Assembly (NCBI RefSeq): GCF_003050785.1 | Contig: NZ_QAOH01000006.1 | Location: forward strand, 124,001 to 188,000 | Reading direction: 5' to 3' | Length of the DNA: 64,000 nucleotides | DNA from: Celeribacter persicus | GTDB lineage: Bacteria; Pseudomonadota; Alphaproteobacteria; Rhodobacterales; Rhodobacteraceae | Shown: one piece after another, positions 1 to 64,000 of the stretch | Position numbering within the stretch: the first letter of the stretch is position 1 | Layout: the number at the start of each line of letters is the position of its first letter | The notes under the pieces: generated by a model | What the model was told of the DNA's origin: nothing | The model's database searches: none | Seen by the model: the letters and a program-made list of their open reading frames with translations, nothing else | Translations under genes and position numbers: made by a program

Positions 1-1
1 C

Positions 2-970
2 GCCGCACAAGGCCTCGAATTCGACAGCCTGCGCTCCGACCGGATGTTTTATTGCGACTACGGGATTTCCGTGCCGCCGGATCGCAAACCGGGCGAGTTT
101 TCCTTTCCACGCAGCACGCTCGATCCCGACCGCCAGTTCTTCGTCACCCAAAGCACGCATTTCCCGGACGAACGCGGGTTCCTCAACCGGCTGAACGCAC
201 GCCTGCGCACCCTGCCGAAAGGCGAACGCAACGTCGTGCTCTTCGTGCATGGCTATAACGTTTCCTACCCCGGCGCGGTGTTTCGGGCGGCGCAGATCGC
301 CACGGATTTCGACCTCGGGCAACCGATGGTGCTATTCTCATGGCCCTCTGCCGGGCGGCTGTCGCGCTATGCTTATGACCGCGATTCCGTCCTCTACGCC
401 CGAACGGCACTGGCCGAGACCCTGCGGATGCTGTGCAAAAGCCACGCCGAGAACATCATGGTGCTGGCACATTCCATGGGCGGACTTCTGGCGATGGAGG
501 CGCTCAAGCGGCTGGCCTTGCAAGGCGACCGCAGGACGCTGTCCAGGCTGATCGGCGTGGCTCTGGTTCAGCCCGACATTGACGTCGATCTGTTCCGGCG
601 ACAGGTGGTGGATTTGCGGCCTTACGATGTGGATCTGGCGGTCTTCGCCTCCCGTCGCGACCGGGCGCTCAAGATTTCCGCCGTGCTCACCGGCGGGCAT
701 CCACGTGTGGGCGAGGCGGAAAATATCGAGGATCTGCGTCGTCTCGGCGTGGTGGTCATCGACACCTCCGGCGCACCTATGGGCGATCCTCTGGGGCATG
801 CCGCCCTGATGCGCTCCCCTGCGCTCCTGTCCATGATTGCCTCGGAAGAGCTGGTGGACCGCATCGTGTCCGGCGCGCCGGGACAGGACATCCTGATCGA
901 AGGGCTGAGCCTGACCGGCAAGGCAGCGCTGGCCATCGCCTACCTGCCCTATACGATCACCGGAAGCTGA
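2..970 (+). CDS. DUF900-type alpha/beta hydrolase, 5' end outside window
   Basis: The reading frame is open from the first complete codon of the window, and the first ATG (position 44) falls inside what looks like ordinary coding sequence, so the gene probably begins upstream. The visible part has an alpha/beta-hydrolase core: a VLFVHGYN oxyanion-type loop, then the nucleophile elbow AHSMGG, and a late Gly-His (DPLGHAAL) that could supply the catalytic histidine. This matches the DUF900 family of predicted esterases/lipases, which often carry an N-terminal lipoprotein signal; that part cannot be seen here. The substrate is unknown. The gene ends 16 bp before the convergent yciB. Confidence 0.8.
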   Translation, partial: AAQGLEFDSLRSDRMFYCDYGISVPPDRKPGEFSFPRSTLDPDRQFFVTQSTHFPDERGFLNRLNARLRTLPKGERNVVLFVHGYNVSYPGAVFRAAQIATDFDLGQPMVLFSWPSAGRLSRYAYDRDSVLYARTALAETLRMLCKSHAENIMVLAHSMGGLLAMEALKRLALQGDRRTLSRLIGVALVQPDIDVDLFRRQVVDLRPYDVDLAVFASRRDRALKISAVLTGGHPRVGEAENIEDLRRLGVVVIDTSGAPMGDPLGHAALMRSPALLSMIASEELVDRIVSGAPGQDILIEGLSLTGKAALAIAYLPYTITGS

Positions 971-986
971 CCCCGAAAGCGGAGGC

Positions 987-1610
987 TTACTCCGCCGCGT
1001 CCTTATCGGCCTCTTCGGTCGAATGCCGCGCCATCAGCCCGGACTGGCTCATGAAGAAGGCGAGCATGGCAATGGGCAGGCCGAACGTCTTGAACTTGAC
1101 CCATGTGTCGGTGGTCATCGTCCTCCAAATCGCCTCATTGGCGAGCGCGAGTCCGAAGAAGAACAGCATCATGCGAAATTCGAGCTTGCGCCAGCCGTCG
1201 GCATCGAGCGGCATCACCTCGCCCAGAACCAGTGAGAGATAGCTTTTCGAGCGCAAGAGACCGAGACCCAAGATGGCCCCGAACATCAGATAGATCATCG
1301 TCGGCTTCATCTTGAAGAAGCGTTCGTCATTGAGCCAGATCGTCAACCCGCCAAAGACGACAACCAGCACCAGCGTCATGATCTGCATCGCCGACAGCTT
1401 GCCGGTGAGCCGCCAGAGCACAAGCGTCGAGAGCGCCAGAAGCGGGATGAACACCGCCGTCATGACGATGAAACCGGAATATTCCGAGCCCGCGATCAGG
1501 AAGGTATGATCGCGCAGCGCGATATAGCCCGCGAAAAACGCGAGGATCGGACCCATTTCCAGCGTCGGTTTGATCCAGGGTTTCATCTGTTTCTCAGGTT
1601 GCTCTGACAT
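987..1610 (-). CDS. yciB: Inner membrane septation protein YciB/IspZ
   Basis: A 207-residue polytopic inner-membrane protein of the YciB (IspZ, septation protein A) family, linked in other bacteria to cell-envelope assembly and septation. After a short polar N-terminus (KPWIKPTLEMGP) it has about five to six hydrophobic helices, with family-typical patches PTMIYLMFGAILG and WRKLEFRMMLFF, and a charged C-terminus. The start at 1610 is chosen because AGAGG precedes it by seven bases. An upstream in-frame ATG at 1637 would overlap the stop of the preceding transporter gene and lacks such a site. It lies 10 bp downstream of the EamA gene, so the two are probably one transcription unit. Confidence 0.9.
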   Translation of the reverse strand: MSEQPEKQMKPWIKPTLEMGPILAFFAGYIALRDHTFLIAGSEYSGFIVMTAVFIPLLALSTLVLWRLTGKLSAMQIMTLVLVVVFGGLTIWLNDERFFKMKPTMIYLMFGAILGLGLLRSKSYLSLVLGEVMPLDADGWRKLEFRMMLFFFGLALANEAIWRTMTTDTWVKFKTFGLPIAMLAFFMSQSGLMARHSTEEADKDAAE

Positions 1611-1620
1611 GCGTTTCCTC

Positions 1621-2523
1621 TTAGCCACCCATCTCAACTATGACCGCGCCGACGGCAATCAAGGCCATGAGGGACAATCTTCTAGGCCCCACCTTTTCGC
1701 CCAGCACGATCCAGCCGATGAGCGCGGCAAATACGGTCGAGGTTTCCCGTAGCACAGCGGCCTCGCCGACATTGTCCAGCCGGGTGGCGAGCATGATACA
1801 GCCGAAAGAGAAATAGGCCACGATGCCGCCGAAGAAGCCTTTGACGGCAAGCGGGGCAAGCGCGGGTTTATATTCCATCTGGCGATAGCGCAGAAAGGCC
1901 ACCACCGGCATCACCAGCCCGTCGAGGAAGAAGAACCACGCGAGGAAGGTAAACGGATCGGCGGTGGCGCGAATACCGTAGGCGTCATAGGTGGTGTAAA
2001 GCGCCACGAAAGCCCCGGTCAGAACCGCAAGCATCAGGGCGGGCACCATGGTCTCCCGCCCGACCGTGATGGTACGCAGGTTGTAGATCGCCAGCCCGAA
2101 GATGCCGGAGAGCAGCACCAGAACGCCCAGCCATTGGATCAGCGTGAAATGCTCGCCAAAGACGAACCCCGCACCGATGACGGCAAAGAGCGGCCCGGAA
2201 CCGCGCACCACCGGATAGACCACGGTGTAGGCCCCTTTGGTGTAGGTGTACCCCTGCGCGATCTTGTAGCCCAGATGGATCAGGAACATGCCGAGAAAGA
2301 TGATCCACATATGCGGCTCGGGCCATGGCACGACGAAGAGCGCGAAAGGCGCGGCCATCAGCCCGTAAAAGAAATCCATCGCACCGCGCGAGAGCCAGGG
2401 ATCGTGCCGCCCCTTTTGCAGCGCACCGAACAGGGCATGCAGGAAAGCCGCCATCAGCGCCAGAATCAGCGCCGCGTGGTGACCCGTTTCGGTACCTTCA
2501 AGGGACAGGATGAAATCGCTCAT
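1621..2523 (-). CDS. EamA/DMT-family transporter
   Basis: A 300-residue membrane protein with about ten hydrophobic segments in two EamA-like halves, as in drug/metabolite transporters. The second half contains the characteristic stretch ETSTVFAALIGWIVLGE, in which helix 9 ends in a conserved Gly-Glu. The substrate cannot be read from sequence, and members export amino acids, amines or other metabolites. It is transcribed with yciB immediately downstream. The 67 bp before it separate it from the amino-acid transporter pair upstream on the same strand. Confidence 0.85.
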   Translation of the reverse strand: MSDFILSLEGTETGHHAALILALMAAFLHALFGALQKGRHDPWLSRGAMDFFYGLMAAPFALFVVPWPEPHMWIIFLGMFLIHLGYKIAQGYTYTKGAYTVVYPVVRGSGPLFAVIGAGFVFGEHFTLIQWLGVLVLLSGIFGLAIYNLRTITVGRETMVPALMLAVLTGAFVALYTTYDAYGIRATADPFTFLAWFFFLDGLVMPVVAFLRYRQMEYKPALAPLAVKGFFGGIVAYFSFGCIMLATRLDNVGEAAVLRETSTVFAALIGWIVLGEKVGPRRLSLMALIAVGAVIVEMGG

Positions 2524-2590
2524 GCCCCCTGCTATCCCTCGTCCTGCAAAAGGTCCAGAGCGTGAATATGCACAGGATGCTGCGCATCGC

Positions 2591-3394
2591 TCAGGAGGAG
2601 CGCTCGCGCAGATGTCGCTCCAGCCGCCTGAGCGCCAGAGAGAGCGAGATGGTCATCAGCAAGTAGAGCAGAGCGACCACGTTATAGGTCTCGAAATAGC
2701 GAAAATTGCCCGCGGAGGTGACCTTGCCCAATTGCGTGATATCGGTGACGCCCAAAACGGAGACAAGCGAACTGTCCTTGATCATCGCGATGAAATCGTT
2801 GCCCAGAGGCGGCAGTACCGTGCGCAGGGCCTGCGGAAAGACGATCAGCCGAAACCGCAGCCAGCCGTTGAGACCAAGCGCCTCGGCGGCCTCGATCTGC
2901 CCCTTGTCGACAGAGAGAAGTCCCGCACGAAACACCTCCGAGATGAAGGCAGAATAACCGATGGTCAGCGCAATAATGGCCCGCCACATCAGGGAAAAAT
3001 CCCGCGTCCGGAGCGGATCGAACCCCAAGGGCACGGTCATGGAATTCACCGCCGTGACCAGCATGGGCGCGATCACGAAGGCCACGTAGAGCAGAAGCAC
3101 GAGGATCGGCACGCCGCGCACCACTTCCGTGTAGAATCGCGCGATCTGACGCAACGCGGTGAAACGCGAAAGCGAGGCGGTGGCGATCAGAAGGCCCAGA
3201 AGGGTGGCGAGCACAAAGGCCACGAGGGTGACGAAAACCGTCACCCAGATGCCTTTTGAGAGCGTGCTCAGCACCTTGGCATAAAGATCGTCGGCAATCA
3301 CCCGGTAGAACAGGTAGCCGCCCAAAGCAATCAGCGCGACAAGCCACCAGGGAAAATCTTTTGACCCGTCAGAGGGGGCCTTGGCAGGTCGCAA
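2591..3394 (-). CDS. Amino-acid ABC transporter permease (HAAT/PAAT), TTG start
   Basis: A 267-residue inner-membrane permease of the polar amino-acid uptake family. It has one early helix, a long loop, and then the permease domain with the EAA signature (VDKGQIEAAEALGLNGWLRF, ending in the L-P-P-L-G-N-D segment) that docks onto the ATPase. The only sensible initiation codon is TTG at 3394, three bases after the stop of the binding-protein gene; no ATG occurs until well inside the helices. It is co-transcribed with the solute-binding protein upstream. No ATPase gene lies beside the pair, so it must borrow one from elsewhere. Confidence 0.88.
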   Translation of the reverse strand: MRPAKAPSDGSKDFPWWLVALIALGGYLFYRVIADDLYAKVLSTLSKGIWVTVFVTLVAFVLATLLGLLIATASLSRFTALRQIARFYTEVVRGVPILVLLLYVAFVIAPMLVTAVNSMTVPLGFDPLRTRDFSLMWRAIIALTIGYSAFISEVFRAGLLSVDKGQIEAAEALGLNGWLRFRLIVFPQALRTVLPPLGNDFIAMIKDSSLVSVLGVTDITQLGKVTSAGNFRYFETYNVVALLYLLMTISLSLALRRLERHLRERSS

Positions 3395-3397
3395 GCC

Positions 3398-4192
3398 TTA
3401 TTCGCCTATCTTGTAATCGAGGAACCATTTGGTGTTGAGCGCCTCGATCGTACCATCCTCTTTCATGGAAGCAATCGCCGCATTGATCGGCGCCACGAGG
3501 TCGGATCCTTTCGGGAAGATGAACCCGAAATCCTCGGTCCCGAGTTTTTCGCCCACGATCTTGAGCGCGCCCTCAGAGGCCGCGACATAGCCGTTGCCCG
3601 CCGTCCCGTCGGTCAGCACAAGATCGACATCGCCCGCGCGCAAGGCCTGCACACAGGCCCCGAAGGTCTCGAAGAGTTTCACGCGCGGATTGGCCTCATC
3701 CCCGTCGAGCACGTCATAGACCCCGACATAGAAAGGCGTGGTGCCGGGCTGGGCCGCCAGAAGCAAATCCGCATCGGCGGCAAAAGAGGCGGCATCGGTG
3801 AAACGGCTTTCATCGCCACGCACCAGCATGACCATTTCAGACCGCATGTAAGCGTCGGAGAAATCGACTATTTCGACGCGATCTTCGCGAATGGTGATGC
3901 CGGTCATACCCATGTCGTACTGACCTTCAGAGACCGCCGGGATCATTGCGTCCCAGGAGATGTTCTCATAGTCGAGCGTGGCGTTCAGACGTTTGGCGAT
4001 CTCCGCCATGGCATCGTATTCCCAACCCACGGCCTCGCCCGACCCGTCGATGAACTGCAAGGGCGGATAGGCGTTTTCCGTCACCACGACGATCTCGCGC
4101 CCGCCCAGATCGGGCAGATCGGTCGCAAAAGCGGCGGTGAGCGGGGCAATCAGTGTGGCGGAGGCCAGCGCCAGAGTGGAAAGGATTTTCAT
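3398..4192 (-). CDS. Amino-acid ABC transporter solute-binding protein
   Basis: A 264-residue periplasmic binding protein of family 3. A Sec signal peptide covers residues 1-23 (cleavage after AFA). The mature protein opens with the classic [16 protein letters not shown] ligand-lobe strand and then [14 protein letters not shown], the family-3 signature. It should capture a polar or charged amino acid and deliver it to the permease gene 3 bp downstream. The exact ligand is unknown. It heads a two-gene operon that has no ATPase subunit. The 100-bp gap to the next gene upstream contains no clear terminator. Confidence 0.88.
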
Positions 4193-4294
4193 GAACGACT
4201 CCCTGAGATGTTTTCCCAGAGCTTACCCGCTCAGACCGCTTTGGCAACGCACGCGCCAGCCCGGTTCGATCTCACCCGACAAGCTGCCCGAAAT

Positions 4295-4726
4295 TCAGGC
4301 GGCACGCGGGCTGTCGCTGCGCATCAGCCCCGGCATGTCGGAATAGGGATTGGGCACCAGCATCCCGTCGGTCGCCTCGATAAAAGCATAGGCCGGATCG
4401 AGACAGCCCGCGTTGATCAGCGCTTCCTCAAGGGTGCGTACCACGAAATCCGTGCGGTAGTCGGGCAAGACACCCATGCCCCAGATCCGCGCCGGGCGGT
4501 CTTCGCGCTCCGGGTCCACCACGAGCATCGCCGTGCCGACAAGGCGCGGGCCATCGACCACGACCATCTCGGCATAAAGCTCGCGATCCTCCGGCCAGTC
4601 CTCCCCGGTCTCTTCCGGGCAGACCGGATGATCGAAGAACAGCTCCTGCATGGCCTCGCGCCGCGCCACGGGATCGCCCCCCGACACCCAGCTGTTCGGG
4701 CCGATTGCGTGCAGAATTTCGAGCAT
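4295..4726 (-). CDS. Conserved hypothetical protein co-translated with ftsY
   Basis: A 143-residue soluble protein with no recognised catalytic motif. It is rich in acidic residues and carries short aromatic/hydrophobic patches (ELYAEMVVVDGPRLVGTAML, IWGMGVLPDYRTDFVVRTLE) whose strand-helix alternation is faintly reminiscent of GNAT acyltransferases; that resemblance is only an impression. The ATG at 4726 overlaps the ftsY stop by one base (TGATG) and has GGAGG upstream inside the ftsY C-terminus, so translation is probably coupled to ftsY. Function unknown. Confidence 0.75.
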   Translation of the reverse strand: MLEILHAIGPNSWVSGGDPVARREAMQELFFDHPVCPEETGEDWPEDRELYAEMVVVDGPRLVGTAMLVVDPEREDRPARIWGMGVLPDYRTDFVVRTLEEALINAGCLDPAYAFIEATDGMLVPNPYSDMPGLMRSDSPRAA

Positions 4727-6093
4727 CAAACCTCCAGACCCATCAGGGCCGCGGCAAATTCCTCGGGATCGAAAGGCGCAAGATCGTCGATCTGTTCGCC
4801 CACCCCGATCGCGTGGATCGGCAGGCCGAACTTGTCGGCCAAGCTCACCAGAACGCCACCGCGCGCGGTCCCGTCGAGTTTCGTCATCACAAGGCCGGAG
4901 ACATCCGCGAGTTTCTGGAAAGTCTCGACCTGCGAAAGCGCGTTCTGCCCTGTCGTGGCGTCGAGTACAAGCAGAGTATTGTGCGGCGCGCTCTCGTCCT
5001 TCTTGCGGATCACCCGGACGATTTTCGCCAGTTCCTCCATGAGGTCCTGCCGGTTCTGCAACCGCCCCGCCGTGTCGATCATCAGAAGATCGGCACCGCT
5101 TTCCTGCGCCTTGGTCATCGCGTCAAACGCAAGGCTCGCGGGATCGGAACCTTCGGGCGCGGTCAGCACCGGCACACCGGCGCGCTCGCCCCAGACCTGC
5201 AATTGTTCGACAGCCGCCGCGCGGAACGTATCCCCCGCCGCAATCACAACCGACTTGCCCGCCGCCTTGAACTGCGAAGCAAGCTTACCGATGGTCGTCG
5301 TCTTGCCGGAGCCGTTGACGCCCACAACCAGAACCACCTGCGGGGTCTTGGCGTAGAGCGGCATCGGTTTCGCCACCGGCTCCATGATGCGTGCCACTTC
5401 GCGCGCCATCAGCCGTTTGATCTCTTCGACCGAAAGCTTCTTGCCATAGCGCCCCTCGGCCATGGCGGCGGTCACGCGCATGGAGGTCTCGACCCCCATA
5501 TCGGCGGTGATCAGCAACTCTTCGAGTTGCTCCAGCATGTCGTCATCGAGCACCCGGCGCGTGACGGTCTTTTGGTCCTTGCGACCCAGAAGCCGCCCGA
5601 GAAAGCCGGGTTTTACCGCCTCTGCCGGGGCAGCAACCACGTCCTCGACAGGAATTTCGGTCGGGATTTCAACAGGCAACTCCGCCGGCATCTCCGTGGG
5701 AATCTCAACCGGAGCAGGCGTCACATCCGGCTCGGAGACAACCGGCACCTCCTGCGGCACATCGGCAGGCAGTTCTTCCGGGACCGGCTGCGGCGTGATC
5801 TCAGGGATGATTTCCGGCTCGGGTTCGGGAACGATCTCCGGCACGACCTCCGGCTCAGATTGTGGTTCGGGCACAATTTCCGGTTCGGGCTCGGGAATCG
5901 GCGCAGGCTCCGGCTGGGGTGCAGGCTCAGGTTCCGGAATGACCTCCGGCTCAGCGGCCTCAACCACGTCCTCGGCAAAGGCCTCCTCGGCACCGCTTTC
6001 CTCGCCGCCGTCCTCGACAATGGCTTCCAACCCCTCGTCGATCTTCGACGAGGATTTCATCAGACGGGATTTGAGTTTCGAAAAAAGCGACAT
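4726..6093 (-). CDS. ftsY: Signal recognition particle receptor FtsY
   Basis: FtsY is the GTPase docking protein that receives SRP-ribosome complexes at the inner membrane. This 455-residue protein starts with a short basic amphipathic segment (FSKLKSRLMKSS) for lipid contact, then a Pro/Glu/Val-rich acidic linker (about residues 30-160), then the NG domain. The GTPase motifs are intact: G1 GVNGSGKTT (258-266), DTAGR (340-344), TKLD (404-407), and the insertion-box residues FRAAAVEQL. The linker is a near-periodic run of P-E-P-x-P units and is unusually long for this family. The following small gene overlaps its stop codon, giving a likely two-gene transcription unit. Confidence 0.96.
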   Translation of the reverse strand: MSLFSKLKSRLMKSSSKIDEGLEAIVEDGGEESGAEEAFAEDVVEAAEPEVIPEPEPAPQPEPAPIPEPEPEIVPEPQSEPEVVPEIVPEPEPEIIPEITPQPVPEELPADVPQEVPVVSEPDVTPAPVEIPTEMPAELPVEIPTEIPVEDVVAAPAEAVKPGFLGRLLGRKDQKTVTRRVLDDDMLEQLEELLITADMGVETSMRVTAAMAEGRYGKKLSVEEIKRLMAREVARIMEPVAKPMPLYAKTPQVVLVVGVNGSGKTTTIGKLASQFKAAGKSVVIAAGDTFRAAAVEQLQVWGERAGVPVLTAPEGSDPASLAFDAMTKAQESGADLLMIDTAGRLQNRQDLMEELAKIVRVIRKKDESAPHNTLLVLDATTGQNALSQVETFQKLADVSGLVMTKLDGTARGGVLVSLADKFGLPIHAIGVGEQIDDLAPFDPEEFAAALMGLEV

Positions 6094-6156
6094 GGGGCCT
6101 CCGTTCTTTCGTCACTTAATGAGTCTCACCCAAAGAAGAAAGCCCCCAGCACGCGC

Positions 6157-6771
6157 TCAGAGGACAAAGGCAGCAAGGATCAGCGCTTGCGCCACGACAT
6201 AAAGCACCCAGAGCGCGTATCCGGCGCCGCGACTGAGCGCACCCGCCTTGTCCAGTCGAAACATCTGAATCGCGAGGATCAGGTCGGAGAGTACAAAGGC
6301 TACGGCCCCGACACTGGCCAGCCGAAGCGTGTGCGGCAGGTTCACCGCCGCCACGGCCATGGCACAGATCAACAGAACATAAATCCGCACCGGGATCTTC
6401 AGCCCGCCGGTATGGGGCGCAAGCCACAACTCAGTGGACAGTGCCAACACCACAAAGGGCAGCACAGTCCAGAACGCCAGATGCTCCAGCCCGGCGAAAA
6501 GCACGAAGTAACACAGATGCCCCAGCGCGAACCCGATCAGCCCGATGAGAAAGGCACGCTCGCCAGGGCGCGACAGCGCCCAGTCCCCGAAAGCCGAGAG
6601 CGCCAGTCCCGCAATCAACAACAAAGGTGCGCCGGAAAGCCCCCCGATCAAGGCGAAAACGGCCACCGGCAGGGTCTTGATCCCGCTGCGCCAACGCGCG
6701 GGCGGTCGCGCGGTCAGCGGCAGGTAGGCAACAGCCGCCACACCCGCGATTCCCCAAAGCATTATCTCCAT
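6157..6771 (-). CDS. YhhN-family (TMEM86/lysoplasmalogenase-like) membrane protein
   Basis: A 204-residue integral membrane protein with about eight hydrophobic helices and the YhhN hallmarks GxxxSAFGDWALS and FALGHLCYFVLF. The family includes animal lysoplasmalogenases (TMEM86B), which hydrolyse vinyl-ether lysolipids; bacterial members are mostly uncharacterised. The ATG at 6771 is preferred over an in-frame GTG at 6792 because AGGGCGGGG lies at a good distance from it. The downstream neighbour on the same strand is ftsY (63 bp away), and the divergent neighbour is the AlkB-like hydroxylase. Confidence 0.82.
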   Translation of the reverse strand: MEIMLWGIAGVAAVAYLPLTARPPARWRSGIKTLPVAVFALIGGLSGAPLLLIAGLALSAFGDWALSRPGERAFLIGLIGFALGHLCYFVLFAGLEHLAFWTVLPFVVLALSTELWLAPHTGGLKIPVRIYVLLICAMAVAAVNLPHTLRLASVGAVAFVLSDLILAIQMFRLDKAGALSRGAGYALWVLYVVAQALILAAFVL

Positions 6772-6856
6772 CGCACCCCGCCCTTTTGCCACAGTTTTCG
6801 CTTTTGCAGAGCGTATATCCCCGCTCTATAGTCACTTTAACCCGACAGGAGCGCCC

Positions 6857-7903
6857 ATGATCCGAAAAACCACGCATATCGTCCGTTTTTTCGCCGTCAC
6901 GACTATCGCCCCTGTCGCCCTTCTGGCGCTTGGCGCACTCTTCGGCGGGCTCTGGGCCGTGGCGGGGTTTCTCTATATGACGGCGCTTGCCTATTCGCTC
7001 GATCAGCTTGTGGCACTGGCCTGCGATCCGGAAAACCCGGAGGCCGAATTCCCCGACGCAAATGCGCTTTCGACCGTTCTGGCATTGTCGCATTTTGCCC
7101 TTTTGCCGCTCGCCGTCTGGGCGCTTTCCAACGGACAACTGGCCTTTTGGGAAAGGCTTTTCGTATTTTTCGGCATGGGATTGTTTTTCGGTCAGGTGTC
7201 GAATTCCAACGCCCATGAGATGGTGCATCGTTCTGATCGCACCCTGCGCCGGCTCGGCACATGGGTCTATATCACGCTCCTGTTCGGCCATCACGCCACC
7301 GCCCATGTCCGCGTCCATCACCGCTATGCCGCCTCACCCCGTGATCCCAACTCCGCCCCTCTGGGCATGAGCTATTACCGCTTTCTACCGCGCGCCTGGA
7401 TCGGCTCTTTCCGGGCAGGTCTGCGCGAGGAAAACGCGATGCGGGCGCGCGCGAAGCCCTCTGATCTGCATCCCTATGTGCTTTATGTCGGCGGGGCGGT
7501 GGCCTGCCTCGTCCTCGCTTTTGTCATCGGCGGGTTCGCGGGCGTTTTCAAATATATCCTGCTGGCGGGCTATGCCTCAGCCCAGCTCTTGCTGTCGGAC
7601 TATGTGCAGCATTACGGGCTGCGTCGCCGCGAAGTCGCCCCCGGTAAATATGAACCCGTCGGCCCCGGCCATAGCTGGAACAGCCCGCAATGGTTCACCT
7701 CTCTGCTGATGCTGAACGCGCCGCGCCACTCAGATCACCACGCGCATCCGATGAAACCCTATCCGGCGCTGGAACTGACCGACGAGATGCCGCAACTGCC
7801 GCGCTCCCTGCCCGCCATGGCGACGCTGGCGCTGATCCCGCCTCTGTGGCGTAAGGTGATGGACCCGCGTGTGGCGCGTCTGGAGCAAGTCCCAGAGCCT
7901 TAA
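6857..7903 (+). CDS. AlkB-type membrane non-haem diiron monooxygenase (alkane 1-monooxygenase-like)
   Basis: A 348-residue polytopic membrane enzyme carrying the histidine clusters of the AlkB/fatty-acid desaturase superfamily: HEMVH (120-124), HATAHVRVHH (146-155 region), QHYGL (251-255) and HSDHH (291-295). These ligate two irons used for O2-dependent terminal hydroxylation of alkyl chains. The spacing agrees with alkane 1-monooxygenases, although at 348 residues it is a little shorter than classical AlkB. No rubredoxin or rubredoxin reductase gene lies nearby, so its electron donor is encoded elsewhere. The natural substrate (alkane, fatty acid or other) is not established by sequence. It stands alone, divergent from YhhN. 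Confidence 0.85.
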   Translation: MIRKTTHIVRFFAVTTIAPVALLALGALFGGLWAVAGFLYMTALAYSLDQLVALACDPENPEAEFPDANALSTVLALSHFALLPLAVWALSNGQLAFWERLFVFFGMGLFFGQVSNSNAHEMVHRSDRTLRRLGTWVYITLLFGHHATAHVRVHHRYAASPRDPNSAPLGMSYYRFLPRAWIGSFRAGLREENAMRARAKPSDLHPYVLYVGGAVACLVLAFVIGGFAGVFKYILLAGYASAQLLLSDYVQHYGLRRREVAPGKYEPVGPGHSWNSPQWFTSLLMLNAPRHSDHHAHPMKPYPALELTDEMPQLPRSLPAMATLALIPPLWRKVMDPRVARLEQVPEP

Positions 7904-7916
7904 ACGCGTCCTGCCT

Positions 7917-7932
7917 TTAACCACTTGTTAAG
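7917..7932 (+). promoter_or_regulatory. Candidate CtrA-type box TTAA-N7-TTAAg
   Basis: Two TTAA half-sites (7917-7920 and 7928-7931) are separated by seven bases, the spacing of the alphaproteobacterial CtrA response-regulator box. The consensus final C is a G here. It lies about 45 bp before the ATG of the small secreted protein gene, where an activator overlapping a -35 region would sit. The match is direct; the function is inferred. Confidence 0.4.
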
Positions 7933-7975
7933 AACGTGAATGGTGCAAAAGGCGCCGGTATGGCATGGTTACGAC

Positions 7976-8365
7976 ATGATGAATCGCCTACTTCTCCCGC
8001 TGTGTTTTCTTGCAGCACCTCTGGCCGCCGATCCGTTGACCGGCGCAGAATTCGACGCCTATGCCACCGGCAAAACCCTGACCTTCGCCGAAAACGGTCA
8101 GCCTTACGGCGCCGAGCAATACCTGCCCGGCAAACGCGTCCGCTGGGCTTTTGATCAGGACACCTGCAAGGAAGGCATCTGGTACGAACAGGGGCAAAAC
8201 ATCTGCTTCGTCTACGAAGACGGGTTTGCGCCGCAATGCTGGCAGTTCTTTATTGAAAGCGACAAGCTAAAGGCAGTGTTTCAGGGAGAAAGCGGCACCG
8301 AACTGTACGAAGCCTGGACCTCCGACGGGCCGCTCTCCTGCATGGGACCGCATGTCGGGGTGTGA
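7976..8365 (+). CDS. Small secreted protein, unknown function
   Basis: A 129-residue protein whose N-terminus MMNRLLLPLCFLAAPLAADP reads as a Sec signal peptide. The mature part (about 110 residues) has four cysteines (in DTCKEG, NICFVY, PQCWQFF and LSCMG) that could form two disulfides. It is aromatic-rich (YEDGFAPQCWQFF) and resembles the small cysteine-containing exported proteins common in Rhodobacteraceae. An earlier ATG at 7940 is in frame but would place a polar segment before the signal peptide, so 7976 is preferred. A CtrA-like box lies just upstream. Function unknown. Confidence 0.65.
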   Translation: MMNRLLLPLCFLAAPLAADPLTGAEFDAYATGKTLTFAENGQPYGAEQYLPGKRVRWAFDQDTCKEGIWYEQGQNICFVYEDGFAPQCWQFFIESDKLKAVFQGESGTELYEAWTSDGPLSCMGPHVGV

Positions 8366-8453
8366 CGGGTTCCGCTCTCCGATCTGTCCATGCTGCAAAT
8401 TTCCTCAATTCTCTCCACGTGGCCTGTCCGGCATCATCCTGACGCTGTGCTAA

Positions 8454-8480
8454 CCTTAATTTGCGTTAAGGCTTATGCCT
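8454..8480. other. Overlapping short hairpins in alpha-secreted protein/xseA gap
   Basis: CCTTAA (8454-8459) pairs with TTAAGG (8466-8471), and AGGC (8469-8472) pairs with GCCT (8477-8480), so the two stems are mutually exclusive. No T-run follows in either direction. This lies in the 149-bp gap between two convergent genes and could be a weak bidirectional terminator. No other feature was seen in the gap. Confidence 0.25.
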
Positions 8481-8514
8481 GAGAGAAGAGCGGTTCCGTA
8501 AGGAGACACCGTGA

Positions 8515-10083
8515 TCAGAACAGACTGCCCTGCTCCGGCCCCTTATCCTTCGGGGCGCGCGTCTTCGCGGACTTGGCGGGGGTCGCCACACCGCCTCCGA
8601 TCCGCACACGCCCATCAGAGAACTGCACCTCATGCATCCGGGCTGCGTCTTTCGAGGAAGTCACGACACCGCCCTCCGCATCGCGCACCACCGCATAACC
8701 ACGCTTGAGCGTCTCCTCATAAGACAGCGCCGAGAGCATTCCCGCCCGCTGATCGAACGCGGCGCGCCAACGTTGGGTTTGGCCTTGGGCTGCGCGGGCA
8801 AAACGATCCGAAAGCTGCGTCAGGTCACGCCGTGCCTGTGTGGTGTTTCGCGCCACCGTAGCAGGCGAGAGCCGCGCCGACAGACGGTCGAGATCGCGCC
8901 GGTGCTGCATCGTGCCACGGGACAAAGCCGGGGCAAGACGTGTGGTCAATGTGGACAGGCGATCCCTCTGCGCGTTCATCCGTCCCTGCAACAGAGAGGG
9001 GCGCAGAATCGTCGCCGCCTCAGACAGTGCCAGGCGTCGGTTGCGCACGCCGTTGATCAGGGCCTGTGTCAGACGCAGGTCTATCTGGTCCACCCTTTGA
9101 CGCGGCCCATCCAAAAGGCGCTCCTTCGGCGGCAAGGCCCGGCTCAAATCACGCAAACGCTGCTTACGCAGCTCAATGCCCCCGCTCAACGCCCGCTCCA
9201 TCCGGGCGCGCAACTCCTGCACCGTCACCCACAATTCGCGCCGCACCGGCACGGCGAGTTCTGCGGCGGCGGTGGGCGTGGGCGCGCGTTTATCGGAGGC
9301 GAAATCAATCAGCGTCGTGTCGGTCTCGTGCCCCACAGCGGAGATCAACGGAATCGCGGACTCCGCCGCCGCCCGCACCACGATCTCCTCGTTGAAGCCC
9401 CAAAGGTCCTCGACCGATCCACCGCCCCGCGCCACGATGATCAGGTCCGGACGTGGAATGTCCCCGCCCACCGGCAAAGCATTGAATCCGCGAATGCCAT
9501 TCGCAACCTCTTCGGCGCATTTCTGGCCCTGCACCGCCACCGGCCAGATCAACACATGGCGCGGGAAGCGATCACTCAGCCGGTGGAGAATATCGCGAAT
9601 GACGGCCCCCGAAGGCGAGGTCACCACCCCGATCACCTCCGGCAACCACGGCAGGGGTTTCTTGCGCGCGGCATCGAACAGCCCCTCGGCGGCCAGCGCC
9701 TTTTTGCGCTTCTCCAGCATCGCCATGAGCGCGCCCGCGCCTGCCGGCTCGACATTGTCGACGATGATCTGATAGCGCGATCCGCCGGGGAAAGTCGTCA
9801 TCCGCCCCGTCGCGATGACCTCCATCCCCTCCTCAGGCTGGACCTCCATCCGCGCGACCTGGCCTTTCCAGCTCACCGCGTTGATCACCGATTTCTCGTC
9901 TTTCAGATCGAAATACAAATGCCCCGAACGCGGGCGCGACACACGCCCCACCTCGGCACGCACTCGCACATAGCCGAACTCGCCCTCGATCAGCGCTTTC
10001 ACCGCACCCGACAGTTCGGACACGGTAAACTCCGGGGCGTTGGAAGTGCCTTTCGGACTTTTATCCTCGAAAAGATCGGACAT
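8515..10083 (-). CDS. xseA: Exodeoxyribonuclease VII large subunit
   Basis: XseA is the catalytic subunit of the single-strand-specific exonuclease VII, which acts in mismatch repair and degradation of damaged DNA with XseB. The 522-residue protein has an N-terminal OB fold (about 15-110, including LYFDLKDE), then the catalytic core with GVVTSPSGAVIRDI (152-165), ARGGGSxEDLW (218-228) and GHETD (251-255), and a long coiled-coil C-terminal region of repeated Arg-rich helices. It is longer than the roughly 455-residue E. coli protein, mainly through that tail. xseB is not adjacent. It is divergent from purD (87 bp apart). Confidence 0.95.
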   Translation of the reverse strand: MSDLFEDKSPKGTSNAPEFTVSELSGAVKALIEGEFGYVRVRAEVGRVSRPRSGHLYFDLKDEKSVINAVSWKGQVARMEVQPEEGMEVIATGRMTTFPGGSRYQIIVDNVEPAGAGALMAMLEKRKKALAAEGLFDAARKKPLPWLPEVIGVVTSPSGAVIRDILHRLSDRFPRHVLIWPVAVQGQKCAEEVANGIRGFNALPVGGDIPRPDLIIVARGGGSVEDLWGFNEEIVVRAAAESAIPLISAVGHETDTTLIDFASDKRAPTPTAAAELAVPVRRELWVTVQELRARMERALSGGIELRKQRLRDLSRALPPKERLLDGPRQRVDQIDLRLTQALINGVRNRRLALSEAATILRPSLLQGRMNAQRDRLSTLTTRLAPALSRGTMQHRRDLDRLSARLSPATVARNTTQARRDLTQLSDRFARAAQGQTQRWRAAFDQRAGMLSALSYEETLKRGYAVVRDAEGGVVTSSKDAARMHEVQFSDGRVRIGGGVATPAKSAKTRAPKDKGPEQGSLF

Positions 10084-10170
10084 CTTGTGTCTCCGGGGGC
10101 TGCTCGTGCTTGTGTCAAACTCGCACTGACCTTAGAACGCGCGCAACCAAAGGTGAAGCGGAGAGGCGCG

Positions 10171-11436
10171 ATGAACATTCTGATCCTTGGCAGCGGCGGG
10201 CGTGAACATGCTTTGGCATGGGCGGTGATGCAGAACCCGAAATGCGACAAGCTGATCGTGGCCCCGGGCAATGCCGGGATCGCGGCGATTGCCGAATGCG
10301 CCACGTTCAACATCAACGATGGCGCGTCGGTTGTGAGTTTCGTCGAGGAAAACGCCATTGATTTCGTGATCATCGGCCCGGAAGCGCCGCTTGCCGCCGG
10401 GGTTGCCGACGATCTGCGTGCGGCGGGCATTCTGACCTTCGGGCCCTCCAAAGCGGCGGCCCAGCTTGAAGCCTCGAAAGGCTTCACCAAGGAGATTTGC
10501 GACGCCTCGGGTGCTCCGACCGCCGGTTACGCGCGCTTTGACGATGCCAAGGCCGCCAAGACCTATATCCGCGCGCAAGGCGCCCCCATCGTGGTTAAGG
10601 CCGACGGCTTGGCCGCGGGCAAAGGCGTCATCGTCGCCATGGACGAGGCGACCGCTTTGGAGGCGATCGACGACATGTTCGGCGGCGCTTTTGGCGGCGC
10701 GGGCGCGGAGGTCGTGATCGAGGAATTCATGGAGGGCGAAGAGGCCTCCTGGTTTATCCTCTGCGACGGCGAAAACGTCCTGCCCATCGGCACGGCGCAG
10801 GATCACAAACGCGTCGGCGATGGCGACACGGGGCTGAACACCGGCGGTATGGGGGCCTATTCACCTGCGCCGGTGATGACCGAAAGCGTGATCGCGAAGG
10901 CCATGGACGAGATCGTCAAACCGACCGTGGCGGAAATGGCGAAGCGCGGGATGCCCTATCAGGGCGTGCTTTATGCCGGGTTCATGATTAAAGACGGTCA
11001 GCCGCGCCTTGTCGAATACAACTGCCGCTTCGGCGACCCGGAATGTCAGGTTTTGATGATGCGCCTTGGTGCGCAGGCGCTGGACCTGATGCTGGCAACC
11101 GCCGAAGGGACGCTCGATCAGGCCAAGGTCAACTGGGCCGAGGATCACGCGATGACGGTGGTGATGGCGGCAAAGGGCTATCCGGGGGCTTATGAAAAGG
11201 GCTCCGTGATCAAGGGTTTTGATGCCCTGCCCGAGGATTCGAAAAACATGGTGTTCCATGCCGGAACCGCTGAGAAAGACGGGCAAATCATCGCCACCGG
11301 TGGACGGGTTCTCAACGTCACTGCGCGCGGCGATAGTTTGCAAGAGGCCCGTGACCGCGCCTATGCCATGATCGAAAAGATCGACTGGCCCGAAGGCTTC
11401 AACCGTTCGGACATCGGCTGGCGTGCGCTGAAATAA
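10171..11436 (+). CDS. purD: Phosphoribosylamine-glycine ligase
   Basis: PurD joins phosphoribosylamine and glycine with ATP, the second step of purine synthesis. The 421-residue protein starts with MNILILGSGGREHALAW (the N-domain dinucleotide-like fold), contains the GARS signature RFGDPECQ near residue 290, and has ATP-grasp residues such as VVKADGLAAGKGV. The start at 10171 follows GGAGAGG. The same frame stays open far upstream, but that part is antisense to xseA and has no purD similarity. Downstream is a long non-coding region with CtrA-type boxes rather than another purine gene. Confidence 0.96.
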   Translation: MNILILGSGGREHALAWAVMQNPKCDKLIVAPGNAGIAAIAECATFNINDGASVVSFVEENAIDFVIIGPEAPLAAGVADDLRAAGILTFGPSKAAAQLEASKGFTKEICDASGAPTAGYARFDDAKAAKTYIRAQGAPIVVKADGLAAGKGVIVAMDEATALEAIDDMFGGAFGGAGAEVVIEEFMEGEEASWFILCDGENVLPIGTAQDHKRVGDGDTGLNTGGMGAYSPAPVMTESVIAKAMDEIVKPTVAEMAKRGMPYQGVLYAGFMIKDGQPRLVEYNCRFGDPECQVLMMRLGAQALDLMLATAEGTLDQAKVNWAEDHAMTVVMAAKGYPGAYEKGSVIKGFDALPEDSKNMVFHAGTAEKDGQIIATGGRVLNVTARGDSLQEARDRAYAMIEKIDWPEGFNRSDIGWRALK

Positions 11437-11447
11437 GTCCTTCGCAG

Positions 11448-11463
11448 TTAAACCGGTGTTAAC
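11448..11463 (+). promoter_or_regulatory. Perfect CtrA-type box TTAA-N7-TTAAC (copy 1)
   Basis: TTAA at 11448-11451 and TTAAC at 11459-11463 are separated by exactly seven bases, matching the CtrA consensus, and are followed by CTTA. It begins 12 bp after the purD stop. With a terminator about 110 bp downstream on the same strand, it could drive a short non-coding transcript. CtrA binding is inferred from the consensus only. Confidence 0.55.
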
Positions 11464-11489
11464 CTTACCCATGGCATAACCATGTTGCG

Positions 11490-11600
11490 AAATGCACCAA
11501 AGGCTCGAATGGCCCTCCGGTTTGGAACTTCGGCGTAAAAGCCCGGTCAAGGCTGTTGCGACGGAATAGAGGCGCGCTCGAACGGCGCGCCTTTTCTTTT
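11490..11600 (+). ncRNA. Hypothetical small RNA between CtrA box 1 and terminator
   Basis: This is inferred only from architecture: a CtrA-type box ending at 11463, no open reading frame of note, and a Rho-independent terminator at 11571-11600. A start site about 25-30 bases after the box would give a transcript of roughly 110 nt. No known RNA family was recognised in it, and the 5' end given is approximate. The alternative is that the terminator simply ends purD transcription. Confidence 0.25.
11571..11600 (+). terminator. Rho-independent terminator
   Basis: GGCGCGC (11571-11577) and GCGCGCC (11585-11591) form a perfect 7-bp stem with a 7-nt loop, followed by TTTTCTTTT. It would end purD transcription 135 bp past its stop codon, or a short transcript initiated after the CtrA box. 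Confidence 0.8.
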
Positions 11601-11638
11601 ACTGCGTTTCAATCCTGATCTGGCCTGATCTGGCGCAG

Positions 11639-11685
11639 GCGGGGGCCAGCCCCCGCACCCCCGGGATATTTTCAGACAAAAGAAA
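11639..11685 (+). repeat. GC palindrome plus CGGGATATTT repeat, copy 1
   Basis: An 8-bp GC-rich palindrome (GCGGGGGC, two bases, GCCCCCGC; 11639-11656) is followed by CCCCCGGGATATTTTCAGAC and then AAAAGAAA. An inverted, slightly diverged copy with the same order of parts lies at 11832-11905. I believe this is a dispersed intergenic repeat of Rhodobacteraceae, but copy number cannot be checked here. Confidence 0.6.
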
Positions 11686-11690
11686 TCCCG

Positions 11691-11706
11691 TTAAGCTGGC
11701 ATTAAC
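11691..11706 (+). promoter_or_regulatory. Perfect CtrA-type box TTAA-N7-TTAAC (copy 2)
   Basis: TTAA (11691-11694) and TTAAC (11702-11706) lie with the exact seven-base spacing and again continue as CTTA, like copy 1 240 bp away. The box sits 12 bp before the ATG of the first of four chained mini-ORFs. The consensus match is seen directly; regulation is inferred. Confidence 0.55.
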
Positions 11707-11717
11707 CTTAACGCGCC

Positions 11718-11891
11718 ATGCTTGAGCCACGGTACAGGCGGGGACGCCGATGACCGTGACGGAAGAAGCCCTCTGTTCCGGTTGATGGGACAGAGGGATA
11801 CGCCGAGGCCTCTGCGCGGATGAGGACGCGTGCTTCTTTTGTCTCGAAATATCCCGGGGTGAGTTTGGCGCGGGGAACCCGTGCCAAGTGA
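11718..11891 (+). other. Chain of four overlapping mini-ORFs
   Basis: Four consecutive short frames overlap stop-to-start: 11718-11753 (11 codons, MLEPRYRRGRR), 11750-11785 (MTVTEEALCSG), 11785-11823 (MGQRDTPRPLRG) and 11820-11891 (23 codons, running into the inverted repeat). The junctions are ATGA, TGATG and ATGA, as in translationally coupled genes. No Shine-Dalgarno precedes the first. The peptides match nothing I know. It may be chance in TGA-rich sequence, or a leader/uORF array or sRNA. Confidence 0.2.
11769..11797 (+). other. 8-bp hairpin within mini-ORF chain
   Basis: CCCTCTGT (11769-11776) pairs perfectly with ACAGAGGG (11790-11797) around a 13-nt loop. No T-run follows, so it is not a simple terminator. 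It covers the stop of the second and the start of the third mini-ORF. Confidence 0.5.
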
Positions 11892-11905
11892 GGGGCAGCG
11901 CCCCT
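11832..11905 (-). repeat. CGGGATATTT repeat, inverted copy 2 with two hairpins
   Basis: Read on the minus strand this is AGGGGC-GCT-GCCCCT (11891-11905), a 10-bp hairpin pairing TTGGCGCGGG (11865-11874) with CCCGTGCCAA (11878-11887), and the core CCCCGGGATATTTCGAGAC followed by AAAAGAAG (11832-11860). The core is nearly identical to copy 1, so the two copies face each other across the second CtrA box and mini-ORF chain. Confidence 0.6.
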
Positions 11906-11969
11906 TTCAACAGCAACGCTTAAGCGCCTCTTACCCGGCGCCCGCAAGTGTGCGGACGCGTTCGAGCCT

Positions 11970-11994
11970 TTGAAAGGTCCACTGGACCTTTCAA
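11970..11994. terminator. Perfect 11-bp hairpin downstream of purU
   Basis: TTGAAAGGTCC (11970-11980) and GGACCTTTCAA (11984-11994) form a perfect 11-bp stem with a 3-nt loop, 22 bp beyond the purU stop on the minus strand. There is no T-run, so it may be a processed 3' end or Rho-assisted terminator. A smaller CCGCA/TGCGG stem lies next to it (11942-11955). Confidence 0.4.
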
Positions 11995-12016
11995 TCCGGC
12001 AAACCCGGACCGGCTC

Positions 12017-12901
12017 TCACCCCATCCGCTCCGAAGCATAGCTGCCCGGAGACGCCGGAAAGACCACCGTCTTGTTGCCGTTGATGAACACCCGGTGGTG
12101 GATATGCGCATGGATCGCCCGCGACAACACCTGCGCCTCCACATCACGACCCAAAGATACGTAGTCCTCGGGCGATTGCGCATGGGTCACGCGGATCGTG
12201 TCCTGTTCGATGATCGGACCCTCGTCGAGATCGGCCGTCACATAATGCGCCGTTGCCCCGATCAGTTTCACACCCCGTTCGAACGCCTGTTTGTACGGGT
12301 TCGCGCCTTTGAAGGACGGCAGAAAGGAATGGTGGATGTTGATGATCCGACCCGACATTTTCCGGCAAAGCTGATCGGATAGGATCTGCATGTAGCGCGC
12401 CAGAACGACGAGTTCCGCGCCGCTCTCCTCGACAATCTCGATGAGACGCGCCTCGGCCTCCGGCTTGTTCTCCTTGGTCACACGCACCTGATAGAAGGGG
12501 ATGTCGTGGTTTACCACAAGCTTTTGATAATCCATGTGATTGGATACCACGGCCACGATGTCGATCGGCAGAGCACCGATGCGCCAGCGGTAGAGAAGAT
12601 CGTTCAGGCAATGCCCGAAGCGCGACACCATGATCACGACCTTCATCTTCTTCTCTTCGTCATGCACCGCCCATCGCATCGCGAACGCATCCGCAACGGG
12701 GGTGAATTCGGCGACCAGATCGGCACGGGACAGGCCCTTTTCCGAGACAAAGCTCACCCGCATGAAAAACTGGTCCGTGCCGGGATCGTCGAACTGCGCG
12801 GAATCGGTGATATTGCAGCCCAGCTCGGCAAGCTTGCCGGAAATGGCGGCGACGATGCCCCGTTTCGAGGGGCAGGTGACGGTCAGGACATGGGAGGTCA
12901 T
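12017..12901 (-). CDS. purU: Formyltetrahydrofolate deformylase
   Basis: PurU hydrolyses 10-formyl-THF to formate and THF, balancing one-carbon pools and feeding formate to purine synthesis. The 294-residue protein has an N-terminal ACT regulatory domain (about 1-80; LTVTCPSKRGIVAAISGKLA) followed by a formyltransferase-like hydrolase domain. Catalytic elements are visible: NIHHSFLPSFKG with its asparagine and histidine, and DLDEGPIIEQD with the conserved aspartate. It is convergent with purD across the structured 580-bp gap. Confidence 0.95.
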   Translation of the reverse strand: MTSHVLTVTCPSKRGIVAAISGKLAELGCNITDSAQFDDPGTDQFFMRVSFVSEKGLSRADLVAEFTPVADAFAMRWAVHDEEKKMKVVIMVSRFGHCLNDLLYRWRIGALPIDIVAVVSNHMDYQKLVVNHDIPFYQVRVTKENKPEAEARLIEIVEESGAELVVLARYMQILSDQLCRKMSGRIINIHHSFLPSFKGANPYKQAFERGVKLIGATAHYVTADLDEGPIIEQDTIRVTHAQSPEDYVSLGRDVEAQVLSRAIHAHIHHRVFINGNKTVVFPASPGSYASERMG

Positions 12902-13024
12902 AGCGGGCCTTCGGTTGGTTTTGACGCAGAGTCTTGCAACGCCGGGCCGCGCGAGACCAGAGGCAAAACGACAGAAATCCCGCCGATTGGCGGCCCGATC
13001 AGGGACGGAAGTTTCCGAAAGGCG

Positions 13025-13737
13025 TCAGTTGCACGCCATATGGGGCGCAAAGCTCGCCGCACCTTCATAGCGTGCCACAAGCACCGCCACCAAACCGCCG
13101 TTGTCCCAGCGGGTTTCCATGATCCGCGCCCAGTCGGCATCGGCGGTGAGGATCACCGGAGCCTCGCCGGGACAGATACGCACACCACCCTCGATCATAT
13201 CGGAACCGAGGTGATGATTGGTGATGCCGGGAAGCCGCGCGGAGGGCACGAGCATTCCCTCCCGCGACAGATCGACGGGCATAAGCACCAGTTCTTTCAC
13301 CAGATGCGGACGGTCGACATAGGCGATCTCCTCCACCCCATCGCCATCGACATCGGCGATACCCGCAATCGCGAGCCACCGGTGCCGCTGGCCGATAGGC
13401 GCGCTGGCTTTGGCGGGGATGAGACGGTCCTCTGTGTCGAGCGCCCAGACCTGCACCCAGGCCCCGGTGGCAAAACCGCTGACGACGGTGACCACCTCCG
13501 GCGCGCCGTCACCATCGAAATCATGAAGACGCGGCGCAGTATCCTCGAACACGCTTTTCTTGAAAGAGGCCTCGCGTGTGGTGCCATCATCCAGCGTGAC
13601 CACCATGCGAGCATATTCACCGTTTTTCACCGCTCCGTGGCCATAGACCTCCGTCGGTTCTACATAAGCCGCCCCGGTGATCCGGGCGGCAGCAAGCGGA
13701 CTGGCCGCCAGTATAAGAAAAGCGGCCAGTTTCAGCA

Positions 13738-13738
<1 letters not shown>
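13025..13738 (-). CDS. Secreted FG-GAP/VCBS-type repeat protein, unknown function
   Basis: A 237-residue exported protein with signal peptide MLKLAAFLILAASPLAAA. Two EF-hand-like calcium motifs, DFDGDGAPEV and DVDGDGVEEI, with following hydrophobic strands are typical of FG-GAP/VCBS beta-propeller blades, so the protein is probably a small periplasmic propeller. The C-terminal half repeats Trp/Asp-rich strand motifs. Its ATG overlaps the ferredoxin stop by one base (TGATG), implying translational coupling, though a functional link is not obvious. Role unknown. Confidence 0.72.
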
Positions 13739-14289
<551 letters not shown>

Positions 14290-14322
14290 TTAACATTGCG
14301 CAAAGCCCCCAAGAGGCGCCAG

Positions 14323-14862
14323 ATGAGCAGAGCCATGATCCATAAAAGCCCCCCGCTGCGCCTGCCGCTCGTGCTGATGGCCGTGCTGCTCACCGCTTGT
14401 CAGATGAGCAATCCCGACAACGAGATTTTGCGTGCCGCCGAGACGCCCGGCGCGCCGCCGGGGGCCGACCCGAATGCCTGTTATGCCCGCCACGTCACCC
14501 CCGCGATCATCGAGACGGTCACCGAACAGGTGATGGTGCAACCGCCGCAAATCGACAGTTCCGGCAAGGTCATCTATCCGGCGGTCTATCGCACCGAGAC
14601 CCGTCAGGAGATCGTGCGCGAACGCAAGGAACTGTGGTTCGAGACGCTGTGCCGGGAGGACTGGACACCCGAGTTCATCTCCTCGGTGCAGCGTGCGCTT
14701 CAGGTGCGCGATTATTTCCACGGCACGGTCAACGGCAGGATGGATCACGCCACACGGCGGGCGATCCGCACCTATCAGTTCGAACAGGGTGTAGACAGCG
14801 AAGTTCTGTCCATTGCCGCAGCGCGTCAACTGGGTCTCAAGGAAGTGCCGCGCGAAGATTGA
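14323..14862 (+). CDS. Lipoprotein with C-terminal peptidoglycan-binding-like domain
   Basis: A 179-residue protein with a type II signal (LMAVLLTAC; lipidated Cys26), a Pro/Ala-rich spacer, and a C-terminal helical domain (about 115-175; SVQRALQVRDYFHG...ATRRAIRTYQFEQG) that follows the pattern of PGB_1 peptidoglycan-binding modules (hydrophobic helix, G-x-x-N/D-G, T-R-x-A-I-R-x-Y-Q). It probably sits in the outer or inner membrane leaflet and contacts the cell wall. The start at 14323 is preceded by AGAGG. The gene stands alone, divergent from the ferredoxin. Confidence 0.75.
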   Translation: MSRAMIHKSPPLRLPLVLMAVLLTACQMSNPDNEILRAAETPGAPPGADPNACYARHVTPAIIETVTEQVMVQPPQIDSSGKVIYPAVYRTETRQEIVRERKELWFETLCREDWTPEFISSVQRALQVRDYFHGTVNGRMDHATRRAIRTYQFEQGVDSEVLSIAAARQLGLKEVPRED

Positions 14863-14981
14863 AGCCCGCGTCGTTGGTCACCCAGAGCCTCAAATATTCT
14901 TCGGGCCTCCCCTTGTAGCGCCCGGCCCCGCACGCCACCTCTGCGCTCAAGCGCCTTCAAAGATGCGCAATGGAGACAGGG

Positions 14982-15956
14982 ATGACTGAAATATGGGTGC
15001 CACTGGTCGGTGGATTGCTGCTACTGGTGGCCGGAGGCGATCTGCTTGTGCGCAGCGCGGTACAAACCGCCGAAAGATTGGGAATGTCGCCTTTGGTGAT
15101 CGGGCTGACACTGGTCGGTTTCGGCACCTCAATGCCCGAACTTGTGACCTCCGTCCAAGCCGGATTGCGCGGCGCACCGGGGGTTGCCTATGGCAATATC
15201 GTCGGCTCCAACATTGCCAATATCCTGCTCATCACCGGCTTATCTGCCCTTCTTTGTCCGGTTATCGTGACCCGCTCTGCATTATGGCGCGATGCGGGCG
15301 TCATGTTCGTCGTCGCAGTGTTTTTTGCCGGTCTCGCCATGGTTTTCCCCATGGGGCGCCTCCTCGGCGGCATGATGATTTTCGGACTCATCGGCTATCT
15401 CTGGGTTGTGATCCGTCAGGAGCGCACGTCAGCACAAACCAGCACGCCGCATGACACGTCACACGCCGTTTCGAAAACCGGTCCGATGCAACCCCCATTT
15501 CCCGCCGAAAGATCGCTCGGGCTTTCCATCTTCATAGCACTGAGCGGCCTCGCAATGGTAATTGCGGGCGGCTGGCTTCTTGTCAGCGGAGCCGTGGCAC
15601 TTGCACGCGGTGCCGGTCTGTCCGAAACCCTGATCGGCCTGACCATCGTCGCCGTCGGCACTTCCCTCCCCGAACTCATCACATCTGTCATCGCCGCACT
15701 GAAACGACAGGGAGATGTCGCCTTCGGCAACGTCGTCGGTTCCAACATCTACAACATTCTTGGCATCGGAGGCACAACGGCTCTGATCGCCCCGTCCCAC
15801 GTTCCCGAGAAAATCGTGCGGTTCGACGCCCCGGTGATGGTCGGCACCTCGCTGCTCCTGATGATTTTCGCAGCGACAGGTATGCGCATCGAACGTCGCG
15901 AAGGGGCGGTGCTTTTCGCAGGATATCTGGCCTATCTCGCGATGCTGTGGCCGTAA
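14982..15956 (+). CDS. CaCA-family calcium/sodium antiporter (YrbG-like)
   Basis: A 324-residue inner-membrane exchanger with two inverted halves, each carrying the alpha-repeat signature: GFGTSMPELVTSV in the first and VAVGTSLPELITSV in the second, plus paired GNIVGSNI/GNVVGSNI motifs that form the cation site. It should exchange Ca2+ for Na+ or H+. A polar loop rich in Thr/Ser/Pro separates the halves. ATG at 14982 is preferred because GGAG sits eight bases before it; ATG at 14970 is also in frame. A bidirectional terminator follows. Confidence 0.9.
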   Translation: MTEIWVPLVGGLLLLVAGGDLLVRSAVQTAERLGMSPLVIGLTLVGFGTSMPELVTSVQAGLRGAPGVAYGNIVGSNIANILLITGLSALLCPVIVTRSALWRDAGVMFVVAVFFAGLAMVFPMGRLLGGMMIFGLIGYLWVVIRQERTSAQTSTPHDTSHAVSKTGPMQPPFPAERSLGLSIFIALSGLAMVIAGGWLLVSGAVALARGAGLSETLIGLTIVAVGTSLPELITSVIAALKRQGDVAFGNVVGSNIYNILGIGGTTALIAPSHVPEKIVRFDAPVMVGTSLLLMIFAATGMRIERREGAVLFAGYLAYLAMLWP

Positions 15957-15970
15957 AACCTGAACAGAAA

Positions 15971-15995
15971 AAAGGCGGCCGTCGTGGCCGCCTTT
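15971..15995. terminator. Bidirectional Rho-independent terminator
   Basis: AAAGGCGGCC (15971-15980) pairs with GGCCGCCTTT (15986-15995) around a 5-nt loop, with an A-run on the left and T-run on the right. It serves the convergent antiporter and degP-like genes. Confidence 0.85.
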
Positions 15996-16019
15996 GATCT
16001 GTCAGGGAAAAGCTCTGCC

Positions 16020-17495
16020 TTACTCGCCAACTCCCAGCGCCACGAAGCGCGGTTCACCGGCCCGACGGACCAGAAGCAGCACGGTCTTGCGCCCAGCCTC
16101 CTTGGCCTCGTCCACGCGGGCTTGCAGATCGCTGAGGTTCGTCACCTTCTGCTGACCGGCCTCGGTGATCACATCACCGGCGCGCAGGCCTTTGGTATAG
16201 GCCTCCGAAGTCTCGTCCACCTCAACGACCGCGAGACCGTCAGTGCCTGCGGAAACACCAAGCTGTTCACGCAGCGTATCGTCCAGCGGTTGCAGGGTCA
16301 TACCCATCATCTGCATGGTTTCCGGAACCTCGGCAGAGGGTTGATCCTCGGGGAAAGCCGTGTTTTCCGCATCCTCACGACGTCCGAGCGTCACCATCAG
16401 GGTCTGGGTCTTGCCATCGCGGAACACCACGACGCGCACAGCCTTGCCCACCTCGGTCTCACCCACGGTACGCACCAGTTCGCGGGTGTCCGTCACATCC
16501 TTGCCGTCGAAGGACAGGATGACGTCACCGCTTTCAATCCCCGCCTCTTTCGAGGGACCTTCCGGCACGTCGGTGACCAGAGCGCCCTTGGCGACGTCGA
16601 GCCCCATGGCCTCGGCCACGTCATCGGTCACGTCCTGAATGCGGACACCGAGCCAACCGCGACGGGTCTCACCGAATTCCTTGAGCTGATCGACCACTTT
16701 GGACACGACGTTGGAGGCCATCGAGAAGCCGATGCCGATGGAACCGCCGTTGGGCGACAGGATCGCGGTGTTCACGCCGATCACCTGACCGTCCATGTTG
16801 AACAGCGGCCCGCCGGAGTTGCCCCGGTTGATCGCCGCGTCAGTCTGGATGTAATCGTCATAAGCGCCGGAAAGCGCACGACCGCGTTGCGACACGATCC
16901 CCGCGGAGACGGAGAATCCCTGCCCCAGCGGGTTGCCCATGGCCATGACCCAATCCCCGACGCGGGCGGCGTCGCTATCGCCGAAAGGCACGAATTTCAA
17001 CGGCTTGTCGCTTTCGACCTTGAGCACGGCGATGTCGGTTTTCGGATCGGTGCCGATGAGTTTCGCCGGAAGGGTGAAGCCCTCGAAAAACTCGATCTCG
17101 ATCTCGTCGGCGCCTTCGATCACATGGTTGTTGGTGACGATATAACCGTCTTCGGAGATGACGAACCCGGAGCCCAGCGCCTGGGAACGGCGCGGACCGC
17201 GCGGTCCCTGACCGTTGCGATCCATAAAATCACGGAAGAAATCTTCGAAGGGCGAGCCTTCGGGCACGATCGGTTGCTGATCGGTGGAGGCCTCGACCAC
17301 GGTGGTCGTGGTGATGTTCACCACGGCGGGACTGACCTTTTCGGCGAGATCGGCGAAGGTTTCCGGCGCCCCGCGCGCCTCTGCGGCAACGGATTGGAAC
17401 ATCAGCGCAACCGTGGCGATCAAAGCGAGGAAAAGCGTTCGCAGATCGGTGCGGGGAGAGCGCAGGGGAAGGGAAACGGCGCGAGCCTGTGTCAT
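16020..17495 (-). CDS. degP: Do/DegP-family periplasmic serine protease
   Basis: A 491-residue HtrA protease/chaperone that removes misfolded periplasmic proteins. A signal anchor (about 20-40) precedes the trypsin-like domain with catalytic triad His124 (NNHVIE), Asp154 (KTDIAVLK) and Ser227 (GNSGGPL), followed by two PDZ domains (the first includes GWLGVRIQDV). The start at 17495 is preceded by GGAGG. It lies downstream of hflK, hflC and a DUF2065 gene on the same strand, a membrane quality-control group, but 310 bp separate it from them so it may have its own promoter. MucD or DegQ are alternative names for this subfamily. Confidence 0.93.
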   Translation of the reverse strand: MTQARAVSLPLRSPRTDLRTLFLALIATVALMFQSVAAEARGAPETFADLAEKVSPAVVNITTTTVVEASTDQQPIVPEGSPFEDFFRDFMDRNGQGPRGPRRSQALGSGFVISEDGYIVTNNHVIEGADEIEIEFFEGFTLPAKLIGTDPKTDIAVLKVESDKPLKFVPFGDSDAARVGDWVMAMGNPLGQGFSVSAGIVSQRGRALSGAYDDYIQTDAAINRGNSGGPLFNMDGQVIGVNTAILSPNGGSIGIGFSMASNVVSKVVDQLKEFGETRRGWLGVRIQDVTDDVAEAMGLDVAKGALVTDVPEGPSKEAGIESGDVILSFDGKDVTDTRELVRTVGETEVGKAVRVVVFRDGKTQTLMVTLGRREDAENTAFPEDQPSAEVPETMQMMGMTLQPLDDTLREQLGVSAGTDGLAVVEVDETSEAYTKGLRAGDVITEAGQQKVTNLSDLQARVDEAKEAGRKTVLLLVRRAGEPRFVALGVGE

Positions 17496-17805
17496 CGGTA
17501 TTCGGTCCTCCGTATGGATGCGCCGGGGAGCGGCCCCCTGCGCGACAACTGCCTTTTCGGGGTACAGATAGGGGCCATCAGGCACAACTCAAACCCTGTC
17601 GCGCTCAGTCAACAGCATGTGAGCGGGATGTGACAAGGAGAAAGGCGGCACGTTGGCGGGGAATTCCTGCCGATGCACGACCATCGACAGATCGCTGTCC
17701 TGATCGCTGTCCAATGAGCCGCACCGCCCTGAACGACCGTTAAGGTTAATTCATGATGAACGGAGGCAAGAGGGGCGAGACACGCCCGCACTCTTGTCTG
17801 GCACC
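17496..17805. other. 310-bp gap before degP-like gene; probable promoter region
   Basis: No gene is seen. On the minus strand a TTGACT element (17607-17612) lies 17 bp before AGTTGT (17584-17589), a weak sigma70-type candidate for the protease gene. A 5-bp GGGCG/CGCCC stem at 17773-17787 followed on the minus strand by CTCTT could be a weak terminator for the hfl operon. TTAACCTTAAC occurs once on the minus strand (17741-17751 region) without CtrA spacing. Confidence 0.4.
17773..17787 (-). terminator. Weak terminator-like hairpin after DUF2065 gene
   Basis: GGGCG/CGCCC stem of five base pairs with a 5-nt loop and a following CTCTT on the minus strand, 19 bp after the stop of the DUF2065 gene. 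It is short, so it may only be partial. Confidence 0.3.
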
Positions 17806-18003
17806 TCAGAGGCCAAGCCAGCGACGCGCCAAAGCAACCAGAACCACACCGATTGCCAGAGCCGTTAACCCGATCCCACGGCGTGTCGCGGGGGACAGTT
17901 CCGCAAAGGCCCGCACGACCTCTTCCAAACGCGAAGGGGCCAGCGCAAGCACCAGCCCCTCCACACAAAGCACCAATCCCACGGCGAGGATCAGGAAACC
18001 CAT
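17806..18003 (-). CDS. DUF2065 (YjeT-like) small membrane protein
   Basis: A 65-residue protein with two hydrophobic helices separated by a polar loop containing PATRRGIG, matching DUF2065/YjeT. In many proteobacteria this gene directly follows hflC, as here (10 bp gap), so it is probably an accessory of the HflKC-FtsH complex. That role is inferred from conserved neighbourhood and is not demonstrated here. Confidence 0.85.
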   Translation of the reverse strand: MGFLILAVGLVLCVEGLVLALAPSRLEEVVRAFAELSPATRRGIGLTALAIGVVLVALARRWLGL

Positions 18004-18013
18004 TTACCGGCCC

Positions 18014-18889
18014 TCACCGACCGCTGTCCGATTTCAGGTAATCAAAGAACTCGCTGTCCGGGGACATCACCATGGTGGTGTTCGAACCTTTCAGCCCCTG
18101 ACGATAAGCGTCCAGAGAGCGATAGAACTCGAAGAAATCCGGGTCAGCCCCATAGGCTTCGGCATAAATGCGGTTTTTCTCCGCATCGGCCTCACCGCGG
18201 GTGATCTCGGCCTGACGACGGGCGTCGGATTCGAGCTCGACCACGGTCCGGTCGGCCTGCGCCCGCACGCGCTGTGCGGCTTCTTCCCCACGCGCACGCT
18301 CGTCGGCAGCTTCGCGTTCGCGCTCAGCACGCATCCGGGCAAAAGTCGCATCGAGGTTCTGATCCGGCAGGAATGTCTGTTTCAACCGCACATCCACGAT
18401 ATCGACACCGAGAGACGCAGCCTCAGACCGGGCCTGATCCCGGATACGCAACGCGAGAGCACCACGATCCGCGGAAATAATCGTGTTCGAAGTCACGGTA
18501 TCGGCACCCAGAACCTCACGCACCTGTGCGTTCAGAATGCCTTTGAGACGATCTTCGGCCAGACGCACACCGCCCGTGGAAACGGCCTGACGGAAACGAA
18601 CCACATCGGCGATGCGATAGCGCGCGAAAGCGTCGACCAGAAGACGGCGGTCATCCGAAGGCGTGACCTCGATCTCCGGCGTTTCCAGCGACAGGATGCG
18701 GTCATCATAATAGACCACTTCCTGAATGAACGGGATCTTGAAGGCAAGTCCCGGCTCTTCCTTCACGGATTTGATCTGACCGAACTGCAGCACCAGCGCC
18801 TTCTGGCGTTCGTCCACGATGAAAAGCGAGGACATCACCAAAACCACAGCAACGAAAAGGATGCCGAAAAGGATGGGAAGTTTCTTCAT
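18014..18889 (-). CDS. hflC: HflC, SPFH-domain protease regulator
   Basis: HflC is a 291-residue type II membrane protein which with HflK forms a cage around the FtsH protease and modulates its activity. It has an N-terminal anchor (ILFGILFVAVVLVMSSLF), an SPFH/band-7 domain starting at DERQKALVLQFGQI, and an Ala/Glu/Arg-rich coiled coil (EREREAADERARGEEAAQRV) leading to the C-terminus. Its ATG overlaps the hflK stop by one base (TGATG), indicating translational coupling that keeps the two subunits stoichiometric. Confidence 0.95.
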   Translation of the reverse strand: MKKLPILFGILFVAVVLVMSSLFIVDERQKALVLQFGQIKSVKEEPGLAFKIPFIQEVVYYDDRILSLETPEIEVTPSDDRRLLVDAFARYRIADVVRFRQAVSTGGVRLAEDRLKGILNAQVREVLGADTVTSNTIISADRGALALRIRDQARSEAASLGVDIVDVRLKQTFLPDQNLDATFARMRAEREREAADERARGEEAAQRVRAQADRTVVELESDARRQAEITRGEADAEKNRIYAEAYGADPDFFEFYRSLDAYRQGLKGSNTTMVMSPDSEFFDYLKSDSGR

Positions 18890-20040
18890 CAGTTCGCTCC
18901 CTCGGTGGTGGTGGATTTCTTCAGCTCATTGAGCGGCAGATAGGGTACGACACCCTGACCGGAAGCGCCTTCGTCGAGGATGATCTTGTCCATCCCGCCG
19001 TAAACCTCTTCGATCGCCTCAAGATAGAGACGCTTGCGGGTCACTTCCGGGGCATTCTTGTATTCCTCAAGCACGGCGCTAAAGCGGCTCGCCTCACCTT
19101 CGGCAGCGTTAACCACCTGTGCCCGGTAGCCTTCGGCCTCTTCGACAATCTGCGCCGCCGTACCACGCGCGCCAGCGAGAACCCGGTTTGCATAGGCATC
19201 CGCCTGACGTTCAAGACGGTCGCGTTCCTGCTCAGCAGCCTGCACATCCCGGAAGGCGTCGATCACCTCGGAAGGCGGGTCCGCCTTGTCGAGGTTCACA
19301 CGGATCACGGTGATACCGCTGTCATAGCTGTCGAGCGTCGACTGGATCAGGGTCATCGCACTGTCCGCGATCAGACCACGATCCCGGTTGAGGATCGGGG
19401 CCAGAGTGGAGGCGGCGATGATCTCACGCATGGAAGCCTCGGACACTGCCTGCACCGTCTGGCGCGGATCGCTGAGGTTGAAAAGATATTTTGCCGGATC
19501 GTTGATGTTCCAGACCACCTGAAAGTCGATATCGACGATATTTGCATCGGTCGTGAGCATCATGCCGGTATTGTCCTGCCCGACACCGCCGACGGTTTCG
19601 GTCCGCTCGCCGGTCACGACGACTTTCTCATAGGAGACCAGCGGCCAGGGGGCAAAGTTCAGACCGGGCTGGCCGATTTTGTAGAACTCGCCGAGAAACA
19701 GCTCGACAGACTGCTCTTCCGGTTTCACGGTATAGAAAGAGGACCAGGCCCAGAGCGCCACAGCACCGAGCACAACAAGGCCGATCGTACCCTTGTTGAA
19801 ACCGGGTCCGCCCGTACCGGAGCCGCCGGGACGACCAGTGCCGCCGCCTTTGCCGCCCATGAGCACTTTCAGGTACTCGTTGCCCTTGTTGAGCATCTCG
19901 TCGATCTCGGGGATTTGCGGCTGGTCGCCCGGACGGCGCCCGTTGTTTCGGTTGTCACCGCCGCGGTTGTCTCCTCCGCTGGGTCCCGTCGGTCGGTTGC
20001 CACCGCCGCCGCCCCAGGGACCGCCATTGTTGCTGGCCAT
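18889..20040 (-). CDS. hflK: HflK, SPFH-domain protease regulator
   Basis: The partner of HflC: 383 residues with a Gly/Asn-rich cytoplasmic N-terminus (NNGGPWGGGGGNRPTG), a transmembrane helix (LVVLGAVALWAWSSFY), the SPFH domain beginning at VKPEEQSVELFLGEF, and a coiled coil rich in Arg/Ala/Gln (AAEQERDRLERQADAYANRV). The N-terminal pattern is a hallmark of HflK. Starts at 20040 (MASNNGG) or 20049 are both possible, because AGAGGA overlaps their region. It heads the operon hflK-hflC-DUF2065. Confidence 0.94.
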   Translation of the reverse strand: MASNNGGPWGGGGGNRPTGPSGGDNRGGDNRNNGRRPGDQPQIPEIDEMLNKGNEYLKVLMGGKGGGTGRPGGSGTGGPGFNKGTIGLVVLGAVALWAWSSFYTVKPEEQSVELFLGEFYKIGQPGLNFAPWPLVSYEKVVVTGERTETVGGVGQDNTGMMLTTDANIVDIDFQVVWNINDPAKYLFNLSDPRQTVQAVSEASMREIIAASTLAPILNRDRGLIADSAMTLIQSTLDSYDSGITVIRVNLDKADPPSEVIDAFRDVQAAEQERDRLERQADAYANRVLAGARGTAAQIVEEAEGYRAQVVNAAEGEASRFSAVLEEYKNAPEVTRKRLYLEAIEEVYGGMDKIILDEGASGQGVVPYLPLNELKKSTTTEGAN

Positions 20041-20183
20041 TAAGGTCATTTCCTCTTTATACGTATGGGTCCGACCCGGCAGGGAATTCCCGTCGGGTCG
20101 AGGCTCGGTCTCAACCTGTTCCTTCCGGGGCGAATTTTCAAGGGTGCGAGAGGGTCGCACCCCGCCTTTCTCGCCTGTTTCGG

Positions 20184-21545
20184 TCAGTTATGGATGCGCG
20201 TCGGCGTTTTCATCAGGACGATTTCCTCCGCCATGGTCGGGTGGACCGCCACGGTGGCATCGAAATCTTCCTTGGTCGCACCCATCTTCACCGCCACGCC
20301 GGCAAGCTGAATCATCTCACCCGCATGCGGCGCGATGATGTGACAGCCAAGCACACGGCGCGTGTCGGCACAGACGATGAGTTTAAACATCACGCGCTCG
20401 TTTTTCTCGATGAAGCTGTTCTGCATCGGGCGGAAAGCAGCGGTGTAGACCTCCACCGGGCCTTCTTCGCGCGCCTGCTCCTCGGTCAGTCCCACGGCGC
20501 CATATTCCGGCTGGGTGAAGATCGCCGACGGCACATTGGTGTGGTCCGGCTTCATCGGGTTACCCTTGAACACCGTCTCATGGAAGGCCACCGCTTCGCG
20601 GATCGCCACAGGGGTCAGTTGGATGCGGTCGGTGACATCGCCCACGGCAAAGATCGAGGGGATATTCGTTTGGGAATAGTCATCCACCTTGATTTCGCCA
20701 TGACGGCCCAGTTCGACACCGGCGTTCTCAAGGCCAAGACCCGCCGTGTTCGGTTTGCGCCCAGTGGCGTAGAGCACCACGTCAAACACCGCCTCACGCC
20801 CGTCGGTGGTCTTGGTCCAGATGCCGTCCTTGCGCTTTTCCAGCCGTTCGATGTCGGTGCCGACATGCAGGTTGATCCCCTGCCCTTCGATCAGCTCGGC
20901 GATATGGCCGCGTGCCTCGTCGTCGAACCCGCGCAAAATCTGCGCGCCGCGATACACCTGCGTCACTTCGGAGCCCAGCCCGTTGAAGATGCAGGCGAAT
21001 TCACAGGCAATATAGCCACCGCCGACGATCAGGATTTTCTTTGGCAGGTCCGGAATGTCGAAAATCTCGTTCGAGGTGATCGCATGTTCGATCCCCGGCG
21101 TCTGCTCCGGCACAAAGGGCGTACCGCCCACGGCGATCAGGATGTGCTTTGCGGTTTTCTCCGTGCCATCGGCCAGAACGACCGTGTGCGCATCCTTGAC
21201 GGTGGCGCGTTGGTGCAGAATCTCGACACCCGCATTGCCGGCGTTTTTGGTGTAAATGCCTTCGAGGCGCGCCAGTTCGTCTTTCAGCTTTGCCTGAAAG
21301 CTCTTCCAGTCGAATTTGCCAAGCTTCACGTCCCATCCATACTTGCCAGCCTCATCGGCGGCAGCCGCATATTGCGAGGCGAAGACCATGAGCTTTTTCG
21401 GCACACAGCCGCGAATGACACAGGTGCCGCCCATGCGGAATTCCTCCGCCATAGCGACCTTTTGCCCGCCCGCCGCCGTCAGCCGCGCCGCACGCACCCC
21501 GCCCGAGCCACCACCGATCACGAAGAGATCATAGTCGAAATCCAT
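20184..21545 (-). CDS. gor: Glutathione-disulfide reductase
   Basis: Gor reduces oxidised glutathione with NADPH via FAD. The 453-residue protein has the N-terminal FAD motif GGGSGGVRAAR (11-21), the redox-active pair C42/C47 in GGTCVIRGCVPKK, a second dinucleotide fold (ILIVGGGYIACEFA), and the C-terminal VHPTMAEE with the catalytic His-Glu. The redox sequence with Ile-Arg-Gly is typical of Gor rather than lipoamide dehydrogenase. The neighbouring genes on the same strand are hflK (downstream) and rpiA (upstream); NADPH supply may be a loose link. Confidence 0.94.
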   Translation of the reverse strand: MDFDYDLFVIGGGSGGVRAARLTAAGGQKVAMAEEFRMGGTCVIRGCVPKKLMVFASQYAAAADEAGKYGWDVKLGKFDWKSFQAKLKDELARLEGIYTKNAGNAGVEILHQRATVKDAHTVVLADGTEKTAKHILIAVGGTPFVPEQTPGIEHAITSNEIFDIPDLPKKILIVGGGYIACEFACIFNGLGSEVTQVYRGAQILRGFDDEARGHIAELIEGQGINLHVGTDIERLEKRKDGIWTKTTDGREAVFDVVLYATGRKPNTAGLGLENAGVELGRHGEIKVDDYSQTNIPSIFAVGDVTDRIQLTPVAIREAVAFHETVFKGNPMKPDHTNVPSAIFTQPEYGAVGLTEEQAREEGPVEVYTAAFRPMQNSFIEKNERVMFKLIVCADTRRVLGCHIIAPHAGEMIQLAGVAVKMGATKEDFDATVAVHPTMAEEIVLMKTPTRIHN

Positions 21546-21662
21546 CTGTCCCGCCTTTGAAAGAATTCTGAAGTCGCGGGTAGATGTAGGCGCTTTGGCC
21601 TCAAAGGAAAACCCCGCGCCTGTCGCACGGGGTCCTTGCATTTTCGGAGGTAGAACCGCCGT

Positions 21663-22448
21663 TCACTCCAGATCGGCGAAGATATTCTCGCTGTCCTCGA
21701 ACTCGACCCGATCCTCGCTTTCCTCGCCGGAGATGATGTCACGCACCGTCACCCGCCCGTCGCCGTGACCGATGATCACCTTGTCGCAAATGTCGATGAA
21801 AAGACCGTTCTCCACCACGCCGGGGATCTGGTTGAGCACCAACGCGAGTTGCCGCGCGTTGCCGATGCGCTGGAGATGCAGGTCGATGATGTGATTGCCC
21901 TCGTCGGTGACATAGGCCGCATCGCCGCTCATCCGAAGCGTCGATTGCTGGCCCAGAACGTCCATCGACACCAGCACCTCCTCGACCAGTGCCTTGGTCG
22001 TCTGCCAGCCAAAAGGGATCACCTCGACCGGAAGCGGGAAATGCCCGAGCGTCTCCACCTGCTTCGACACGTCCGAGATGACGATCATCTGATCCGAGGC
22101 CGTGGCAACGATCTTTTCCTGCAAAAGCGCCCCGCCGCCGCCCTTGATCAGGTTCAGCTCCGGATCGACCTCGTCGGCCCCGTCGATGGTCAGATCGAGC
22201 CATTTCACCTCGTCGAGCGAGGCCACCCTGATCCCCTGTTGCCGGGCCAGTTCCGCCGTGCGCGACGAGGTCGGCACACCCAGAATGTTGAGTCCGCCTT
22301 CGCGCACCATCTCACCCAGAATCCGCACCATCCAGGCCGCCGTCGACCCGGTGCCGAGCCCGAGTTTCATCCCGTCCTCGACATAATCCACGGCCTTCTT
22401 TGCGGCCACGTATTTGGCGGTATCAATCGGCGACAGCGTATCGGACAT
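21663..22448 (-). CDS. rpiA: Ribose-5-phosphate isomerase A
   Basis: RpiA interconverts ribose 5-phosphate and ribulose 5-phosphate in the pentose phosphate pathway. The 261-residue protein shows all family motifs: LGLGTGSTAAW, DGADEVDP, and KGGGGALLQEK with the catalytic base region. It is longer than typical (about 220-230 residues) through an acidic C-terminal tail (GEESEDRVEFEDSENIFADLE), which is unusual. Start 22448 follows GGGGAAA. A second, unrelated isomerase, rpiB, is present at 32.6 kb. Confidence 0.94.
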   Translation of the reverse strand: MSDTLSPIDTAKYVAAKKAVDYVEDGMKLGLGTGSTAAWMVRILGEMVREGGLNILGVPTSSRTAELARQQGIRVASLDEVKWLDLTIDGADEVDPELNLIKGGGGALLQEKIVATASDQMIVISDVSKQVETLGHFPLPVEVIPFGWQTTKALVEEVLVSMDVLGQQSTLRMSGDAAYVTDEGNHIIDLHLQRIGNARQLALVLNQIPGVVENGLFIDICDKVIIGHGDGRVTVRDIISGEESEDRVEFEDSENIFADLE

Positions 22449-22602
22449 GGCGATTTCCCCGGAGCGCAACATTTTCGAAAATGGCAAGGTCTGCGGCGCT
22501 TATAGGCCGCGTGCGACCATTTGGATAGGAAAAATCCGGGTCTTGCCGCTGGACAGCGCCCGTGTCCGACGTAAATGATCGGATAAGGGGGAGCGACAAC
22601 TG

Positions 22603-22980
22603 ATGAAAGACATGACGGACCGGATGTCAAAATACATGCATCTCACTCTCGGCTGGCTTTGCGTCCTGCTCGGCGCCATCGGAGCCGTGCTGCCCGTCAT
22701 GCCGACCACCGGCTTTCTCATCCTCGCCGCCTTCTTTTTCACCAAGGGTTCGCCGCGCCTGCGGCAATGGCTGCTCGATCATGCACAGTTCGGCCCAACC
22801 ATCCGCGCCTGGGAAGAGACCGGTGCGATCCCGCGACGGATCAAGGTGATCTCGATCTCCATGATGATGCTGAGCTTCGTGCCCACGACCCTGATGGGCG
22901 TGCCTTGGCCCTGGATCGCCATTCAGGCGGTGCTGATCGCGACGGGTGCGCTTTATATCCTCACCCGACCGGACGCCTGA
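22603..22980 (+). CDS. DUF454/YbaN-family membrane protein
   Basis: A 125-residue inner-membrane protein with the DUF454 pattern GxLPVMPTTGFLILAAFFFTKGSPRL followed by a central amphipathic segment and two further helices. Some members are associated with growth under stress, but the molecular role is unknown. GGGGGAG precedes the ATG at 22603. It may be transcribed with the EamA gene 50 bp downstream. It is divergent from rpiA. Confidence 0.82.
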   Translation: MKDMTDRMSKYMHLTLGWLCVLLGAIGAVLPVMPTTGFLILAAFFFTKGSPRLRQWLLDHAQFGPTIRAWEETGAIPRRIKVISISMMMLSFVPTTLMGVPWPWIAIQAVLIATGALYILTRPDA

Positions 22981-23030
22981 CAGCCCCCGGGAGGGCTTGC
23001 GCCCGGTGAGAAACCCGTCGACAAGGGCGC

Positions 23031-23960
23031 ATGACACAAGACAGAACTCAGGACAGACCGGTTTTCGGCATGGCGATGATGCTCGTCTATTGCGCTGTCG
23101 CGCCGATCATCGACGTCTTTGCCAAGCTGGCCTCGGATCACCACGCCGTCGGACAGATCACCGCCGGGCGTTTTCTCGTGCAAGGCGGGCTTTTGCTCCC
23201 CGTCGCTCTGGTGCTGGGCCTGCCGCTTCTGCACTCCACGCGCGATGCCGCGCTGATCTTTCTGCGTGGGCTGTTCACACTTGCCGCCACTTTCGCTTTC
23301 GTCTGGGCGGTCTCGGTCATGCCTCTGGCCGATGCGCTGGCGATCACTTTTGTCGAACCTTTCCTCCTTTTGCTCTTCGGATGGGCGCTCTTTGGCGAAG
23401 AGGTCGGTCCGCGCCGCATCCTTGCCTCGCTCACCGGATTCCTCGGTGTGCTGATCGTGGTGCGCCCGGGGCTTCTGGCTTTTGGTTCCGCCGCGCTCTT
23501 GCCGCTCGCCGCAGGGTTCTTTTTCGCCTGTTACATGCTGGTGACCCGTGCCCTGCGCCATTATCATCCCGTCGCGCTTCAGGCCTCCACCGCCATCGCG
23601 GCCCTGATCGTCGCGCTGCCGCTTCTGGTGATCTTCGATGGCACCGGCGGATCGCTCGACCCGAACTGGCCCAAAGGCTGGGACTGGCTTTGGCTGGCAG
23701 GCGTCGGTATCGCTGCGACAATCTCGCATCAGGGGCTGACGCTCGCGCTGCGTCATGCGCCCTCGGCGACCGTAGCACCGCTTGCGTATCTGGAACTCGT
23801 ATTCTCGACGTTCGCGGGCTTTCTCGTCTTTGGCGACTTCCCGGTTCCCGTCGTCTGGCTCGGCATTTCGATCATCGTCGCCTCCGGCCTCTACATCATT
23901 CACCGCGAACGGCAGACCCAAGGCAAACCGGCCATCCCCGGAGATCCGACCGCGCTTTAA
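23031..23960 (+). CDS. EamA/DMT-family transporter
   Basis: A 309-residue membrane protein with ten hydrophobic helices and two EamA domains. Landmarks are the first-half loop AITFVEPFLLLLFGWALFGEE and the second-half LAYLELVFSTFAGFLVFGD, which end in the conserved Gly-Asp/Glu of helices 4 and 9. It is distinct in sequence from the other EamA protein at 1.6 kb. The substrate is unknown. It converges with the thiamine pyrophosphokinase gene, and the two stops overlap by four bases. Confidence 0.85.
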   Translation: MTQDRTQDRPVFGMAMMLVYCAVAPIIDVFAKLASDHHAVGQITAGRFLVQGGLLLPVALVLGLPLLHSTRDAALIFLRGLFTLAATFAFVWAVSVMPLADALAITFVEPFLLLLFGWALFGEEVGPRRILASLTGFLGVLIVVRPGLLAFGSAALLPLAAGFFFACYMLVTRALRHYHPVALQASTAIAALIVALPLLVIFDGTGGSLDPNWPKGWDWLWLAGVGIAATISHQGLTLALRHAPSATVAPLAYLELVFSTFAGFLVFGDFPVPVVWLGISIIVASGLYIIHRERQTQGKPAIPGDPTAL

Positions 23961-24643
23961 CCCCAGTCGGGGGCCGCCAGCAGCCGTGCAATCAGGTCCG
24001 TCCCCAGCATCGCGCGCGACAGGATCACCATCATCCCCGGTGTGTCGAAGCAAAGCGTCACCTGTTCACCGGAGGCGATGTTCGACGTGCCGACCCGCCC
24101 GTCGGGTGCAAAGGAAATCCCCTCAATCGGCCAGCGCAGCCCCTCGGAGCGGCCCGTCACCGCTCCCATCGGAAAGAGCGACACCCGGTCTCCGGGACGC
24201 GTCGGCAGGTTGAACACGGGCGGGGCTATGAAACAGAGATCCTCCTCGCCAAGGATCACACAGCGCCGGTCCGGAAACCGCGCGAGCGTCGCATAGACCG
24301 CAAGCTCATGGTCGATCCGTGCTCCCGTGAACCCCACGCCGAGAATCACCGGCGCCGCAATGCACATCAGCGCCTTCTCGAAATCCGTGCTGTCCTGTTC
24401 GGGAATGTGAAACAGTCGCTCGGGCGCGATCTGGGCGCGGGCTTTCTCGTCGAGACTGTCGAAATCTCCCACCACACACTCGGGCATATGCCCCAGCGCC
24501 AGCGCCTTTGCCGCCCCGCCATCGGCCGCAACGAGCTTTGGTGCAAAAGATAGCGCCTCATTGAGGATTTCGGCACGCACCGCGCCTCCGCCCAGCAAAG
24601 TAACGTTTTCTTCTGTGCTCAAAGCGGGTTCAATGGGTGTCAT
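23957..24643 (-). CDS. Thiamine pyrophosphokinase
   Basis: A 228-residue thiamine diphosphokinase, which transfers pyrophosphate from ATP to thiamine to make the active cofactor. Diagnostic motifs are present: AADGGAAKAL, VVGDFDSLDEK (metal/ATP site), DSTDFEKAL and the RIDHELA thiamine-side motif. The start at 24643 gives the family length; the frame remains open upstream but without similarity. It stands alone, tail-to-tail with the EamA gene. Other thiamine genes are not seen nearby. Confidence 0.9.
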   Translation of the reverse strand: MTPIEPALSTEENVTLLGGGAVRAEILNEALSFAPKLVAADGGAAKALALGHMPECVVGDFDSLDEKARAQIAPERLFHIPEQDSTDFEKALMCIAAPVILGVGFTGARIDHELAVYATLARFPDRRCVILGEEDLCFIAPPVFNLPTRPGDRVSLFPMGAVTGRSEGLRWPIEGISFAPDGRVGTSNIASGEQVTLCFDTPGMMVILSRAMLGTDLIARLLAAPDWG

Positions 24644-24777
24644 GATCGACTCGTTAACCTCTTTGCCACATTTTGGACAGGAAAAGATCACGACCATTTC
24701 CCGGTTTTGTTCCGATTTGTGAACCAATTCATGGTAAACAAGAGACTGCTGAGCAAGTGTAGAAAGCGAGTATTGGC

Positions 24778-26856
24778 ATGGTGAGTGACAGCAAAATCCT
24801 GACCGTATCCTACGGGACATTCTCCTGTACGCTGGAGGGATTCGACGATCCGTTCTCCACGATGCGGTCCATCGCGGAATATTTTCGCGACCTCGCCGCG
24901 GACGACCGCTACTTCGGCGCGGAGCCGCCAACCCCCGATCCGCAGATGCTGAGTTCCATCGCGGAAAAGGAAATCCAGCGCCGGGTGGAGGCCCGTGTGC
25001 AGGAGGGCGGGCTTGTACTGCGCCAGATGGAGCAGGAGCAAGACGCCAAACCCGCCGAGGCACCGGCACAACCGGTTGCACGGTCTGCACCGGCGATTTC
25101 CGCACCGGAAGCCGCAGCTCCGATTGCACCCGTCACGCCTCCGACTGCGGAACCGACCAACGCTCCGATTGCCGAACCCGCTTCCCCCCACGGCGAAACA
25201 GCCGGGCCACAAACGCCCCCCGCCGGAAGTTCCATTGCCGACAAGCTCGAACGCATCCGCGCCGCAGTGGCACAACGCAATCAGGCGGAGTTTGCCGAAG
25301 ATCAGAACGAGGCAATGAATTTCGGTTCGAACGTCGCGCCGGAAAGTTTTGAGGACGACGGCGTCGAAGAGGCACTGGTTGTCGAACCCGTGCAAGACGA
25401 GGTTCCGGTTTCCGCAGAGCTTTCGACGGAAAACGAAGCGGACATCGGGGAAGAGGTCGAAGATGAGGTTGAAGCCGCGGAAATTGAAACCGGGGCGGAA
25501 AAACCGTCTCGCATCGCCGCGCCCTTTCAGGAAGCCGCTGCGATCATCGCGGAGATGAACGACGAGAGCGACGACACCGCCTCCGAAGACCTGCCTGAAG
25601 ACGAGGACGATCAGGACGCCACACTCGGAAACGTGCTCTCCTCGCTGCAATCCGATGAGGCTGTGATCACGGAGGCGGAAGCCGAAATCGCCGATGAAAT
25701 CGCTGACGAAATCACGGACACCGATACCGCGCTGCACGAGATGGACCCCAATCTCGCCGCCGACATCGCCGAAGCAACCCGCCCGGTCGAGACTGCCGAG
25801 GACGAAGCCGCCAACGATCCGCTGCAACGTGTCCGTGCCCGTGTGGTGAAAATGCGCCGCTCCGATTTCGAAGCGGAAACGCAAGTGGAAGACGCAGCGG
25901 CAAACGCGAACGAGGAAAAGGCAGAGGAAGCTGACGCGGAAGAGAGCCCCGAAGCGTTGACTGAGACGCTGCGCCGCGAACTTGGCACTTCCACGCTCGA
26001 TGCGGAGGACGAGGACGAGTTGATGCGCGAGCTTGCCGAGGTCGCCATCGCTGCCGAGGTCGGGGAAGAAGGTGAGATCGGGGAAGATATCGAAGAGGAG
26101 GCCCCCGCCGCATTCTTCGACGACGAAGATGAGGTCGAAGACGACAGCGACGCGCGCAATGTCTTCGACACCTCCGACGCCTCGATGTCGCGCCTGATGG
26201 ATGAAACCGACCGCGAAATGGCCAAGGGGGAAAACACCCGTCGCCGCAATGCGATCCAGCACCTGAAAGCCGCCGTGACAGCCATCCGTGCCGAGAAAAG
26301 CGAGAAAGGCGATGTGTCCGAAGAGGACGAAGCCGAGGTCTACAAGGAAGACCTCGCCCGCGTGGTACGCCCGCGCCGCCCCGAAGGTGCCAGCCAAACG
26401 CGGCGGCAATTGCCGCCGCTGATGCTGGTGTCCGAGCAACGCATCGACACGCCGAAAGACGTGCCGGGCGGGGCCAACATCACCCCGGTGCGCCCGCGCC
26501 GCGTCTCCCGTGCCGCTCTGGCGGTGCAGGAGAACGAAGCTCTTGAAACTGCGGAAGAAATCCATACAACGCCCCCGAAAACCGGCATCACCTTTGCCGA
26601 TTTCGCCGAAGCGCAGGGGGCCGAAAGCCTCGCTGACGTTCTGGAAGCCGCCGCCGCGTTTTCGAACTTCGTGCAGGGGCGCGAAACGGTGAGCCGCCCG
26701 CAGATCATGCATCTGGCGAAAGAGGCGATGCCGCAGGATGTGCCGGTTGAGGAACGCCTGCGCTCCTTCGGTCAGCTTCTGCGTCAGGGCAAGATCCGCA
26801 AACAGAGCCGCGGCCAGTTCACGGTTGCCGACACGACGCGGTTCAAGCCGCAATAA
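24778..26856 (+). CDS. Large acidic protein with conserved Rhodobacteraceae N-terminal domain
   Basis: A 692-residue soluble protein of unknown function. Residues 5-70 form a compact, strongly patterned domain (KILTVSYGTFSCTLEGFDDP, then AEYFRDLAADDRYFGAEPPT) that I recognise as conserved in Rhodobacteraceae. Residues 85-160 are Pro/Ala-rich, and 180-500 are extremely acidic (runs of Glu/Asp) interrupted by short basic motifs such as RARVVKMRRSDF. The last 90 residues are folded again (ADFAEAQGAESLADVLEAAA, ending in LLRQGKIRKQSRGQFTVAD), resembling a short helical domain. No signal peptide is present. Start could be ATG 24778 or GTG 24781. A terminator follows. Confidence 0.75.
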   Translation: MVSDSKILTVSYGTFSCTLEGFDDPFSTMRSIAEYFRDLAADDRYFGAEPPTPDPQMLSSIAEKEIQRRVEARVQEGGLVLRQMEQEQDAKPAEAPAQPVARSAPAISAPEAAAPIAPVTPPTAEPTNAPIAEPASPHGETAGPQTPPAGSSIADKLERIRAAVAQRNQAEFAEDQNEAMNFGSNVAPESFEDDGVEEALVVEPVQDEVPVSAELSTENEADIGEEVEDEVEAAEIETGAEKPSRIAAPFQEAAAIIAEMNDESDDTASEDLPEDEDDQDATLGNVLSSLQSDEAVITEAEAEIADEIADEITDTDTALHEMDPNLAADIAEATRPVETAEDEAANDPLQRVRARVVKMRRSDFEAETQVEDAAANANEEKAEEADAEESPEALTETLRRELGTSTLDAEDEDELMRELAEVAIAAEVGEEGEIGEDIEEEAPAAFFDDEDEVEDDSDARNVFDTSDASMSRLMDETDREMAKGENTRRRNAIQHLKAAVTAIRAEKSEKGDVSEEDEAEVYKEDLARVVRPRRPEGASQTRRQLPPLMLVSEQRIDTPKDVPGGANITPVRPRRVSRAALAVQENEALETAEEIHTTPPKTGITFADFAEAQGAESLADVLEAAAAFSNFVQGRETVSRPQIMHLAKEAMPQDVPVEERLRSFGQLLRQGKIRKQSRGQFTVADTTRFKPQ

Positions 26857-26875
26857 GAGCGCTTGAGAGACCATG

Positions 26876-26904
26876 AAAAAGGCCGCCCCGAGAGGCGGCC
26901 TTTT
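26876..26904. terminator. Bidirectional Rho-independent terminator
   Basis: AAAAAGGCCGCC (26876-26887) pairs with GGCGGCCTTTT (26894-26904) around a 6-nt loop. T-runs occur on both strands, and it separates the convergent acidic-protein and DUF2842 genes. Confidence 0.88.
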
Positions 26905-26905
26905 G

Positions 26906-27139
26906 TTATGTGTCACTGTCCTCGGAGGCATCCGGGTCGGGCTGGCCAATGCCTTTGAACACCACCTTAAGCGGAAAAGCCCAAAGCACGCCGAGCCCCA
27001 CATAAACCGCCAGTTCCACCCAAAGCCCAGGCCGGTCGATCCAGTTCATGATCGTCACGGCCATCACGATGTAAACCGGAAGGCCGAGCACCAGAACGAG
27101 AAGCGCCAGACGCCGACGTGCTTTGTAGGACAGCGCCAT
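26906..27139 (-). CDS. DUF2842 small membrane protein
   Basis: A 77-residue protein with a basic N-terminus (SYKARRRLA), two hydrophobic helices separated by a short loop containing RPGLW, and an acidic tail, matching DUF2842, a family restricted mainly to alphaproteobacteria. Its role is not known. It begins 3 bp after the purA stop on the same strand, so it is very likely co-transcribed with purA; its location there is probably only historical. Confidence 0.78.
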   Translation of the reverse strand: MALSYKARRRLALLVLVLGLPVYIVMAVTIMNWIDRPGLWVELAVYVGLGVLWAFPLKVVFKGIGQPDPDASEDSDT

Positions 27140-27142
27140 GGA

Positions 27143-28438
27143 TCAATCCGCGAACGGGTCGGTGACGAGGATGGTGTCGTCGCGCTCCGGCGAGGTGGAC
27201 AAAAGCGCCACCGGGCAGTCGATCAGCTCTTCAACGCGTTTGACGTATTTCACAGCATTGGCCGGAAGGTCGTTCCAGCTCCGCGCGCCTTCGGTCGACT
27301 CGGACCAACCGGGCATTTCCTCATAGACCGGGGTGCAACGCGCCTGATCTTCGGCGGCAAACGGCAGGTAATCGAGCACTTCGCCATCGAGCTCGTAGCC
27401 CACGCAAATTTTCAGCGTATCGAATCCGTCGAGCACGTCGAGCTTGGTAAACGCGATGCCGGTCACGCCGGAGGTGGCACAGGTCTGACGCACAAGCGCG
27501 GCGTCGAACCAGCCGCAGCGACGCTTGCGCCCCGTCACGGTGCCGAATTCATGGCCACGGGTGCCAAGACGGTTGCCGTCCTCATCGAGCAATTCGGTCG
27601 GGAACGGCCCCTCGCCCACACGGGTGGTGTAGGCTTTGACGATGCCCAGTACATAGTCGATGGAGGTCGGGCCGATGCCGACGCCGGTGGCCGCCTGACC
27701 CGCGATCACGTTCGAGGAGGTCACGAAGGGATAGGTGCCGAAGTCGATGTCGAGAAGCGCGCCTTGCGCCCCTTCGAACAGGATGCGCTTACCGGCTTTG
27801 CGCTGCTCGTTGAGCACCTTCCAGACCGGACCGGCATAGGGCAGGATGTCTTTGGCGATCGCCTTGAGATCATTGAGCAAACGCTCGCGATCGACGGGTT
27901 CGATGCCAAGCCCTTTACGGAGCGGATCGTGGTGCTGAAGGGCGCGATCGACGCGGGCTTCGAGCGTGGCTTCATCGGCGAGATCGGCGACACGGATGGA
28001 GCGACGCCCCACCTTGTCCTCATAAGCCGGGCCGATGCCGCGACCGGTGGTGCCGATCTTGGTGCCCTTGGAAGCGGCCTCTTCGCGGGCGCGGTCCAGT
28101 TCGCCGTGGATCGGCAGGATCAGCGGCGTGTTCTCCGCGATCATCAGCGTTTCCGGTGAAATATCGACGCCCTGCTCGCGGATTTTGGCGATCTCGTTGA
28201 CGAGGTGCCACGGGTCGAGCACGACCCCGTTGCCGATCACCGACAGCTTACCGCCCCGCACCACGCCCGAAGGCAGCGCGTTCAGCTTGTAAACCTGGTT
28301 GTTGATGACGAGCGTGTGGCCCGCGTTATGACCGCCCTGAAACCGCGCGATGATATCCGCACGCTCCGAAAGCCAGTCCACGATCTTGCCTTTTCCCTCG
28401 TCACCCCATTGGGCGCCGACAACGACGACGTTAGCCAT
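27143..28438 (-). CDS. purA: Adenylosuccinate synthetase
   Basis: PurA couples GTP hydrolysis to joining of IMP and aspartate, the first committed step to AMP. The 431-residue protein has the glycine-rich loop QWGDEGKGK (10-18), the GGHNAGHT motif and the [11 protein letters not shown] segment of the active site. Length and all motifs are normal. DUF2842 follows it closely. The 196-bp region upstream is shared with the divergent ada gene and shows no clear operator. Confidence 0.96.
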
Positions 28439-28634
28439 AGTGAGTCCTTATGATCGGATGAAACCCGTGGCTGTATAGCGATCTGCACCCGACGATGAAA
28501 CCGAAATCTCGCCCCGTGCTCAGGCACGCGATTTTCGGCGCAAATCTTTTCGCAACGCATCTGATGGACCGGCCCCAAAATCAATGCCGCTTTCCCGGCG
28601 GACAAGCTTGGACATTCCCGCTATTGTCTCCCCC

Positions 28635-29720
28635 ATGACACTCTTTGATCTTCCCGATGCCGACACGCTTTATGCCGCGCTCCTCGCCCGTGATCCGTCT
28701 TACGAGGGCCGCGCTTGGGTCGGTGTGAGTTCCACCGGCGTATTCTGCCGCTTCACCTGCCCGGCCCGCAAACCGAAACAAGAGAACTGTCTTTGGTTCG
28801 ACAATCTCGGAGCCTGTCTTGAGGCGGGGTTCCGGCCCTGCAAACGCTGTCAGCCTTTGAAGGCCGCGACGGATGCGGAACCGGTGATCGAGGAATTGCT
28901 CGCCGCGCTGAACGAAAGACCGGACCATCGCTGGTGCGAAGCCGATGTCACCGCCATGGGGTACGACCGGGGCACGGTACGCCGTGCCTTCAAGCGGCAT
29001 TTCGGGATGAGTTTTCTCGAACTGGCGCGTCTGGAGCGGCTGAGGCGCGGATTCGAGGTGTTGAGCGAGGGCGGCACGGTGTTGGAGGCGGGGCTTGAGG
29101 CCGGGTTCTCGTCGCCCTCGGCGTTTCGGGCACGAGTGGGCGCGCTTTTGGGCATGGCCCCCAGCACGCTGAGCCTCGATCCGCTTCTGAGCATCGACTG
29201 GATCGACACGCCTTTGGGACCGATGATCGCGGTCGCCGATACGCATCGCCTGCACCTCTTGGAATTCATGGATCGCAAGGCGCTCCCGACCGAGTTGAAG
29301 AAACTCGCGGCGGGGGCGAAAGGACGGTTGGGCTTTGGACGCACACAGGTCCACGATCAGACGGCACAGGAACTGACCGAGTATTTCGACGGCAAGCGTG
29401 CCCGGTTCACCGTACCGCTTGCCTATCACGGCAGCGGTTTTTACGGACAGGTCTGGGACGCGCTCTGTGCCATCCCGGCGGGTGAGACCCGAAGTTATGG
29501 CACACTGGCCCGCGAAATCGGACGCCCCAGCGCCACGCGGGCGGTGGCACAAGCCAACGGAGCCAATCAAATCGGCATCCTCATTCCCTGCCACCGGGTG
29601 ATCGGCGCGGACGGGGCCTTGACCGGCTATGGCGGCGGGCTTTGGCGCAAGCAAAGGCTTCTGGAGATCGAGGCGGGTTATGCCCGCGCCGCCAAAGCCG
29701 AAAGCGCGCTCCAGCCATAG
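28635..29720 (+). CDS. ada: Ada: bifunctional methylphosphotriester sensor, regulator and O6-alkylguanine methyltransferase
   Basis: A full-length Ada protein (361 residues). The N-terminal zinc domain has cysteines at 38, 42, 69 and 72 (FCRFTC, PCKRC), the same numbering as E. coli Ada, so the phosphotriester-sensing Cys38 is present. An AraC-type helix-turn-helix follows (about 85-180; VRRAFKRHFGMSFLELAR), then a C-terminal methyltransferase domain with the PCHRV acceptor Cys319. It should both repair alkylated DNA and activate the adaptive response when methylated. Start 28635 gives exact family alignment. Its 3' end overlaps the convergent GNAT gene by 43 bp. Confidence 0.94.
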   Translation: MTLFDLPDADTLYAALLARDPSYEGRAWVGVSSTGVFCRFTCPARKPKQENCLWFDNLGACLEAGFRPCKRCQPLKAATDAEPVIEELLAALNERPDHRWCEADVTAMGYDRGTVRRAFKRHFGMSFLELARLERLRRGFEVLSEGGTVLEAGLEAGFSSPSAFRARVGALLGMAPSTLSLDPLLSIDWIDTPLGPMIAVADTHRLHLLEFMDRKALPTELKKLAAGAKGRLGFGRTQVHDQTAQELTEYFDGKRARFTVPLAYHGSGFYGQVWDALCAIPAGETRSYGTLAREIGRPSATRAVAQANGANQIGILIPCHRVIGADGALTGYGGGLWRKQRLLEIEAGYARAAKAESALQP

Positions 29721-30223
29721 GCCACCTCACTCAGCCCGCCCTCGGGACGAGTGTCGATCCGCTCGGCAACCTGTGTACCGCCCAAAGCCTCGTAAAAGGC
29801 CCGCGCGGGCGCATTCTCCGTCAGCACCCAAAGGGCTGCGGCCTCATGTCCCATGGATAGAAGCCCCTGCGCACTGGCGGCCATGAGGGCAGAACCGATG
29901 CCTTGACGCGAAGCGCTGACATAAAGCGCTGAAAACTCGCCGGGGAAGGCTTTGGCGAGATCGGCGTCGCGCTGATCGCCACAAGAGAGAAATCCCACGA
30001 CCGCACCGCTCTGTTCGGCCACGAACACGGCTCCGCGCCCGGAAGCGGCATAAGTGTCGAGGATTTTCCCCCAGCCCTTTTCGCGATCCGACACGGTCAT
30101 ACGGTCGATCAGGGCGTCGGGGACGATGCCGCGATAGGTGGCACGCCAAAGCGAGACCTGCACCTTGGCAATCGGCAGGGCATCGTCACGGGTGGCAGGA
30201 CGGATGAAAAATGTTTCGCTCAT
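29678..30223 (-). CDS. GNAT-family N-acetyltransferase
   Basis: A 181-residue acyltransferase with the GNAT fold: N-terminal beta strand FIRPATRDDALPIAKV, the acetyl-CoA loop SRQGIGSALMAA (R/Q-x-x-G-x-G/A) near residue 110, and the C-terminal ENAPARAFYEALGG motif. It resembles RimI/YhbS-type members whose substrate cannot be named. Start 30223 is the first in-frame ATG that gives a normal GNAT length. It overlaps the ada 3' end on the opposite strand by 43 bp. Confidence 0.85.
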   Translation of the reverse strand: MSETFFIRPATRDDALPIAKVQVSLWRATYRGIVPDALIDRMTVSDREKGWGKILDTYAASGRGAVFVAEQSGAVVGFLSCGDQRDADLAKAFPGEFSALYVSASRQGIGSALMAASAQGLLSMGHEAAALWVLTENAPARAFYEALGGTQVAERIDTRPEGGLSEVAYGWSALSALAARA

Positions 30224-30379
30224 GCTGACAAAATGCCGGGGAACGGGCGAAACGCAAGCCCCGGCGCGCTTTGGCCCCGCCGTTCCGGTAAGATCGGGCC
30301 ATATCGCGCCAGATCGGGGTTGCGCGACGGCATGAGACCCCTTAAGTAGCCCCATCGTACGATCCCAAAGGCCTGATCC

Positions 30380-30742
30380 ATGGAAAATGTCATTCTCGTC
30401 ATCCACCTGATCCTCGCGCTCTGCCTCATCGGCATTGTGCTCTTGCAGCGTTCCGAGGGTGGCGGTCTTGGCATGGGCGGTGGCGGCGACGTCATGACGG
30501 GCCGGGCGGCGGCGACCGCTCTGAGCAAGCTGACGTGGCTTTTCGCCATCGGGTTCATCATCACCTCGGTCACGCTGACGGTTCTGGCGCGCAAGGATGC
30601 GGCCTCCACCTCCGTGATGGACGGGGTCACAACCGAAGAGACCGTGCCCGCCGAGGAAACGGCCCCGGCCCTGCCCTCGGGCAGCGATCTTCTTCCGCCG
30701 TCGTCAACGGACGCGCCCGTGGCCCCGCCGCGCGCCGACTGA
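30380..30742 (+). CDS. secG: Preprotein translocase subunit SecG
   Basis: SecG is the small stimulatory subunit of the SecYEG channel. The 120-residue protein has two transmembrane helices (VILVIHLILALCLIGIVLLQ and LTWLFAIGFIITSVTLTV) joined by the glycine-rich loop SEGGGLGMGGGGD, then a Pro/Glu/Ala-rich C-terminal extension (about 75-120) typical of alphaproteobacterial SecG. It is followed by a 216-bp leader region and pyrG on the same strand, the common secG-pyrG order in this group. Confidence 0.93.
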   Translation: MENVILVIHLILALCLIGIVLLQRSEGGGLGMGGGGDVMTGRAAATALSKLTWLFAIGFIITSVTLTVLARKDAASTSVMDGVTTEETVPAEETAPALPSGSDLLPPSSTDAPVAPPRAD

Positions 30743-30958
30743 TCTTTCCAAAGGTTAACAAGACTTTGAGAGTTGAGGGGGAAATCCCCTCAACATGTTG
30801 AGGTTTGGTTGCGCGGGATGGCCGAATCTGTTATTTCTTAAATCCCGTGAACCACGTTGTTTTGAGCAGGGGCCAACCGGTCGATAAGATCGGATAAATC
30901 GGTCATTGGAACGACGTAAGAACAAGAATTCGGACTATCACGGGAGCTTCTCCAGCCC
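30743..30958 (+). other. secG-pyrG intergenic leader with overlapping stem-loops
   Basis: GTTGAGGGG (30772-30780) pairs with CCCCTCAAC (30786-30794) in a 9-bp hairpin with a 5-nt loop. The right arm is also part of the 16-base palindrome CCTCAACATGTTGAGG (30788-30803), so two stems compete for the same bases. A further GCGGGAT/ATCCCGT pair (30811-30817 and 30842-30848) lies just beyond. No T-run terminator is seen. The arrangement is reminiscent of an attenuator controlling pyrG but no known riboswitch was recognised. Confidence 0.45.
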
Positions 30959-32602
30959 ATGGCACGCTATGTTTTCATCACCGGCGGTGTTGTTTCTTCG
31001 CTTGGGAAAGGTCTCGCATCGGCCGCCCTCGGCGCTTTGTTGCAGGCGCGCGGCTATTCGGTGCGTTTGCGCAAACTCGACCCCTACCTGAACGTGGACC
31101 CCGGGACGATGAGCCCGTTTGAGCATGGCGAGGTTTTCGTGACCGATGACGGGGCGGAAACCGATCTGGACCTCGGCCACTACGAACGCTTCACCGGTGT
31201 CGCGGCGCGTCAGACCGATTCCGTGTCCTCGGGTCGGATTTACACCAATGTGCTCGAAAAAGAACGGCGTGGCGATTACCTCGGCAAGACCATTCAGGTC
31301 ATTCCGCACGTCACCAACGAGATCAAGGATTTCATCGAGATCGGCGACGATGAGGTCGATTTCATGCTCTGCGAGATCGGCGGCACGGTGGGCGACATTG
31401 AGGGTCTGCCCTTCTTCGAAGCCATTCGCCAGTTCGCGCAGGACCGCCCGCGTGGCCAGTGTATTTTCATGCACCTGACGCTTTTACCCTATATCGCGGC
31501 CTCCGGAGAGTTGAAGACCAAGCCGACCCAGCACTCAGTGAAAGAGTTGCGCACCATCGGATTGCAGCCGAACGTGCTGGTCTGCCGTTCCGAACATCCG
31601 ATCCCGCAGAAGGAACGCGAGAAGATCGCGCTGTTCTGTAACGTTCGCAAAGAGGATGTGATTGCAGCACCCGATCTCAAGTCGATCTACGAGGCGCCGC
31701 TTGCGTACCACCGCGAAGGTCTCGATCAGGCCGTGTTGGACGCGTTCAACATCGCCCCTGCCCCAAAGCCCGATCTGTCCGTCTGGCATGACGTGGCGGA
31801 CCGGATTTTCAATCCGGAAGGCGAGGTCAAGGTCGCGATCGTCGGCAAATACGTTCAGCTCGAAGACGCTTATAAATCCGTGAGCGAAGCCCTCACCCAT
31901 GGCGGCATGGCCAACCGGGTGAAGGTCAAGGTGGAATGGGTCGATGCGGAGATTTTCGAGCATGAAGACCCCGCGCCCTATCTCGAAGGGTTCGACGCCA
32001 TTCTCGTGCCCGGCGGCTTTGGTGAGCGCGGCACGGAAGGCAAGATCAAGGCGGCGCAATTCGCGCGTGAGCGCAAAGTGCCTTACCTCGGGATTTGTCT
32101 CGGTATGCAGATGGCGGTCATCGAAGCCGCGCGCCATCTGGCCGGAATCGAAAGCGCAGGATCGGAGGAATTCGACCACGAAGCCGGGAAAAAGCGTTTC
32201 GAGCCGGTGGTGTATCACCTCAAGGAATGGGTGCAGGGCAACCATACCGTGCAGCGCAAAGCCGATGACGACAAGGGCGGCACCATGCGCCTTGGCGCTT
32301 ATACTGCGGTGCTCAAAGAGGGCTCGAAAGTGGCGAAAATCTATAGCGCGACCGAGATCGAGGAACGCCACCGCCACCGTTATGAAGTGGACATCAAGTA
32401 CCGTGAACAGCTTGAAAACTGCGGTCTGGTGTTCTCCGGCATGTCGCCGGACGGGCGTCTGCCGGAGATCGTCGAGGCTAAGGATCACCCGTGGTACATC
32501 GGCGTGCAATACCACCCGGAGCTGAAATCGAAACCCTTCGCCCCCGCGCCCCTGTTCCGCGATTTCATCCGGGCCGCAAAAGAAAACTCCCGTCTGGTGT
32601 AA
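30959..32602 (+). CDS. pyrG: CTP synthase
   Basis: PyrG aminates UTP to CTP using glutamine. The 547-residue protein has the N-terminal synthase domain ([20 protein letters not shown], with the ATP site) and a C-terminal class I amidotransferase domain with the nucleophile in [11 protein letters not shown] and the His-Glu pair in VQYHPE. All catalytic motifs and the length are normal. rpiB follows 12 bp downstream and is probably co-transcribed. The structured leader upstream may regulate it. Confidence 0.96.
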
Positions 32603-32614
32603 GGACCGATCCTC

Positions 32615-33064
32615 ATGAGTGACAACAAACGCATCGCGCTCTCCTCTGATCACGCCGCCATCGAGCTGCGTCAGGCGATTGCCGCCCATGTTGCAAGCCT
32701 CGGCTGGGAACCGGTCGACATCGGCCCGACCACGGCTGAGAGCACGCATTACCCGAAACACGGTGAGGCGGCGGCACAACTGGTGGCTTCCGGGGATTGC
32801 CGCTTCGGCATCGTTCTCTGCGGCACGGGTCAGGGCATCATGATGGCTGCGAACAAGGTCAAAGGCATCCGCTGCGGCGTTTGCTCCGAGGCTTATTCCG
32901 CGAAGATGATCCGCCAGCACAACGACGCCAACATGCTCTCCATGGGCGCACGCGCCGTCGGCGAAGGGCTTGCGTTCGACATCGTCGAGGCGTTCCTGTC
33001 GGCCGAGTTCGAAGGCGGCCGCCACGGCACGCGGGTCGATATGATCATGGAGATCGAGGGGTAA
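32615..33064 (+). CDS. rpiB: Ribose-5-phosphate isomerase B (RpiB/LacAB family)
   Basis: A 149-residue sugar-phosphate isomerase with the RpiB catalytic cysteine C69 in VLCGTGQGIMM, the phosphate-binding RQHNDANML, and an N-terminal SSDHAAIELR motif. It interconverts ribose 5-phosphate and ribulose 5-phosphate, or in some members allose or other sugar phosphates. The genome also encodes rpiA, so RpiB may have a specialised role. It lies in an apparent pyrG-rpiB unit ended by a strong terminator. Confidence 0.92.
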   Translation: MSDNKRIALSSDHAAIELRQAIAAHVASLGWEPVDIGPTTAESTHYPKHGEAAAQLVASGDCRFGIVLCGTGQGIMMAANKVKGIRCGVCSEAYSAKMIRQHNDANMLSMGARAVGEGLAFDIVEAFLSAEFEGGRHGTRVDMIMEIEG

Positions 33065-33086
33065 AAGCCTCGCTCGGCATGGATTG

Positions 33087-33114
33087 AAAAGGCGTCCTTC
33101 GGGGCGTCTTTTTT
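33087..33114. terminator. Rho-independent terminator with UUCG loop
   Basis: AAAAGGCGTCC (33087-33097) and GGGCGTCTTTT (33102-33112) pair around TTCG, with two G-U wobbles, and T-runs follow on the plus strand and, mirrored, on the minus strand. It ends the pyrG-rpiB unit and faces the convergent PaiB-like gene. Confidence 0.85.
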
Positions 33115-33739
33115 AGTCCTCAGGGAAACTCGCCAAGGCCTGCGCCAGATCGACGCCCTGCTCGCCCGAGGTCATCAGCCCCGCATAGGTGCCCTGCCGG
33201 TCTTCCAAACTCTTGTGCTGGTTCACCTTCCATTTGCCTTCCAGACGCTCCACCGTGAACCGCAGCCCGACGATGCCGCGTTTCAACGCGGCGATATAGG
33301 GCACAGGCGCGTCGGAGACAGACCACGGTTCGGCGCGGCTCACCTCATGCCGGTCGGTCAACGCGTCGAGATGCGCACCCAGCCCTTCCGCGTCGTTGAA
33401 TGCCTCGAACGTCCCATGGGCATGGACCACGATATAGGCCCAGGTCGGCACGACTTTGCCGTGCTCCTGTTTCGACGGGTAAAACGACGGCGAAACATAG
33501 GCCTGCGGTCCCTGAAAAATCAAAACGGAGCGCGCGCCCGCCAGTTTCCAATGCGGATTGGCGCGCGCCAGATGGGTCTCGATCACGGTCTGGCCGCCCT
33601 CTTCATGCACCACGACCGGCACATGGGTGATCTCGATCCCCACCTCATGCGGTGTCACGAGGGCGGCAAAGCCGATCTCCGCCACGACATGGCGCAGCGT
33701 GGCGGGATCGTCGATGGCGGAGTTGTTCGGTCGGTACAT
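33113..33739 (-). CDS. PaiB-family FMN-binding protein / negative regulator
   Basis: A 208-residue protein of the PaiB family, named from Bacillus, where it acts with a polyamine acetyltransferase in negative regulation. Family marks are the MYRPNNSAIDDPATL start, HVPVVVHE, the HGKVVPTWAYIVVHAHG flavin-fold core and the VERLEGKWKVNQHKS motif near the C-terminus. Members bind FMN in a split-barrel fold and some may act as enzymes rather than regulators. The start at 33739 gives the normal length. Divergent neighbours offer no functional hint. Confidence 0.85.
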   Translation of the reverse strand: MYRPNNSAIDDPATLRHVVAEIGFAALVTPHEVGIEITHVPVVVHEEGGQTVIETHLARANPHWKLAGARSVLIFQGPQAYVSPSFYPSKQEHGKVVPTWAYIVVHAHGTFEAFNDAEGLGAHLDALTDRHEVSRAEPWSVSDAPVPYIAALKRGIVGLRFTVERLEGKWKVNQHKSLEDRQGTYAGLMTSGEQGVDLAQALASFPED

Positions 33740-33839
33740 GGGCTGCCTGCTCTGTTGATGCCCCGGCCTAACATGGCCCTGATCGCACCGCACCTGTTTT
33801 CCCGCCTCTCCCTTTCATTGCAGCCATAAATACTCAGGC

Positions 33840-34283
33840 TCAGCCCCGCAAATCCTTGGGGCTTTCCATCACGATATAGGAGGTGATCGAGGCGACGTTC
33901 GGAACTGTGCCAAGCACCTCCGTGTGAAAACGCTTGTAGGCGTTCATATCCGCCGCCTCGACGCGCAGGAGATATTCGAACGCGCCCGCGATGTTGTGAC
34001 ATTCCTTGACCTCGAAGGCCGCTTCCATCGCCTGCTCAAAGCCCTTCTGCGAAACCTTGTTATGTTCCGAAAGACCGACAGCGATATAGGCCAGAAACCC
34101 CTGCCCGACCTGATCGCGGTCGATGACGGCTCGGTAGCCGCGAATGACCCCCGAACGCTCCAACTCGCTCACTCGACGCGAGGTGGCGGAGGGCGAGAGG
34201 CCTATGCGGTCGGCCAAATCGAGATTGCTCAACCGCCCGTCGCGCGACAGTTCACGCAATATGTTTTCGTCGATCTGATCCAT
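33840..34283 (-). CDS. Lrp/AsnC-family transcriptional regulator
   Basis: A 147-residue leucine-responsive type regulator: N-terminal helix-turn-helix (LSNLDLADRIGLSPSATSRRVSELE, about 18-45) and C-terminal RAM ligand domain (FEYLLRVEAADMNAYKRF). It is divergently transcribed from a LysE exporter with 82 bp between them, the classic arrangement in which the regulator controls the exporter in response to an amino acid. A GTGCAAA...TTTGCAC inverted repeat lies in between. Confidence 0.9.
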   Translation of the reverse strand: MDQIDENILRELSRDGRLSNLDLADRIGLSPSATSRRVSELERSGVIRGYRAVIDRDQVGQGFLAYIAVGLSEHNKVSQKGFEQAMEAAFEVKECHNIAGAFEYLLRVEAADMNAYKRFHTEVLGTVPNVASITSYIVMESPKDLRG

Positions 34284-34295
34284 GATCGTGATTTC

Positions 34296-34330
34296 GTGCA
34301 AAAATAACCATTCCAACGCGATATTTGCAC
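34296..34330. promoter_or_regulatory. Inverted repeat GTGCAAA-N21-TTTGCAC, candidate Lrp-type operator
   Basis: GTGCAAA (34296-34302) and TTTGCAC (34324-34330) are perfect inverted half-sites in the 82-bp intergenic region between the divergent Lrp-type regulator and LysE-family exporter genes. The half-site centres are 28 bp apart and lie close to the regulator start, fitting autoregulation and control of the exporter. Binding is inferred. Confidence 0.45.
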
Positions 34331-34365
34331 AGCGATTGCAAGGAAAAAAGCCTAACCTCACCGTC

Positions 34366-34959
34366 ATGGACATGACACTCTTTCTCGCCCTTCTGGCCTT
34401 TGCCTTCGTCACCTCGGTCACGCCGGGGCCGAACAACCTGATGCTTCTGGCCTCGGGGGCGAATTTCGGCATCCGCCGCAGCCTGCCGCATATGTTCGGC
34501 ATCGCGCTTGGCTTCACGCTCATGGTGTTCATCGTCGGTTTGGGGCTGGCAGAGGCATTCGATACGTTCCCGGTGCTGCGTCAGGGGATGATGGTCGTCG
34601 CGGTGCTCTACATGCTGTGGCTGGCGTGGAAGATCGCGCATGCGAGCGCCCCCGAAGCGGGACAGACCGGGGGCAAACCTCTCACCTTTCTACAAGCAGC
34701 GGCCTTTCAATGGGTCAATCCGAAGGCCTGGATCATGGCGATCGGAGCGCAGACCAATTACGCGCAGGACGCCACCTGGGCAGCAGCGGCGCTTGTGGCA
34801 CTTGGCTTTGTGCTGATGAACCTGCCGGCGATTTCGCTCTGGACCTGGCTCGGTCAGGAAATCCGCCGTTTTCTGACCAATCCACGCCGTTTGATGGCGT
34901 TTAACTGGACAATGGCGGCACTTTTGGTCGCGTCCTTGCTGCCGATCCTTTTCCATTAA
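34366..34959 (+). CDS. LysE-family amino-acid exporter
   Basis: A 197-residue inner-membrane exporter of the LysE/RhtB family with about six helices. The signature TSVTPGPNNLMLLASGANFG (residues 14-33) defines the first helices, and WVNPKAW in the middle is the other typical motif. It probably expels an amino acid when its level rises, under control of the divergent Lrp-type protein. The start at 34366 or 34372 gives the conserved length. Confidence 0.9.
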   Translation: MDMTLFLALLAFAFVTSVTPGPNNLMLLASGANFGIRRSLPHMFGIALGFTLMVFIVGLGLAEAFDTFPVLRQGMMVVAVLYMLWLAWKIAHASAPEAGQTGGKPLTFLQAAAFQWVNPKAWIMAIGAQTNYAQDATWAAAALVALGFVLMNLPAISLWTWLGQEIRRFLTNPRRLMAFNWTMAALLVASLLPILFH

Positions 34960-35045
34960 GAAACCGTCATATATGAGTGATTAAAGGCGGCGAAGATTTT
35001 GCGCCGCCGATGGTGGATTTTAAGAGACGGGAGACGGAGCGTATC

Positions 35046-35957
35046 ATGAGCTTTGACAAGGATGCCCAAGACTGGCTGGAAGCGGAACTCGCAGACACGC
35101 TAGACGAGGAATGGGAGATTGAGCTCGAGGATTCGATCCTGTCGCGGGAGATCAAGAAGATCTACCAGAAGGAGCATCCCGACATGCTCCCCCGTTCGGT
35201 CTATTTCCGCGAGTTGTTGCGGCTTCAGGCGGAGCTGATCAAGTTTCACGACTGGGTGCAGGCAACCGGTCAGAAGGTCGTGGTGCTGTTCGAGGGGCGC
35301 GACTCGGCGGGCAAGGGCGGCGTGATCAAGCGGATCACCCAGCGGCTCAATCCGCGGGTGGTGCGCGTCGTGGCGCTTCCGGCCCCCTCGGACCGGGAAA
35401 AGAGCCAATGGTATTTCCAACGCTACGTGCCGCATCTGCCAGCAGCGGGCGAGGTCGTGTTGTTCGACCGCTCATGGTACAATCGTTCCGGCGTCGAGCG
35501 GGTCATGGGCTTTGCTGATGAGGATCAGGTCGAGCAATTCTTTCAGGACGTTCCCGAATTCGAACGCATGCTTGTGCGCTCGGGCATCAAGGTGGTGAAA
35601 TACTGGTTCTCGATCACCGACGAGGAACAACAGATGCGCTTTCTGATGCGCATTCACGACCCGATGAAACAATGGAAACTCTCGCCGATGGACCTGCAAT
35701 CGCGCATCCGCTGGGAGGATTACACCAAGGCAAAGGAAGACACGTTCTTCCGCACCAATATCCCCGAGGCGCCTTGGTATATCGTCGAGGGCAACGACAA
35801 GAAACGCGCGCGGCTCAACTGCATCGACCATTTGCTGTCGATGTTCGATTATTACGAAATCCCGCATGACGAGATCCACCTGCCGGAGCGCGTCTACAAC
35901 AAGGATTACGAACGCGCCGTGCTGCCGCCGGAATTGTATGTGCCGAAGAAATATTGA
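35046..35957 (+). CDS. ppk2: Polyphosphate kinase 2
   Basis: A 303-residue PPK2-family enzyme that transfers phosphate between polyphosphate and nucleotides, usually in the direction of nucleotide triphosphate formation. It contains the Walker A-like FEGRDSAGKGG (82-92), the Walker B-like LFDRSWYNRSGVE (139-151), the lid-type RRQ/KRARLN region and the conserved WEDYTKAK. Length and layout match single-domain class I PPK2. The start at 35046 is preceded by GGAG. It stands between the LysE gene and TerB, apparently as a single gene. Confidence 0.93.
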   Translation: MSFDKDAQDWLEAELADTLDEEWEIELEDSILSREIKKIYQKEHPDMLPRSVYFRELLRLQAELIKFHDWVQATGQKVVVLFEGRDSAGKGGVIKRITQRLNPRVVRVVALPAPSDREKSQWYFQRYVPHLPAAGEVVLFDRSWYNRSGVERVMGFADEDQVEQFFQDVPEFERMLVRSGIKVVKYWFSITDEEQQMRFLMRIHDPMKQWKLSPMDLQSRIRWEDYTKAKEDTFFRTNIPEAPWYIVEGNDKKRARLNCIDHLLSMFDYYEIPHDEIHLPERVYNKDYERAVLPPELYVPKKY

Positions 35958-35961
35958 GGGA

Positions 35962-35983
35962 TGGGGGCCGTAAAATCCCCCCA
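35962..35983 (+). terminator. Hairpin downstream of ppk2, weak terminator candidate
   Basis: TGGGGG (35962-35967) pairs with CCCCCA (35978-35983) around a 10-nt loop, five bases past the ppk2 stop codon. No T-run follows. Confidence 0.35.
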
Positions 35984-36117
35984 CAAACCTCTCCCCCTGT
36001 GTTAATCTTAGGCGATTAACCTTAAAGTGGGGAAAGCGAACAATATACTAAGCGCACGCATAAACGTGATGCACAGGGAGGCTTTCCCAAGGCCGCGCCC
36101 TGCCCTATATCCATTTC

Positions 36118-36558
36118 ATGTTCGGTGATTTTCTCAAAACCCTGCTGCAACCGCAGCCTGTCCGGCTTCCCGATGCGGATGCCCGTCTTGCCCTCGCCGC
36201 GCTGCTGGTGCGGGTCGCGCGTGCCGATGGGCGCTATGACCCGGAAGAGGCGGACCGGATCGTGAAACTGCTGATGCAGCGCTATCAGCTCTCCCCTTTC
36301 GAGGCCACGAAACTGCGTGGTGAGGCCGAACAGCTTGAGGCTGAGGCGCCGGACACCGTGCGGTTCACCCGCGCCATCAAGGAGGCCGTGCCTTTCGAAG
36401 AACGCATCGGCGTGATCGAGGGGTTGTGGTCCGTGGTTCTGGCCGACGGGATGCGCGACGAGGGCGAGGATGCGCTTTTGCGGCTGGTGTCGAACCTTCT
36501 GGGTATCAACGACCGCGACAGCGCACTGGCCCGTCAGCGAGTCGAAGCGCAACGGTAG
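36118..36558 (+). CDS. TerB-family (tellurite-resistance type) protein
   Basis: A 146-residue helical protein of the TerB/COG4103 type. The metal-site-like pattern ADGRYDPEEADRI (about 36-48) and its echo VLADGMRDEGEDALL (about 107-121) mark the two TerB halves. TerB domains are found in tellurite resistance and in stress/metal modules, but stand-alone copies like this one have no assigned role. No tellurite genes surround it. Start at 36118 gives the full domain. Confidence 0.8.
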   Translation: MFGDFLKTLLQPQPVRLPDADARLALAALLVRVARADGRYDPEEADRIVKLLMQRYQLSPFEATKLRGEAEQLEAEAPDTVRFTRAIKEAVPFEERIGVIEGLWSVVLADGMRDEGEDALLRLVSNLLGINDRDSALARQRVEAQR

Positions 36559-36781
36559 CGCCGAACCCTCCGTCTGGGAATCGCCGCCCTGCCGGAACAT
36601 TCCGATGATCTCACCCATTGCCCGTTTTATATGCCACACTGCCCTTTAACGGGACAAAGAACGGTATTTTCGCCCAAGGGCTGTGCGCGACCGGAGAATT
36701 TGATCAAAACGCGGGCAGAACCTCACGGCACAACGCCGTTCATTGTTGCATCTGCTGAAAGTTTAGCCCTAACTCTTGGCA

Positions 36782-37573
36782 ATGTTGACCAATGACTCAA
36801 ATCCCGCGACGCCCGTCATCGAGATCCATGACCTGCACAAGGCCTATGGCGATCTTGAGGTTCTGAAAGGCGTGTCCATGACCGCACCGCGCGGCCATGT
36901 GACCTCGCTCATTGGGTCTTCCGGCTCCGGTAAATCCACGCTGTTGCGCTGCGCCAACCTTCTGGAAGACAGCCAGCGGGGCGAGATTCTGTTCGAGGGC
37001 GAGCCGATCACCTGGAAGGGTGAAGGGCTGCACCGGCGTCCGTCTGACCCGAAACAAGTGATGCGCATTCGCACCAACCTGTCGATGGTGTTTCAGCAGT
37101 TCAATCTCTGGGCGCATATGACGGTGCTCGAAAACGTCATGGAAGCGCCGATTACGGTGCTGGGACGTGCCCGTGCCGAAGTCGAAGAGAAAGCCCGAAT
37201 GTATCTCGACAAGGTGGGGATCGGCGACAAATGCGATGTCTACCCGGCACAGATGTCGGGCGGCCAGCAACAAAGGGCGGCGATTGCCCGTGCGCTCTGC
37301 ATGGAACCGCGCGCGCTTTTGTTCGATGAGCCGACCTCCGCGCTCGACCCGGAACTTGAACAAGAGGTGATCAAGGTGATCAAGGCACTCGCCGAAGAGG
37401 GCCGAACGATGATCATCGTGACCCATGACATGCGCATGGCCTCCGACATTTCGGACCATGTCATTTTCCTGCACCAGGGGCTGATCGAGGAGGAGGGGAC
37501 GCCCTCCGACCTGTTCGGCACCCCGAAATCCGAACGCCTGAAACAGTTCCTGAGCGCGACTGTTCCGGCCTAA
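36782..37573 (+). CDS. Amino-acid ABC transporter ATPase (HisP/GlnQ-like)
   Basis: A 263-residue ABC ATPase with Walker A GSSGSGKST (45-53), the Q-loop FQQFNLWAH, signature MSGGQQQR, Walker B ALLFDEPTSALDP and the H-loop VTHDMRMA. The sequence is of the polar amino-acid uptake class, with the His-Arg-Arg insertion before the Q-loop common in HisP-like proteins. It opens an apparent transport-catabolism operon with binding protein, two permeases and GS-like ligases. The ATG at 36782 lacks an obvious ribosome-binding site, and TTG at 36776 is also in frame. Confidence 0.94.
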   Translation: MLTNDSNPATPVIEIHDLHKAYGDLEVLKGVSMTAPRGHVTSLIGSSGSGKSTLLRCANLLEDSQRGEILFEGEPITWKGEGLHRRPSDPKQVMRIRTNLSMVFQQFNLWAHMTVLENVMEAPITVLGRARAEVEEKARMYLDKVGIGDKCDVYPAQMSGGQQQRAAIARALCMEPRALLFDEPTSALDPELEQEVIKVIKALAEEGRTMIIVTHDMRMASDISDHVIFLHQGLIEEEGTPSDLFGTPKSERLKQFLSATVPA

Positions 37574-37606
37574 CCACATAGAGCGCTGACTTTTGGGGAG
37601 TACCAC

Positions 37607-38323
37607 ATGAAGAAGATCCTTCTTTCCGCCGCCGCCCTGGCCCTTCTGGCCGGTGCCGCCTCGGCCGACACCGTGCGTCTCGGCACGGAGGGCGCCTACC
37701 CTCCGTACAACTACATCGACGACAACGGCGAAGTGGCCGGTTTCGAGCGGGTGCTGGGCGACGAGCTTTGCAAACGCGCCGAACTGACCTGCGAATGGGT
37801 GACGAACGACTGGGACAGCATCATCCCGAACCTGCTCTCCGGCAACTACGATGCGATCATCGCCGGTATGTCGATCACCGACGAGCGCATGGAGAAGGTG
37901 GACTTCTCGCAGAACTACACCCCGCCGTCAGCCTCCGCTTATGCCGCCCTTTCCGAGGAAGCCGATCTCGAAGGTGGCGTGGTTGCCGCACAGGCCGGCA
38001 CCATTCAGGCCGCCCATGTGGTCGAAACCGGTGCGACCCTGCTTGAGTTCCCGAATTTCGAGGACAGCGTGGCTGCCGTGACCTCCGGTGAGGCCGACGC
38101 GGTCATGGCCGACAAGGACACGCTGGTGCCGGTCGTTGGCGAAGGCACGCTTATGTTCGTCGGCGACGACGTGCCGCTCGGTGGCGGCATCGGCATGGCC
38201 TTCCGCAAATCCGATCCGGAACTGCGTGGCAAATTCGATGCGGCGATCCAGTCGATGAAAGACGACGGATCGCTCAACGCGCTGATCAAGGAATGGCTCG
38301 AAGACAGCCCGATCTTCGAGTAA
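37607..38323 (+). CDS. Amino-acid ABC transporter solute-binding protein (HisJ/ArgT-like)
   Basis: A 238-residue periplasmic binding protein with signal peptide MKKILLSAAALALLAGAASA, then RLGTEGAYPPYNYIDDNGEV and the family-3 signature YDAIIAGMSITDER. The pattern and acidic pocket residues are like lysine/arginine/ornithine and histidine binders, so a basic amino acid or a related amine is the likely ligand; that is an inference. GGGGAG precedes the start. It is separated from the permease genes by a UUCG hairpin that would favour higher expression of the binding protein. Confidence 0.88.
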   Translation: MKKILLSAAALALLAGAASADTVRLGTEGAYPPYNYIDDNGEVAGFERVLGDELCKRAELTCEWVTNDWDSIIPNLLSGNYDAIIAGMSITDERMEKVDFSQNYTPPSASAYAALSEEADLEGGVVAAQAGTIQAAHVVETGATLLEFPNFEDSVAAVTSGEADAVMADKDTLVPVVGEGTLMFVGDDVPLGGGIGMAFRKSDPELRGKFDAAIQSMKDDGSLNALIKEWLEDSPIFE

Positions 38324-38343
38324 TCCGCATTCCACTGCATCCC

Positions 38344-38365
38344 GGTGGGGCGTTCGCGCCCCGCC
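38344..38365 (+). other. UUCG stem-loop between binding protein and permease genes
   Basis: GGTGGGGCG (38344-38352) and CGCCCCGCC (38357-38365) form a 9-bp stem (one G-U pair) closed by a TTCG tetraloop. There is no T-run, so it is probably an mRNA-stabilising or partial attenuation element that keeps the binding protein more abundant than the permeases. Confidence 0.6.
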
Positions 38366-38462
38366 TCTACCGAACAGGTGTCCCATCTTTTCCTATTGCG
38401 CCGATCCTGACACGCTCGACCGCCTGCATTGGCTGAGCTGTTATCTGACGACCGGAAAGCAT

Positions 38463-39275
38463 ATGGCTTTCTACACCTCCTTCGGGACGGTGCTCTTGCT
38501 TCTGGCCGTAACGGCACCGCTGGCGCTTGCCTTCGGTTTTGCCGCCGCCAGCGGATCGCGGTCGCATTTCTTCCCGCTGAAATGGCTGTCGAACATCTAC
38601 ATGGCCATCGTGCGCGGCGTACCGGACATCGCGTTCTTCCTGTTTTTCGTCATTGCGCTCGATCAGGGCTTTGAATGGATGCGCCATCAGGTGCTCTGCC
38701 CGAATTGGGATCAGCCGATCCGTCAGGGCAATGACTTCATCGTCTGTCAGGCGGCCAAGCTGCCACATAACTCCGCACCTGAGATCGTGCACCAGATTTA
38801 CGGTTTCGCATTGGCGGTGCTGACCTTTGCCATCGTCTTCGGGGCCTTTGCGGGCAATGTGCTCGCCGGGGCCTTCAAGGCCGTGCCACACGGCCAGATC
38901 GAAACCGCCGAAGCCTATGGCATGACCAGGCGCCAGACCTTCTGGCGCATCATGGTGCCGCAGATGTGGACCTATGCCATTCCCGGCCTGTCGAACCTCT
39001 GGATGGTGCTGATCAAGGCCACGCCCTTGCTCTTTCTTCTGGGGGTCGAAGATGTGGTCTACTGGGCACGCGAGCTCGGCAACACCAAGACCGCGCGCTT
39101 CACCGATTATCCGCATGGGGACTGGCGTATCTATTATTTCTTCGGGCTTCTGGTCTTTTACCTCGCCTTCACGAAGCTTTCCGAAATCGTGCTGAACCGG
39201 ATCACCCGCAAGCTTTCCCAAGGGCAGGCCACCGCCGCCGGCGAAGCGATGCGCAAAGCGGGGGCACAAGGATGA
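38463..39275 (+). CDS. Amino-acid ABC transporter permease (HisQ-like), start uncertain
   Basis: A permease of the polar amino-acid class, 270 residues from the first ATG. The EAA docking loop is HGQIETAEAYGMTRRQTFWR, and the long periplasmic loop 60-110 carries Cys-rich and polar residues. The same frame is open and looks coding upstream of 38463 (it reads ...WLSCYLTTGKHMAFY), a stretch I recall as the conserved N-terminus of this roseobacter family. The only codons available there are a non-standard ATC at 38385, which follows an AGGTG site, or CTGs. It overlaps the next permease by four bases (ATGA). Confidence 0.85.
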   Translation: MAFYTSFGTVLLLLAVTAPLALAFGFAAASGSRSHFFPLKWLSNIYMAIVRGVPDIAFFLFFVIALDQGFEWMRHQVLCPNWDQPIRQGNDFIVCQAAKLPHNSAPEIVHQIYGFALAVLTFAIVFGAFAGNVLAGAFKAVPHGQIETAEAYGMTRRQTFWRIMVPQMWTYAIPGLSNLWMVLIKATPLLFLLGVEDVVYWARELGNTKTARFTDYPHGDWRIYYFFGLLVFYLAFTKLSEIVLNRITRKLSQGQATAAGEAMRKAGAQG

Positions 39276-40078
39276 CCTGTTCGGAGACCCTCGCAAACTA
39301 CGCCTTTCGCTCTCTGGGTTTTGGCGAACGCCGCCTGCCGGTTAGCGACATCACGATCTGCGATCAGGTGACTCTGATCGGGTCGGGTATGCTCTGGAAC
39401 ATCTATTTCGGGCTTCTGGCCATCGCGCTCGGTTTCTTTACCTCACAGGCGCTGGCCGTGGCGAAAACCTCGTCCAACCGCGCGATCCGCAAACCGGCCG
39501 AGTGGTTCATCTTCGTCTTCCGCGGCTCGCCGCTGTTCATCCAGTTCTTCTTCGCTTATTTCCTCTTCCTGACGATCAAGCAATCCGTGCCGATACTGAG
39601 CGATCTCACCAACGCCTGGCTGGGTGCGGCGATCGTGCTGTGGTTCAACACCACGGCCTATTCCGCCGAAATCTTTTACGGCGCGCTCATGGCGATCCCG
39701 AAAGGCGATCTGGAGGCTGCCGACGCCTATGGCTTCACGGGTTTCAAACGCTTTCGCCGGATCGTCTGGCCGACCATGCTGCGGCTGGCGTGGCCCGCCT
39801 ATACGAACGAGGCGATCTTTATCTTTCACTCCACCACTCTGGTGTTCCTCTCCGGTTTCCCGGCCTTGCAGCAAAAGGGCGACGCGCTTTATTACGCCTC
39901 CTATTTTGCCGACAAGACCTTCAACCCGTTCATCCCCTACCCGATCCTCGCGGGCTATTTCGTTCTGGTGACGCTCTGCATCATCACCGTCTTCGGCCTG
40001 ATCGGAAAGCGGTTGAACCGTCACCTTCCGCAACCCCGTCAGAGACGGCCCCGGATGATGGCGCAAATCTTTCGTTAA
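39272..40078 (+). CDS. Amino-acid ABC transporter permease (HisM-like)
   Basis: The second permease of the cluster, 268 residues, with the EAA loop PKGDLEAADAYGFTGFKRF and five hydrophobic helices. It and the preceding permease form a heterodimer, as with HisQM. Translation is coupled: the ATG lies within the stop region of the upstream gene (ATGA overlap). A run of basic residues (RQRRPRMMAQIFR) ends the protein. The first ligase gene starts 9 bp further on. Confidence 0.9.
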   Translation: MTCSETLANYAFRSLGFGERRLPVSDITICDQVTLIGSGMLWNIYFGLLAIALGFFTSQALAVAKTSSNRAIRKPAEWFIFVFRGSPLFIQFFFAYFLFLTIKQSVPILSDLTNAWLGAAIVLWFNTTAYSAEIFYGALMAIPKGDLEAADAYGFTGFKRFRRIVWPTMLRLAWPAYTNEAIFIFHSTTLVFLSGFPALQQKGDALYYASYFADKTFNPFIPYPILAGYFVLVTLCIITVFGLIGKRLNRHLPQPRQRRPRMMAQIFR

Positions 40079-40087
40079 TGGTGTCTC

Positions 40088-41431
40088 ATGACTTCCCCCC
40101 ACAGCTGGCTTGCCCAGAACCCCGACGTCAAAACCATCCGCATCGCAGCCGCTGACCTGAACGGTCAGGCACGCGGCAAGCGCATGTCCGCGCGCTATGC
40201 CGACAAGGTGGAGACCGAGGGCACACGTTTTCCCCTGTCTGTCCTAAACCTCGACATCTGGGGCGAAGACATCGAGAACAGCCCGCTCGTTTTCGACAGC
40301 GGCGACAAGGACGGGGTGCTTTTGCCCACCGAGCGCGGATTTATTCCGATGCCCTGGCTCGAAGGGCCGACGGCGCTTTTGCAAATGTGGATGTTCCACG
40401 AGGACGGGCGGCCTTTCGACGGCGACCCGCGTCAGGTTCTGGCGCGTGTGCTGGAGCGCTACAAGGCCAAGGGGCTGACCCCCGTGGTGGCGACCGAACT
40501 GGAATTCTACCTCGTCGATGACAGTTCGCGGCAGCTCCGCGTGCCGCGTTCGCCGCGTTCCGGCAAACGCCGTCCGGGGGCAGAGACACTGGCCCTGCGT
40601 GCGCTCGACTCCTTCGACCGCTTCTTTACCGATCTCTACGAAGCCTGCGAGGCGATGGATATCCCGGCGGATACCGCGATTTCCGAGGCGGGTCTTGGGC
40701 AGTTCGAAATCAATCTGGTCTACTCGCCCGATGCCCTGAAAGCCGCCGATGACGCGTGGCTTTTCAAGCTCATGGTCAAGGGACTGGCGCGCAAACACGG
40801 GTTCGCAGCCTCTTTCATGGCGAAACCCTATGACGAATATGCCGGCAACGGCATGCATACGCATTTCTCGATGCTCAACGAGGATGGCGACAACATCTTT
40901 GACGATGGCTCTAGTGCGGGCACCGACATGATGCGCCATGCGATTGCCGGATGCCTCGCCGCGATCCCGGATTCGACCATCCTTTTTGCGCCGCATGGCA
41001 ATTCCTACGACCGTCTGGTGCCGGGGGCACATGCGCCGACGCGGATCTGTTGGGGCTATGACAACCGCACGGCTGCGGTGCGCGTCCCCGGCGGTTCGCA
41101 CAAGGCGCGGCGGATCGAACACCGTGTGTCCGGGGGCGATGTGAACCCGCACCTGATGATCGCGGCCATACTCGGCGCAGCGCTCATCGGCATGGAGGAC
41201 AAGATGAAAGCCCCGCCCCCGATCACCGGCAATGCCTATGCGCAGGCGCTGCCGGAAATGCCGGGCGACTGGGGCACGGCGATTGCCACTTTCGAGACCT
41301 CGGAGATGATGCGGCGCATCTTCCCTGCCGAACTGATCCAGAACCTGACGCTCACCAAGCGGCAGGAGCTTCGCGACTGGATGGAACTGACGCCCGAAGA
41401 GCAAGTGGAGCTTTATCTGGACACGGTTTGA
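40088..41431 (+). CDS. Glutamine-synthetase-family ligase (PuuA-like)
   Basis: A 447-residue GS-type ATP ligase. The catalytic features are visible: Glu137/Glu139 in ATELEFYL, Glu200 and Glu207 in SEAGLGQFEIN, His257/His259 in GNGMHTHF, the NSYDRL...CWGYDNRT segment, and RIEHR. This fold also includes gamma-glutamyl-putrescine, -methylamide and -polyamine synthetases. It lacks the adenylylation Tyr motif of true GlnA, and the segment ITGNAY resembles PuuA, so it more likely makes a gamma-glutamyl conjugate. It is one of two different GS-like enzymes in the operon. Confidence 0.85.
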   Translation: MTSPHSWLAQNPDVKTIRIAAADLNGQARGKRMSARYADKVETEGTRFPLSVLNLDIWGEDIENSPLVFDSGDKDGVLLPTERGFIPMPWLEGPTALLQMWMFHEDGRPFDGDPRQVLARVLERYKAKGLTPVVATELEFYLVDDSSRQLRVPRSPRSGKRRPGAETLALRALDSFDRFFTDLYEACEAMDIPADTAISEAGLGQFEINLVYSPDALKAADDAWLFKLMVKGLARKHGFAASFMAKPYDEYAGNGMHTHFSMLNEDGDNIFDDGSSAGTDMMRHAIAGCLAAIPDSTILFAPHGNSYDRLVPGAHAPTRICWGYDNRTAAVRVPGGSHKARRIEHRVSGGDVNPHLMIAAILGAALIGMEDKMKAPPPITGNAYAQALPEMPGDWGTAIATFETSEMMRRIFPAELIQNLTLTKRQELRDWMELTPEEQVELYLDTV

Positions 41432-41538
41432 GCGTGTTTGGATATTTTTGATCAAATTTCTGCGCTTTGCCGCCTGCCCTCTTGTCGGGCTAGCGGCGAA
41501 GCGCTAGCGTCGGATCATTCCAAAGCACTTGGTGACTT

Positions 41539-42231
41539 ATGAAACTCGGCATTCTGCAATGCGGACACGCGCCCGACCCCGTCGCGCAAATACACGGGGA
41601 TTTTCCACTGATGTTCAAACGGCTCTTCGACCGTCCGGAGTTCTCCTATGAAGCCTGGGATGTAGAGCATATGGATTTCCCGAAAGGCCCGGAGGATGCC
41701 GACGCGTGGCTCCTGACCGGCTCGAAACACGGCGCCTATGAGAATCACCCGTTCATCGAACCGCTCGAAGGACTGATCCGTGATGTCCATGCCTCCGGGC
41801 GTCGGATGCTGGGCATCTGTTTCGGACATCAGATCATCGCCACCGCTCTGGGCGGCACAGTCGAGAAATTCAAGGGCGGCTGGGCCGTCGGGCGTCATGC
41901 CTATGACATCGCACCTCTGGGGCCGATCCATCTCAACGCCTGGCATCAGGATCAGATCGTGGAGTTGCCCGAAGGGGCCGAAGTCTTGGGTGGCAACGAT
42001 TTCTGCGAGAACGCGGCGCTGGTCTACGGCGACAGCATCCTGACCATTCAGCCGCATCCCGAACTCAGCAATCCGATCATCGCCGATTACATTTCCTCGC
42101 GCATGGGCAACCCCGCCTATCCGATGGAACTGATGATGCGGGCGCAGGAAGAGAATAGCAAACCCACCGACGACAAGCGTTTTGCCGATCTCATGGTGGA
42201 TTTTTTGCAACGCGGCCGGGAGGCGCTTTGA
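41539..42231 (+). CDS. Class I glutamine amidotransferase / gamma-glutamyl hydrolase-type protein
   Basis: A 230-residue class I glutamine amidotransferase with the Cys-His-Glu triad: C94 in LGICFGHQII and H173/E175 in QPHPE. As a stand-alone GATase between two GS-like ligases, it resembles PuuD, which hydrolyses gamma-glutamyl-GABA, but it is not PuuD-like along its full length. Alternatively it is a GuaA-type amidase for another gamma-glutamyl amide. The upstream 107-bp gap from the first ligase gene has no clear terminator. The next ATG is 3 bp after its stop. Confidence 0.8.
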   Translation: MKLGILQCGHAPDPVAQIHGDFPLMFKRLFDRPEFSYEAWDVEHMDFPKGPEDADAWLLTGSKHGAYENHPFIEPLEGLIRDVHASGRRMLGICFGHQIIATALGGTVEKFKGGWAVGRHAYDIAPLGPIHLNAWHQDQIVELPEGAEVLGGNDFCENAALVYGDSILTIQPHPELSNPIIADYISSRMGNPAYPMELMMRAQEENSKPTDDKRFADLMVDFLQRGREAL

Positions 42232-42233
42232 CC

Positions 42234-43586
42234 ATGGAATTTCTCGACAAACTGCCGCAGGCCGCACTCGACTTCATGGAAGGGCGCAAGCTCGACGAGG
42301 TGGAATGCATCGTCGCGGACCTTTCCGGCATTGCGCGAGGCAAGGCCATGCCCGCCGCAAAATTCGAAAAGCAAAAGCATTTCTACCTGCCGAATTCGAT
42401 CTTCTTGCAGTCGATCAACGGCGATTGGGTGGACGATGCGGACGCGCCCTTCACCGAACCGGACATGGTGCTTGTGCCGGATTTCGAAACCGCGACCGCC
42501 GCGCCCTGGACCGCGGACTGCACGCTTCAGGTGATCCACGATGTGCTGGACCAGAAGGGCGAAATGGTCCCGGTCGCGCCGCGCAACGTGCTTAAACGCG
42601 TGGTGCAACTCTATCACGCACAGGGATGGGACCCGATTGTCGCCCCCGAGATGGAATTCTTTCTCGTGGCGCGCAACACCGATCCGAACCAACCGGTCGA
42701 ACCGCCGATTGGCCGCACCGGGCGGCGCGCGGCGCAGCGGCAGGCCTATTCGATGTCCGCCGTGGACGAATACGGGCCGATCATTGACGACATTTACGAC
42801 TTTGCCGAAGCGCAGGGCCTGGAGATCGACGGCATCCTGCAAGAGGGCGGTGCCGGTCAGATCGAGATGAACCTGCGGCACGGCGATCCAGTGAAGCTCG
42901 CCGATGAGATGTTCTATTTCAAACGGCTGATCCGGGAGGCGGCGCTGCGCCACGATTGTTTCGCGACCTTCATGGCGAAACCCATTCAGGACGAGCCGGG
43001 TTCGGCGATGCACATTCACCATTCGGTTGTGGACATCAACACGGGCGAGAACATCTTTTCCAATCCGGACGGCTCGGAATCCGAAGCCTTCCTGCATTTC
43101 ATCGCTGGGCTGCAAAACCACCTCGCCTCCACGATTGCGATCCATGCGCCCTATGTGAACAGCTACCGCCGTTACGTTCGTGACTTTGCCGCGCCCATCA
43201 ACCTCGAATGGGGCCGCGACAACCGCACCACGGGTCTGCGCGTGCCAATCTCCGGGCCGGAAGCGCGGCGGATCGAAAACCGTCTGCCGGGGATGGATGT
43301 AAACCCCTACCTGTCGATTGCTGCCTCGCTGGCCTGTGGCTATCTGGGTCTCATCGAACGGCGCGAGCCGCGGGCGGAATATGTCGGCGACGCCTACGAT
43401 TCCGCCGATGGCATCCCGGAAACGCTCGGTTCCGCGCTCGACCTTCTCGAAGGCGCCACGCAGATGCAGGATGTACTGGGCAAGGATTTCGTGCGTGTCT
43501 ACACCACGGTGAAACGCGCCGAGAACGAGGCCTATCTTCAGGTCATCTCCCCTTGGGAGCGCGAGCACCTGCTGCTCAACGTGTGA
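42234..43586 (+). CDS. Glutamine-synthetase-family ligase, second copy
   Basis: A 450-residue GS-type ligase clearly distinct from the one at 40.1 kb. It carries the metal/ATP residues Glu139/Glu141 (PEMEFFL), Glu204/Glu211 (EGGAGQIEMN), His260/His262 (GSAMHIHHSV), and the conserved WGRDNRTTGLRVP and RIENRLPG. It has the N-terminal signature ADLSGIARGKAMP of PuuA/GlnA-like gamma-glutamylation enzymes. Two such ligases flanking a GATase is a known arrangement in alphaproteobacteria for amine or amino-acid use, with unresolved substrates. A strong terminator follows. Confidence 0.85.
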   Translation: MEFLDKLPQAALDFMEGRKLDEVECIVADLSGIARGKAMPAAKFEKQKHFYLPNSIFLQSINGDWVDDADAPFTEPDMVLVPDFETATAAPWTADCTLQVIHDVLDQKGEMVPVAPRNVLKRVVQLYHAQGWDPIVAPEMEFFLVARNTDPNQPVEPPIGRTGRRAAQRQAYSMSAVDEYGPIIDDIYDFAEAQGLEIDGILQEGGAGQIEMNLRHGDPVKLADEMFYFKRLIREAALRHDCFATFMAKPIQDEPGSAMHIHHSVVDINTGENIFSNPDGSESEAFLHFIAGLQNHLASTIAIHAPYVNSYRRYVRDFAAPINLEWGRDNRTTGLRVPISGPEARRIENRLPGMDVNPYLSIAASLACGYLGLIERREPRAEYVGDAYDSADGIPETLGSALDLLEGATQMQDVLGKDFVRVYTTVKRAENEAYLQVISPWEREHLLLNV

Positions 43587-43608
43587 ACCAGAACACAGAA
43601 CCGTATTC

Positions 43609-43632
43609 AAGGGGGCCGGGTGCCCCCTTTTT
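43609..43632 (+). terminator. Rho-independent terminator after GS-like operon
   Basis: AAGGGGGC (43609-43616) and GCCCCCTT (43622-43629) form a perfect 8-bp stem with a 5-nt loop and a TTTTT tail. It ends the apparent operon beginning with the ABC ATPase. Confidence 0.88.
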
Positions 43633-43750
43633 CGCACGCGTTTTTGTGACGTTTTTGCGAAATTTCGCCGGTCTCCCGGCGTGGGAGTAGATTTTTAAGC
43701 GCGCAATACTTACAGTTATTCTGAAAGAAGAATTCCAAAAAGGTGAAATC

Positions 43751-44953
43751 ATGAGTCTCGGGCCCAATGTCTATGACGCCGAACCGATCCCCGAAGAAGC
43801 GCGCGCAATTGTCGAGCAGCTTCTGAGCTCGGGCGATCTGTTCCGCTATACCGCGCCGGGCAATGCGCCCGTGACGCTTTTGGAGCGTGAGTTCGCCGAG
43901 ATGCTGGGCGCGAAATACGCGCTGGCCGTGGCCTCCTGCTCCGCCGCCCTGTTCCTGTCGCTCAAGGCGCTGAACCTGCCGCGCGACGCCAAGGTGCTGA
44001 TCCCGGCCTTCACCTTTGCCGCCGTGCCCTCCTCCATCGTGCATGCCGATTGCAAACCGGTGCTCGTGGAGTGCAACGACAACTACCGGATCGACCTCAA
44101 CGATTTCCACGCCAAGATTGAAGATGCCGATGCGGTGATGATTTCCCACATGCGCGGCCATACCTCCGACATGGATGCGATCAAGGCGGCCTGCGATGCC
44201 AAGGGTATTCCGCTCATCGAAGACGCGGCGCATTCGCTCGGCACCGTCTGGGACGGCCAGAACATCGGCACCATCGGCAAGATCGGCTGTTTCTCCTTCC
44301 AGTCCTACAAGCTTTTGAACGCAGGCGAAGGCGGTATCATGATCACCGACGATCCGGAGATCATGGCCCGCGCCGTGATCATGTCCGGCGCTTACGAACA
44401 CAACTGGGCCAAGCACAATCCGCAGCGCGACAATGCCCTCTCCGCCGAATTTGCCAGGTGGCAGAACCAGCTACCGCTCTACAACACGCGGTTGTCGAAC
44501 ATGTCCGCCGTGCTGGTGCGTCCACAGTTGAAAGAGGTGCCGCGCCGGGTCGCCGACGGGCGTCGCAACCACGATTACACCGCCGCACGCCTTGAGACCT
44601 CGCCGCATCTGACCGTTCCCGCCAAGCTCGACAAGGAAGTGCGCGCGCCCGACAGCCTGCAATTCAACCTCGTGGATTTCTCGCGAGAAGAGGCTCTGGC
44701 CTTCCAATCCGCAGCGAAAGTACGCGGTGTCTCGGTGCAGGTCTTCGGCCTCTCAACCGACAACGCGCGGGCCTTCTGGAACTGGCAATTCCTCGGCGAG
44801 ACGCCGGAGCTGCCGAAAACCCGTGAGATGCTGTCGAAAGCCTGCGACACCCGCCTCCCGGCGCGTCTGACCGAAGAGGACTGCGACTTCATCGCGGACG
44901 CGCTTCTGGGCGCAGCCGAAGAGGTCAAGGGCGTGCGGGTCGCGGCTGAATAA
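43751..44953 (+). CDS. DegT/DnrJ/EryC1/StrS-family PLP aminotransferase
   Basis: A 400-residue fold-type I PLP enzyme of the DegT family with the Schiff-base lysine K187 in FSFQSYKLLNAGEGG and the PLP-contacting ASCSAALFLSLKAL. Such enzymes usually make amino sugars or act on keto-sugars and related ketones. No sugar-nucleotide genes surround it, so its substrate here is more likely an amine or keto acid; that is an inference. The run ISHMRGHTSDMD is unusual for the family. It lies just after the GS-like operon terminator, and a second terminator follows it. Confidence 0.85.
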   Translation: MSLGPNVYDAEPIPEEARAIVEQLLSSGDLFRYTAPGNAPVTLLEREFAEMLGAKYALAVASCSAALFLSLKALNLPRDAKVLIPAFTFAAVPSSIVHADCKPVLVECNDNYRIDLNDFHAKIEDADAVMISHMRGHTSDMDAIKAACDAKGIPLIEDAAHSLGTVWDGQNIGTIGKIGCFSFQSYKLLNAGEGGIMITDDPEIMARAVIMSGAYEHNWAKHNPQRDNALSAEFARWQNQLPLYNTRLSNMSAVLVRPQLKEVPRRVADGRRNHDYTAARLETSPHLTVPAKLDKEVRAPDSLQFNLVDFSREEALAFQSAAKVRGVSVQVFGLSTDNARAFWNWQFLGETPELPKTREMLSKACDTRLPARLTEEDCDFIADALLGAAEEVKGVRVAAE

Positions 44954-44978
44954 GCCCCCCTGCCCTCGTCAAATTCAG

Positions 44979-45002
44979 CGCCTCCCCAGCGGGAGGCGTT
45001 TT
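44979..45002 (+). terminator. Rho-independent terminator
   Basis: CGCCTCCC (44979-44986) and GGGAGGCG (44991-44998) form an 8-bp stem with CAGC loop and a TTTT tail. It ends the DegT gene and faces the LysR gene. Confidence 0.85.
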
Positions 45003-45005
45003 GCG

Positions 45006-45950
45006 TTACAGACGTTTGAGATAACCACCGAGCCACGGGTAGGTGGCGACCATCGGGTTGACAACCTGCGCCTGCAATAGCGGACCGAGCTGATCGGCCA
45101 CTTCCCGCGCCATTTCCGACATGCCGTCGCGGCGCACCGTCAGGGAAATATGTCGCGAGAGCGGCGCAACCGGCAGAGGAATGGCCTCGATCCCATCGGC
45201 ATAGCGACCGGCGTTGAGCACACCCAGCGAGGACAGGATGGTCCAGCCCGTCCCGCCCGCCACCATGGCGATCATCGCCCGGTAACTGTCAAGCTCGAAC
45301 CGATGCGTCAGTGTCATGCCCTGCACCGCCAGATGTTCGGCCAGCGTGCGTCCCATGACATGACGGCGGGTGTATTGAATGAGCGGCAGCTCCTTCACCG
45401 CGTCATGCCGGCCCTTCGGCACCACGGCCACGAAAGGGTCCTGCAACAGCGGATGGCTTTCCGACCATTCCGCCCCGTCGCCCAGTTCCGCCGCCACGAT
45501 CACATCGAGCGCACGGTTTTCCAGCCGGTCGAGCAGACGATGCGACGGGCCGGTTTCAAGCTCGAACCGGGTTTCGGTCAGCCGGTCCGCCATCCGGGTG
45601 ATCAGCAGGGGTGTCACGGAGGCTTCGAAATCCTCCACCATGCCGAGGCGCAATTGTGCAAGGTGGCTGAGGTCGAGCCCGGCGATCTCGGAGCGGGCGC
45701 GGGCGGCCTCCAGCAGGATGCTCTGCGCCCGGCGCCGCAGCACCCTCCCCGCAGGCGTCAGGCTCATCGGCCGCTCCCGCCGATTGATCAGCTCCGTTCC
45801 CAGCGCGGTCTCCAAATTGGAAATCTGTTGCGATACGGCAGAGGGCGACGCGCCAAGACGCTTGGCCGCGGCAGAGACCGAACCTTCCTCGGAGACGGCC
45901 AGGAACACCTCCACCCCCCAAAGCGTCAGACGCCCGACCTTGTCGCTCAT
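45006..45950 (-). CDS. LysR-family transcriptional regulator
   Basis: A 314-residue LysR regulator with the N-terminal winged HTH (LAVSEEGSVSAAAKRLGASPSAVSQQISNLE, about 16-46) and a C-terminal inducer domain (about 90-300). It is convergent with the DegT gene, and whether it controls that gene or the GS/ABC operon cannot be decided from position. No LysR-type T-N11-A operator was identified with confidence in the nearby upstream sequence. Its 3' end is shared with the DegT terminator region. Confidence 0.9.
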   Translation of the reverse strand: MSDKVGRLTLWGVEVFLAVSEEGSVSAAAKRLGASPSAVSQQISNLETALGTELINRRERPMSLTPAGRVLRRRAQSILLEAARARSEIAGLDLSHLAQLRLGMVEDFEASVTPLLITRMADRLTETRFELETGPSHRLLDRLENRALDVIVAAELGDGAEWSESHPLLQDPFVAVVPKGRHDAVKELPLIQYTRRHVMGRTLAEHLAVQGMTLTHRFELDSYRAMIAMVAGGTGWTILSSLGVLNAGRYADGIEAIPLPVAPLSRHISLTVRRDGMSEMAREVADQLGPLLQAQVVNPMVATYPWLGGYLKRL

Positions 45951-46019
45951 GCGATCCCCCGTTTCCTTTGCTGTTGTAAATACTCAATCAAATACGCGGA
46001 CAACCTGACAGAAAAAAGA

Positions 46020-46041
46020 AAACCCCGCGCGGGCGGGGTTT
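46020..46041. terminator. Rho-independent terminator after phaR
   Basis: AAACCCCGC (46020-46028) and GCGGGGTTT (46033-46041) form a 9-bp stem with a 4-nt loop. On the minus strand it is followed by a TTTTCTTTTTT run, so it terminates phaR. Confidence 0.88.
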
Positions 46042-46063
46042 ATCCGAACGCAAAAGACAGCGC

Positions 46064-46594
46064 TCACGACAGTTTGGAGAGCTTTTCCTGAAGCTCGGCC
46101 AACTGTTTCTTGATCTCGCCGAGATCTTCCTGCGGCTCGGACGGTTCCGCCTTGGGTGCGGACCAGTTTTGCCCCATGCCGCCGGTCATCGCTTTCATGA
46201 AGGCTTCCTGCTGAGCCTGAAGCGCCTCGAAACCAGGGATTTGCGTGCCGAAATTCTGCATCATCTTTTCCTGACCCTGCCGCAGCATGTCGAAGCTCTG
46301 GGCAAGGAATTGCGGCACGATGGACTGAATATCGGTGGTATAGCTGCGCACCAGATCGGTCAGCACGCCCAGCGGCAACACGCTTTCACCGCGGCTTTCG
46401 TGCTCGGCAATGATCTGCAACAGGTATTGGCGGGTCAGATCGTCACCCGATTTCAGGTCCACGATCTGCACGTCGCGACCCTCGCGGATGAAGCCCGCGA
46501 TGTCTTCGAGCGTGACGTAATCGGAGGTCTCCGTGTTGTAGAGACGACGCGAGGCATAGCGTTTGATCAGCAAAGGATCTTTCTTGTCGGCCAT
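46064..46594 (-). CDS. phaR: PHA synthesis regulator PhaR
   Basis: A 176-residue PhaR, the DNA- and PHA-binding repressor that controls phasin expression in proportion to granule surface. The N-terminal domain (residues 8-70; IKRYASRRLYNTETSDYVTLED) is the PhaR signature, followed by a region rich in Gln/Met (GQEKMMQNFGTQ) and a short coiled-coil tail. GGGAGGGG precedes the start. Upstream lie palindromes that could mediate autoregulation. It is adjacent to the phasin gene and phaC on the same strand, with its own terminator. Confidence 0.94.
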   Translation of the reverse strand: MADKKDPLLIKRYASRRLYNTETSDYVTLEDIAGFIREGRDVQIVDLKSGDDLTRQYLLQIIAEHESRGESVLPLGVLTDLVRSYTTDIQSIVPQFLAQSFDMLRQGQEKMMQNFGTQIPGFEALQAQQEAFMKAMTGGMGQNWSAPKAEPSEPQEDLGEIKKQLAELQEKLSKLS

Positions 46595-46622
46595 TTGGGC
46601 TCCCCTCCCTTATGGGCAATAA

Positions 46623-46665
46623 AACATTTCGCAAAAAGAGAGGGACTCACTTTTTGAGAAATGTT
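46623..46665 (-). promoter_or_regulatory. Long inverted repeat upstream of phaR
   Basis: AACATTTC-g-CAAAAAG (46623-46638) and CTTTTTG-a-GAAATGTT (46650-46665) are complementary except one mismatch, giving a 15-bp stem around an 11-nt loop. It ends 28 bp before the phaR start. It may be an operator or a 5'-UTR hairpin. Confidence 0.5.
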
Positions 46666-46688
46666 GCAACATCAAAACATTGCGGCAA
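46662..46688. promoter_or_regulatory. TTGC/GCAA palindromes, candidate PhaR autoregulatory sites
   Basis: TGTTGCAACA (46662-46671) is a perfect palindrome and TTGCGGCAA (46680-46688) a second one nearby. They are TGC-rich like other PhaR targets but not the CTGC-N3-GCAG form, and the first overlaps one arm of the long inverted repeat. Confidence 0.35.
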
Positions 46689-46822
46689 CGTTTTTCGCCA
46701 AACCTGATTCAGGTTCAACGAAGAACGCTTCACAGCAAGCCTATGCGAGCGATTTTTCAAAAGCAAAAGAAATCAGGCCCGATCTGTTACCGCAATCAAA
46801 GTGCATCGTGCGCAGATAAGAA

Positions 46823-46846
46823 AACGGGCCCCACAGGGGGCCCGTT
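46823..46846. terminator. Rho-independent terminator after phasin gene
   Basis: AACGGGCCCC (46823-46832) and GGGGCCCGTT (46837-46846) form a perfect 10-bp stem with a 4-nt loop. On the minus strand a TTTTCTT run follows, as expected for termination of the phasin transcript. Confidence 0.85.
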
Positions 46847-46898
46847 CGCGATCCACGTTTCCAGGGAGGAGGAGAAACGCGGAGAGGTAAAAGGTAAA

Positions 46899-47342
46899 TT
46901 ACTTCGCCGTCGCTTTTTTCGCGGCTTTGGTCATTTCGTCCGTCGCCTTCTTGGCGGCGGCGGTCATGTCTTCGCCCATGTCCTTGCCGGCAGCCAGAAC
47001 CAGCTCGATGGTTTCCATCTGGACCTTCTTGGCAACCTCAGCGAAGGCGGCCATGTTTTCGGCGGCCATTTCAGCCTGCACTGAGGCGAACTCGGTCAGC
47101 GCCTTGGTATAATCGGCGGGCTCTTCCTTCACGGCAGTCATGTCGGAGACTTTCGCCAGCATGTCCTTGGTCCATTTGGAGGACAGCTCGGTGGATTTCT
47201 CGGCGGCTTCGATGGCCACTTTGGAGAGTTTCTCGGTGAAGGACGCCTGAGTTTTGAAGCTTTCCTGCATCGCGGACATATCGAGCGGGAAGTTGCCCAT
47301 CATGTCTTTCATCATCTTGGTGAAATCGTCGGTCTTGGCCAT
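46899..47342 (-). CDS. Phasin (PHA granule-associated protein)
   Basis: A 147-residue helical protein of the phasin_2 type: an amphipathic, Lys/Glu/Ala-rich sequence with a hydrophobic central part (MAAENMAAFAEVAKKVQ) and an Ala/Lys-rich C-terminal tail. Phasins coat polyhydroxyalkanoate granules and are usually the most abundant granule protein. It lies between phaR and phaC on the same strand and has two perfect PhaR-type operators upstream, the expected regulatory logic. AAGGA precedes the ATG at 47342. Confidence 0.85.
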   Translation of the reverse strand: MAKTDDFTKMMKDMMGNFPLDMSAMQESFKTQASFTEKLSKVAIEAAEKSTELSSKWTKDMLAKVSDMTAVKEEPADYTKALTEFASVQAEMAAENMAAFAEVAKKVQMETIELVLAAGKDMGEDMTAAAKKATDEMTKAAKKATAK

Positions 47343-47454
47343 GTCACATATCCTTCTGGCTTTGCGGTGCGAAAGCGGCCCGTTCCGGGTTTTCGCTGGT
47401 GATGCGTGCTCCGGCCTCATTGCCTTTGCTGCGCTTGCAAAAAGAATATGCATG

Positions 47455-47465
47455 CTGCACCGCAG
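47455..47465. promoter_or_regulatory. PhaR-type operator CTGC-N3-GCAG, distal to second
   Basis: CTGCACCGCAG matches CTGC-N3-GCAG, which I recall as the PhaR-binding sequence at the phasin promoter of Rhodobacter. It is 113 bp before the phasin start and 18 bp from a second identical-type site. Confidence 0.75.
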
Positions 47466-47483
47466 AAAATCAAGTGATTTATG

Positions 47484-47494
47484 CTGCAGTGCAG
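47484..47494. promoter_or_regulatory. PhaR-type operator CTGC-N3-GCAG
   Basis: CTGCAGTGCAG is a second perfect CTGC-N3-GCAG palindrome, 29 bp centre-to-centre from the first. Spacing near three helical turns would place two PhaR oligomers on the same face of DNA. It lies 24 bp from the phaC 3' end. Confidence 0.75.
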
Positions 47495-47517
47495 AAAGTC
47501 ATTAAAACTGCGTCGTC

Positions 47518-49335
47518 TCAGGGGGTTGCCGTCATTTTCACATAGGTGCCCGGCGCAGGCGCGAGAATTTCACGCCCCGAATCGCCCGGAACCCGCGCAA
47601 CAACCATCTTGCCCGACTTCGGTTTGAGCCAGGCCTCCCAGGTGGGCCACCACGACCCCTTGTGAAACTCCGCCCCGGCCTTCCACTCCTCTGCCGACAG
47701 GGTCATGTCGGGATTGGTGTAATGGCCGTATTTCTGTTTCGATGGCGGGTTGACGATCCCGGCGATATGGCCGCTTTCGGACAGGATGAAACTCTTGTTC
47801 TTCGACCCCATCTGGCGGATGCCGTTGTAGGAACTTTTCCAGGCCGCGATATGATCGGTCTCACAACCGATGGCGCAGAGCGGCACGGTGACCCCGGAAA
47901 GATGCACGGTGGTGCCGCAAATCGGGAAGCCAACGGTGGCGAATTCGTCGCGCTGGGTCAGACCGCGCAGATATTCCACCGCCATTTTGCCCGGGAGATT
48001 GGTCGCATCGCCATTCCAATAGAGAAGATCGAACGCAGGCGGCGCTTCACCCATCATGTAGCTGCGGATCGCCGGCTGATAGATCAGGTCGTTCGAGCGC
48101 AGATAGGAGAACGTGCGGTTCATGTAGAGCGACTTCATGAGACCGGTGCGCTTCGCCTCCGCTTCGATCCCGTCGACGAAATCGTCGTCGAGGAATACGC
48201 CAAATTCCCCCTGATCGGAGAAATCGGTGAGCGTGGTAAAAAAGGTGGCGGATTTGACCGACGTATCCTTGCGTTGCTTCATCAGCGCAAGCGTAAGGGA
48301 GAGCGTCGTGCCCGCGATGCAATAGCCAATGACATTGATCTTCGGTTCGGACGTGATCTCCTTGACCTGTTCAATAGCGGTCAGGAAGCCCTCCTCGACA
48401 TACTCGTCCATGCCGACATCGGCATAGCCTTCGTTCGGATTGACCCAGGAAACGACGAACACCGTGTAACCCTGATCGACGATCCATTTGATCAGAGAAT
48501 TCTGCTCCCGCAGATCGAGAATGTAGAATTTGTTGATCCAAGGCGGGAAGAGCAACAGCGGGATCTTGTGCACCTGCTCGGTCGTGGGCGCATATTGGAT
48601 GAGCTCGAACATCCGGTTGCGGAACACCACCGCCCCCTTGGTCGTGGCGATGTTCTCGCCCAGTTTGAAAGCGTCCTTGTTGGCGAGATTGACGATCATC
48701 TCGCCATGATGATCCTCAAGATCGCGCACGAGGTTTTCCAGCCCCTTCACAAGGCTTTCCCCATCCGTCTCAACCGCATGTTGCAGCACCTCCGGATTGG
48801 TGGCGAGGAAATTCGTCGGCGCCATCATGTTGATCAACTGCTTGGTGAAATAATCCACCCGTTTGCGATCCTGACCGTCGAGCAATTCCAGATCGCTCAC
48901 CACCGTCTGCAACGCCTCCGAGTTCATCAGATATTGCTGCTTGAGGAAATTGAAGAACGGGTTGCTCTCCCAGAGCGGATTGGCAAAGCGGCGGTCCTTC
49001 GGCGTCTCGTCCGGCGGCGGGGTGAGATCGCCCTGCGCCAGCCGCCTCTGCGCCTCGACATAATGTTTCAGCGTCTTGCCCCAGTAGCCAACCTGATGCT
49101 CGATGATCCGGGCCGGGTTGTTCATCATTTCCGCCATATAGGCGGCAGCGGCTTTGAGAAAAAGTTCCTTGCCCGGTCCCTGCAGCGATTGGGGAATCGG
49201 TTTCTTCTGTGCGAGCGCAGCAACCAGACGGGCCGACAGCGCCTCTATCTTCGCGATATTGGCGTTGAGCTTGTCCAGATCCGGTGTATTTTCGGACGTT
49301 GCCTCGGGCGTTTTGACATCTCCATCCCTTGCCAT
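47518..49335 (-). CDS. phaC: Class I poly(3-hydroxyalkanoate) synthase
   Basis: PhaC polymerises hydroxyacyl-CoA into PHA. The 605-residue protein has an N-terminal PhaC_N domain (about 60-250) and the catalytic alpha/beta-hydrolase domain with Cys339 (GYCIAGTTL lipase-like box), Asp494 (ETDHIAAW) and His523 (SGHIAGIVNPP). The lipase box has Ala instead of the usual Gly (C-x-G-G becomes C-x-A-G), a deviation next to the nucleophile worth noting. GGGAGG precedes the ATG at 49335. It is divergent from phaZ. Confidence 0.96.
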   Translation of the reverse strand: MARDGDVKTPEATSENTPDLDKLNANIAKIEALSARLVAALAQKKPIPQSLQGPGKELFLKAAAAYMAEMMNNPARIIEHQVGYWGKTLKHYVEAQRRLAQGDLTPPPDETPKDRRFANPLWESNPFFNFLKQQYLMNSEALQTVVSDLELLDGQDRKRVDYFTKQLINMMAPTNFLATNPEVLQHAVETDGESLVKGLENLVRDLEDHHGEMIVNLANKDAFKLGENIATTKGAVVFRNRMFELIQYAPTTEQVHKIPLLLFPPWINKFYILDLREQNSLIKWIVDQGYTVFVVSWVNPNEGYADVGMDEYVEEGFLTAIEQVKEITSEPKINVIGYCIAGTTLSLTLALMKQRKDTSVKSATFFTTLTDFSDQGEFGVFLDDDFVDGIEAEAKRTGLMKSLYMNRTFSYLRSNDLIYQPAIRSYMMGEAPPAFDLLYWNGDATNLPGKMAVEYLRGLTQRDEFATVGFPICGTTVHLSGVTVPLCAIGCETDHIAAWKSSYNGIRQMGSKNKSFILSESGHIAGIVNPPSKQKYGHYTNPDMTLSAEEWKAGAEFHKGSWWPTWEAWLKPKSGKMVVARVPGDSGREILAPAPGTYVKMTATP

Positions 49336-49355
49336 CACGCATCCTCCCAATATTT

Positions 49356-49381
49356 TGCACTTGCAGCATTGCTGTTTGCTG
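49356..49381. promoter_or_regulatory. TGC-rich direct/inverted sites in phaC-phaZ divergent promoter
   Basis: TGCACTTGCA (49356-49365) and CAGC-ATT-GCTG (49364-49374) with another TTTGCTG adjacent form a dense TGC/GCA cluster 21 bp from the phaC start. They may be weaker PhaR sites serving both promoters, but do not match CTGC-N3-GCAG exactly. Confidence 0.35.
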
Positions 49382-49511
49382 TAAGAATATATTCATCACG
49401 ATAACGACAGAGTGAGCCCGTGGGAAGGCCGATCGCAGCCCGGGCGTCCCCACGAGACCTGACAGGACCGGACCAAAGACCGGTCGGATCAGACGCCCAA
49501 AGGAGATGCAC

Positions 49512-50786
49512 ATGCGCTACATGGCCACCTACGACATGATGGAAACGATCCGGAACACGAACCAGTGGCTCGGAGCCTCGGCGCTGGCGCTCGGTTCCTA
49601 CCCGGCTGTGGCCATGATGCCCAACCCCGCTTTCCAGTGGCTGCGCGCCTGGGGCGAGGTGACCGAACGGGCGTTCTCACGCATGGTCGCAAAACCCGAC
49701 TGGGGCATCGGATCGGTCGTGGGCGAAGACGGGCGCGATCACCTTGTGGAGGTGAAGGTCGAAGTGGCGAAAGCCTTCGGCGATCTGATCCATTTCAAGG
49801 TGCAGGGACGCGCCGAGATGAAGCGCCGGGTGCTGCTCGTCGCCCCGATGTCGGGCCATTACGCCACGCTTCTGCGTTCCACCGTCATTTCGCTTTTGCC
49901 CGATTGCGAAGTCTATATCACCGACTGGCACAACGCCCGCGACATTCCCGTGTCCGAAGGCAAGTTCGACATCGAGGATTACACGCTCTACCTCGTCGAG
50001 TTCATGAAATACCTCGGCCCCAACACCCATGTGATCGCCGTGTGCCAGCCCGCGCCGCTGACGCTCGCAGCCACCGCCTATCTCGCCGAGGAAGACCCGA
50101 AGGCCCAGCCGCGCTCGCTGACCCTGATCGGCGGGCCGATCGACCCGGATGCGACACCGACGGAGGTCACCGATTTCGGCAACCGCGTCACCATGGGGCA
50201 ACTCGAACATTCGATGATCCAGCGTGTCGGCTACAAATACAAAGGCGTCGGGCGCAAGGTCTATCCGGGGCTGTTGCAGCTTTCATCCTTCATCGCGATG
50301 AACCTCGACAACCATTCCAAGGCCTTCACCGATCAGATTCAGCGCGTCGCCAAAGGCGAGGCGGGCGAACATGACCGCCACAACAAGTTCTACGACGAAT
50401 ATCTCGCCGTGATGGACATGACCGCCGAATTCTACCTCTCGACCGTCGAGCGGATTTTCAAGGGGCTGGAGATCGCGAAAAACGAGTTCACCGTCGCGGG
50501 CAAAAAGGTCGACATCGGCAAGATCACCGATGTCGCCGTGAAAACCGTCGAAGGGGAAGAGGACGACATCTCCGCCCCCGGTCAATGCGTCGCCGCCCTC
50601 GATCTTTGCACCGGCCTGCCGGACAGCAAGAAAGCCAATCACCTCGAACCCGGTGCCGGGCATTACGGAATTTTCGCAGGCAAGAGCTGGCGCAACAACA
50701 TCCGGCCTCTGGTGCTCGATTTCATCGACGCCAACTCCGGACCGCGTGTTGTCGCCGGCAAGGATACCGAAGCGAAAGCGGGATAA
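49512..50786 (+). CDS. phaZ: Intracellular PHA depolymerase
   Basis: A 424-residue intracellular depolymerase that mobilises stored PHA. The catalytic nucleophile is expected at Cys178 in AVCQPAPLTLA (the PhaZ/DUF3141-like Cys box), following an N-terminal region that binds granules (QWLGASALALGSYPAVAM). The C-terminal GHYGIFAGKSWRNNI contains the probable catalytic His. AAGGAG lies before the ATG at 49512, so that start is preferred over one 6 bp upstream. It is divergent from phaC and ended by a terminator. Confidence 0.92.
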   Translation: MRYMATYDMMETIRNTNQWLGASALALGSYPAVAMMPNPAFQWLRAWGEVTERAFSRMVAKPDWGIGSVVGEDGRDHLVEVKVEVAKAFGDLIHFKVQGRAEMKRRVLLVAPMSGHYATLLRSTVISLLPDCEVYITDWHNARDIPVSEGKFDIEDYTLYLVEFMKYLGPNTHVIAVCQPAPLTLAATAYLAEEDPKAQPRSLTLIGGPIDPDATPTEVTDFGNRVTMGQLEHSMIQRVGYKYKGVGRKVYPGLLQLSSFIAMNLDNHSKAFTDQIQRVAKGEAGEHDRHNKFYDEYLAVMDMTAEFYLSTVERIFKGLEIAKNEFTVAGKKVDIGKITDVAVKTVEGEEDDISAPGQCVAALDLCTGLPDSKKANHLEPGAGHYGIFAGKSWRNNIRPLVLDFIDANSGPRVVAGKDTEAKAG

Positions 50787-50791
50787 ACGCG

Positions 50792-50813
50792 AACGGCGCC
50801 AGAGGGCGCCGTT
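50792..50813 (+). terminator. Rho-independent terminator after phaZ
   Basis: AACGGCGCC (50792-50800) and GGCGCCGTT (50805-50813) form a perfect 9-bp stem with AGAG loop, followed by TTCTTTT. It ends phaZ. Confidence 0.87.
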
Positions 50814-50842
50814 TCTTTTGAGCATTTCTCCAGCAAAGGAGA

Positions 50843-51556
50843 TCAGCGCAGCACGAAGGGCGCTTCCGCCTCAAGCCATGTCTTGAGCGCGCGCGACACG
50901 GTGTGCGGTGCTTCCAGCATCGGCAAGTGACCGGCTTTTTCGATCAGCACGAATTCGGCGCGCGGCATGAGCTGGGCGATGAAATCCTGTCGCCGCGGCG
51001 GGCAGATCGTGTCGGCGGCCCCGCCGATCACCAGCGCCGGAATGCGCGCACGGCGCAGCACGTTCTGATGATCCGGGCGACGTTGCAGGATGCGCGACTG
51101 GGTGAGATAGGTTTCAAGCCCCGCCTCCATCACCATATCGAGCCAGTGGTCACGGATGGCATTGCGATACGGCCCCTCATAAAGCGCGGTGGAGGGCAAT
51201 TCTTCAAGCAGAACCTCGCCGAAACGCCCGGTGCGCGCCTTGACCATGCGCGGTTCGCGCGCGGCGGCAGCATTGGGCGGTTCCGCCTGCGCAGACCCCG
51301 AAATCAGCGCGATGCGAGTGACCCGACCGGGGGCACGGCGCAGAATCTCGGTTGCCACAGAGGCCCCCAGGTCATGCCCGGCGACGGCGAATTTCGGCGG
51401 TGCGACAGCCAGAACCGCATCCGCCATCTCGGTCAGGTTTTCCCCTTTCAAAGGTGCGACCATCAATGCGTGATCCCGGCTCAGATCGACGATCTGATCG
51501 GTGAAAACGCGTCCATCGGCAAGGAAACCGGGCAGAAGCACGAGGCTTTCGGTCAT
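50843..51556 (-). CDS. Alpha/beta hydrolase with GHDLG nucleophile elbow
   Basis: A 237-residue soluble alpha/beta hydrolase: LVLLPGFLADG oxyanion loop, nucleophile position GHDLGAS (Asp rather than Ser), and KAGHLPMLEAP with the catalytic histidine. An Asp nucleophile is typical of dehalogenases and epoxide hydrolases, while most family relatives of this length are Ser esterases, so either the chemistry or the call of the elbow is unusual. The substrate is unknown. It is separated by 71 bp from the second hydrolase on the same strand and may be co-transcribed. Confidence 0.8.
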   Translation of the reverse strand: MTESLVLLPGFLADGRVFTDQIVDLSRDHALMVAPLKGENLTEMADAVLAVAPPKFAVAGHDLGASVATEILRRAPGRVTRIALISGSAQAEPPNAAAAREPRMVKARTGRFGEVLLEELPSTALYEGPYRNAIRDHWLDMVMEAGLETYLTQSRILQRRPDHQNVLRRARIPALVIGGAADTICPPRRQDFIAQLMPRAEFVLIEKAGHLPMLEAPHTVSRALKTWLEAEAPFVLR

Positions 51557-51627
51557 GAAGGCGGGTCCTGAGAAATCTGGTTTCTTTTCAAATGGCCCGG
51601 CGGACAGGCAAGGTCAAGCGATCCGCC

Positions 51628-52371
51628 TCAGATCCGCCCTGTCACTTCGGTGATCGCCGCCTCGATGGTCGCGAGGCAATCCGGGGTGGAAAACGAGTGA
51701 TCGGCGCCTTTCACGAGGGTGAGCCGCATATCCTCACCGGCTGCATGATCCAGAAGCCGGATCGCGGTTTCCATCGAGACCGATGTATCCACCGTGCCCT
51801 GCAGAAAGCGCACCGGGAAGGGCAAAGGCAGCGGCTCACGCAGCACAAGATGATCGCGCCCGTCCTCGATCAGCCTCCTGGTGATCGGGTAATCGCTGTC
51901 ATAGCCCGAGGGCATCATAACCACGCCGTCGCGCTCCAAGGTGGCACGCTGATCGGCGTCGAAGCCTGCCCAGAACCCGTCCTCGGTGAAATCCGGAGCA
52001 GCGGCGATGGTCACAAGACCGGCGACACGCTCAGGGATGCGTTTGCACATCAGAAGCGAGATCCAGCCGCCCATGGAGGAGCCCACGAGGATTTGCGGGC
52101 CTTCGGTCAGGGTCTCGATCACGGTTTGCGCATCCTCGGCCCAGTCGCCGATGCAACCGTCCTCGAATTTTTCCGAGCTTTGGCCATGGCCCGAATAGTC
52201 GAAACGCAGGAAGGGACGGCCTTCGATCCGGGCCCAGGCTTCCAAAGCGATGGCCTTGGTGCCCTCCATATCCGACATGAAACCGCCGAGAAAAACGATC
52301 CCCGGCCCGACGCCGGGCAAACGGTGATAGGCGATCCTGCGCCCGGATGGCGTGTCGAGAAAATCGGTCAT
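51628..52371 (-). CDS. Alpha/beta hydrolase (ABHD10-like)
   Basis: A 247-residue alpha/beta hydrolase with HRLPGVGPGIVFLGGFMSD, nucleophile GSSMGG near residue 97, acid RFLQGTVDTSV and His in KGADHSFSTPD. The overall pattern resembles ABHD10, a mitochondrial serine hydrolase described as acting on acyl-thioesters and acyl-glucuronides. Its physiological substrate cannot be named here. It is a canonical Ser hydrolase, unlike the Asp-bearing neighbour. Confidence 0.82.
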   Translation of the reverse strand: MTDFLDTPSGRRIAYHRLPGVGPGIVFLGGFMSDMEGTKAIALEAWARIEGRPFLRFDYSGHGQSSEKFEDGCIGDWAEDAQTVIETLTEGPQILVGSSMGGWISLLMCKRIPERVAGLVTIAAAPDFTEDGFWAGFDADQRATLERDGVVMMPSGYDSDYPITRRLIEDGRDHLVLREPLPLPFPVRFLQGTVDTSVSMETAIRLLDHAAGEDMRLTLVKGADHSFSTPDCLATIEAAITEVTGRI

Positions 52372-52444
52372 GGCTCACTCCCCTCATGGTCCGCGCCAGC
52401 ATAGAGCCGGGCGCGGCAATGCCAAGTCGGCTCACGGTCGCATG

Positions 52445-53116
52445 TCAGGCGTCGATGCTCTGCGCCAACACCCGCGAAATCGTGTTGAGCGTCTGACCCG
52501 ATTGCGCACGCCATGTGTTGAACGCGTCCTGAACGGCTTTTTTCGCGGCTTTCGTGGTCGGCGCCTTGTCGATCACGCCTTCCGCAATCAGCCGCGCCAC
52601 CACGCTGTCAGACAAAACGAACCCGTCCCGCCCGCACCAGCGCATCGCCATGGCACCGGTGTTGCCACCCAAACGCGCGCCCTCCTTTTTCAGCCAGTCG
52701 AGCAGGTCGAAATACTCCTCGGCGGGCCAATAGGCGATCTTGTTGCCAAAGCCGCCATGCTCGGCACTGACCTTGGCGATGAATTTCGCGTTATCGACGA
52801 TGGCCTTGATCTTCGCGGCGGATTTGATCATCCGCGCGTCCTTGGTCAGGGCCGTGATCTCATCTTCGGAAAGACCCGCGACATAGGCCACGTCGAAACC
52901 GTGAAACGCCTCTTCGATGCCGGGCCATTTGCCCTCAACGACTTTCCATGACATGCCCGCCTGAAAAATATGTTTGGCCATTTCCGCAAGCCAGACCGCA
53001 TCGGGGGTTTCGGCCATTTCATGCGGGAGTTTGGGAATATAAACGTCGCGAAGAACCGCCTCCACGCCACCTTTGCGCTCGGCGGCAATGGCAAGAATTT
53101 CGTCATAAGTGCGCAT
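52445..53116 (-). CDS. DNA-3-methyladenine glycosylase I-type protein (Tag family, atypical)
   Basis: A 223-residue protein with the helix-hairpin-helix glycosylase pattern of Tag: FQAGMSWKVVEGKWPGIEEAFHGFD followed by SEDEITALTKDARMIKSAAKIKAIVDNAKFI. Classical Tag has a zinc snap with an N-terminal Cys and His and a C-terminal His and Cys; this protein lacks the N-terminal cysteine. So either zinc is not used or the activity differs. With ada in the same window it would support alkylation repair. The gene stands alone between the hydrolases and thrS. Confidence 0.75.
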   Translation of the reverse strand: MRTYDEILAIAAERKGGVEAVLRDVYIPKLPHEMAETPDAVWLAEMAKHIFQAGMSWKVVEGKWPGIEEAFHGFDVAYVAGLSEDEITALTKDARMIKSAAKIKAIVDNAKFIAKVSAEHGGFGNKIAYWPAEEYFDLLDWLKKEGARLGGNTGAMAMRWCGRDGFVLSDSVVARLIAEGVIDKAPTTKAAKKAVQDAFNTWRAQSGQTLNTISRVLAQSIDA

Positions 53117-53306
53117 GTGAATCTCCTATCTCGGACGTTTGCAGAGTGCTTCGCCGCACCGCCGCAATCAAGGAAACTTGTGTGACATTTGGATGTTAAA
53201 TGGCTGTTTGCAATTGACATAGGCAAAACGGCGCGCGACAAGGCGCGTCACATACATACCCGCAACCGGGCGCTTGGTAGGCGCCAAACCGACGAGGAGA
53301 GCCAAT

Positions 53307-55253
53307 ATGGCACCGATTTCTCTCACATTCCCCGATGGCAATTCGCGCAGCTTCGACGCTGGCGTGACCCCTGCCGATGTGGCCGCAAGCATTTCCAACA
53401 GCCTTGCCAAGAAAGCGATCTCCGCGTCCGTCAACGGTCAGCACTGGGACCTCCAGTGGCCGATCAATGAGGATGCAAGCATCGCCATCAACACCATGCA
53501 GGACGACGCCCCCGCGCTCGAACTGATCCGCCACGACCTCGCGCATATCATGGCGCGGGCGGTGCAGGAGCTTTGGCCCGATGTCAAAGTGACCATCGGC
53601 CCCGTGCGCGACAACGGGTGGTTCTACGATTTCGACCGCGAAGAGCCGTTCACGCCCGAGGACCTCGGTGCGATCGAAGCGAAGATGAAGGAGATCATCA
53701 ACGCCCGTGAGCCGGTGAAGACGGAGATCTGGGGCCGCGACGAGGCGATTGATTATTACAACGCTCGCAACGAGCCGTTCAAAGTCGAACTGGTGAACCG
53801 CATTCCCGAGGGCGAACCGCTGCGGATGTACTGGCATGGCGACTGGCAGGATCTCTGCCGCGGACCGCACCTCCAGCACACGGGGCAGGTTCCCGCAGAT
53901 GCCTTCAAACTGACCCATGTGGCGGGGGCCTATTGGCTGGGCGACAACACCCGTCCGATGTTGCAGCGCATCTACGGCGTGGCCTTCAAAAATCGCAAGG
54001 ACCTCAAGGCATGGGAAACCATGATGGAAGAGGCCGCCAAGCGCGATCACCGCAAGCTGGGTCGTGAAATGGACCTCTTCCACATGCAGGAAGAGGCTCC
54101 AGGTCAGGTGTTCTGGCACGCGAATGGCTGGAAAATCTATACCACGTTGCAGGACTACATGCGCCGCCAGCAGGAGCGCGACGGTTATGTCGAGGTGAAC
54201 ACACCGCAGGTCATCGACCGCAAGCTCTGGGAAGCTTCCGGCCACTGGGACAAGTATCAGGAGAACATGTTCATCGTCGAAGTGGACGAGGAACATGCCC
54301 GTGAGAAAACCGTCAACGCGTTGAAACCGATGAACTGCCCCGGCCATGTGCAGGTGTTCAATCAGGGCCTCAAATCCTACCGCGACCTGCCACTGCGCAT
54401 CGCAGAATTCGGTTCGTGCAACCGCTACGAACCCTCCGGCGCGCTGCACGGGATCATGCGGGTGCGCGGGTTTACGCAGGACGATGGGCATATCTTCTGC
54501 ACCGAAGAACAGATCGGTTCGGAAACCAAGAAATTCATCGCCTTCCTCGCGAAGATTTATGACGATCTGGGTTTCAAGGACTGGACCATCAAACTCTCGA
54601 CACGACCGGAAAAGAGGATCGGCTCGGATGAGACATGGGACAAGCTGGAGAAGTCTCTGGGCGATGCCTGTCATGCGGCGGGCTATGACTTCGAAGTGCT
54701 CGAAGGCGAAGGGGCATTCTACGGTCCGAAGCTTGAATTCACGTTGACGGATGCCATCGGCCGCACCTGGCAATGCGGCACGCTTCAGGTGGACAGCAAC
54801 CTGCCCGAACGTCTGGGCGCGAGCTACATCGGTCCGGATGGGGCCAAACACCGTCCAGTCATGCTGCACCGCGCGACGCTGGGCTCTTTCGAGCGTTTCA
54901 TCGGCATCCTGATCGAGAACTCGGCAGGGCATCTGCCCTTCTGGCTCGCCCCGCGTCAAGTGGTCGTCGCCTCCATCGTCTCCGAGGCCGACGAGTACGT
55001 GAACGAGGTGGTCGCCGCGCTGAAAGCCGCCGGTGTGCGGGCCGAGGCCGACATTCGCAATGAGAAGATCAACTACAAGGTGCGCGAGCACAGCCTCGGC
55101 AAAGTGCCGGTGATCCTCGCGGTGGGCGCCCGTGAGGTCGAGGAAAAGACCGTCACCCTGCGCCGTCTCGGTCAGAAACAGACCGCCGTCAAAGCATTGA
55201 ACGAGGTTGTGGCCGAACTGTCGAAAGACGCGACACCGCCGGATCTGGCCTAA
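53307..55253 (+). CDS. thrS: Threonyl-tRNA synthetase
   Basis: ThrS charges tRNA-Thr. The 648-residue protein has the N-terminal TGS domain (1-65), the editing domain ([18 protein letters not shown]), class II catalytic motifs ([10 protein letters not shown] zinc-ligand segment, [21 protein letters not shown], and [17 protein letters not shown]) and the C-terminal anticodon-binding domain. GAGGAG precedes the start at 53307; an ATG at 53274 is in frame but poorly placed. A terminator follows. No T-box-like leader is seen. Confidence 0.96.
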
Positions 55254-55274
55254 GCCTTATCGCAAAACAAATCG

Positions 55275-55308
55275 CCGCGCGTTTCTCCGGAAGCGCGCGG
55301 TTCTTTTT
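55275..55308 (+). terminator. Rho-independent terminator after thrS
   Basis: CCGCGCGTTTC (55275-55285) and GAAGCGCGCGG (55290-55300) pair over 11 bp (one G-U) with a 4-nt loop, followed by TTCTTTTT. Confidence 0.88.
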
Positions 55309-55370
55309 GTCACATCCCCTCCCCCGGCCCTGCCACAAAGCATATATAATGGGGGTATCGGGAGGAGCAG

Positions 55371-56873
55371 ATGACCAGCCATCTCAAGAAACCGGAACTG
55401 AGGGCACAGACCGAGCCCTCTCACCTGCCGCAATCCGCCACGACCACCCGAATTTCCACGACCCGTCTCGTGGCTCTGATCGCCGGGCCTCTGGCCATGG
55501 CGCTCCTGTTGCTGTTGCCCCCACCCGAAGCGATGACGCCCGAGGCCTGGCGGCTCATCGCGGTGACGGTCTGGATGGTGATCTGGTGGCTGTTCGAGGC
55601 CCTGCCCCTGTCGGCCACGGCACTTCTCCCGGTCGTCATCTTCCCACTGATGAACATTATGCCCGTGAGCGATGTCACCGCACGCTATGGCTCCCATCTG
55701 ATCTTTCTCTTCCTCGGCGGCTTCATCCTCGCCGCCGCCATGCAGAAATGGGGACTGCACCGGCGCATCGCCCTTGGAATCGTCGCGGCCATCGGCACCA
55801 CGCCCTCGCGCATCGTCATGGGGTTCATGCTGGCCACCGCTTTCCTGTCGATGTGGATTTCCAACACGGCCACGGCGGTGATGATGTATGCGGTGGGCGT
55901 CTCCGTCATCGACTTTGTCGGCTCGCAGACACGGGATCATAAGGAAGCCGACCGTTTCGGCATTTCGCTCATGCTCGCCATCGCCTATGCCGCCTCCATC
56001 GGCGGGGTCGGCACGCTGATCGGCACGCCGCCTAACGCGCTTCTGGCAAGCCTTCTCTCGGAGAATTACGGCATCGAAATCGGCTTTTTCGACTGGATGA
56101 AGATCGGCATTCCCGTCGTCCTGATCATGCTGCCCCTGACATATGTTTTGCTCACACGGGTGATTTTTCCTTCCCGCACCCTCGAAATGACCTCAGTTCA
56201 GGGCGTCATCGACAATGAGCGCGAAGCTCTCGGTCCGATGAGCCGGGCAGAAAAACTGGTGGCTCTGGTCTTTGGTACGGCGGCACTCCTCTGGATCAGC
56301 CGCGGTTTTCTCGGCCTGCCCATTGGAGATGCGGGCATCGCCATCGCCGCCGCCCTCGCGCTTTTCGCCATCCCGATCAGCCGCGAACGGGGATTTCTGG
56401 TCGATTGGAGCGTCGCGCGCACCCTGCCTTGGGGCGTGCTCCTGCTCTTTGGCGGCGGGCTGGCGCTTGCAGGCGCGTTCGAGGCCACGGGGCTTGCGGC
56501 ATGGATCGGCGATCGGGTCGGAGCATTGGAAAACGTCCCGCTTTGGCTTCTGATCCTCGTCGTGGCCTTTGCGATCATCTATCTGACAGAGATCACGTCC
56601 AACACCGCTTCGACCGCAACCTTCCTGCCGATCCTCGCTGCCGTCGCCGTGGGGCTCCAGATCGACGTGCTCTGGCTTACCGTGCCAGTGGCTCTGGGGG
56701 CGTCTATGGCCTTCATGATGCCGGTCGCGACCCCGCCCAATGCGATCATCTTTTCCTATGAAAAGCTGACGCTGAAACACATGGCTCAGGCGGGATTCTG
56801 GCTCAATATCCTTGCGGGGCTGGTGATTTTCGCCGCAATGGAACTGCTCGCGCCACTGGTGTTCGGGATTTAG
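55371..56873 (+). CDS. DASS/SLC13-family sodium-coupled anion transporter
   Basis: A 500-residue transporter with about twelve helices and the SLC13/DASS signature pairs: ISNTATAVMMYA near residue 160 and EITSNTASTATF in the second half, which form the SNT motifs binding Na+ and anion. The final helix contains MAFMMPVATPPNAIIF. Members move dicarboxylates, citrate or sulfate with sodium. The substrate cannot be named. The proteins next to it give no clue. The start at 55371 is a sensible ATG. Confidence 0.88.
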   Translation: MTSHLKKPELRAQTEPSHLPQSATTTRISTTRLVALIAGPLAMALLLLLPPPEAMTPEAWRLIAVTVWMVIWWLFEALPLSATALLPVVIFPLMNIMPVSDVTARYGSHLIFLFLGGFILAAAMQKWGLHRRIALGIVAAIGTTPSRIVMGFMLATAFLSMWISNTATAVMMYAVGVSVIDFVGSQTRDHKEADRFGISLMLAIAYAASIGGVGTLIGTPPNALLASLLSENYGIEIGFFDWMKIGIPVVLIMLPLTYVLLTRVIFPSRTLEMTSVQGVIDNEREALGPMSRAEKLVALVFGTAALLWISRGFLGLPIGDAGIAIAAALALFAIPISRERGFLVDWSVARTLPWGVLLLFGGGLALAGAFEATGLAAWIGDRVGALENVPLWLLILVVAFAIIYLTEITSNTASTATFLPILAAVAVGLQIDVLWLTVPVALGASMAFMMPVATPPNAIIFSYEKLTLKHMAQAGFWLNILAGLVIFAAMELLAPLVFGI

Positions 56874-57238
56874 AAATGCGCCTTCGGCTCATCGGGCTTG
56901 CCCGCCGCGAGCGCCAGCAGACCGCCCAGAATGCAGAAGCCCAGCGGAAACATGGTAAAGACATTGAAGCCGAAGCCGTTATATATCAACCCGGCGGCCA
57001 CCAGCATCAGCACCCCGCCCCAGAGCGCACGGGCGCGCGCCATGGCGCCGCCCGCGATGGCGAGGAGCGGGGCGAAGAAACTCGTCACCCGGATCAGGTC
57101 GACGTTCGACACCTGTTCGAACAGCCCTTCGACCTCGCCCCAATGATCAATCGCCTCGGTATAGCCGTAGCTGAAAAAGCCCACGAGCATGGCGAGTACG
57201 CCGCCCAGAATGCCCAAAACCAATGCCGCGTTGCGCAT
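56870..57238 (-). CDS. Small four-helix membrane protein (DUF4064-like)
   Basis: A 122-residue protein with four hydrophobic helices, the first containing VLGILGGVLAMLVGFFSYGY, a soluble loop EAIDHWGEVEGLFEQV and a short hydrophilic end (AAGKPDEPKAHF). It resembles DUF4064-type proteins; function unknown. Its stop overlaps the 3' end of the convergent transporter gene by 4 bp. The 50-bp gap to the ArsC-like gene upstream on the same strand suggests possible co-transcription. Confidence 0.65.
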   Translation of the reverse strand: MRNAALVLGILGGVLAMLVGFFSYGYTEAIDHWGEVEGLFEQVSNVDLIRVTSFFAPLLAIAGGAMARARALWGGVLMLVAAGLIYNGFGFNVFTMFPLGFCILGGLLALAAGKPDEPKAHF

Positions 57239-57288
57239 CTGTTTCTCCTTGCCTGTGTTCTGCTCAGATAGGGAGTACGACGGCGCAA

Positions 57289-57600
57289 TTAAAGAAGCAC
57301 GGCCTGCACATCCTTGCCCCAGCCAAGATAGAGCACCCCGTCATGCTCAATCACCGGGCGCTTCATCAGCGTCGGATGATCCATCAGCAAATCGAGCGAA
57401 TCGCGGGCACGTTCTTCTTCCGACAGCCCTCGCCAAGTGGTCGAACGTGTGTTCACCAAAACCTCCCCGAAAGCAGCATGGAATCGCTCCAGTTGCGCGC
57501 GCGTCAGTGGCGTTTCACGGATATCCGTCAGTTCCACACCCAGCGCTTTTACCGCTTTTCGGCAGGTATCGCAGGTCTTGATCCCGTAAATCAGCGTCAT
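57289..57600 (-). CDS. ArsC/Spx-family thioredoxin-fold protein
   Basis: A 103-residue thioredoxin-fold protein with the CxxC motif C10-D-T-C13 and the ArsC-type LMDHPTLMKRPVIEHDG segment. It belongs to the ArsC/Spx/YffB clade. YffB-like members are thiol-redox proteins of unclear substrate; true arsenate reductases usually have a single N-terminal Cys. No arsenic operon is near. The start at 57600 gives the normal length. Confidence 0.85.
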   Translation of the reverse strand: MTLIYGIKTCDTCRKAVKALGVELTDIRETPLTRAQLERFHAAFGEVLVNTRSTTWRGLSEEERARDSLDLLMDHPTLMKRPVIEHDGVLYLGWGKDVQAVLL

Positions 57601-57844
57601 TTCGCTCTCCTCTGTGGCCCATTTTGTGGCGCTTTGACGGCTTTTCAGGCAAATTTGCCGACAGGCCACCACTGTTACGATTTTGTCGCTTGCCTTTATA
57701 CGCACTTTCTTCACACTCGAAAGCGTGACTGCTGACTTTCGAACGACCGCTCCTTTTCCACGGGGCAGCAGGAAGACTTGGAAGACCTGGCTGCACCGGC
57801 CCGTCGCACGTTGCGGCGGATGAAACGACAAGGAGAGACGGGAT
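57601..57844 (+). other. 244-bp upstream region of cold-shock gene, probable long 5' leader
   Basis: No gene is seen on the plus strand. A 7-bp stem TCGAAAG (57717-57723)/CTTTCGA (57736-57742) with a 12-nt loop sits in it, and AAGGAG lies 11 bp before the ATG at 57845. Long structured leaders are common for cold-shock mRNAs; the actual transcription start is unknown. Confidence 0.35.
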
Positions 57845-58051
57845 ATGCCCACCGGCACCGTAAAATGGTTCAACACCACCAAAGGCTACGGCTTCATTGC
57901 CCCCGATGATGGCGGCAAGGACGTTTTTGTCCATATTTCCGCGGTCGAGCGCGCCGGCATGACCGGCCTCGCGGACAACATGAAAATCGGCTACGAGCTG
58001 CGCGAAGGCCGTGACGGCCGCGCCTCCGCCACCGAGCTTCAGGCGCTCTGA
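57845..58051 (+). CDS. Cold-shock domain protein
   Basis: A 68-residue CspA-type nucleic-acid chaperone: RNP1 KGYGFI (13-18) and RNP2 VFVHIS (27-32) are intact. It should bind single-stranded RNA/DNA and act as antiterminator or mRNA chaperone in cold or general stress. The preceding AAGGAG and 244-bp leader suggest post-transcriptional control. A strong terminator follows. Confidence 0.93.
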   Translation: MPTGTVKWFNTTKGYGFIAPDDGGKDVFVHISAVERAGMTGLADNMKIGYELREGRDGRASATELQAL

Positions 58052-58082
58052 TCCGTTAAGATCGGAAATCTGATTGAAATTT

Positions 58083-58118
58083 AGCGGTTCCGAGCCGATG
58101 CTCGGGGCCGCTTTTCTG
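58083..58118 (+). terminator. Rho-independent terminator after cold-shock gene
   Basis: AGCGG..CCGAGC (58083-58095) and GCTCGG..CCGCT (58100-58112) form a long stem interrupted by a symmetric TT/GG bulge with a CGAT loop, followed by TTTCTGTT. It separates the cold-shock and SGNH genes. Confidence 0.85.
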
Positions 58119-58131
58119 TTTGGAGACCCGC

Positions 58132-58767
58132 ATGCCCACCATCCTCACCTTCGGCGACAGCAACACCTATGGCACGCAACCGATGCGGACCCGCCCTTCC
58201 GACCTTCCCCGTCTCACCCGGCGCTGGCCGGTGGTGATGGCGGAGGCTTTAGGTTGGGAGTTGATCGAAGAGGGCCTGCCGGGACGCACCTTCGCCTTCC
58301 CGGACCCGGAAATGGGTCCGCATATGGACGGGCGGCTGGGGCTGTTCATCGCTTTGGAAAGCCACGGGCCGATTGATGCGATGACCATCATGCTCGGCAC
58401 CAACGATCTCAAGGCGCATTTCGACGCCACCTCCGAAGACATCGCACAGGCCTGTGGCTTTCACCTCGATGTCGCATTGTCGGAAGAGATGCAGGCGCGT
58501 CACGGCGGTTTCGAACCGATCCTGATCCTGCCGCCGCGCCCTCATGCGGCGGGCTGTCTGGCCGAAACCTACACCGGGGTCGCAGAAAAGGTCGACGCGG
58601 TGCAGGCCGCCATGCGTGCCGAGGCGGAGGCACGCGATGTCGCGGTGTTCGATGCGAATTCCGTGATTGCGGTGTCCGACCTCGACGGGGTGCATTTCGA
58701 CGCCGGCGCCCATGAAGCCCTCGGCCGTGCGATCGCGGAGTTCATCCTTTCGGAGATTGAGGATTAA
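58132..58767 (+). CDS. SGNH/GDSL-family hydrolase
   Basis: A 211-residue SGNH hydrolase. The catalytic serine is in block I GDSN (8-11), the oxyanion Asn in block III GTND, and the Asp-x-x-His pair in DGVHFD near the C-terminus. Family enzymes are esterases, acyltransferases or arylesterases; here arylesterase/TesA-like is likeliest but unproven. No signal peptide, so it is cytoplasmic. The start at 58132 is chosen because GGAG lies upstream. Confidence 0.87.
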   Translation: MPTILTFGDSNTYGTQPMRTRPSDLPRLTRRWPVVMAEALGWELIEEGLPGRTFAFPDPEMGPHMDGRLGLFIALESHGPIDAMTIMLGTNDLKAHFDATSEDIAQACGFHLDVALSEEMQARHGGFEPILILPPRPHAAGCLAETYTGVAEKVDAVQAAMRAEAEARDVAVFDANSVIAVSDLDGVHFDAGAHEALGRAIAEFILSEIED

Positions 58768-58815
58768 AGCGTCCCGCCTTTATCTGATGTCTCGGGTTAA
58801 AGGCCGGACGCTTTA
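58765..58815. repeat. Palindromic repeat TAAAGCGTcCCGCCTTTA, copy A
   Basis: TAAAGCGTCCCGCCTTTA (58765-58782) is mirrored by TTAAAGGCCGGACGCTTTA (58797-58815) with a single interior mismatch, giving an 18-bp inverted repeat around a 14-nt spacer. It overlaps the stop of the SGNH gene side and supplies the last codons of the next minus-strand gene. A related copy occurs at 62.1 kb. Confidence 0.75.
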
Positions 58816-59111
58816 GGATCGAGCGCCATCATTTCCCAGGCCTCTCCCATGGCCAGGATACAGACCCGCCCCTCGGCATAGCTTTGCACCAGGGTCCAAT
58901 CCCCGGTCGTCGGGTTGGTCCAGATTTCCATGACCGCCTCCGGCCCGCGCAGGCCAGCGCCGGACTTCACCGCGCCGAATTGGCGCGCGAGTTTCGCATG
59001 AATCTCGTCCTGTGCCCCGCACAGAACCTCTCCGATCAGATTTTGCGCCTCGGCTCCGGCACCCAGACCGATCACGGCGGCGGCGAGAAGCCCTGTCATC
59101 CGATTGCTCAT
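58797..59111 (-). CDS. Small secreted protein, unknown function
   Basis: A 104-residue protein with a predicted signal peptide (MTGLLAAAVIGLGAGAEAQ) and two cysteines (EVLCGAQD, GRVCILA) that could form a disulfide. The mature part contains TNPTTGDWTLVQSYAEG, which reads like a small beta domain. No family was recognised. Its last seven codons and stop are built from the right arm of the palindromic repeat. Start 59111 is uncertain; 59099 is also possible. Confidence 0.6.
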   Translation of the reverse strand: MSNRMTGLLAAAVIGLGAGAEAQNLIGEVLCGAQDEIHAKLARQFGAVKSGAGLRGPEAVMEIWTNPTTGDWTLVQSYAEGRVCILAMGEAWEMMALDPKASGL

Positions 59112-59191
59112 GCACAAAACGTAACATGAAAATGACAGTCACGGTGCGAAAATCTGCATTTGCGCGCAAAGCTCCCGAGCCAGACAAAGAA

Positions 59192-59212
59192 AACCCCGCT
59201 CAAAGCGGGGTT
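59192..59212. terminator. Terminator after small exported protein
   Basis: AACCCCGCT (59192-59200) and AGCGGGGTT (59204-59212) form a perfect 9-bp stem with a 3-nt loop. On the minus strand it is followed by TTCTTTGT, ending the gene at 59218. Confidence 0.75.
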
Positions 59213-59217
59213 GTCGC

Positions 59218-59535
59218 TCAGTTGCCGCCCATCATGATCGTGTCGGGCGCATAGACCACCGTCGGGGGCGGGGATGTGACGGCGGAGGTCATGACCGGGG
59301 CCACAGGCTTCGCAGGCGGCATCGGGCGCGCCGCGGCGCCGGGACCCGCCATGGTCGGACGACCGCAACTGATGCCATGGAGCCCCGTCACAGGTTGCAA
59401 CCCGGCGGGACAGTAATTCGCATTGGTTTCGGTGTAGGCCACAGTCGGCACCGTATAGCTATAGGGCTGTGTGCCCTGGGCAAGTGCCGGAGCGGCGGCA
59501 AGGGCGGTAATGACAGCGAAAACGGACTTTTTCAT
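59218..59535 (-). CDS. Small exported Pro/Ala-rich protein, unknown function
   Basis: A 105-residue protein with signal peptide (KKSVFAVITALAAAPALAQG), a short cysteine pair (NYCPAG, ISCGRP) and a Pro/Ala-rich low-complexity region (GPGAAARPMPPAKPVAPVM), ending in TVVYAPDTIMMGGN. No family was recognised. GGAG lies before the ATG at 59535. It is independent of neighbouring genes, with its own terminator. Confidence 0.6.
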   Translation of the reverse strand: MKKSVFAVITALAAAPALAQGTQPYSYTVPTVAYTETNANYCPAGLQPVTGLHGISCGRPTMAGPGAAARPMPPAKPVAPVMTSAVTSPPPTVVYAPDTIMMGGN

Positions 59536-59658
59536 CACTCATACTCCATGATGGACTTGGCAAAAGCCTAGCCCCCATCGAGATATGCAGCAAGTTTTGG
59601 TTAACCCGCCCGACCGATTGTCCACCCCGGCAAAACAATCAGGGACGAAAAGGCGAAT

Positions 59659-60132
59659 TTACTTCACCCACTCCACAACCTCGCAGCGCGGTGTCACTTC
59701 GCGTAGTACCATGCGCGAGACCTCGCGCCACTCTTCCGCATCGAACTCCGGGAACCATGTGTCCGCCCCCTCGACCTCCGTGTCAACTTCGGTGATCACC
59801 AGACGGTCGGCGAGCGGCAGCATGGCCTTATAAATCCCGAAGCCGCCCATGGCATAAATCCGCGCGCGGCCCTCGGACTGCGCAAAGGCAATCGCCTCTT
59901 CCACGGAGGCAAAGACATGCTCGTGGTCGACGCCTTGCCCAGACACCACGAGATTGAGGCGATTTTTCAAAGGCTTGAATGGCAGGCTGTCCCAGGTATT
60001 GCGCCCCATGATGACGGCCCCGCCCATGGTCTCGCGCATGAAGAACTTCAAATCCTCCGGCGCCTCCCAAGGGATCGTGTTGTCCTTCCCAATGGCCCCA
60101 TTGCGGTCGCGCGCGGCGATGAGTGTGATCAT
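59659..60132 (-). CDS. folA: Dihydrofolate reductase
   Basis: FolA reduces dihydrofolate to tetrahydrofolate with NADPH. The 157-residue protein has the MITLIAARDRNGAIGKDNTIPW N-terminal strand-loop with the catalytic Asp in WEAPEDLKFF and the GAVIMGRNTW nucleotide region. It lies 10 bp downstream of thyA in the same unit, the typical partnership since ThyA produces dihydrofolate. The 120-bp gap downstream contains nothing notable. Confidence 0.95.
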   Translation of the reverse strand: MITLIAARDRNGAIGKDNTIPWEAPEDLKFFMRETMGGAVIMGRNTWDSLPFKPLKNRLNLVVSGQGVDHEHVFASVEEAIAFAQSEGRARIYAMGGFGIYKAMLPLADRLVITEVDTEVEGADTWFPEFDAEEWREVSRMVLREVTPRCEVVEWVK

Positions 60133-60142
60133 GCGCGCGCCC

Positions 60143-60937
60143 TCAAACCGCCACCGGCGCCTTGATTGCCGGATCGGGATCGTAATCCAAAATTTCGATG
60201 TCCTCGAATTTGAAATCGAACAGGTTTTTCACATCGGGGTTGAGCCGCAGCTTTGGCAGGGCTTTGGGCGTGCGCGACAGTTGCAGCTCCACCTGTTCCA
60301 TGTGGTTCGAGTAGATATGCGCATCACCGATGGAATGCACGAATGTGCCCGGCTCATAGCCCGTCACCTGTGCCAGCATGGCGAGCAGAAGCGCGTAAGA
60401 GGCGATGTTGAACGGCACCCCGAGGAACATGTCGGCGGAGCGTTGATAAAGTTGCAGATGCATCTTGCCGCCCAGGATTTTCACCTGCCAGAGCGTATGA
60501 CAGGGCGGCAAGGCCATATTGTCGACTTCCGCCGGGTTCCAGGCGGAAACGATCAGGCGGCGGGAATCGGGACTGTTGCGGATCGCACTCAGCAGGTTCT
60601 CGATCTGGTCTATGGGGCCACGTTCATGCCCCGGCCATTTACGCCATTGCGCGCCATAAACCGGCCCGAGATCGCCGTTTTCATCTGCCCATTCGTCCCA
60701 GATCGAAACACCGTTGTCTTTGAGATAGCGAATGTTGGTGTCGCCCGACAGAAACCACAGAAGTTCATGGATAATCGAGCGCAGGTGCAGTTTTTTTGTG
60801 GTGACCATCGGGAAACCGTCAGCCAGATCGTAGCGCGCCTGAAGCCCGAAATAGGACTTTGTGCCGGTCCCGGTGCGGTCGGTGGTGTCGACCCCATGGG
60901 CCAGAATGGTTTTGAGCTGGTCGTGGTATTGCTGCAC
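60143..60937 (-). CDS. thyA: Thymidylate synthase
   Basis: ThyA methylates dUMP to dTMP using methylene-THF, yielding dihydrofolate for FolA. The 264-residue protein matches E. coli ThyA in length and numbering, with the catalytic Cys146 in LPPCHTLWQ, Arg in [10 protein letters not shown] and the conserved [17 protein letters not shown]. It is the first gene of thyA-folA. The upstream 144 bp shared with the divergent glyoxalase gene show no operator. Confidence 0.96.
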
Positions 60938-61081
60938 GTCGCATCCCCCAAGATGTTGTGGGTTCCGGGAGTCCAGTCATACAAATGCAAAGGGGGTTCG
61001 CCAAGCCGGAAGAACGCAAAAACGTGGAATTCGCCGCGCGGAAGGCTAGAGTTCAGGCAAACACAAACAGGAGGAAGCCAA

Positions 61082-61504
61082 ATGCGCTATTTGCACACGA
61101 TGGTCCGGGTGAAGGATCTGGAAAAATCCATGGCGTTTTACGAATTGCTGGGGCTAAAGGAAATCCGGCGGATGGACAGCGAAGCCGGGCGATTTTCGCT
61201 GATCTTCATGGCGCCTGAAGGCCAGCCCGAATGCCCCATCGAGTTGACCTACAACTGGGACGGCGACAAGGGGCTGCCGTCGGACAGTCGCCATTTCGGC
61301 CATCTGGCCTATGAGGTTGAGGACATCTACGCGCTTTGCCAGAAGCTGATGGACGCAGGCGTCGTGATCAACCGACCGCCGCAGGACGGGCATATGGCCT
61401 TTGTGCGCTCGCCGGACAATGTGTCGATTGAATTGCTGCAAAAAGGCGAACGGCTTGCACCTGCCGAACCATGGGCCTCGATGGAAAACACCGGACATTG
61501 GTGA
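61082..61504 (+). CDS. gloA: Glyoxalase I-type protein (VOC family)
   Basis: A 140-residue vicinal-oxygen-chelate protein resembling lactoylglutathione lyase, which isomerises the methylglyoxal-glutathione adduct. The expected metal ligands are present in the right order: His5 in RYLHTMVRV, Glu in PIELTYNW, His in HFGHLAYEV, and Glu in VSIELLQKG. Glutathione for it is kept reduced by gor. AGGAGG precedes the start. It is adjacent to and convergent with the MarR-like gene. Confidence 0.88.
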   Translation: MRYLHTMVRVKDLEKSMAFYELLGLKEIRRMDSEAGRFSLIFMAPEGQPECPIELTYNWDGDKGLPSDSRHFGHLAYEVEDIYALCQKLMDAGVVINRPPQDGHMAFVRSPDNVSIELLQKGERLAPAEPWASMENTGHW

Positions 61505-61577
61505 TCCGCTGGTCTTTGAGGGATGAAATGACGTCCGCACGCGGGGAGGCGCATTCCATCGCAAGGTCGGATTGAAA

Positions 61578-62075
61578 TTAATAAATATACCGAATCTGAT
61601 CGGCCCAGTAGCGCTCGACCCGGCGCAAGGAGCTGTTGATGTCTTCGATCCCTTCGGAAGAGATCACACCCTTGCCCTGCAACCCCTCCGCATGGCGGGT
61701 GAAAAGATCGGCGACGGTGACACGCACATGGTTGCCCTTGTCGGTCAGCTTGACGCGCACGGAGCGGCGGTCGATCTCGCAGCGCTGGTGATGCATATAG
61801 CCCATGTCCACCAGTTTCTTGAGATTATAGGACACGTTCGAGCCCTGATAATACCCCCGCGATTTCAACTCGCCCGCGGTCACCTCATTTTCGCCGACAT
61901 TGAACAGCAAAAGCGCCTGTACAGCATTGATTTCGAGGATTCCGACCCGCTCGAATTCGTCCTTGATCACATCGAGCAACAGCCGGTGCAACCGTTCAAC
62001 AAGCGACAGCGCCTCCAGATATTGCGACATGAAAGGAGATTTGATCGGTTTTTCAAAGGTTGAATGCATGCTCAT
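61578..62075 (-). CDS. MarR-family regulator (LdtR-like)
   Basis: A 165-residue winged-helix regulator. The recognition region GSNVSYNLKKLVDMGYMHHQRCEIDRRSVRVKLTDKG (about 76-112) is MarR-like, with a wing tip of Arg/Asp residues. It closely resembles LdtR, which in Liberibacter regulates an L,D-transpeptidase gene and cell-wall chemistry. The target here is unknown. GGAG precedes the start at 62075. The upstream region contains the second palindromic repeat. Confidence 0.85.
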   Translation of the reverse strand: MSMHSTFEKPIKSPFMSQYLEALSLVERLHRLLLDVIKDEFERVGILEINAVQALLLFNVGENEVTAGELKSRGYYQGSNVSYNLKKLVDMGYMHHQRCEIDRRSVRVKLTDKGNHVRVTVADLFTRHAEGLQGKGVISSEGIEDINSSLRRVERYWADQIRYIY

Positions 62076-62344
62076 CTGTCACTCCGCCGAAGGCTCATCG
62101 GAGACAGATTGCCGCGAATTTCCCAAAATATAGTTAAAGCGTCCCGCCTTTAACCTGAAGCATCAGATAAAGGCGAGGCGCGTGCAACATTCATATCCTG
62201 CTCTGCGTTCCGCCAAAGCTGTGTCTCAGGTTTTTGGCGGAACGCTTTAAACCGCGCAAATTTCTCGAATCGTCGCAAATTGGTGAAAAAATTGCGTGGC
62301 TTTAGCGGAAGCACAGATCACGAATTCTTAACGAAAACTCGCCT
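62076..62344. other. Intergenic region with nested palindromic repeats
   Basis: The 269 bp between the MarR-like and sdhE genes hold the second copy of the TTAAAGCGT repeat in a more elaborate nested form and AT-rich stretches otherwise. No coding frame was recognised on either strand. Promoters for either neighbour may sit here but no clear -10/-35 was assigned. Confidence 0.6.
62134..62250. repeat. Palindromic repeat TTAAAGCGTcCCGCC, copy B (nested)
   Basis: TTAAAGCGTCCCGCCTTTAA (from 62134) is mirrored at the far end by TTTTTGGCGGAACGCTTTAA (62231-62250), and an inner perfect 13-bp pair GCGTTCCGCCAAA (62205-62217)/TTTGGCGGAACGC (62233-62245) lies within. A diverged TAAAGGCGAGGCGCG follows the first arm. 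The shared core TTAAAGCGT(C/T)CCGCC is the same as copy A at 58.8 kb, so it is a dispersed element with one solo and one double copy. Confidence 0.7.
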
Positions 62345-62623
62345 TTACCCTTTCGCCCCCCAAGAGGCCTGATCGGCGGAGGCAATGAGTTTGTCGAGCA
62401 TCGGCTTGATTGCTTGCGGCACGGGTTTGAGCCCGGTGGCATAGGAGAGAAGATCCTGATCGTGCTCATCCATCAGACGTTCGAAGTCATCGAGCTCGGC
62501 CTCGCTCATGGTCGCGAGATGCACATCGGCATAACCGCCGATCAAAAGGTCCATCTCCTTGATCCCACGCCGCCAGGCCTGGATTTTCAGACGTTTGCGG
62601 CGAATGTCGATGGTCTCAGTCAT
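62345..62623 (-). CDS. sdhE: Succinate dehydrogenase assembly factor 2 (SdhE)
   Basis: A 92-residue DUF339 protein that helps flavinylate SdhA. The family motif RRGIKEMD (RGxxE) and the pattern FERLMDEHDQDLLSYATG are present. The start at 62623 gives the normal length. It is single, away from sdhABCD. It is on the opposite strand from the aspartate aminotransferase. Confidence 0.9.
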   Translation of the reverse strand: MTETIDIRRKRLKIQAWRRGIKEMDLLIGGYADVHLATMSEAELDDFERLMDEHDQDLLSYATGLKPVPQAIKPMLDKLIASADQASWGAKG

Positions 62624-62722
62624 GGCTCTCTCCCGGAATCGCAGACTTTTTGCACGCATTGGCATTTTGTCGCAAGAGGACGTCTTGGCGGCAGGCCGGT
62701 TTTGACGCTATCACTACGGTGA

Positions 62723-64000
<1,278 letters not shown>

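Follow-up and report, generated by a model that had tools for sequence, protein, structure and literature searches.

Among the closest described systems is the Puu pathway of E. coli (PuuABCDE), built around a glutamine synthetase (GS)-like gamma-glutamyl ligase. In the isopropylamine and aniline pathways, glutamylation by a ligase is followed by oxidation by a different oxidase. Pseudomonas aeruginosa carries seven pauA genes (PauA1-7) and spuABCDEFGH-spuI, as described in the available passages of one report (PMC9397018). The gene set analysed here, from Celeribacter persicus, is judged from its sequences to be a variant of the known gamma-glutamylation pathway, probably taking up a lysine-like amino acid and degrading amines after glutamate tagging. 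None of the titles, abstract openings and passages of non-subscription papers covered by our literature searches described the operon.

Gene content and conservation of the locus

Positions refer to the window, the whole 64,000-nt stretch of DNA that was analysed, unless another contig is named. Eight genes occupy a single strand (+) within 36782-44953, in the order importer, GS-like ligase 1 (GS1), GATase, GS-like ligase 2 (GS2) and DegT, with successive intergenic gaps of 33, 139, −4, 9, 107, −4 and 164 nt. Their Pfam/NCBIfam families are PAAT-type ATPase, SBP_bac_3, two BPD_transp_1, Gln-synt_C, GATase (PF00117), Gln-synt_C and DegT_DnrJ_EryC1, in agreement with the gene content and order given in the preliminary description. 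The single operon proposed there holds from the importer through GS2; DegT stands apart, behind the 164-nt gap, which contains a terminator-like hairpin with a T run (43611..43632, + strand, read from sequence). A simple pattern search found a hairpin of the same pattern in 9 of 14 GS2-bearing genomes of the genus, this one included. The 43611 hairpin is absent from the output of a general terminator scan, which returned 5 terminator-like sites versus 8.9 in shuffled sequences. We consider it a likely terminator before DegT.

For comparison we used 80 titled loci, mostly from Rhodobacteraceae, 52 of which are at least 19 kb long (long loci). Most often the genes run importer-GS1-GATase-GS2-PuuB-(DegT). 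In 64 of the 80 loci PuuB comes immediately after GS2, the GATase is present in all 52 long GS2 loci, and 38 of the 52 combine binding protein, GS1, GATase and GS2. The importer-ligase-GATase-DegT set is thus a recurrent gene set.

Its parts can separate. Among 61 genomes, the binding protein accompanies DegT (at least 68% identity) in all 26 cases and GS2 (at least 69%) in all 24, while DegT occurs without GS2 in five genomes and GS2 without DegT in three. In five genomes of the genus importer and DegT are present but orthologues of GS1 and GS2 are missing, three of the five retaining distant paralogues at other positions. In one genome (G017) the GATase is retained and the ligases are absent, and another (G028) has the importer, the ligase set and DegT at three separate places. 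Nine of the 52 long loci consist of GATase-GS2-PuuB without binding protein, GS1 or DegT. The 61-genome and long-locus counts, together with the likely terminator, favour a tentative but serious alternative: two independent modules share the importer, one (importer, DegT and the LysR gene described below) transaminating one amino acid and the other (GATase-GS2-PuuB with GS1) being an amine pathway that merely adjoins it. The joint occurrence in 38 long loci argues against this reading, as does the displaced DegT of G028, which adjoins another GS-like ligase, a P450, a ferredoxin and a PF00117 GATase.

The same G028 neighbourhood, a single case, is what speaks for glutamylation of a monoamine or an amino acid followed by a different oxidase, as in the isopropylamine and aniline pathways. 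We hold this improbable, since the usual neighbour of GS2 is PuuB, a DAO-type oxidase.

Predicted ligases and hydrolase, and Puu-type genes elsewhere in the genome

GS1 (40088..41431, +; PF00120, 325 bits) and GS2 (42228..43586, +; PF00120, 338 bits; start at TTG 42228 or ATG 42234) are 32% identical. From tree and residues, and for GS2 also from its PuuB neighbour in relatives, both are predicted GS-like gamma-glutamyl-amine ligases. GS1 groups with E. coli PuuA (support 98, in a quick tree where long branches meet). Residues for glutamate, ATP and metal are kept in both, whereas GlnA Asp50 and Glu327, which we take to be the ammonium-site residues, are replaced by P and H in GS1 and by P and A in GS2. 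The replacements are PuuA-like, as PuuA also lacks the ammonium-site residues of GlnA. This supports the earlier view of gamma-glutamyl ligase-type enzymes following Puu logic.

Could the two be plain glutamine synthetases? They belong to the GS family with its conserved glutamate, ATP and metal residues, and of the NCBIfam models GlnA fits each of them best. Still, the GlnA scores (211 and 250 bits) are under the cut-off of 429, D50 and E327 are replaced, and a separate GS gene on contig C4 scores higher (449 bits to PF00120). We reject this reading on the residues and the sub-threshold scores, leaving it a very small probability; both proteins look like amine-type GS-like enzymes. More specific models are also short of their cut-offs: gamma-glutamylputrescine synthetase (GGputSyn) gave 184 and 184.5 bits versus 650, and the type III model, used for comparison with gamma-glutamylmethylamide synthetase, gave 200 bits for GS1 and 216 for GS2 versus 470.

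The free-standing class I GATase between them (41539..42231, +) matches PF00117 (40 bits) and PRK05665 (131.7 bits, cut-off 309); the PuuD-type family PF07722 has no match in the operon. Its best PDB sequence match is gamma-glutamyl peptidase 1, and the motifs GxCFGHQ and HPE are present in 77 of 79 ORFs from relatives. The enzyme is likely a gamma-glutamyl hydrolase in the PuuD role. A PuuD-like Peptidase_C26 (PF07722) is encoded at C6:90307-91041, unlinked to the operon.

Absence of PuuB and PuuC, pointed out in the preliminary description, is correct locally. The search it recommended found a PuuB homologue on another contig (G000:C2:33341-34606; 39% identical to the E. coli protein across 422 aa), adjoined by an aldehyde dehydrogenase and a class III transaminase. 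The dehydrogenase is 35.6% identical to PuuC (PuuC model 312 bits versus a cut-off of 850); the transaminase scores 769 bits with the PRK07480 subfamily model, above its cut-off of 510. We considered whether this PuuB is the relocated operon orthologue and rejected the idea, as the tree places it with off-operon PuuBs (support 99, quick tree, SH-aLRT only). Its group includes the PuuBs beside PotF in loci L057, L159 and L160, the last two holding parts of an L057-type PotF/PuuB cluster, and its close relatives adjoin PotF in genomes G026 and G029. It co-occurs with GS2 in 14 of 20 genomes of the genus; as statistical support this count is weakened because it reflects a single clade change, that is one event, plus one independent pair.

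Two ligases without PuuB/PuuC had been taken as a sign of an undescribed order of steps. That conclusion is not supported, and the combination is no new pathway logic: PuuB is common in the operons of relatives, a PuuB cluster exists on another contig, a paralogous ligase pair is present in L057, and P. aeruginosa carries seven pauA genes. The unusual features are the amino-acid-type importer, the PF00117 enzyme in the place of PuuD, and DegT.

Importer, DegT and the proposed pathway

The importer starts with a HisP/PAAT-type ATPase (36782..37573, +; PF00005; NF007908 HisP 335 bits, under the cut-off of 466), whose mechanical ORF begins at TTG 36776 with an ATG at 36782. The homology of permease A (38463..39275, +; PF00528) continues upstream as far as an ATC codon (38385), and the in-frame residues there, IFSYC..., are similar to MFEYC..., with which the G017 orthologue begins. 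Permease B (39272..40078, +; PF00528; start read from sequence) overlaps it by 4 nt. With a family 3 binding protein, two HisMQ-type permeases and a HisP-type ATPase, the system is a PAAT importer at the family level, all scores staying below equivalog cut-offs.

The periplasmic binding protein (37607..38323, +; PF00497) matches PDB 3i6v, a crystallised Silicibacter pomeroyi protein (338 bits; 70% identity by Foldseek), whose ligand we take to be lysine. It keeps R94 and D169, the Arg and Asp positions presumed to serve ligand binding in LAO-type proteins, and the 50 Foldseek matches listed either bind amino acids or opines or are related to such binders. The protein looks like an alpha-amino-acid binder rather than an amine binder.

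These features weigh against an ordinary putrescine/polyamine Puu pathway, with polyamines carried in directly and the ligases starting putrescine breakdown. A Pot polyamine importer was rejected: the binding protein is SBP_bac_3, not PotF/PotD, and the best match to PotF in the genome is 28% over 121 aa, with no orthologue found. In favour of this pathway are the paralogous ligases, PuuBs and GATase that L057 combines with a PotF-like importer and a GABA transaminase, the PotF neighbours of close relatives of the genome's own PuuB, and the PRK07480 score of its transaminase. We regard it as rather unlikely.

DegT (43751..44953, +; PF01041, 213 bits) belongs to the DegT/DnrJ/EryC1/StrS family of PLP aminotransferases. 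K187, presumably the PLP lysine, is invariant in 28 of 28 aligned sequences, a SFQSYK..NAGEGG-type motif occurs in 36 of 42 DegT ORFs from relatives, and the predicted structure (pLDDT 88.6) has aminotransferases as fold matches. DegT relatives of 38-39% identity adjoin D-cysteine desulfhydrase and racemase genes; a link to organosulfonate clusters was discarded, these relatives being too distant to transfer function. Convergent with DegT lies a LysR gene (45006..45950, −; HTH_1/LysR_substrate), possibly a regulator, with a relative (at least 48%) in 8 of 52 long loci.

The reading that we somewhat favour is breakdown of diamines by gamma-glutamylation, supplied through import of a basic amino acid. 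Observed are the gene content, the protein families, the residues, the synteny and the paralogous polyamine-type cluster; the substrate, the decarboxylation, the reaction order and the DegT reaction we infer. The importer would take up an alpha-amino acid, the likeliest being lysine or some other basic one, to be decarboxylated to a diamine (lysine to cadaverine). GS1 and GS2 would join glutamate, with ATP, to an amine of the diamine; the PuuB-type flavin oxidase from the other contig would convert the free amine end to an aldehyde, and the neighbouring aldehyde dehydrogenase the aldehyde to an acid. The PF00117 GATase would then cut off glutamate, giving an omega-amino acid for the class III transaminase. 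DegT may form a further, separable module that goes with the importer and might transaminate the imported amino acid directly.

Counted for diamine catabolism are the PuuA-like ligase residues, the L057 paralogues, PuuB beside GS2, the genome's own transaminase-PuuB-dehydrogenase cluster, the GATase match to gamma-glutamyl peptidase 1, the LAO-type residues, the identity to 3i6v, the lack of PotF and two PF02784 decarboxylases in the genome, one of which (C6:202528) reaches only 105/298 bits for LysA. Counted against it are GlnA as best model for both ligases, a PuuB that is not the operon orthologue, the separability of importer and ligases across genomes, and an operon without any decarboxylase gene. 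Parallel lysine breakdown via cadaverine/5-aminopentanoate and via L-pipecolate in P. inhibens, described in passages of PMC5653290, is in favour; saccharopine or lysine dehydrogenase routes in R. pomeroyi, reported in passages of PMC4334477, count against it.

A stricter form would place two lysine arms behind one lysine importer: gamma-glutamyl-cadaverine to 5-aminopentanoate (GS1, GS2, PuuB and the PF00117 hydrolase), and DegT as lysine:pyruvate 6-aminotransferase. Such an activity was proposed for P. inhibens, no gene being named in the passages available (PMC5653290). We give this form little credence. Against it, the same passages report the aldehyde product as undetected and support a pipecolate route to 2-aminoadipate.

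Comparison with known systems

Many Rhodobacteraceae carry this gene set, and in this family the uptake of amines and amino acids is important for the use of nitrogen in the sea. In an annotated example such genes are labelled only 'glutamine synthetase' and 'amino acid ABC transporter'. If the proposed pathway is true, it would link amino-acid import to gamma-glutamylation, provide candidate genes for the lysine route seen by metabolomics, and place a PF00117 enzyme in the position of PuuD.

By predicted function, this system and E. coli Puu share the GS-like gamma-glutamyl ligase, aldehyde dehydrogenase, hydrolase and class III transaminase, as well as the DAO-type oxidase, though the latter is in the operons of relatives and elsewhere in the genome here. 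Unlike that of E. coli, the Celeribacter system has dispersed genes and two ligases. An ABC amino-acid-type importer takes the place of PuuP, a PF00117 enzyme in the operon that of the PF07722 PuuD, and there are also DegT and a LysR neighbour.

In P. aeruginosa the spu genes include a polyamine importer, a type different from that of the present operon. PauA1-7 resemble the two ligases by description: several gamma-glutamylpolyamine synthetases with different substrates, according to the passages available (PMC9397018).

The gamma-glutamylmethylamide synthetase of the N-methylglutamate pathway is likewise a GS-like ligase; this genome's candidate for it at C1:355991 passes the type III cut-off (667 over 470 bits), whereas GS1 and GS2 do not. 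The polyamine-type PotF/PuuB cluster of L057 shares paralogous GS1, GS2 and PuuBs (two copies) and the same PF00117 GATase family, and differs in its PotF-type importer, agmatinase, PuuC-like dehydrogenase, GABA transaminase on site and GntR, and in having no DegT.

Operon layout and gene order in relatives

The eight genes at 36782-44953 (ABC ATPase, binding protein SBP, PermA, PermB, ligase GS1, the PF00117 GATase GAT, ligase GS2 and DegT) were confirmed at the positions claimed in the preliminary description, on the same strand and with small gaps. The largest intergenic gap (164 nt) lies upstream of DegT and, on reading the sequence, holds a hairpin with a T run (GGGGGC-CGGGT-GCCCCC-TTTTT, 43611-43632), which is absent from the output of the general terminator scan. 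By a simple pattern search, such a hairpin, with variable stem letters, occurs in 9 of the 14 GS2-bearing genomes of the genus, our own included. At 38385-38463 PermA homology extends 5' of the first ATG, up to an ATC codon matched in position by an ATG in a relative; the ATC at 38385 is either a rare start codon or a sign of a shifted PermA start.

Scanning the GS2 alignment against genome contigs gave at least 80 loci, of which the best 80 (68-76% identity) were retained; by record title, most are Rhodobacteraceae sensu lato, and some are given just as Alphaproteobacteria or Proteobacteria. Among these best 80, the commonest order is ABC-SBP-PermA-PermB-GS1-GAT-GS2-PuuB-(DegT)-(LysR), with PuuB directly 3' of GS2 in 64. 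Of the best 80 loci, 52 span 19 kb or more; these carry GAT (52), PuuB (46), GS1 (40), each importer gene (40), DegT (27) and LysR (8). Conserved genes assigned by reading as putative PHA genes often adjoin the operon in relatives.

Of 61 relatives, 31 have the binding protein (E <= 1e-60), 26 have DegT (at least 68%) and 24 have GS2 (at least 69%); every genome with DegT or GS2 at these levels also has the binding protein. DegT occurs without GS2 in five genomes and GS2 without DegT in three. In the stretches read from four of those five (G002, G008, G009, G017) the importer is followed by DegT with no GS1 or GS2, the GATase being retained between them in G017; G008, G009 and G010 carry remote paralogues of GS1 or GS2 (46-58%) at other genomic sites. 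Orthologous GS1 is missing from G018, pFER4 of Paracoccus ferrooxidans has the importer then GS1 alone, and G028 keeps importer, ligase set and DegT in three separate places. Three Leisingera loci (L111, L140, L147) have the operon with DegT.

PuuB outside the operon

A search for PuuB elsewhere in the genome, as proposed earlier, was productive: the single full-length PuuB homologue lies on another contig (C2:33341), flanked by an aldehyde dehydrogenase and a class III transaminase (769 bits, cut-off 510); a second PuuB match spans just 210 residues. The trio was present in all three genus genomes read. The operons of relatives G026 and G029 also lack PuuB, and in these two genomes a relative of our PuuB adjoins PotF and the same transaminase. 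In the tree, our PuuB clusters with off-operon PuuBs, apart from operon PuuBs. Among 20 genomes of the genus, PuuB of this type (at least 72%) occurs in the 14 that have GS2 orthologues and in no other; since these 14 form one clade (97/91), the co-occurrence counts as one event. Two ligases without PuuB/PuuC, formerly taken to imply an undescribed substrate and step order, are no novelty: across the family the operon is known in a form with PuuB, which is off-site in this lineage.

Ligases, GATase and importer

GS1 and GS2 share 32% identity. Aligned to E. coli GlnA and PuuA, and in GlnA numbering, both keep E129, E131, E212, E220, H269, R321, R339, R344, E357 and R359. D50 is P in both and E327 is H in GS1 and A in GS2; PuuA carries P and Y at these positions. 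GlnA is the best NCBIfam model for both, with scores under the cut-off, which argues against a simple label. A quick tree, in which several long branches meet, places GS1 in a branch with PuuA and GS2 in another. Locus L057 of relative G032 carries paralogues of GS1 and GS2 together with two PuuBs and a PF00117 GATase. A PotF-like protein and a PuuC-like dehydrogenase encoded there score under their cut-offs (433 against 636 bits and 600 against 850 bits, respectively); a GABA transaminase and an agmatinase exceed theirs. This composition gives the window's GATase family the position of PuuD in a cluster of polyamine type. Among solved structures, the GATase is closest in sequence to gamma-glutamyl peptidase 1 (3e-17). 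Elsewhere in the genome (L040, G000:C1:346500-366000), a gene for type III GS (667 bits, above cut-off) adjoins a glutamate-synthase-like gene, with sarcosine-oxidase-like and folD/purU-like genes, identified by eye, nearby; this looks like an N-methylglutamate pathway.

The binding protein matches PDB 3i6v (338 bits, 70% identity), described as a complexed periplasmic His/Glu/Gln/Arg/opine family-binding protein from Silicibacter pomeroyi, whose ligand we take to be lysine. It retains the Arg and Asp (R94, D169) that in LAO contact the alpha-carboxylate and alpha-amine. A review places 3i6v in A. variabilis, at odds with the PDB description (PMC8786288). R. pomeroyi is reported to import cadaverine, putrescine and spermidine via potFGHI (PMC10130141). 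No PotF orthologue was found in the window's genome.

DegT and the source of the amine

DegT certainly belongs to its family, which does not fix its reaction; no substrate can be drawn from Foldseek, because Fic25 and sugar transaminases are intermixed at close scores in the top rows. In a single case (G028, L048:4513-10253), the DegT orthologue follows genes for a P450, a GS-like ligase and a 2Fe-2S ferredoxin, near GntR and a divergent PF00117 GATase, possibly an oxidative gamma-glutamyl amine cluster. In Roseovarius sp. W115 a 60% DegT relative adjoins a LysE-family translocator, with no ligases in the 25-kb stretch read. A second DegT-family paralogue of our genome (39%; G000:C6:65890-67077) reads with one in-frame TGA. 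DegT relatives of 38-39% in plasmid records (L006, L008, L009) lie beside annotations of D-cysteine desulfhydrase, histidinol-dehydrogenase and amino acid racemase, neighbours of the kind that accompany organosulfonate breakdown.

The best account is that an imported basic amino acid would yield a diamine for gamma-glutamylation, with oxidase and dehydrogenase steps supplied by another locus. Lysine as the source would fit the route via cadaverine/5-aminopentanoate seen in P. inhibens (PMC5653290). Two PF02784 decarboxylases are encoded in the genome, of which that at C6:202528 has a low LysA score (105 bits, cut-off 298). That one lysine importer serves both a gamma-glutamyl-cadaverine arm and DegT as a lysine:pyruvate 6-aminotransferase is improbable; its DegT half is weakened because, in the same P. 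inhibens study, the aldehyde that lysine would give if transaminated directly was not detected and a parallel pipecolate route was supported (PMC5653290). The gene set itself is real, conserved and non-random: the operon is known across the family in its PuuB-containing form and is paralogous to the polyamine-type cluster.
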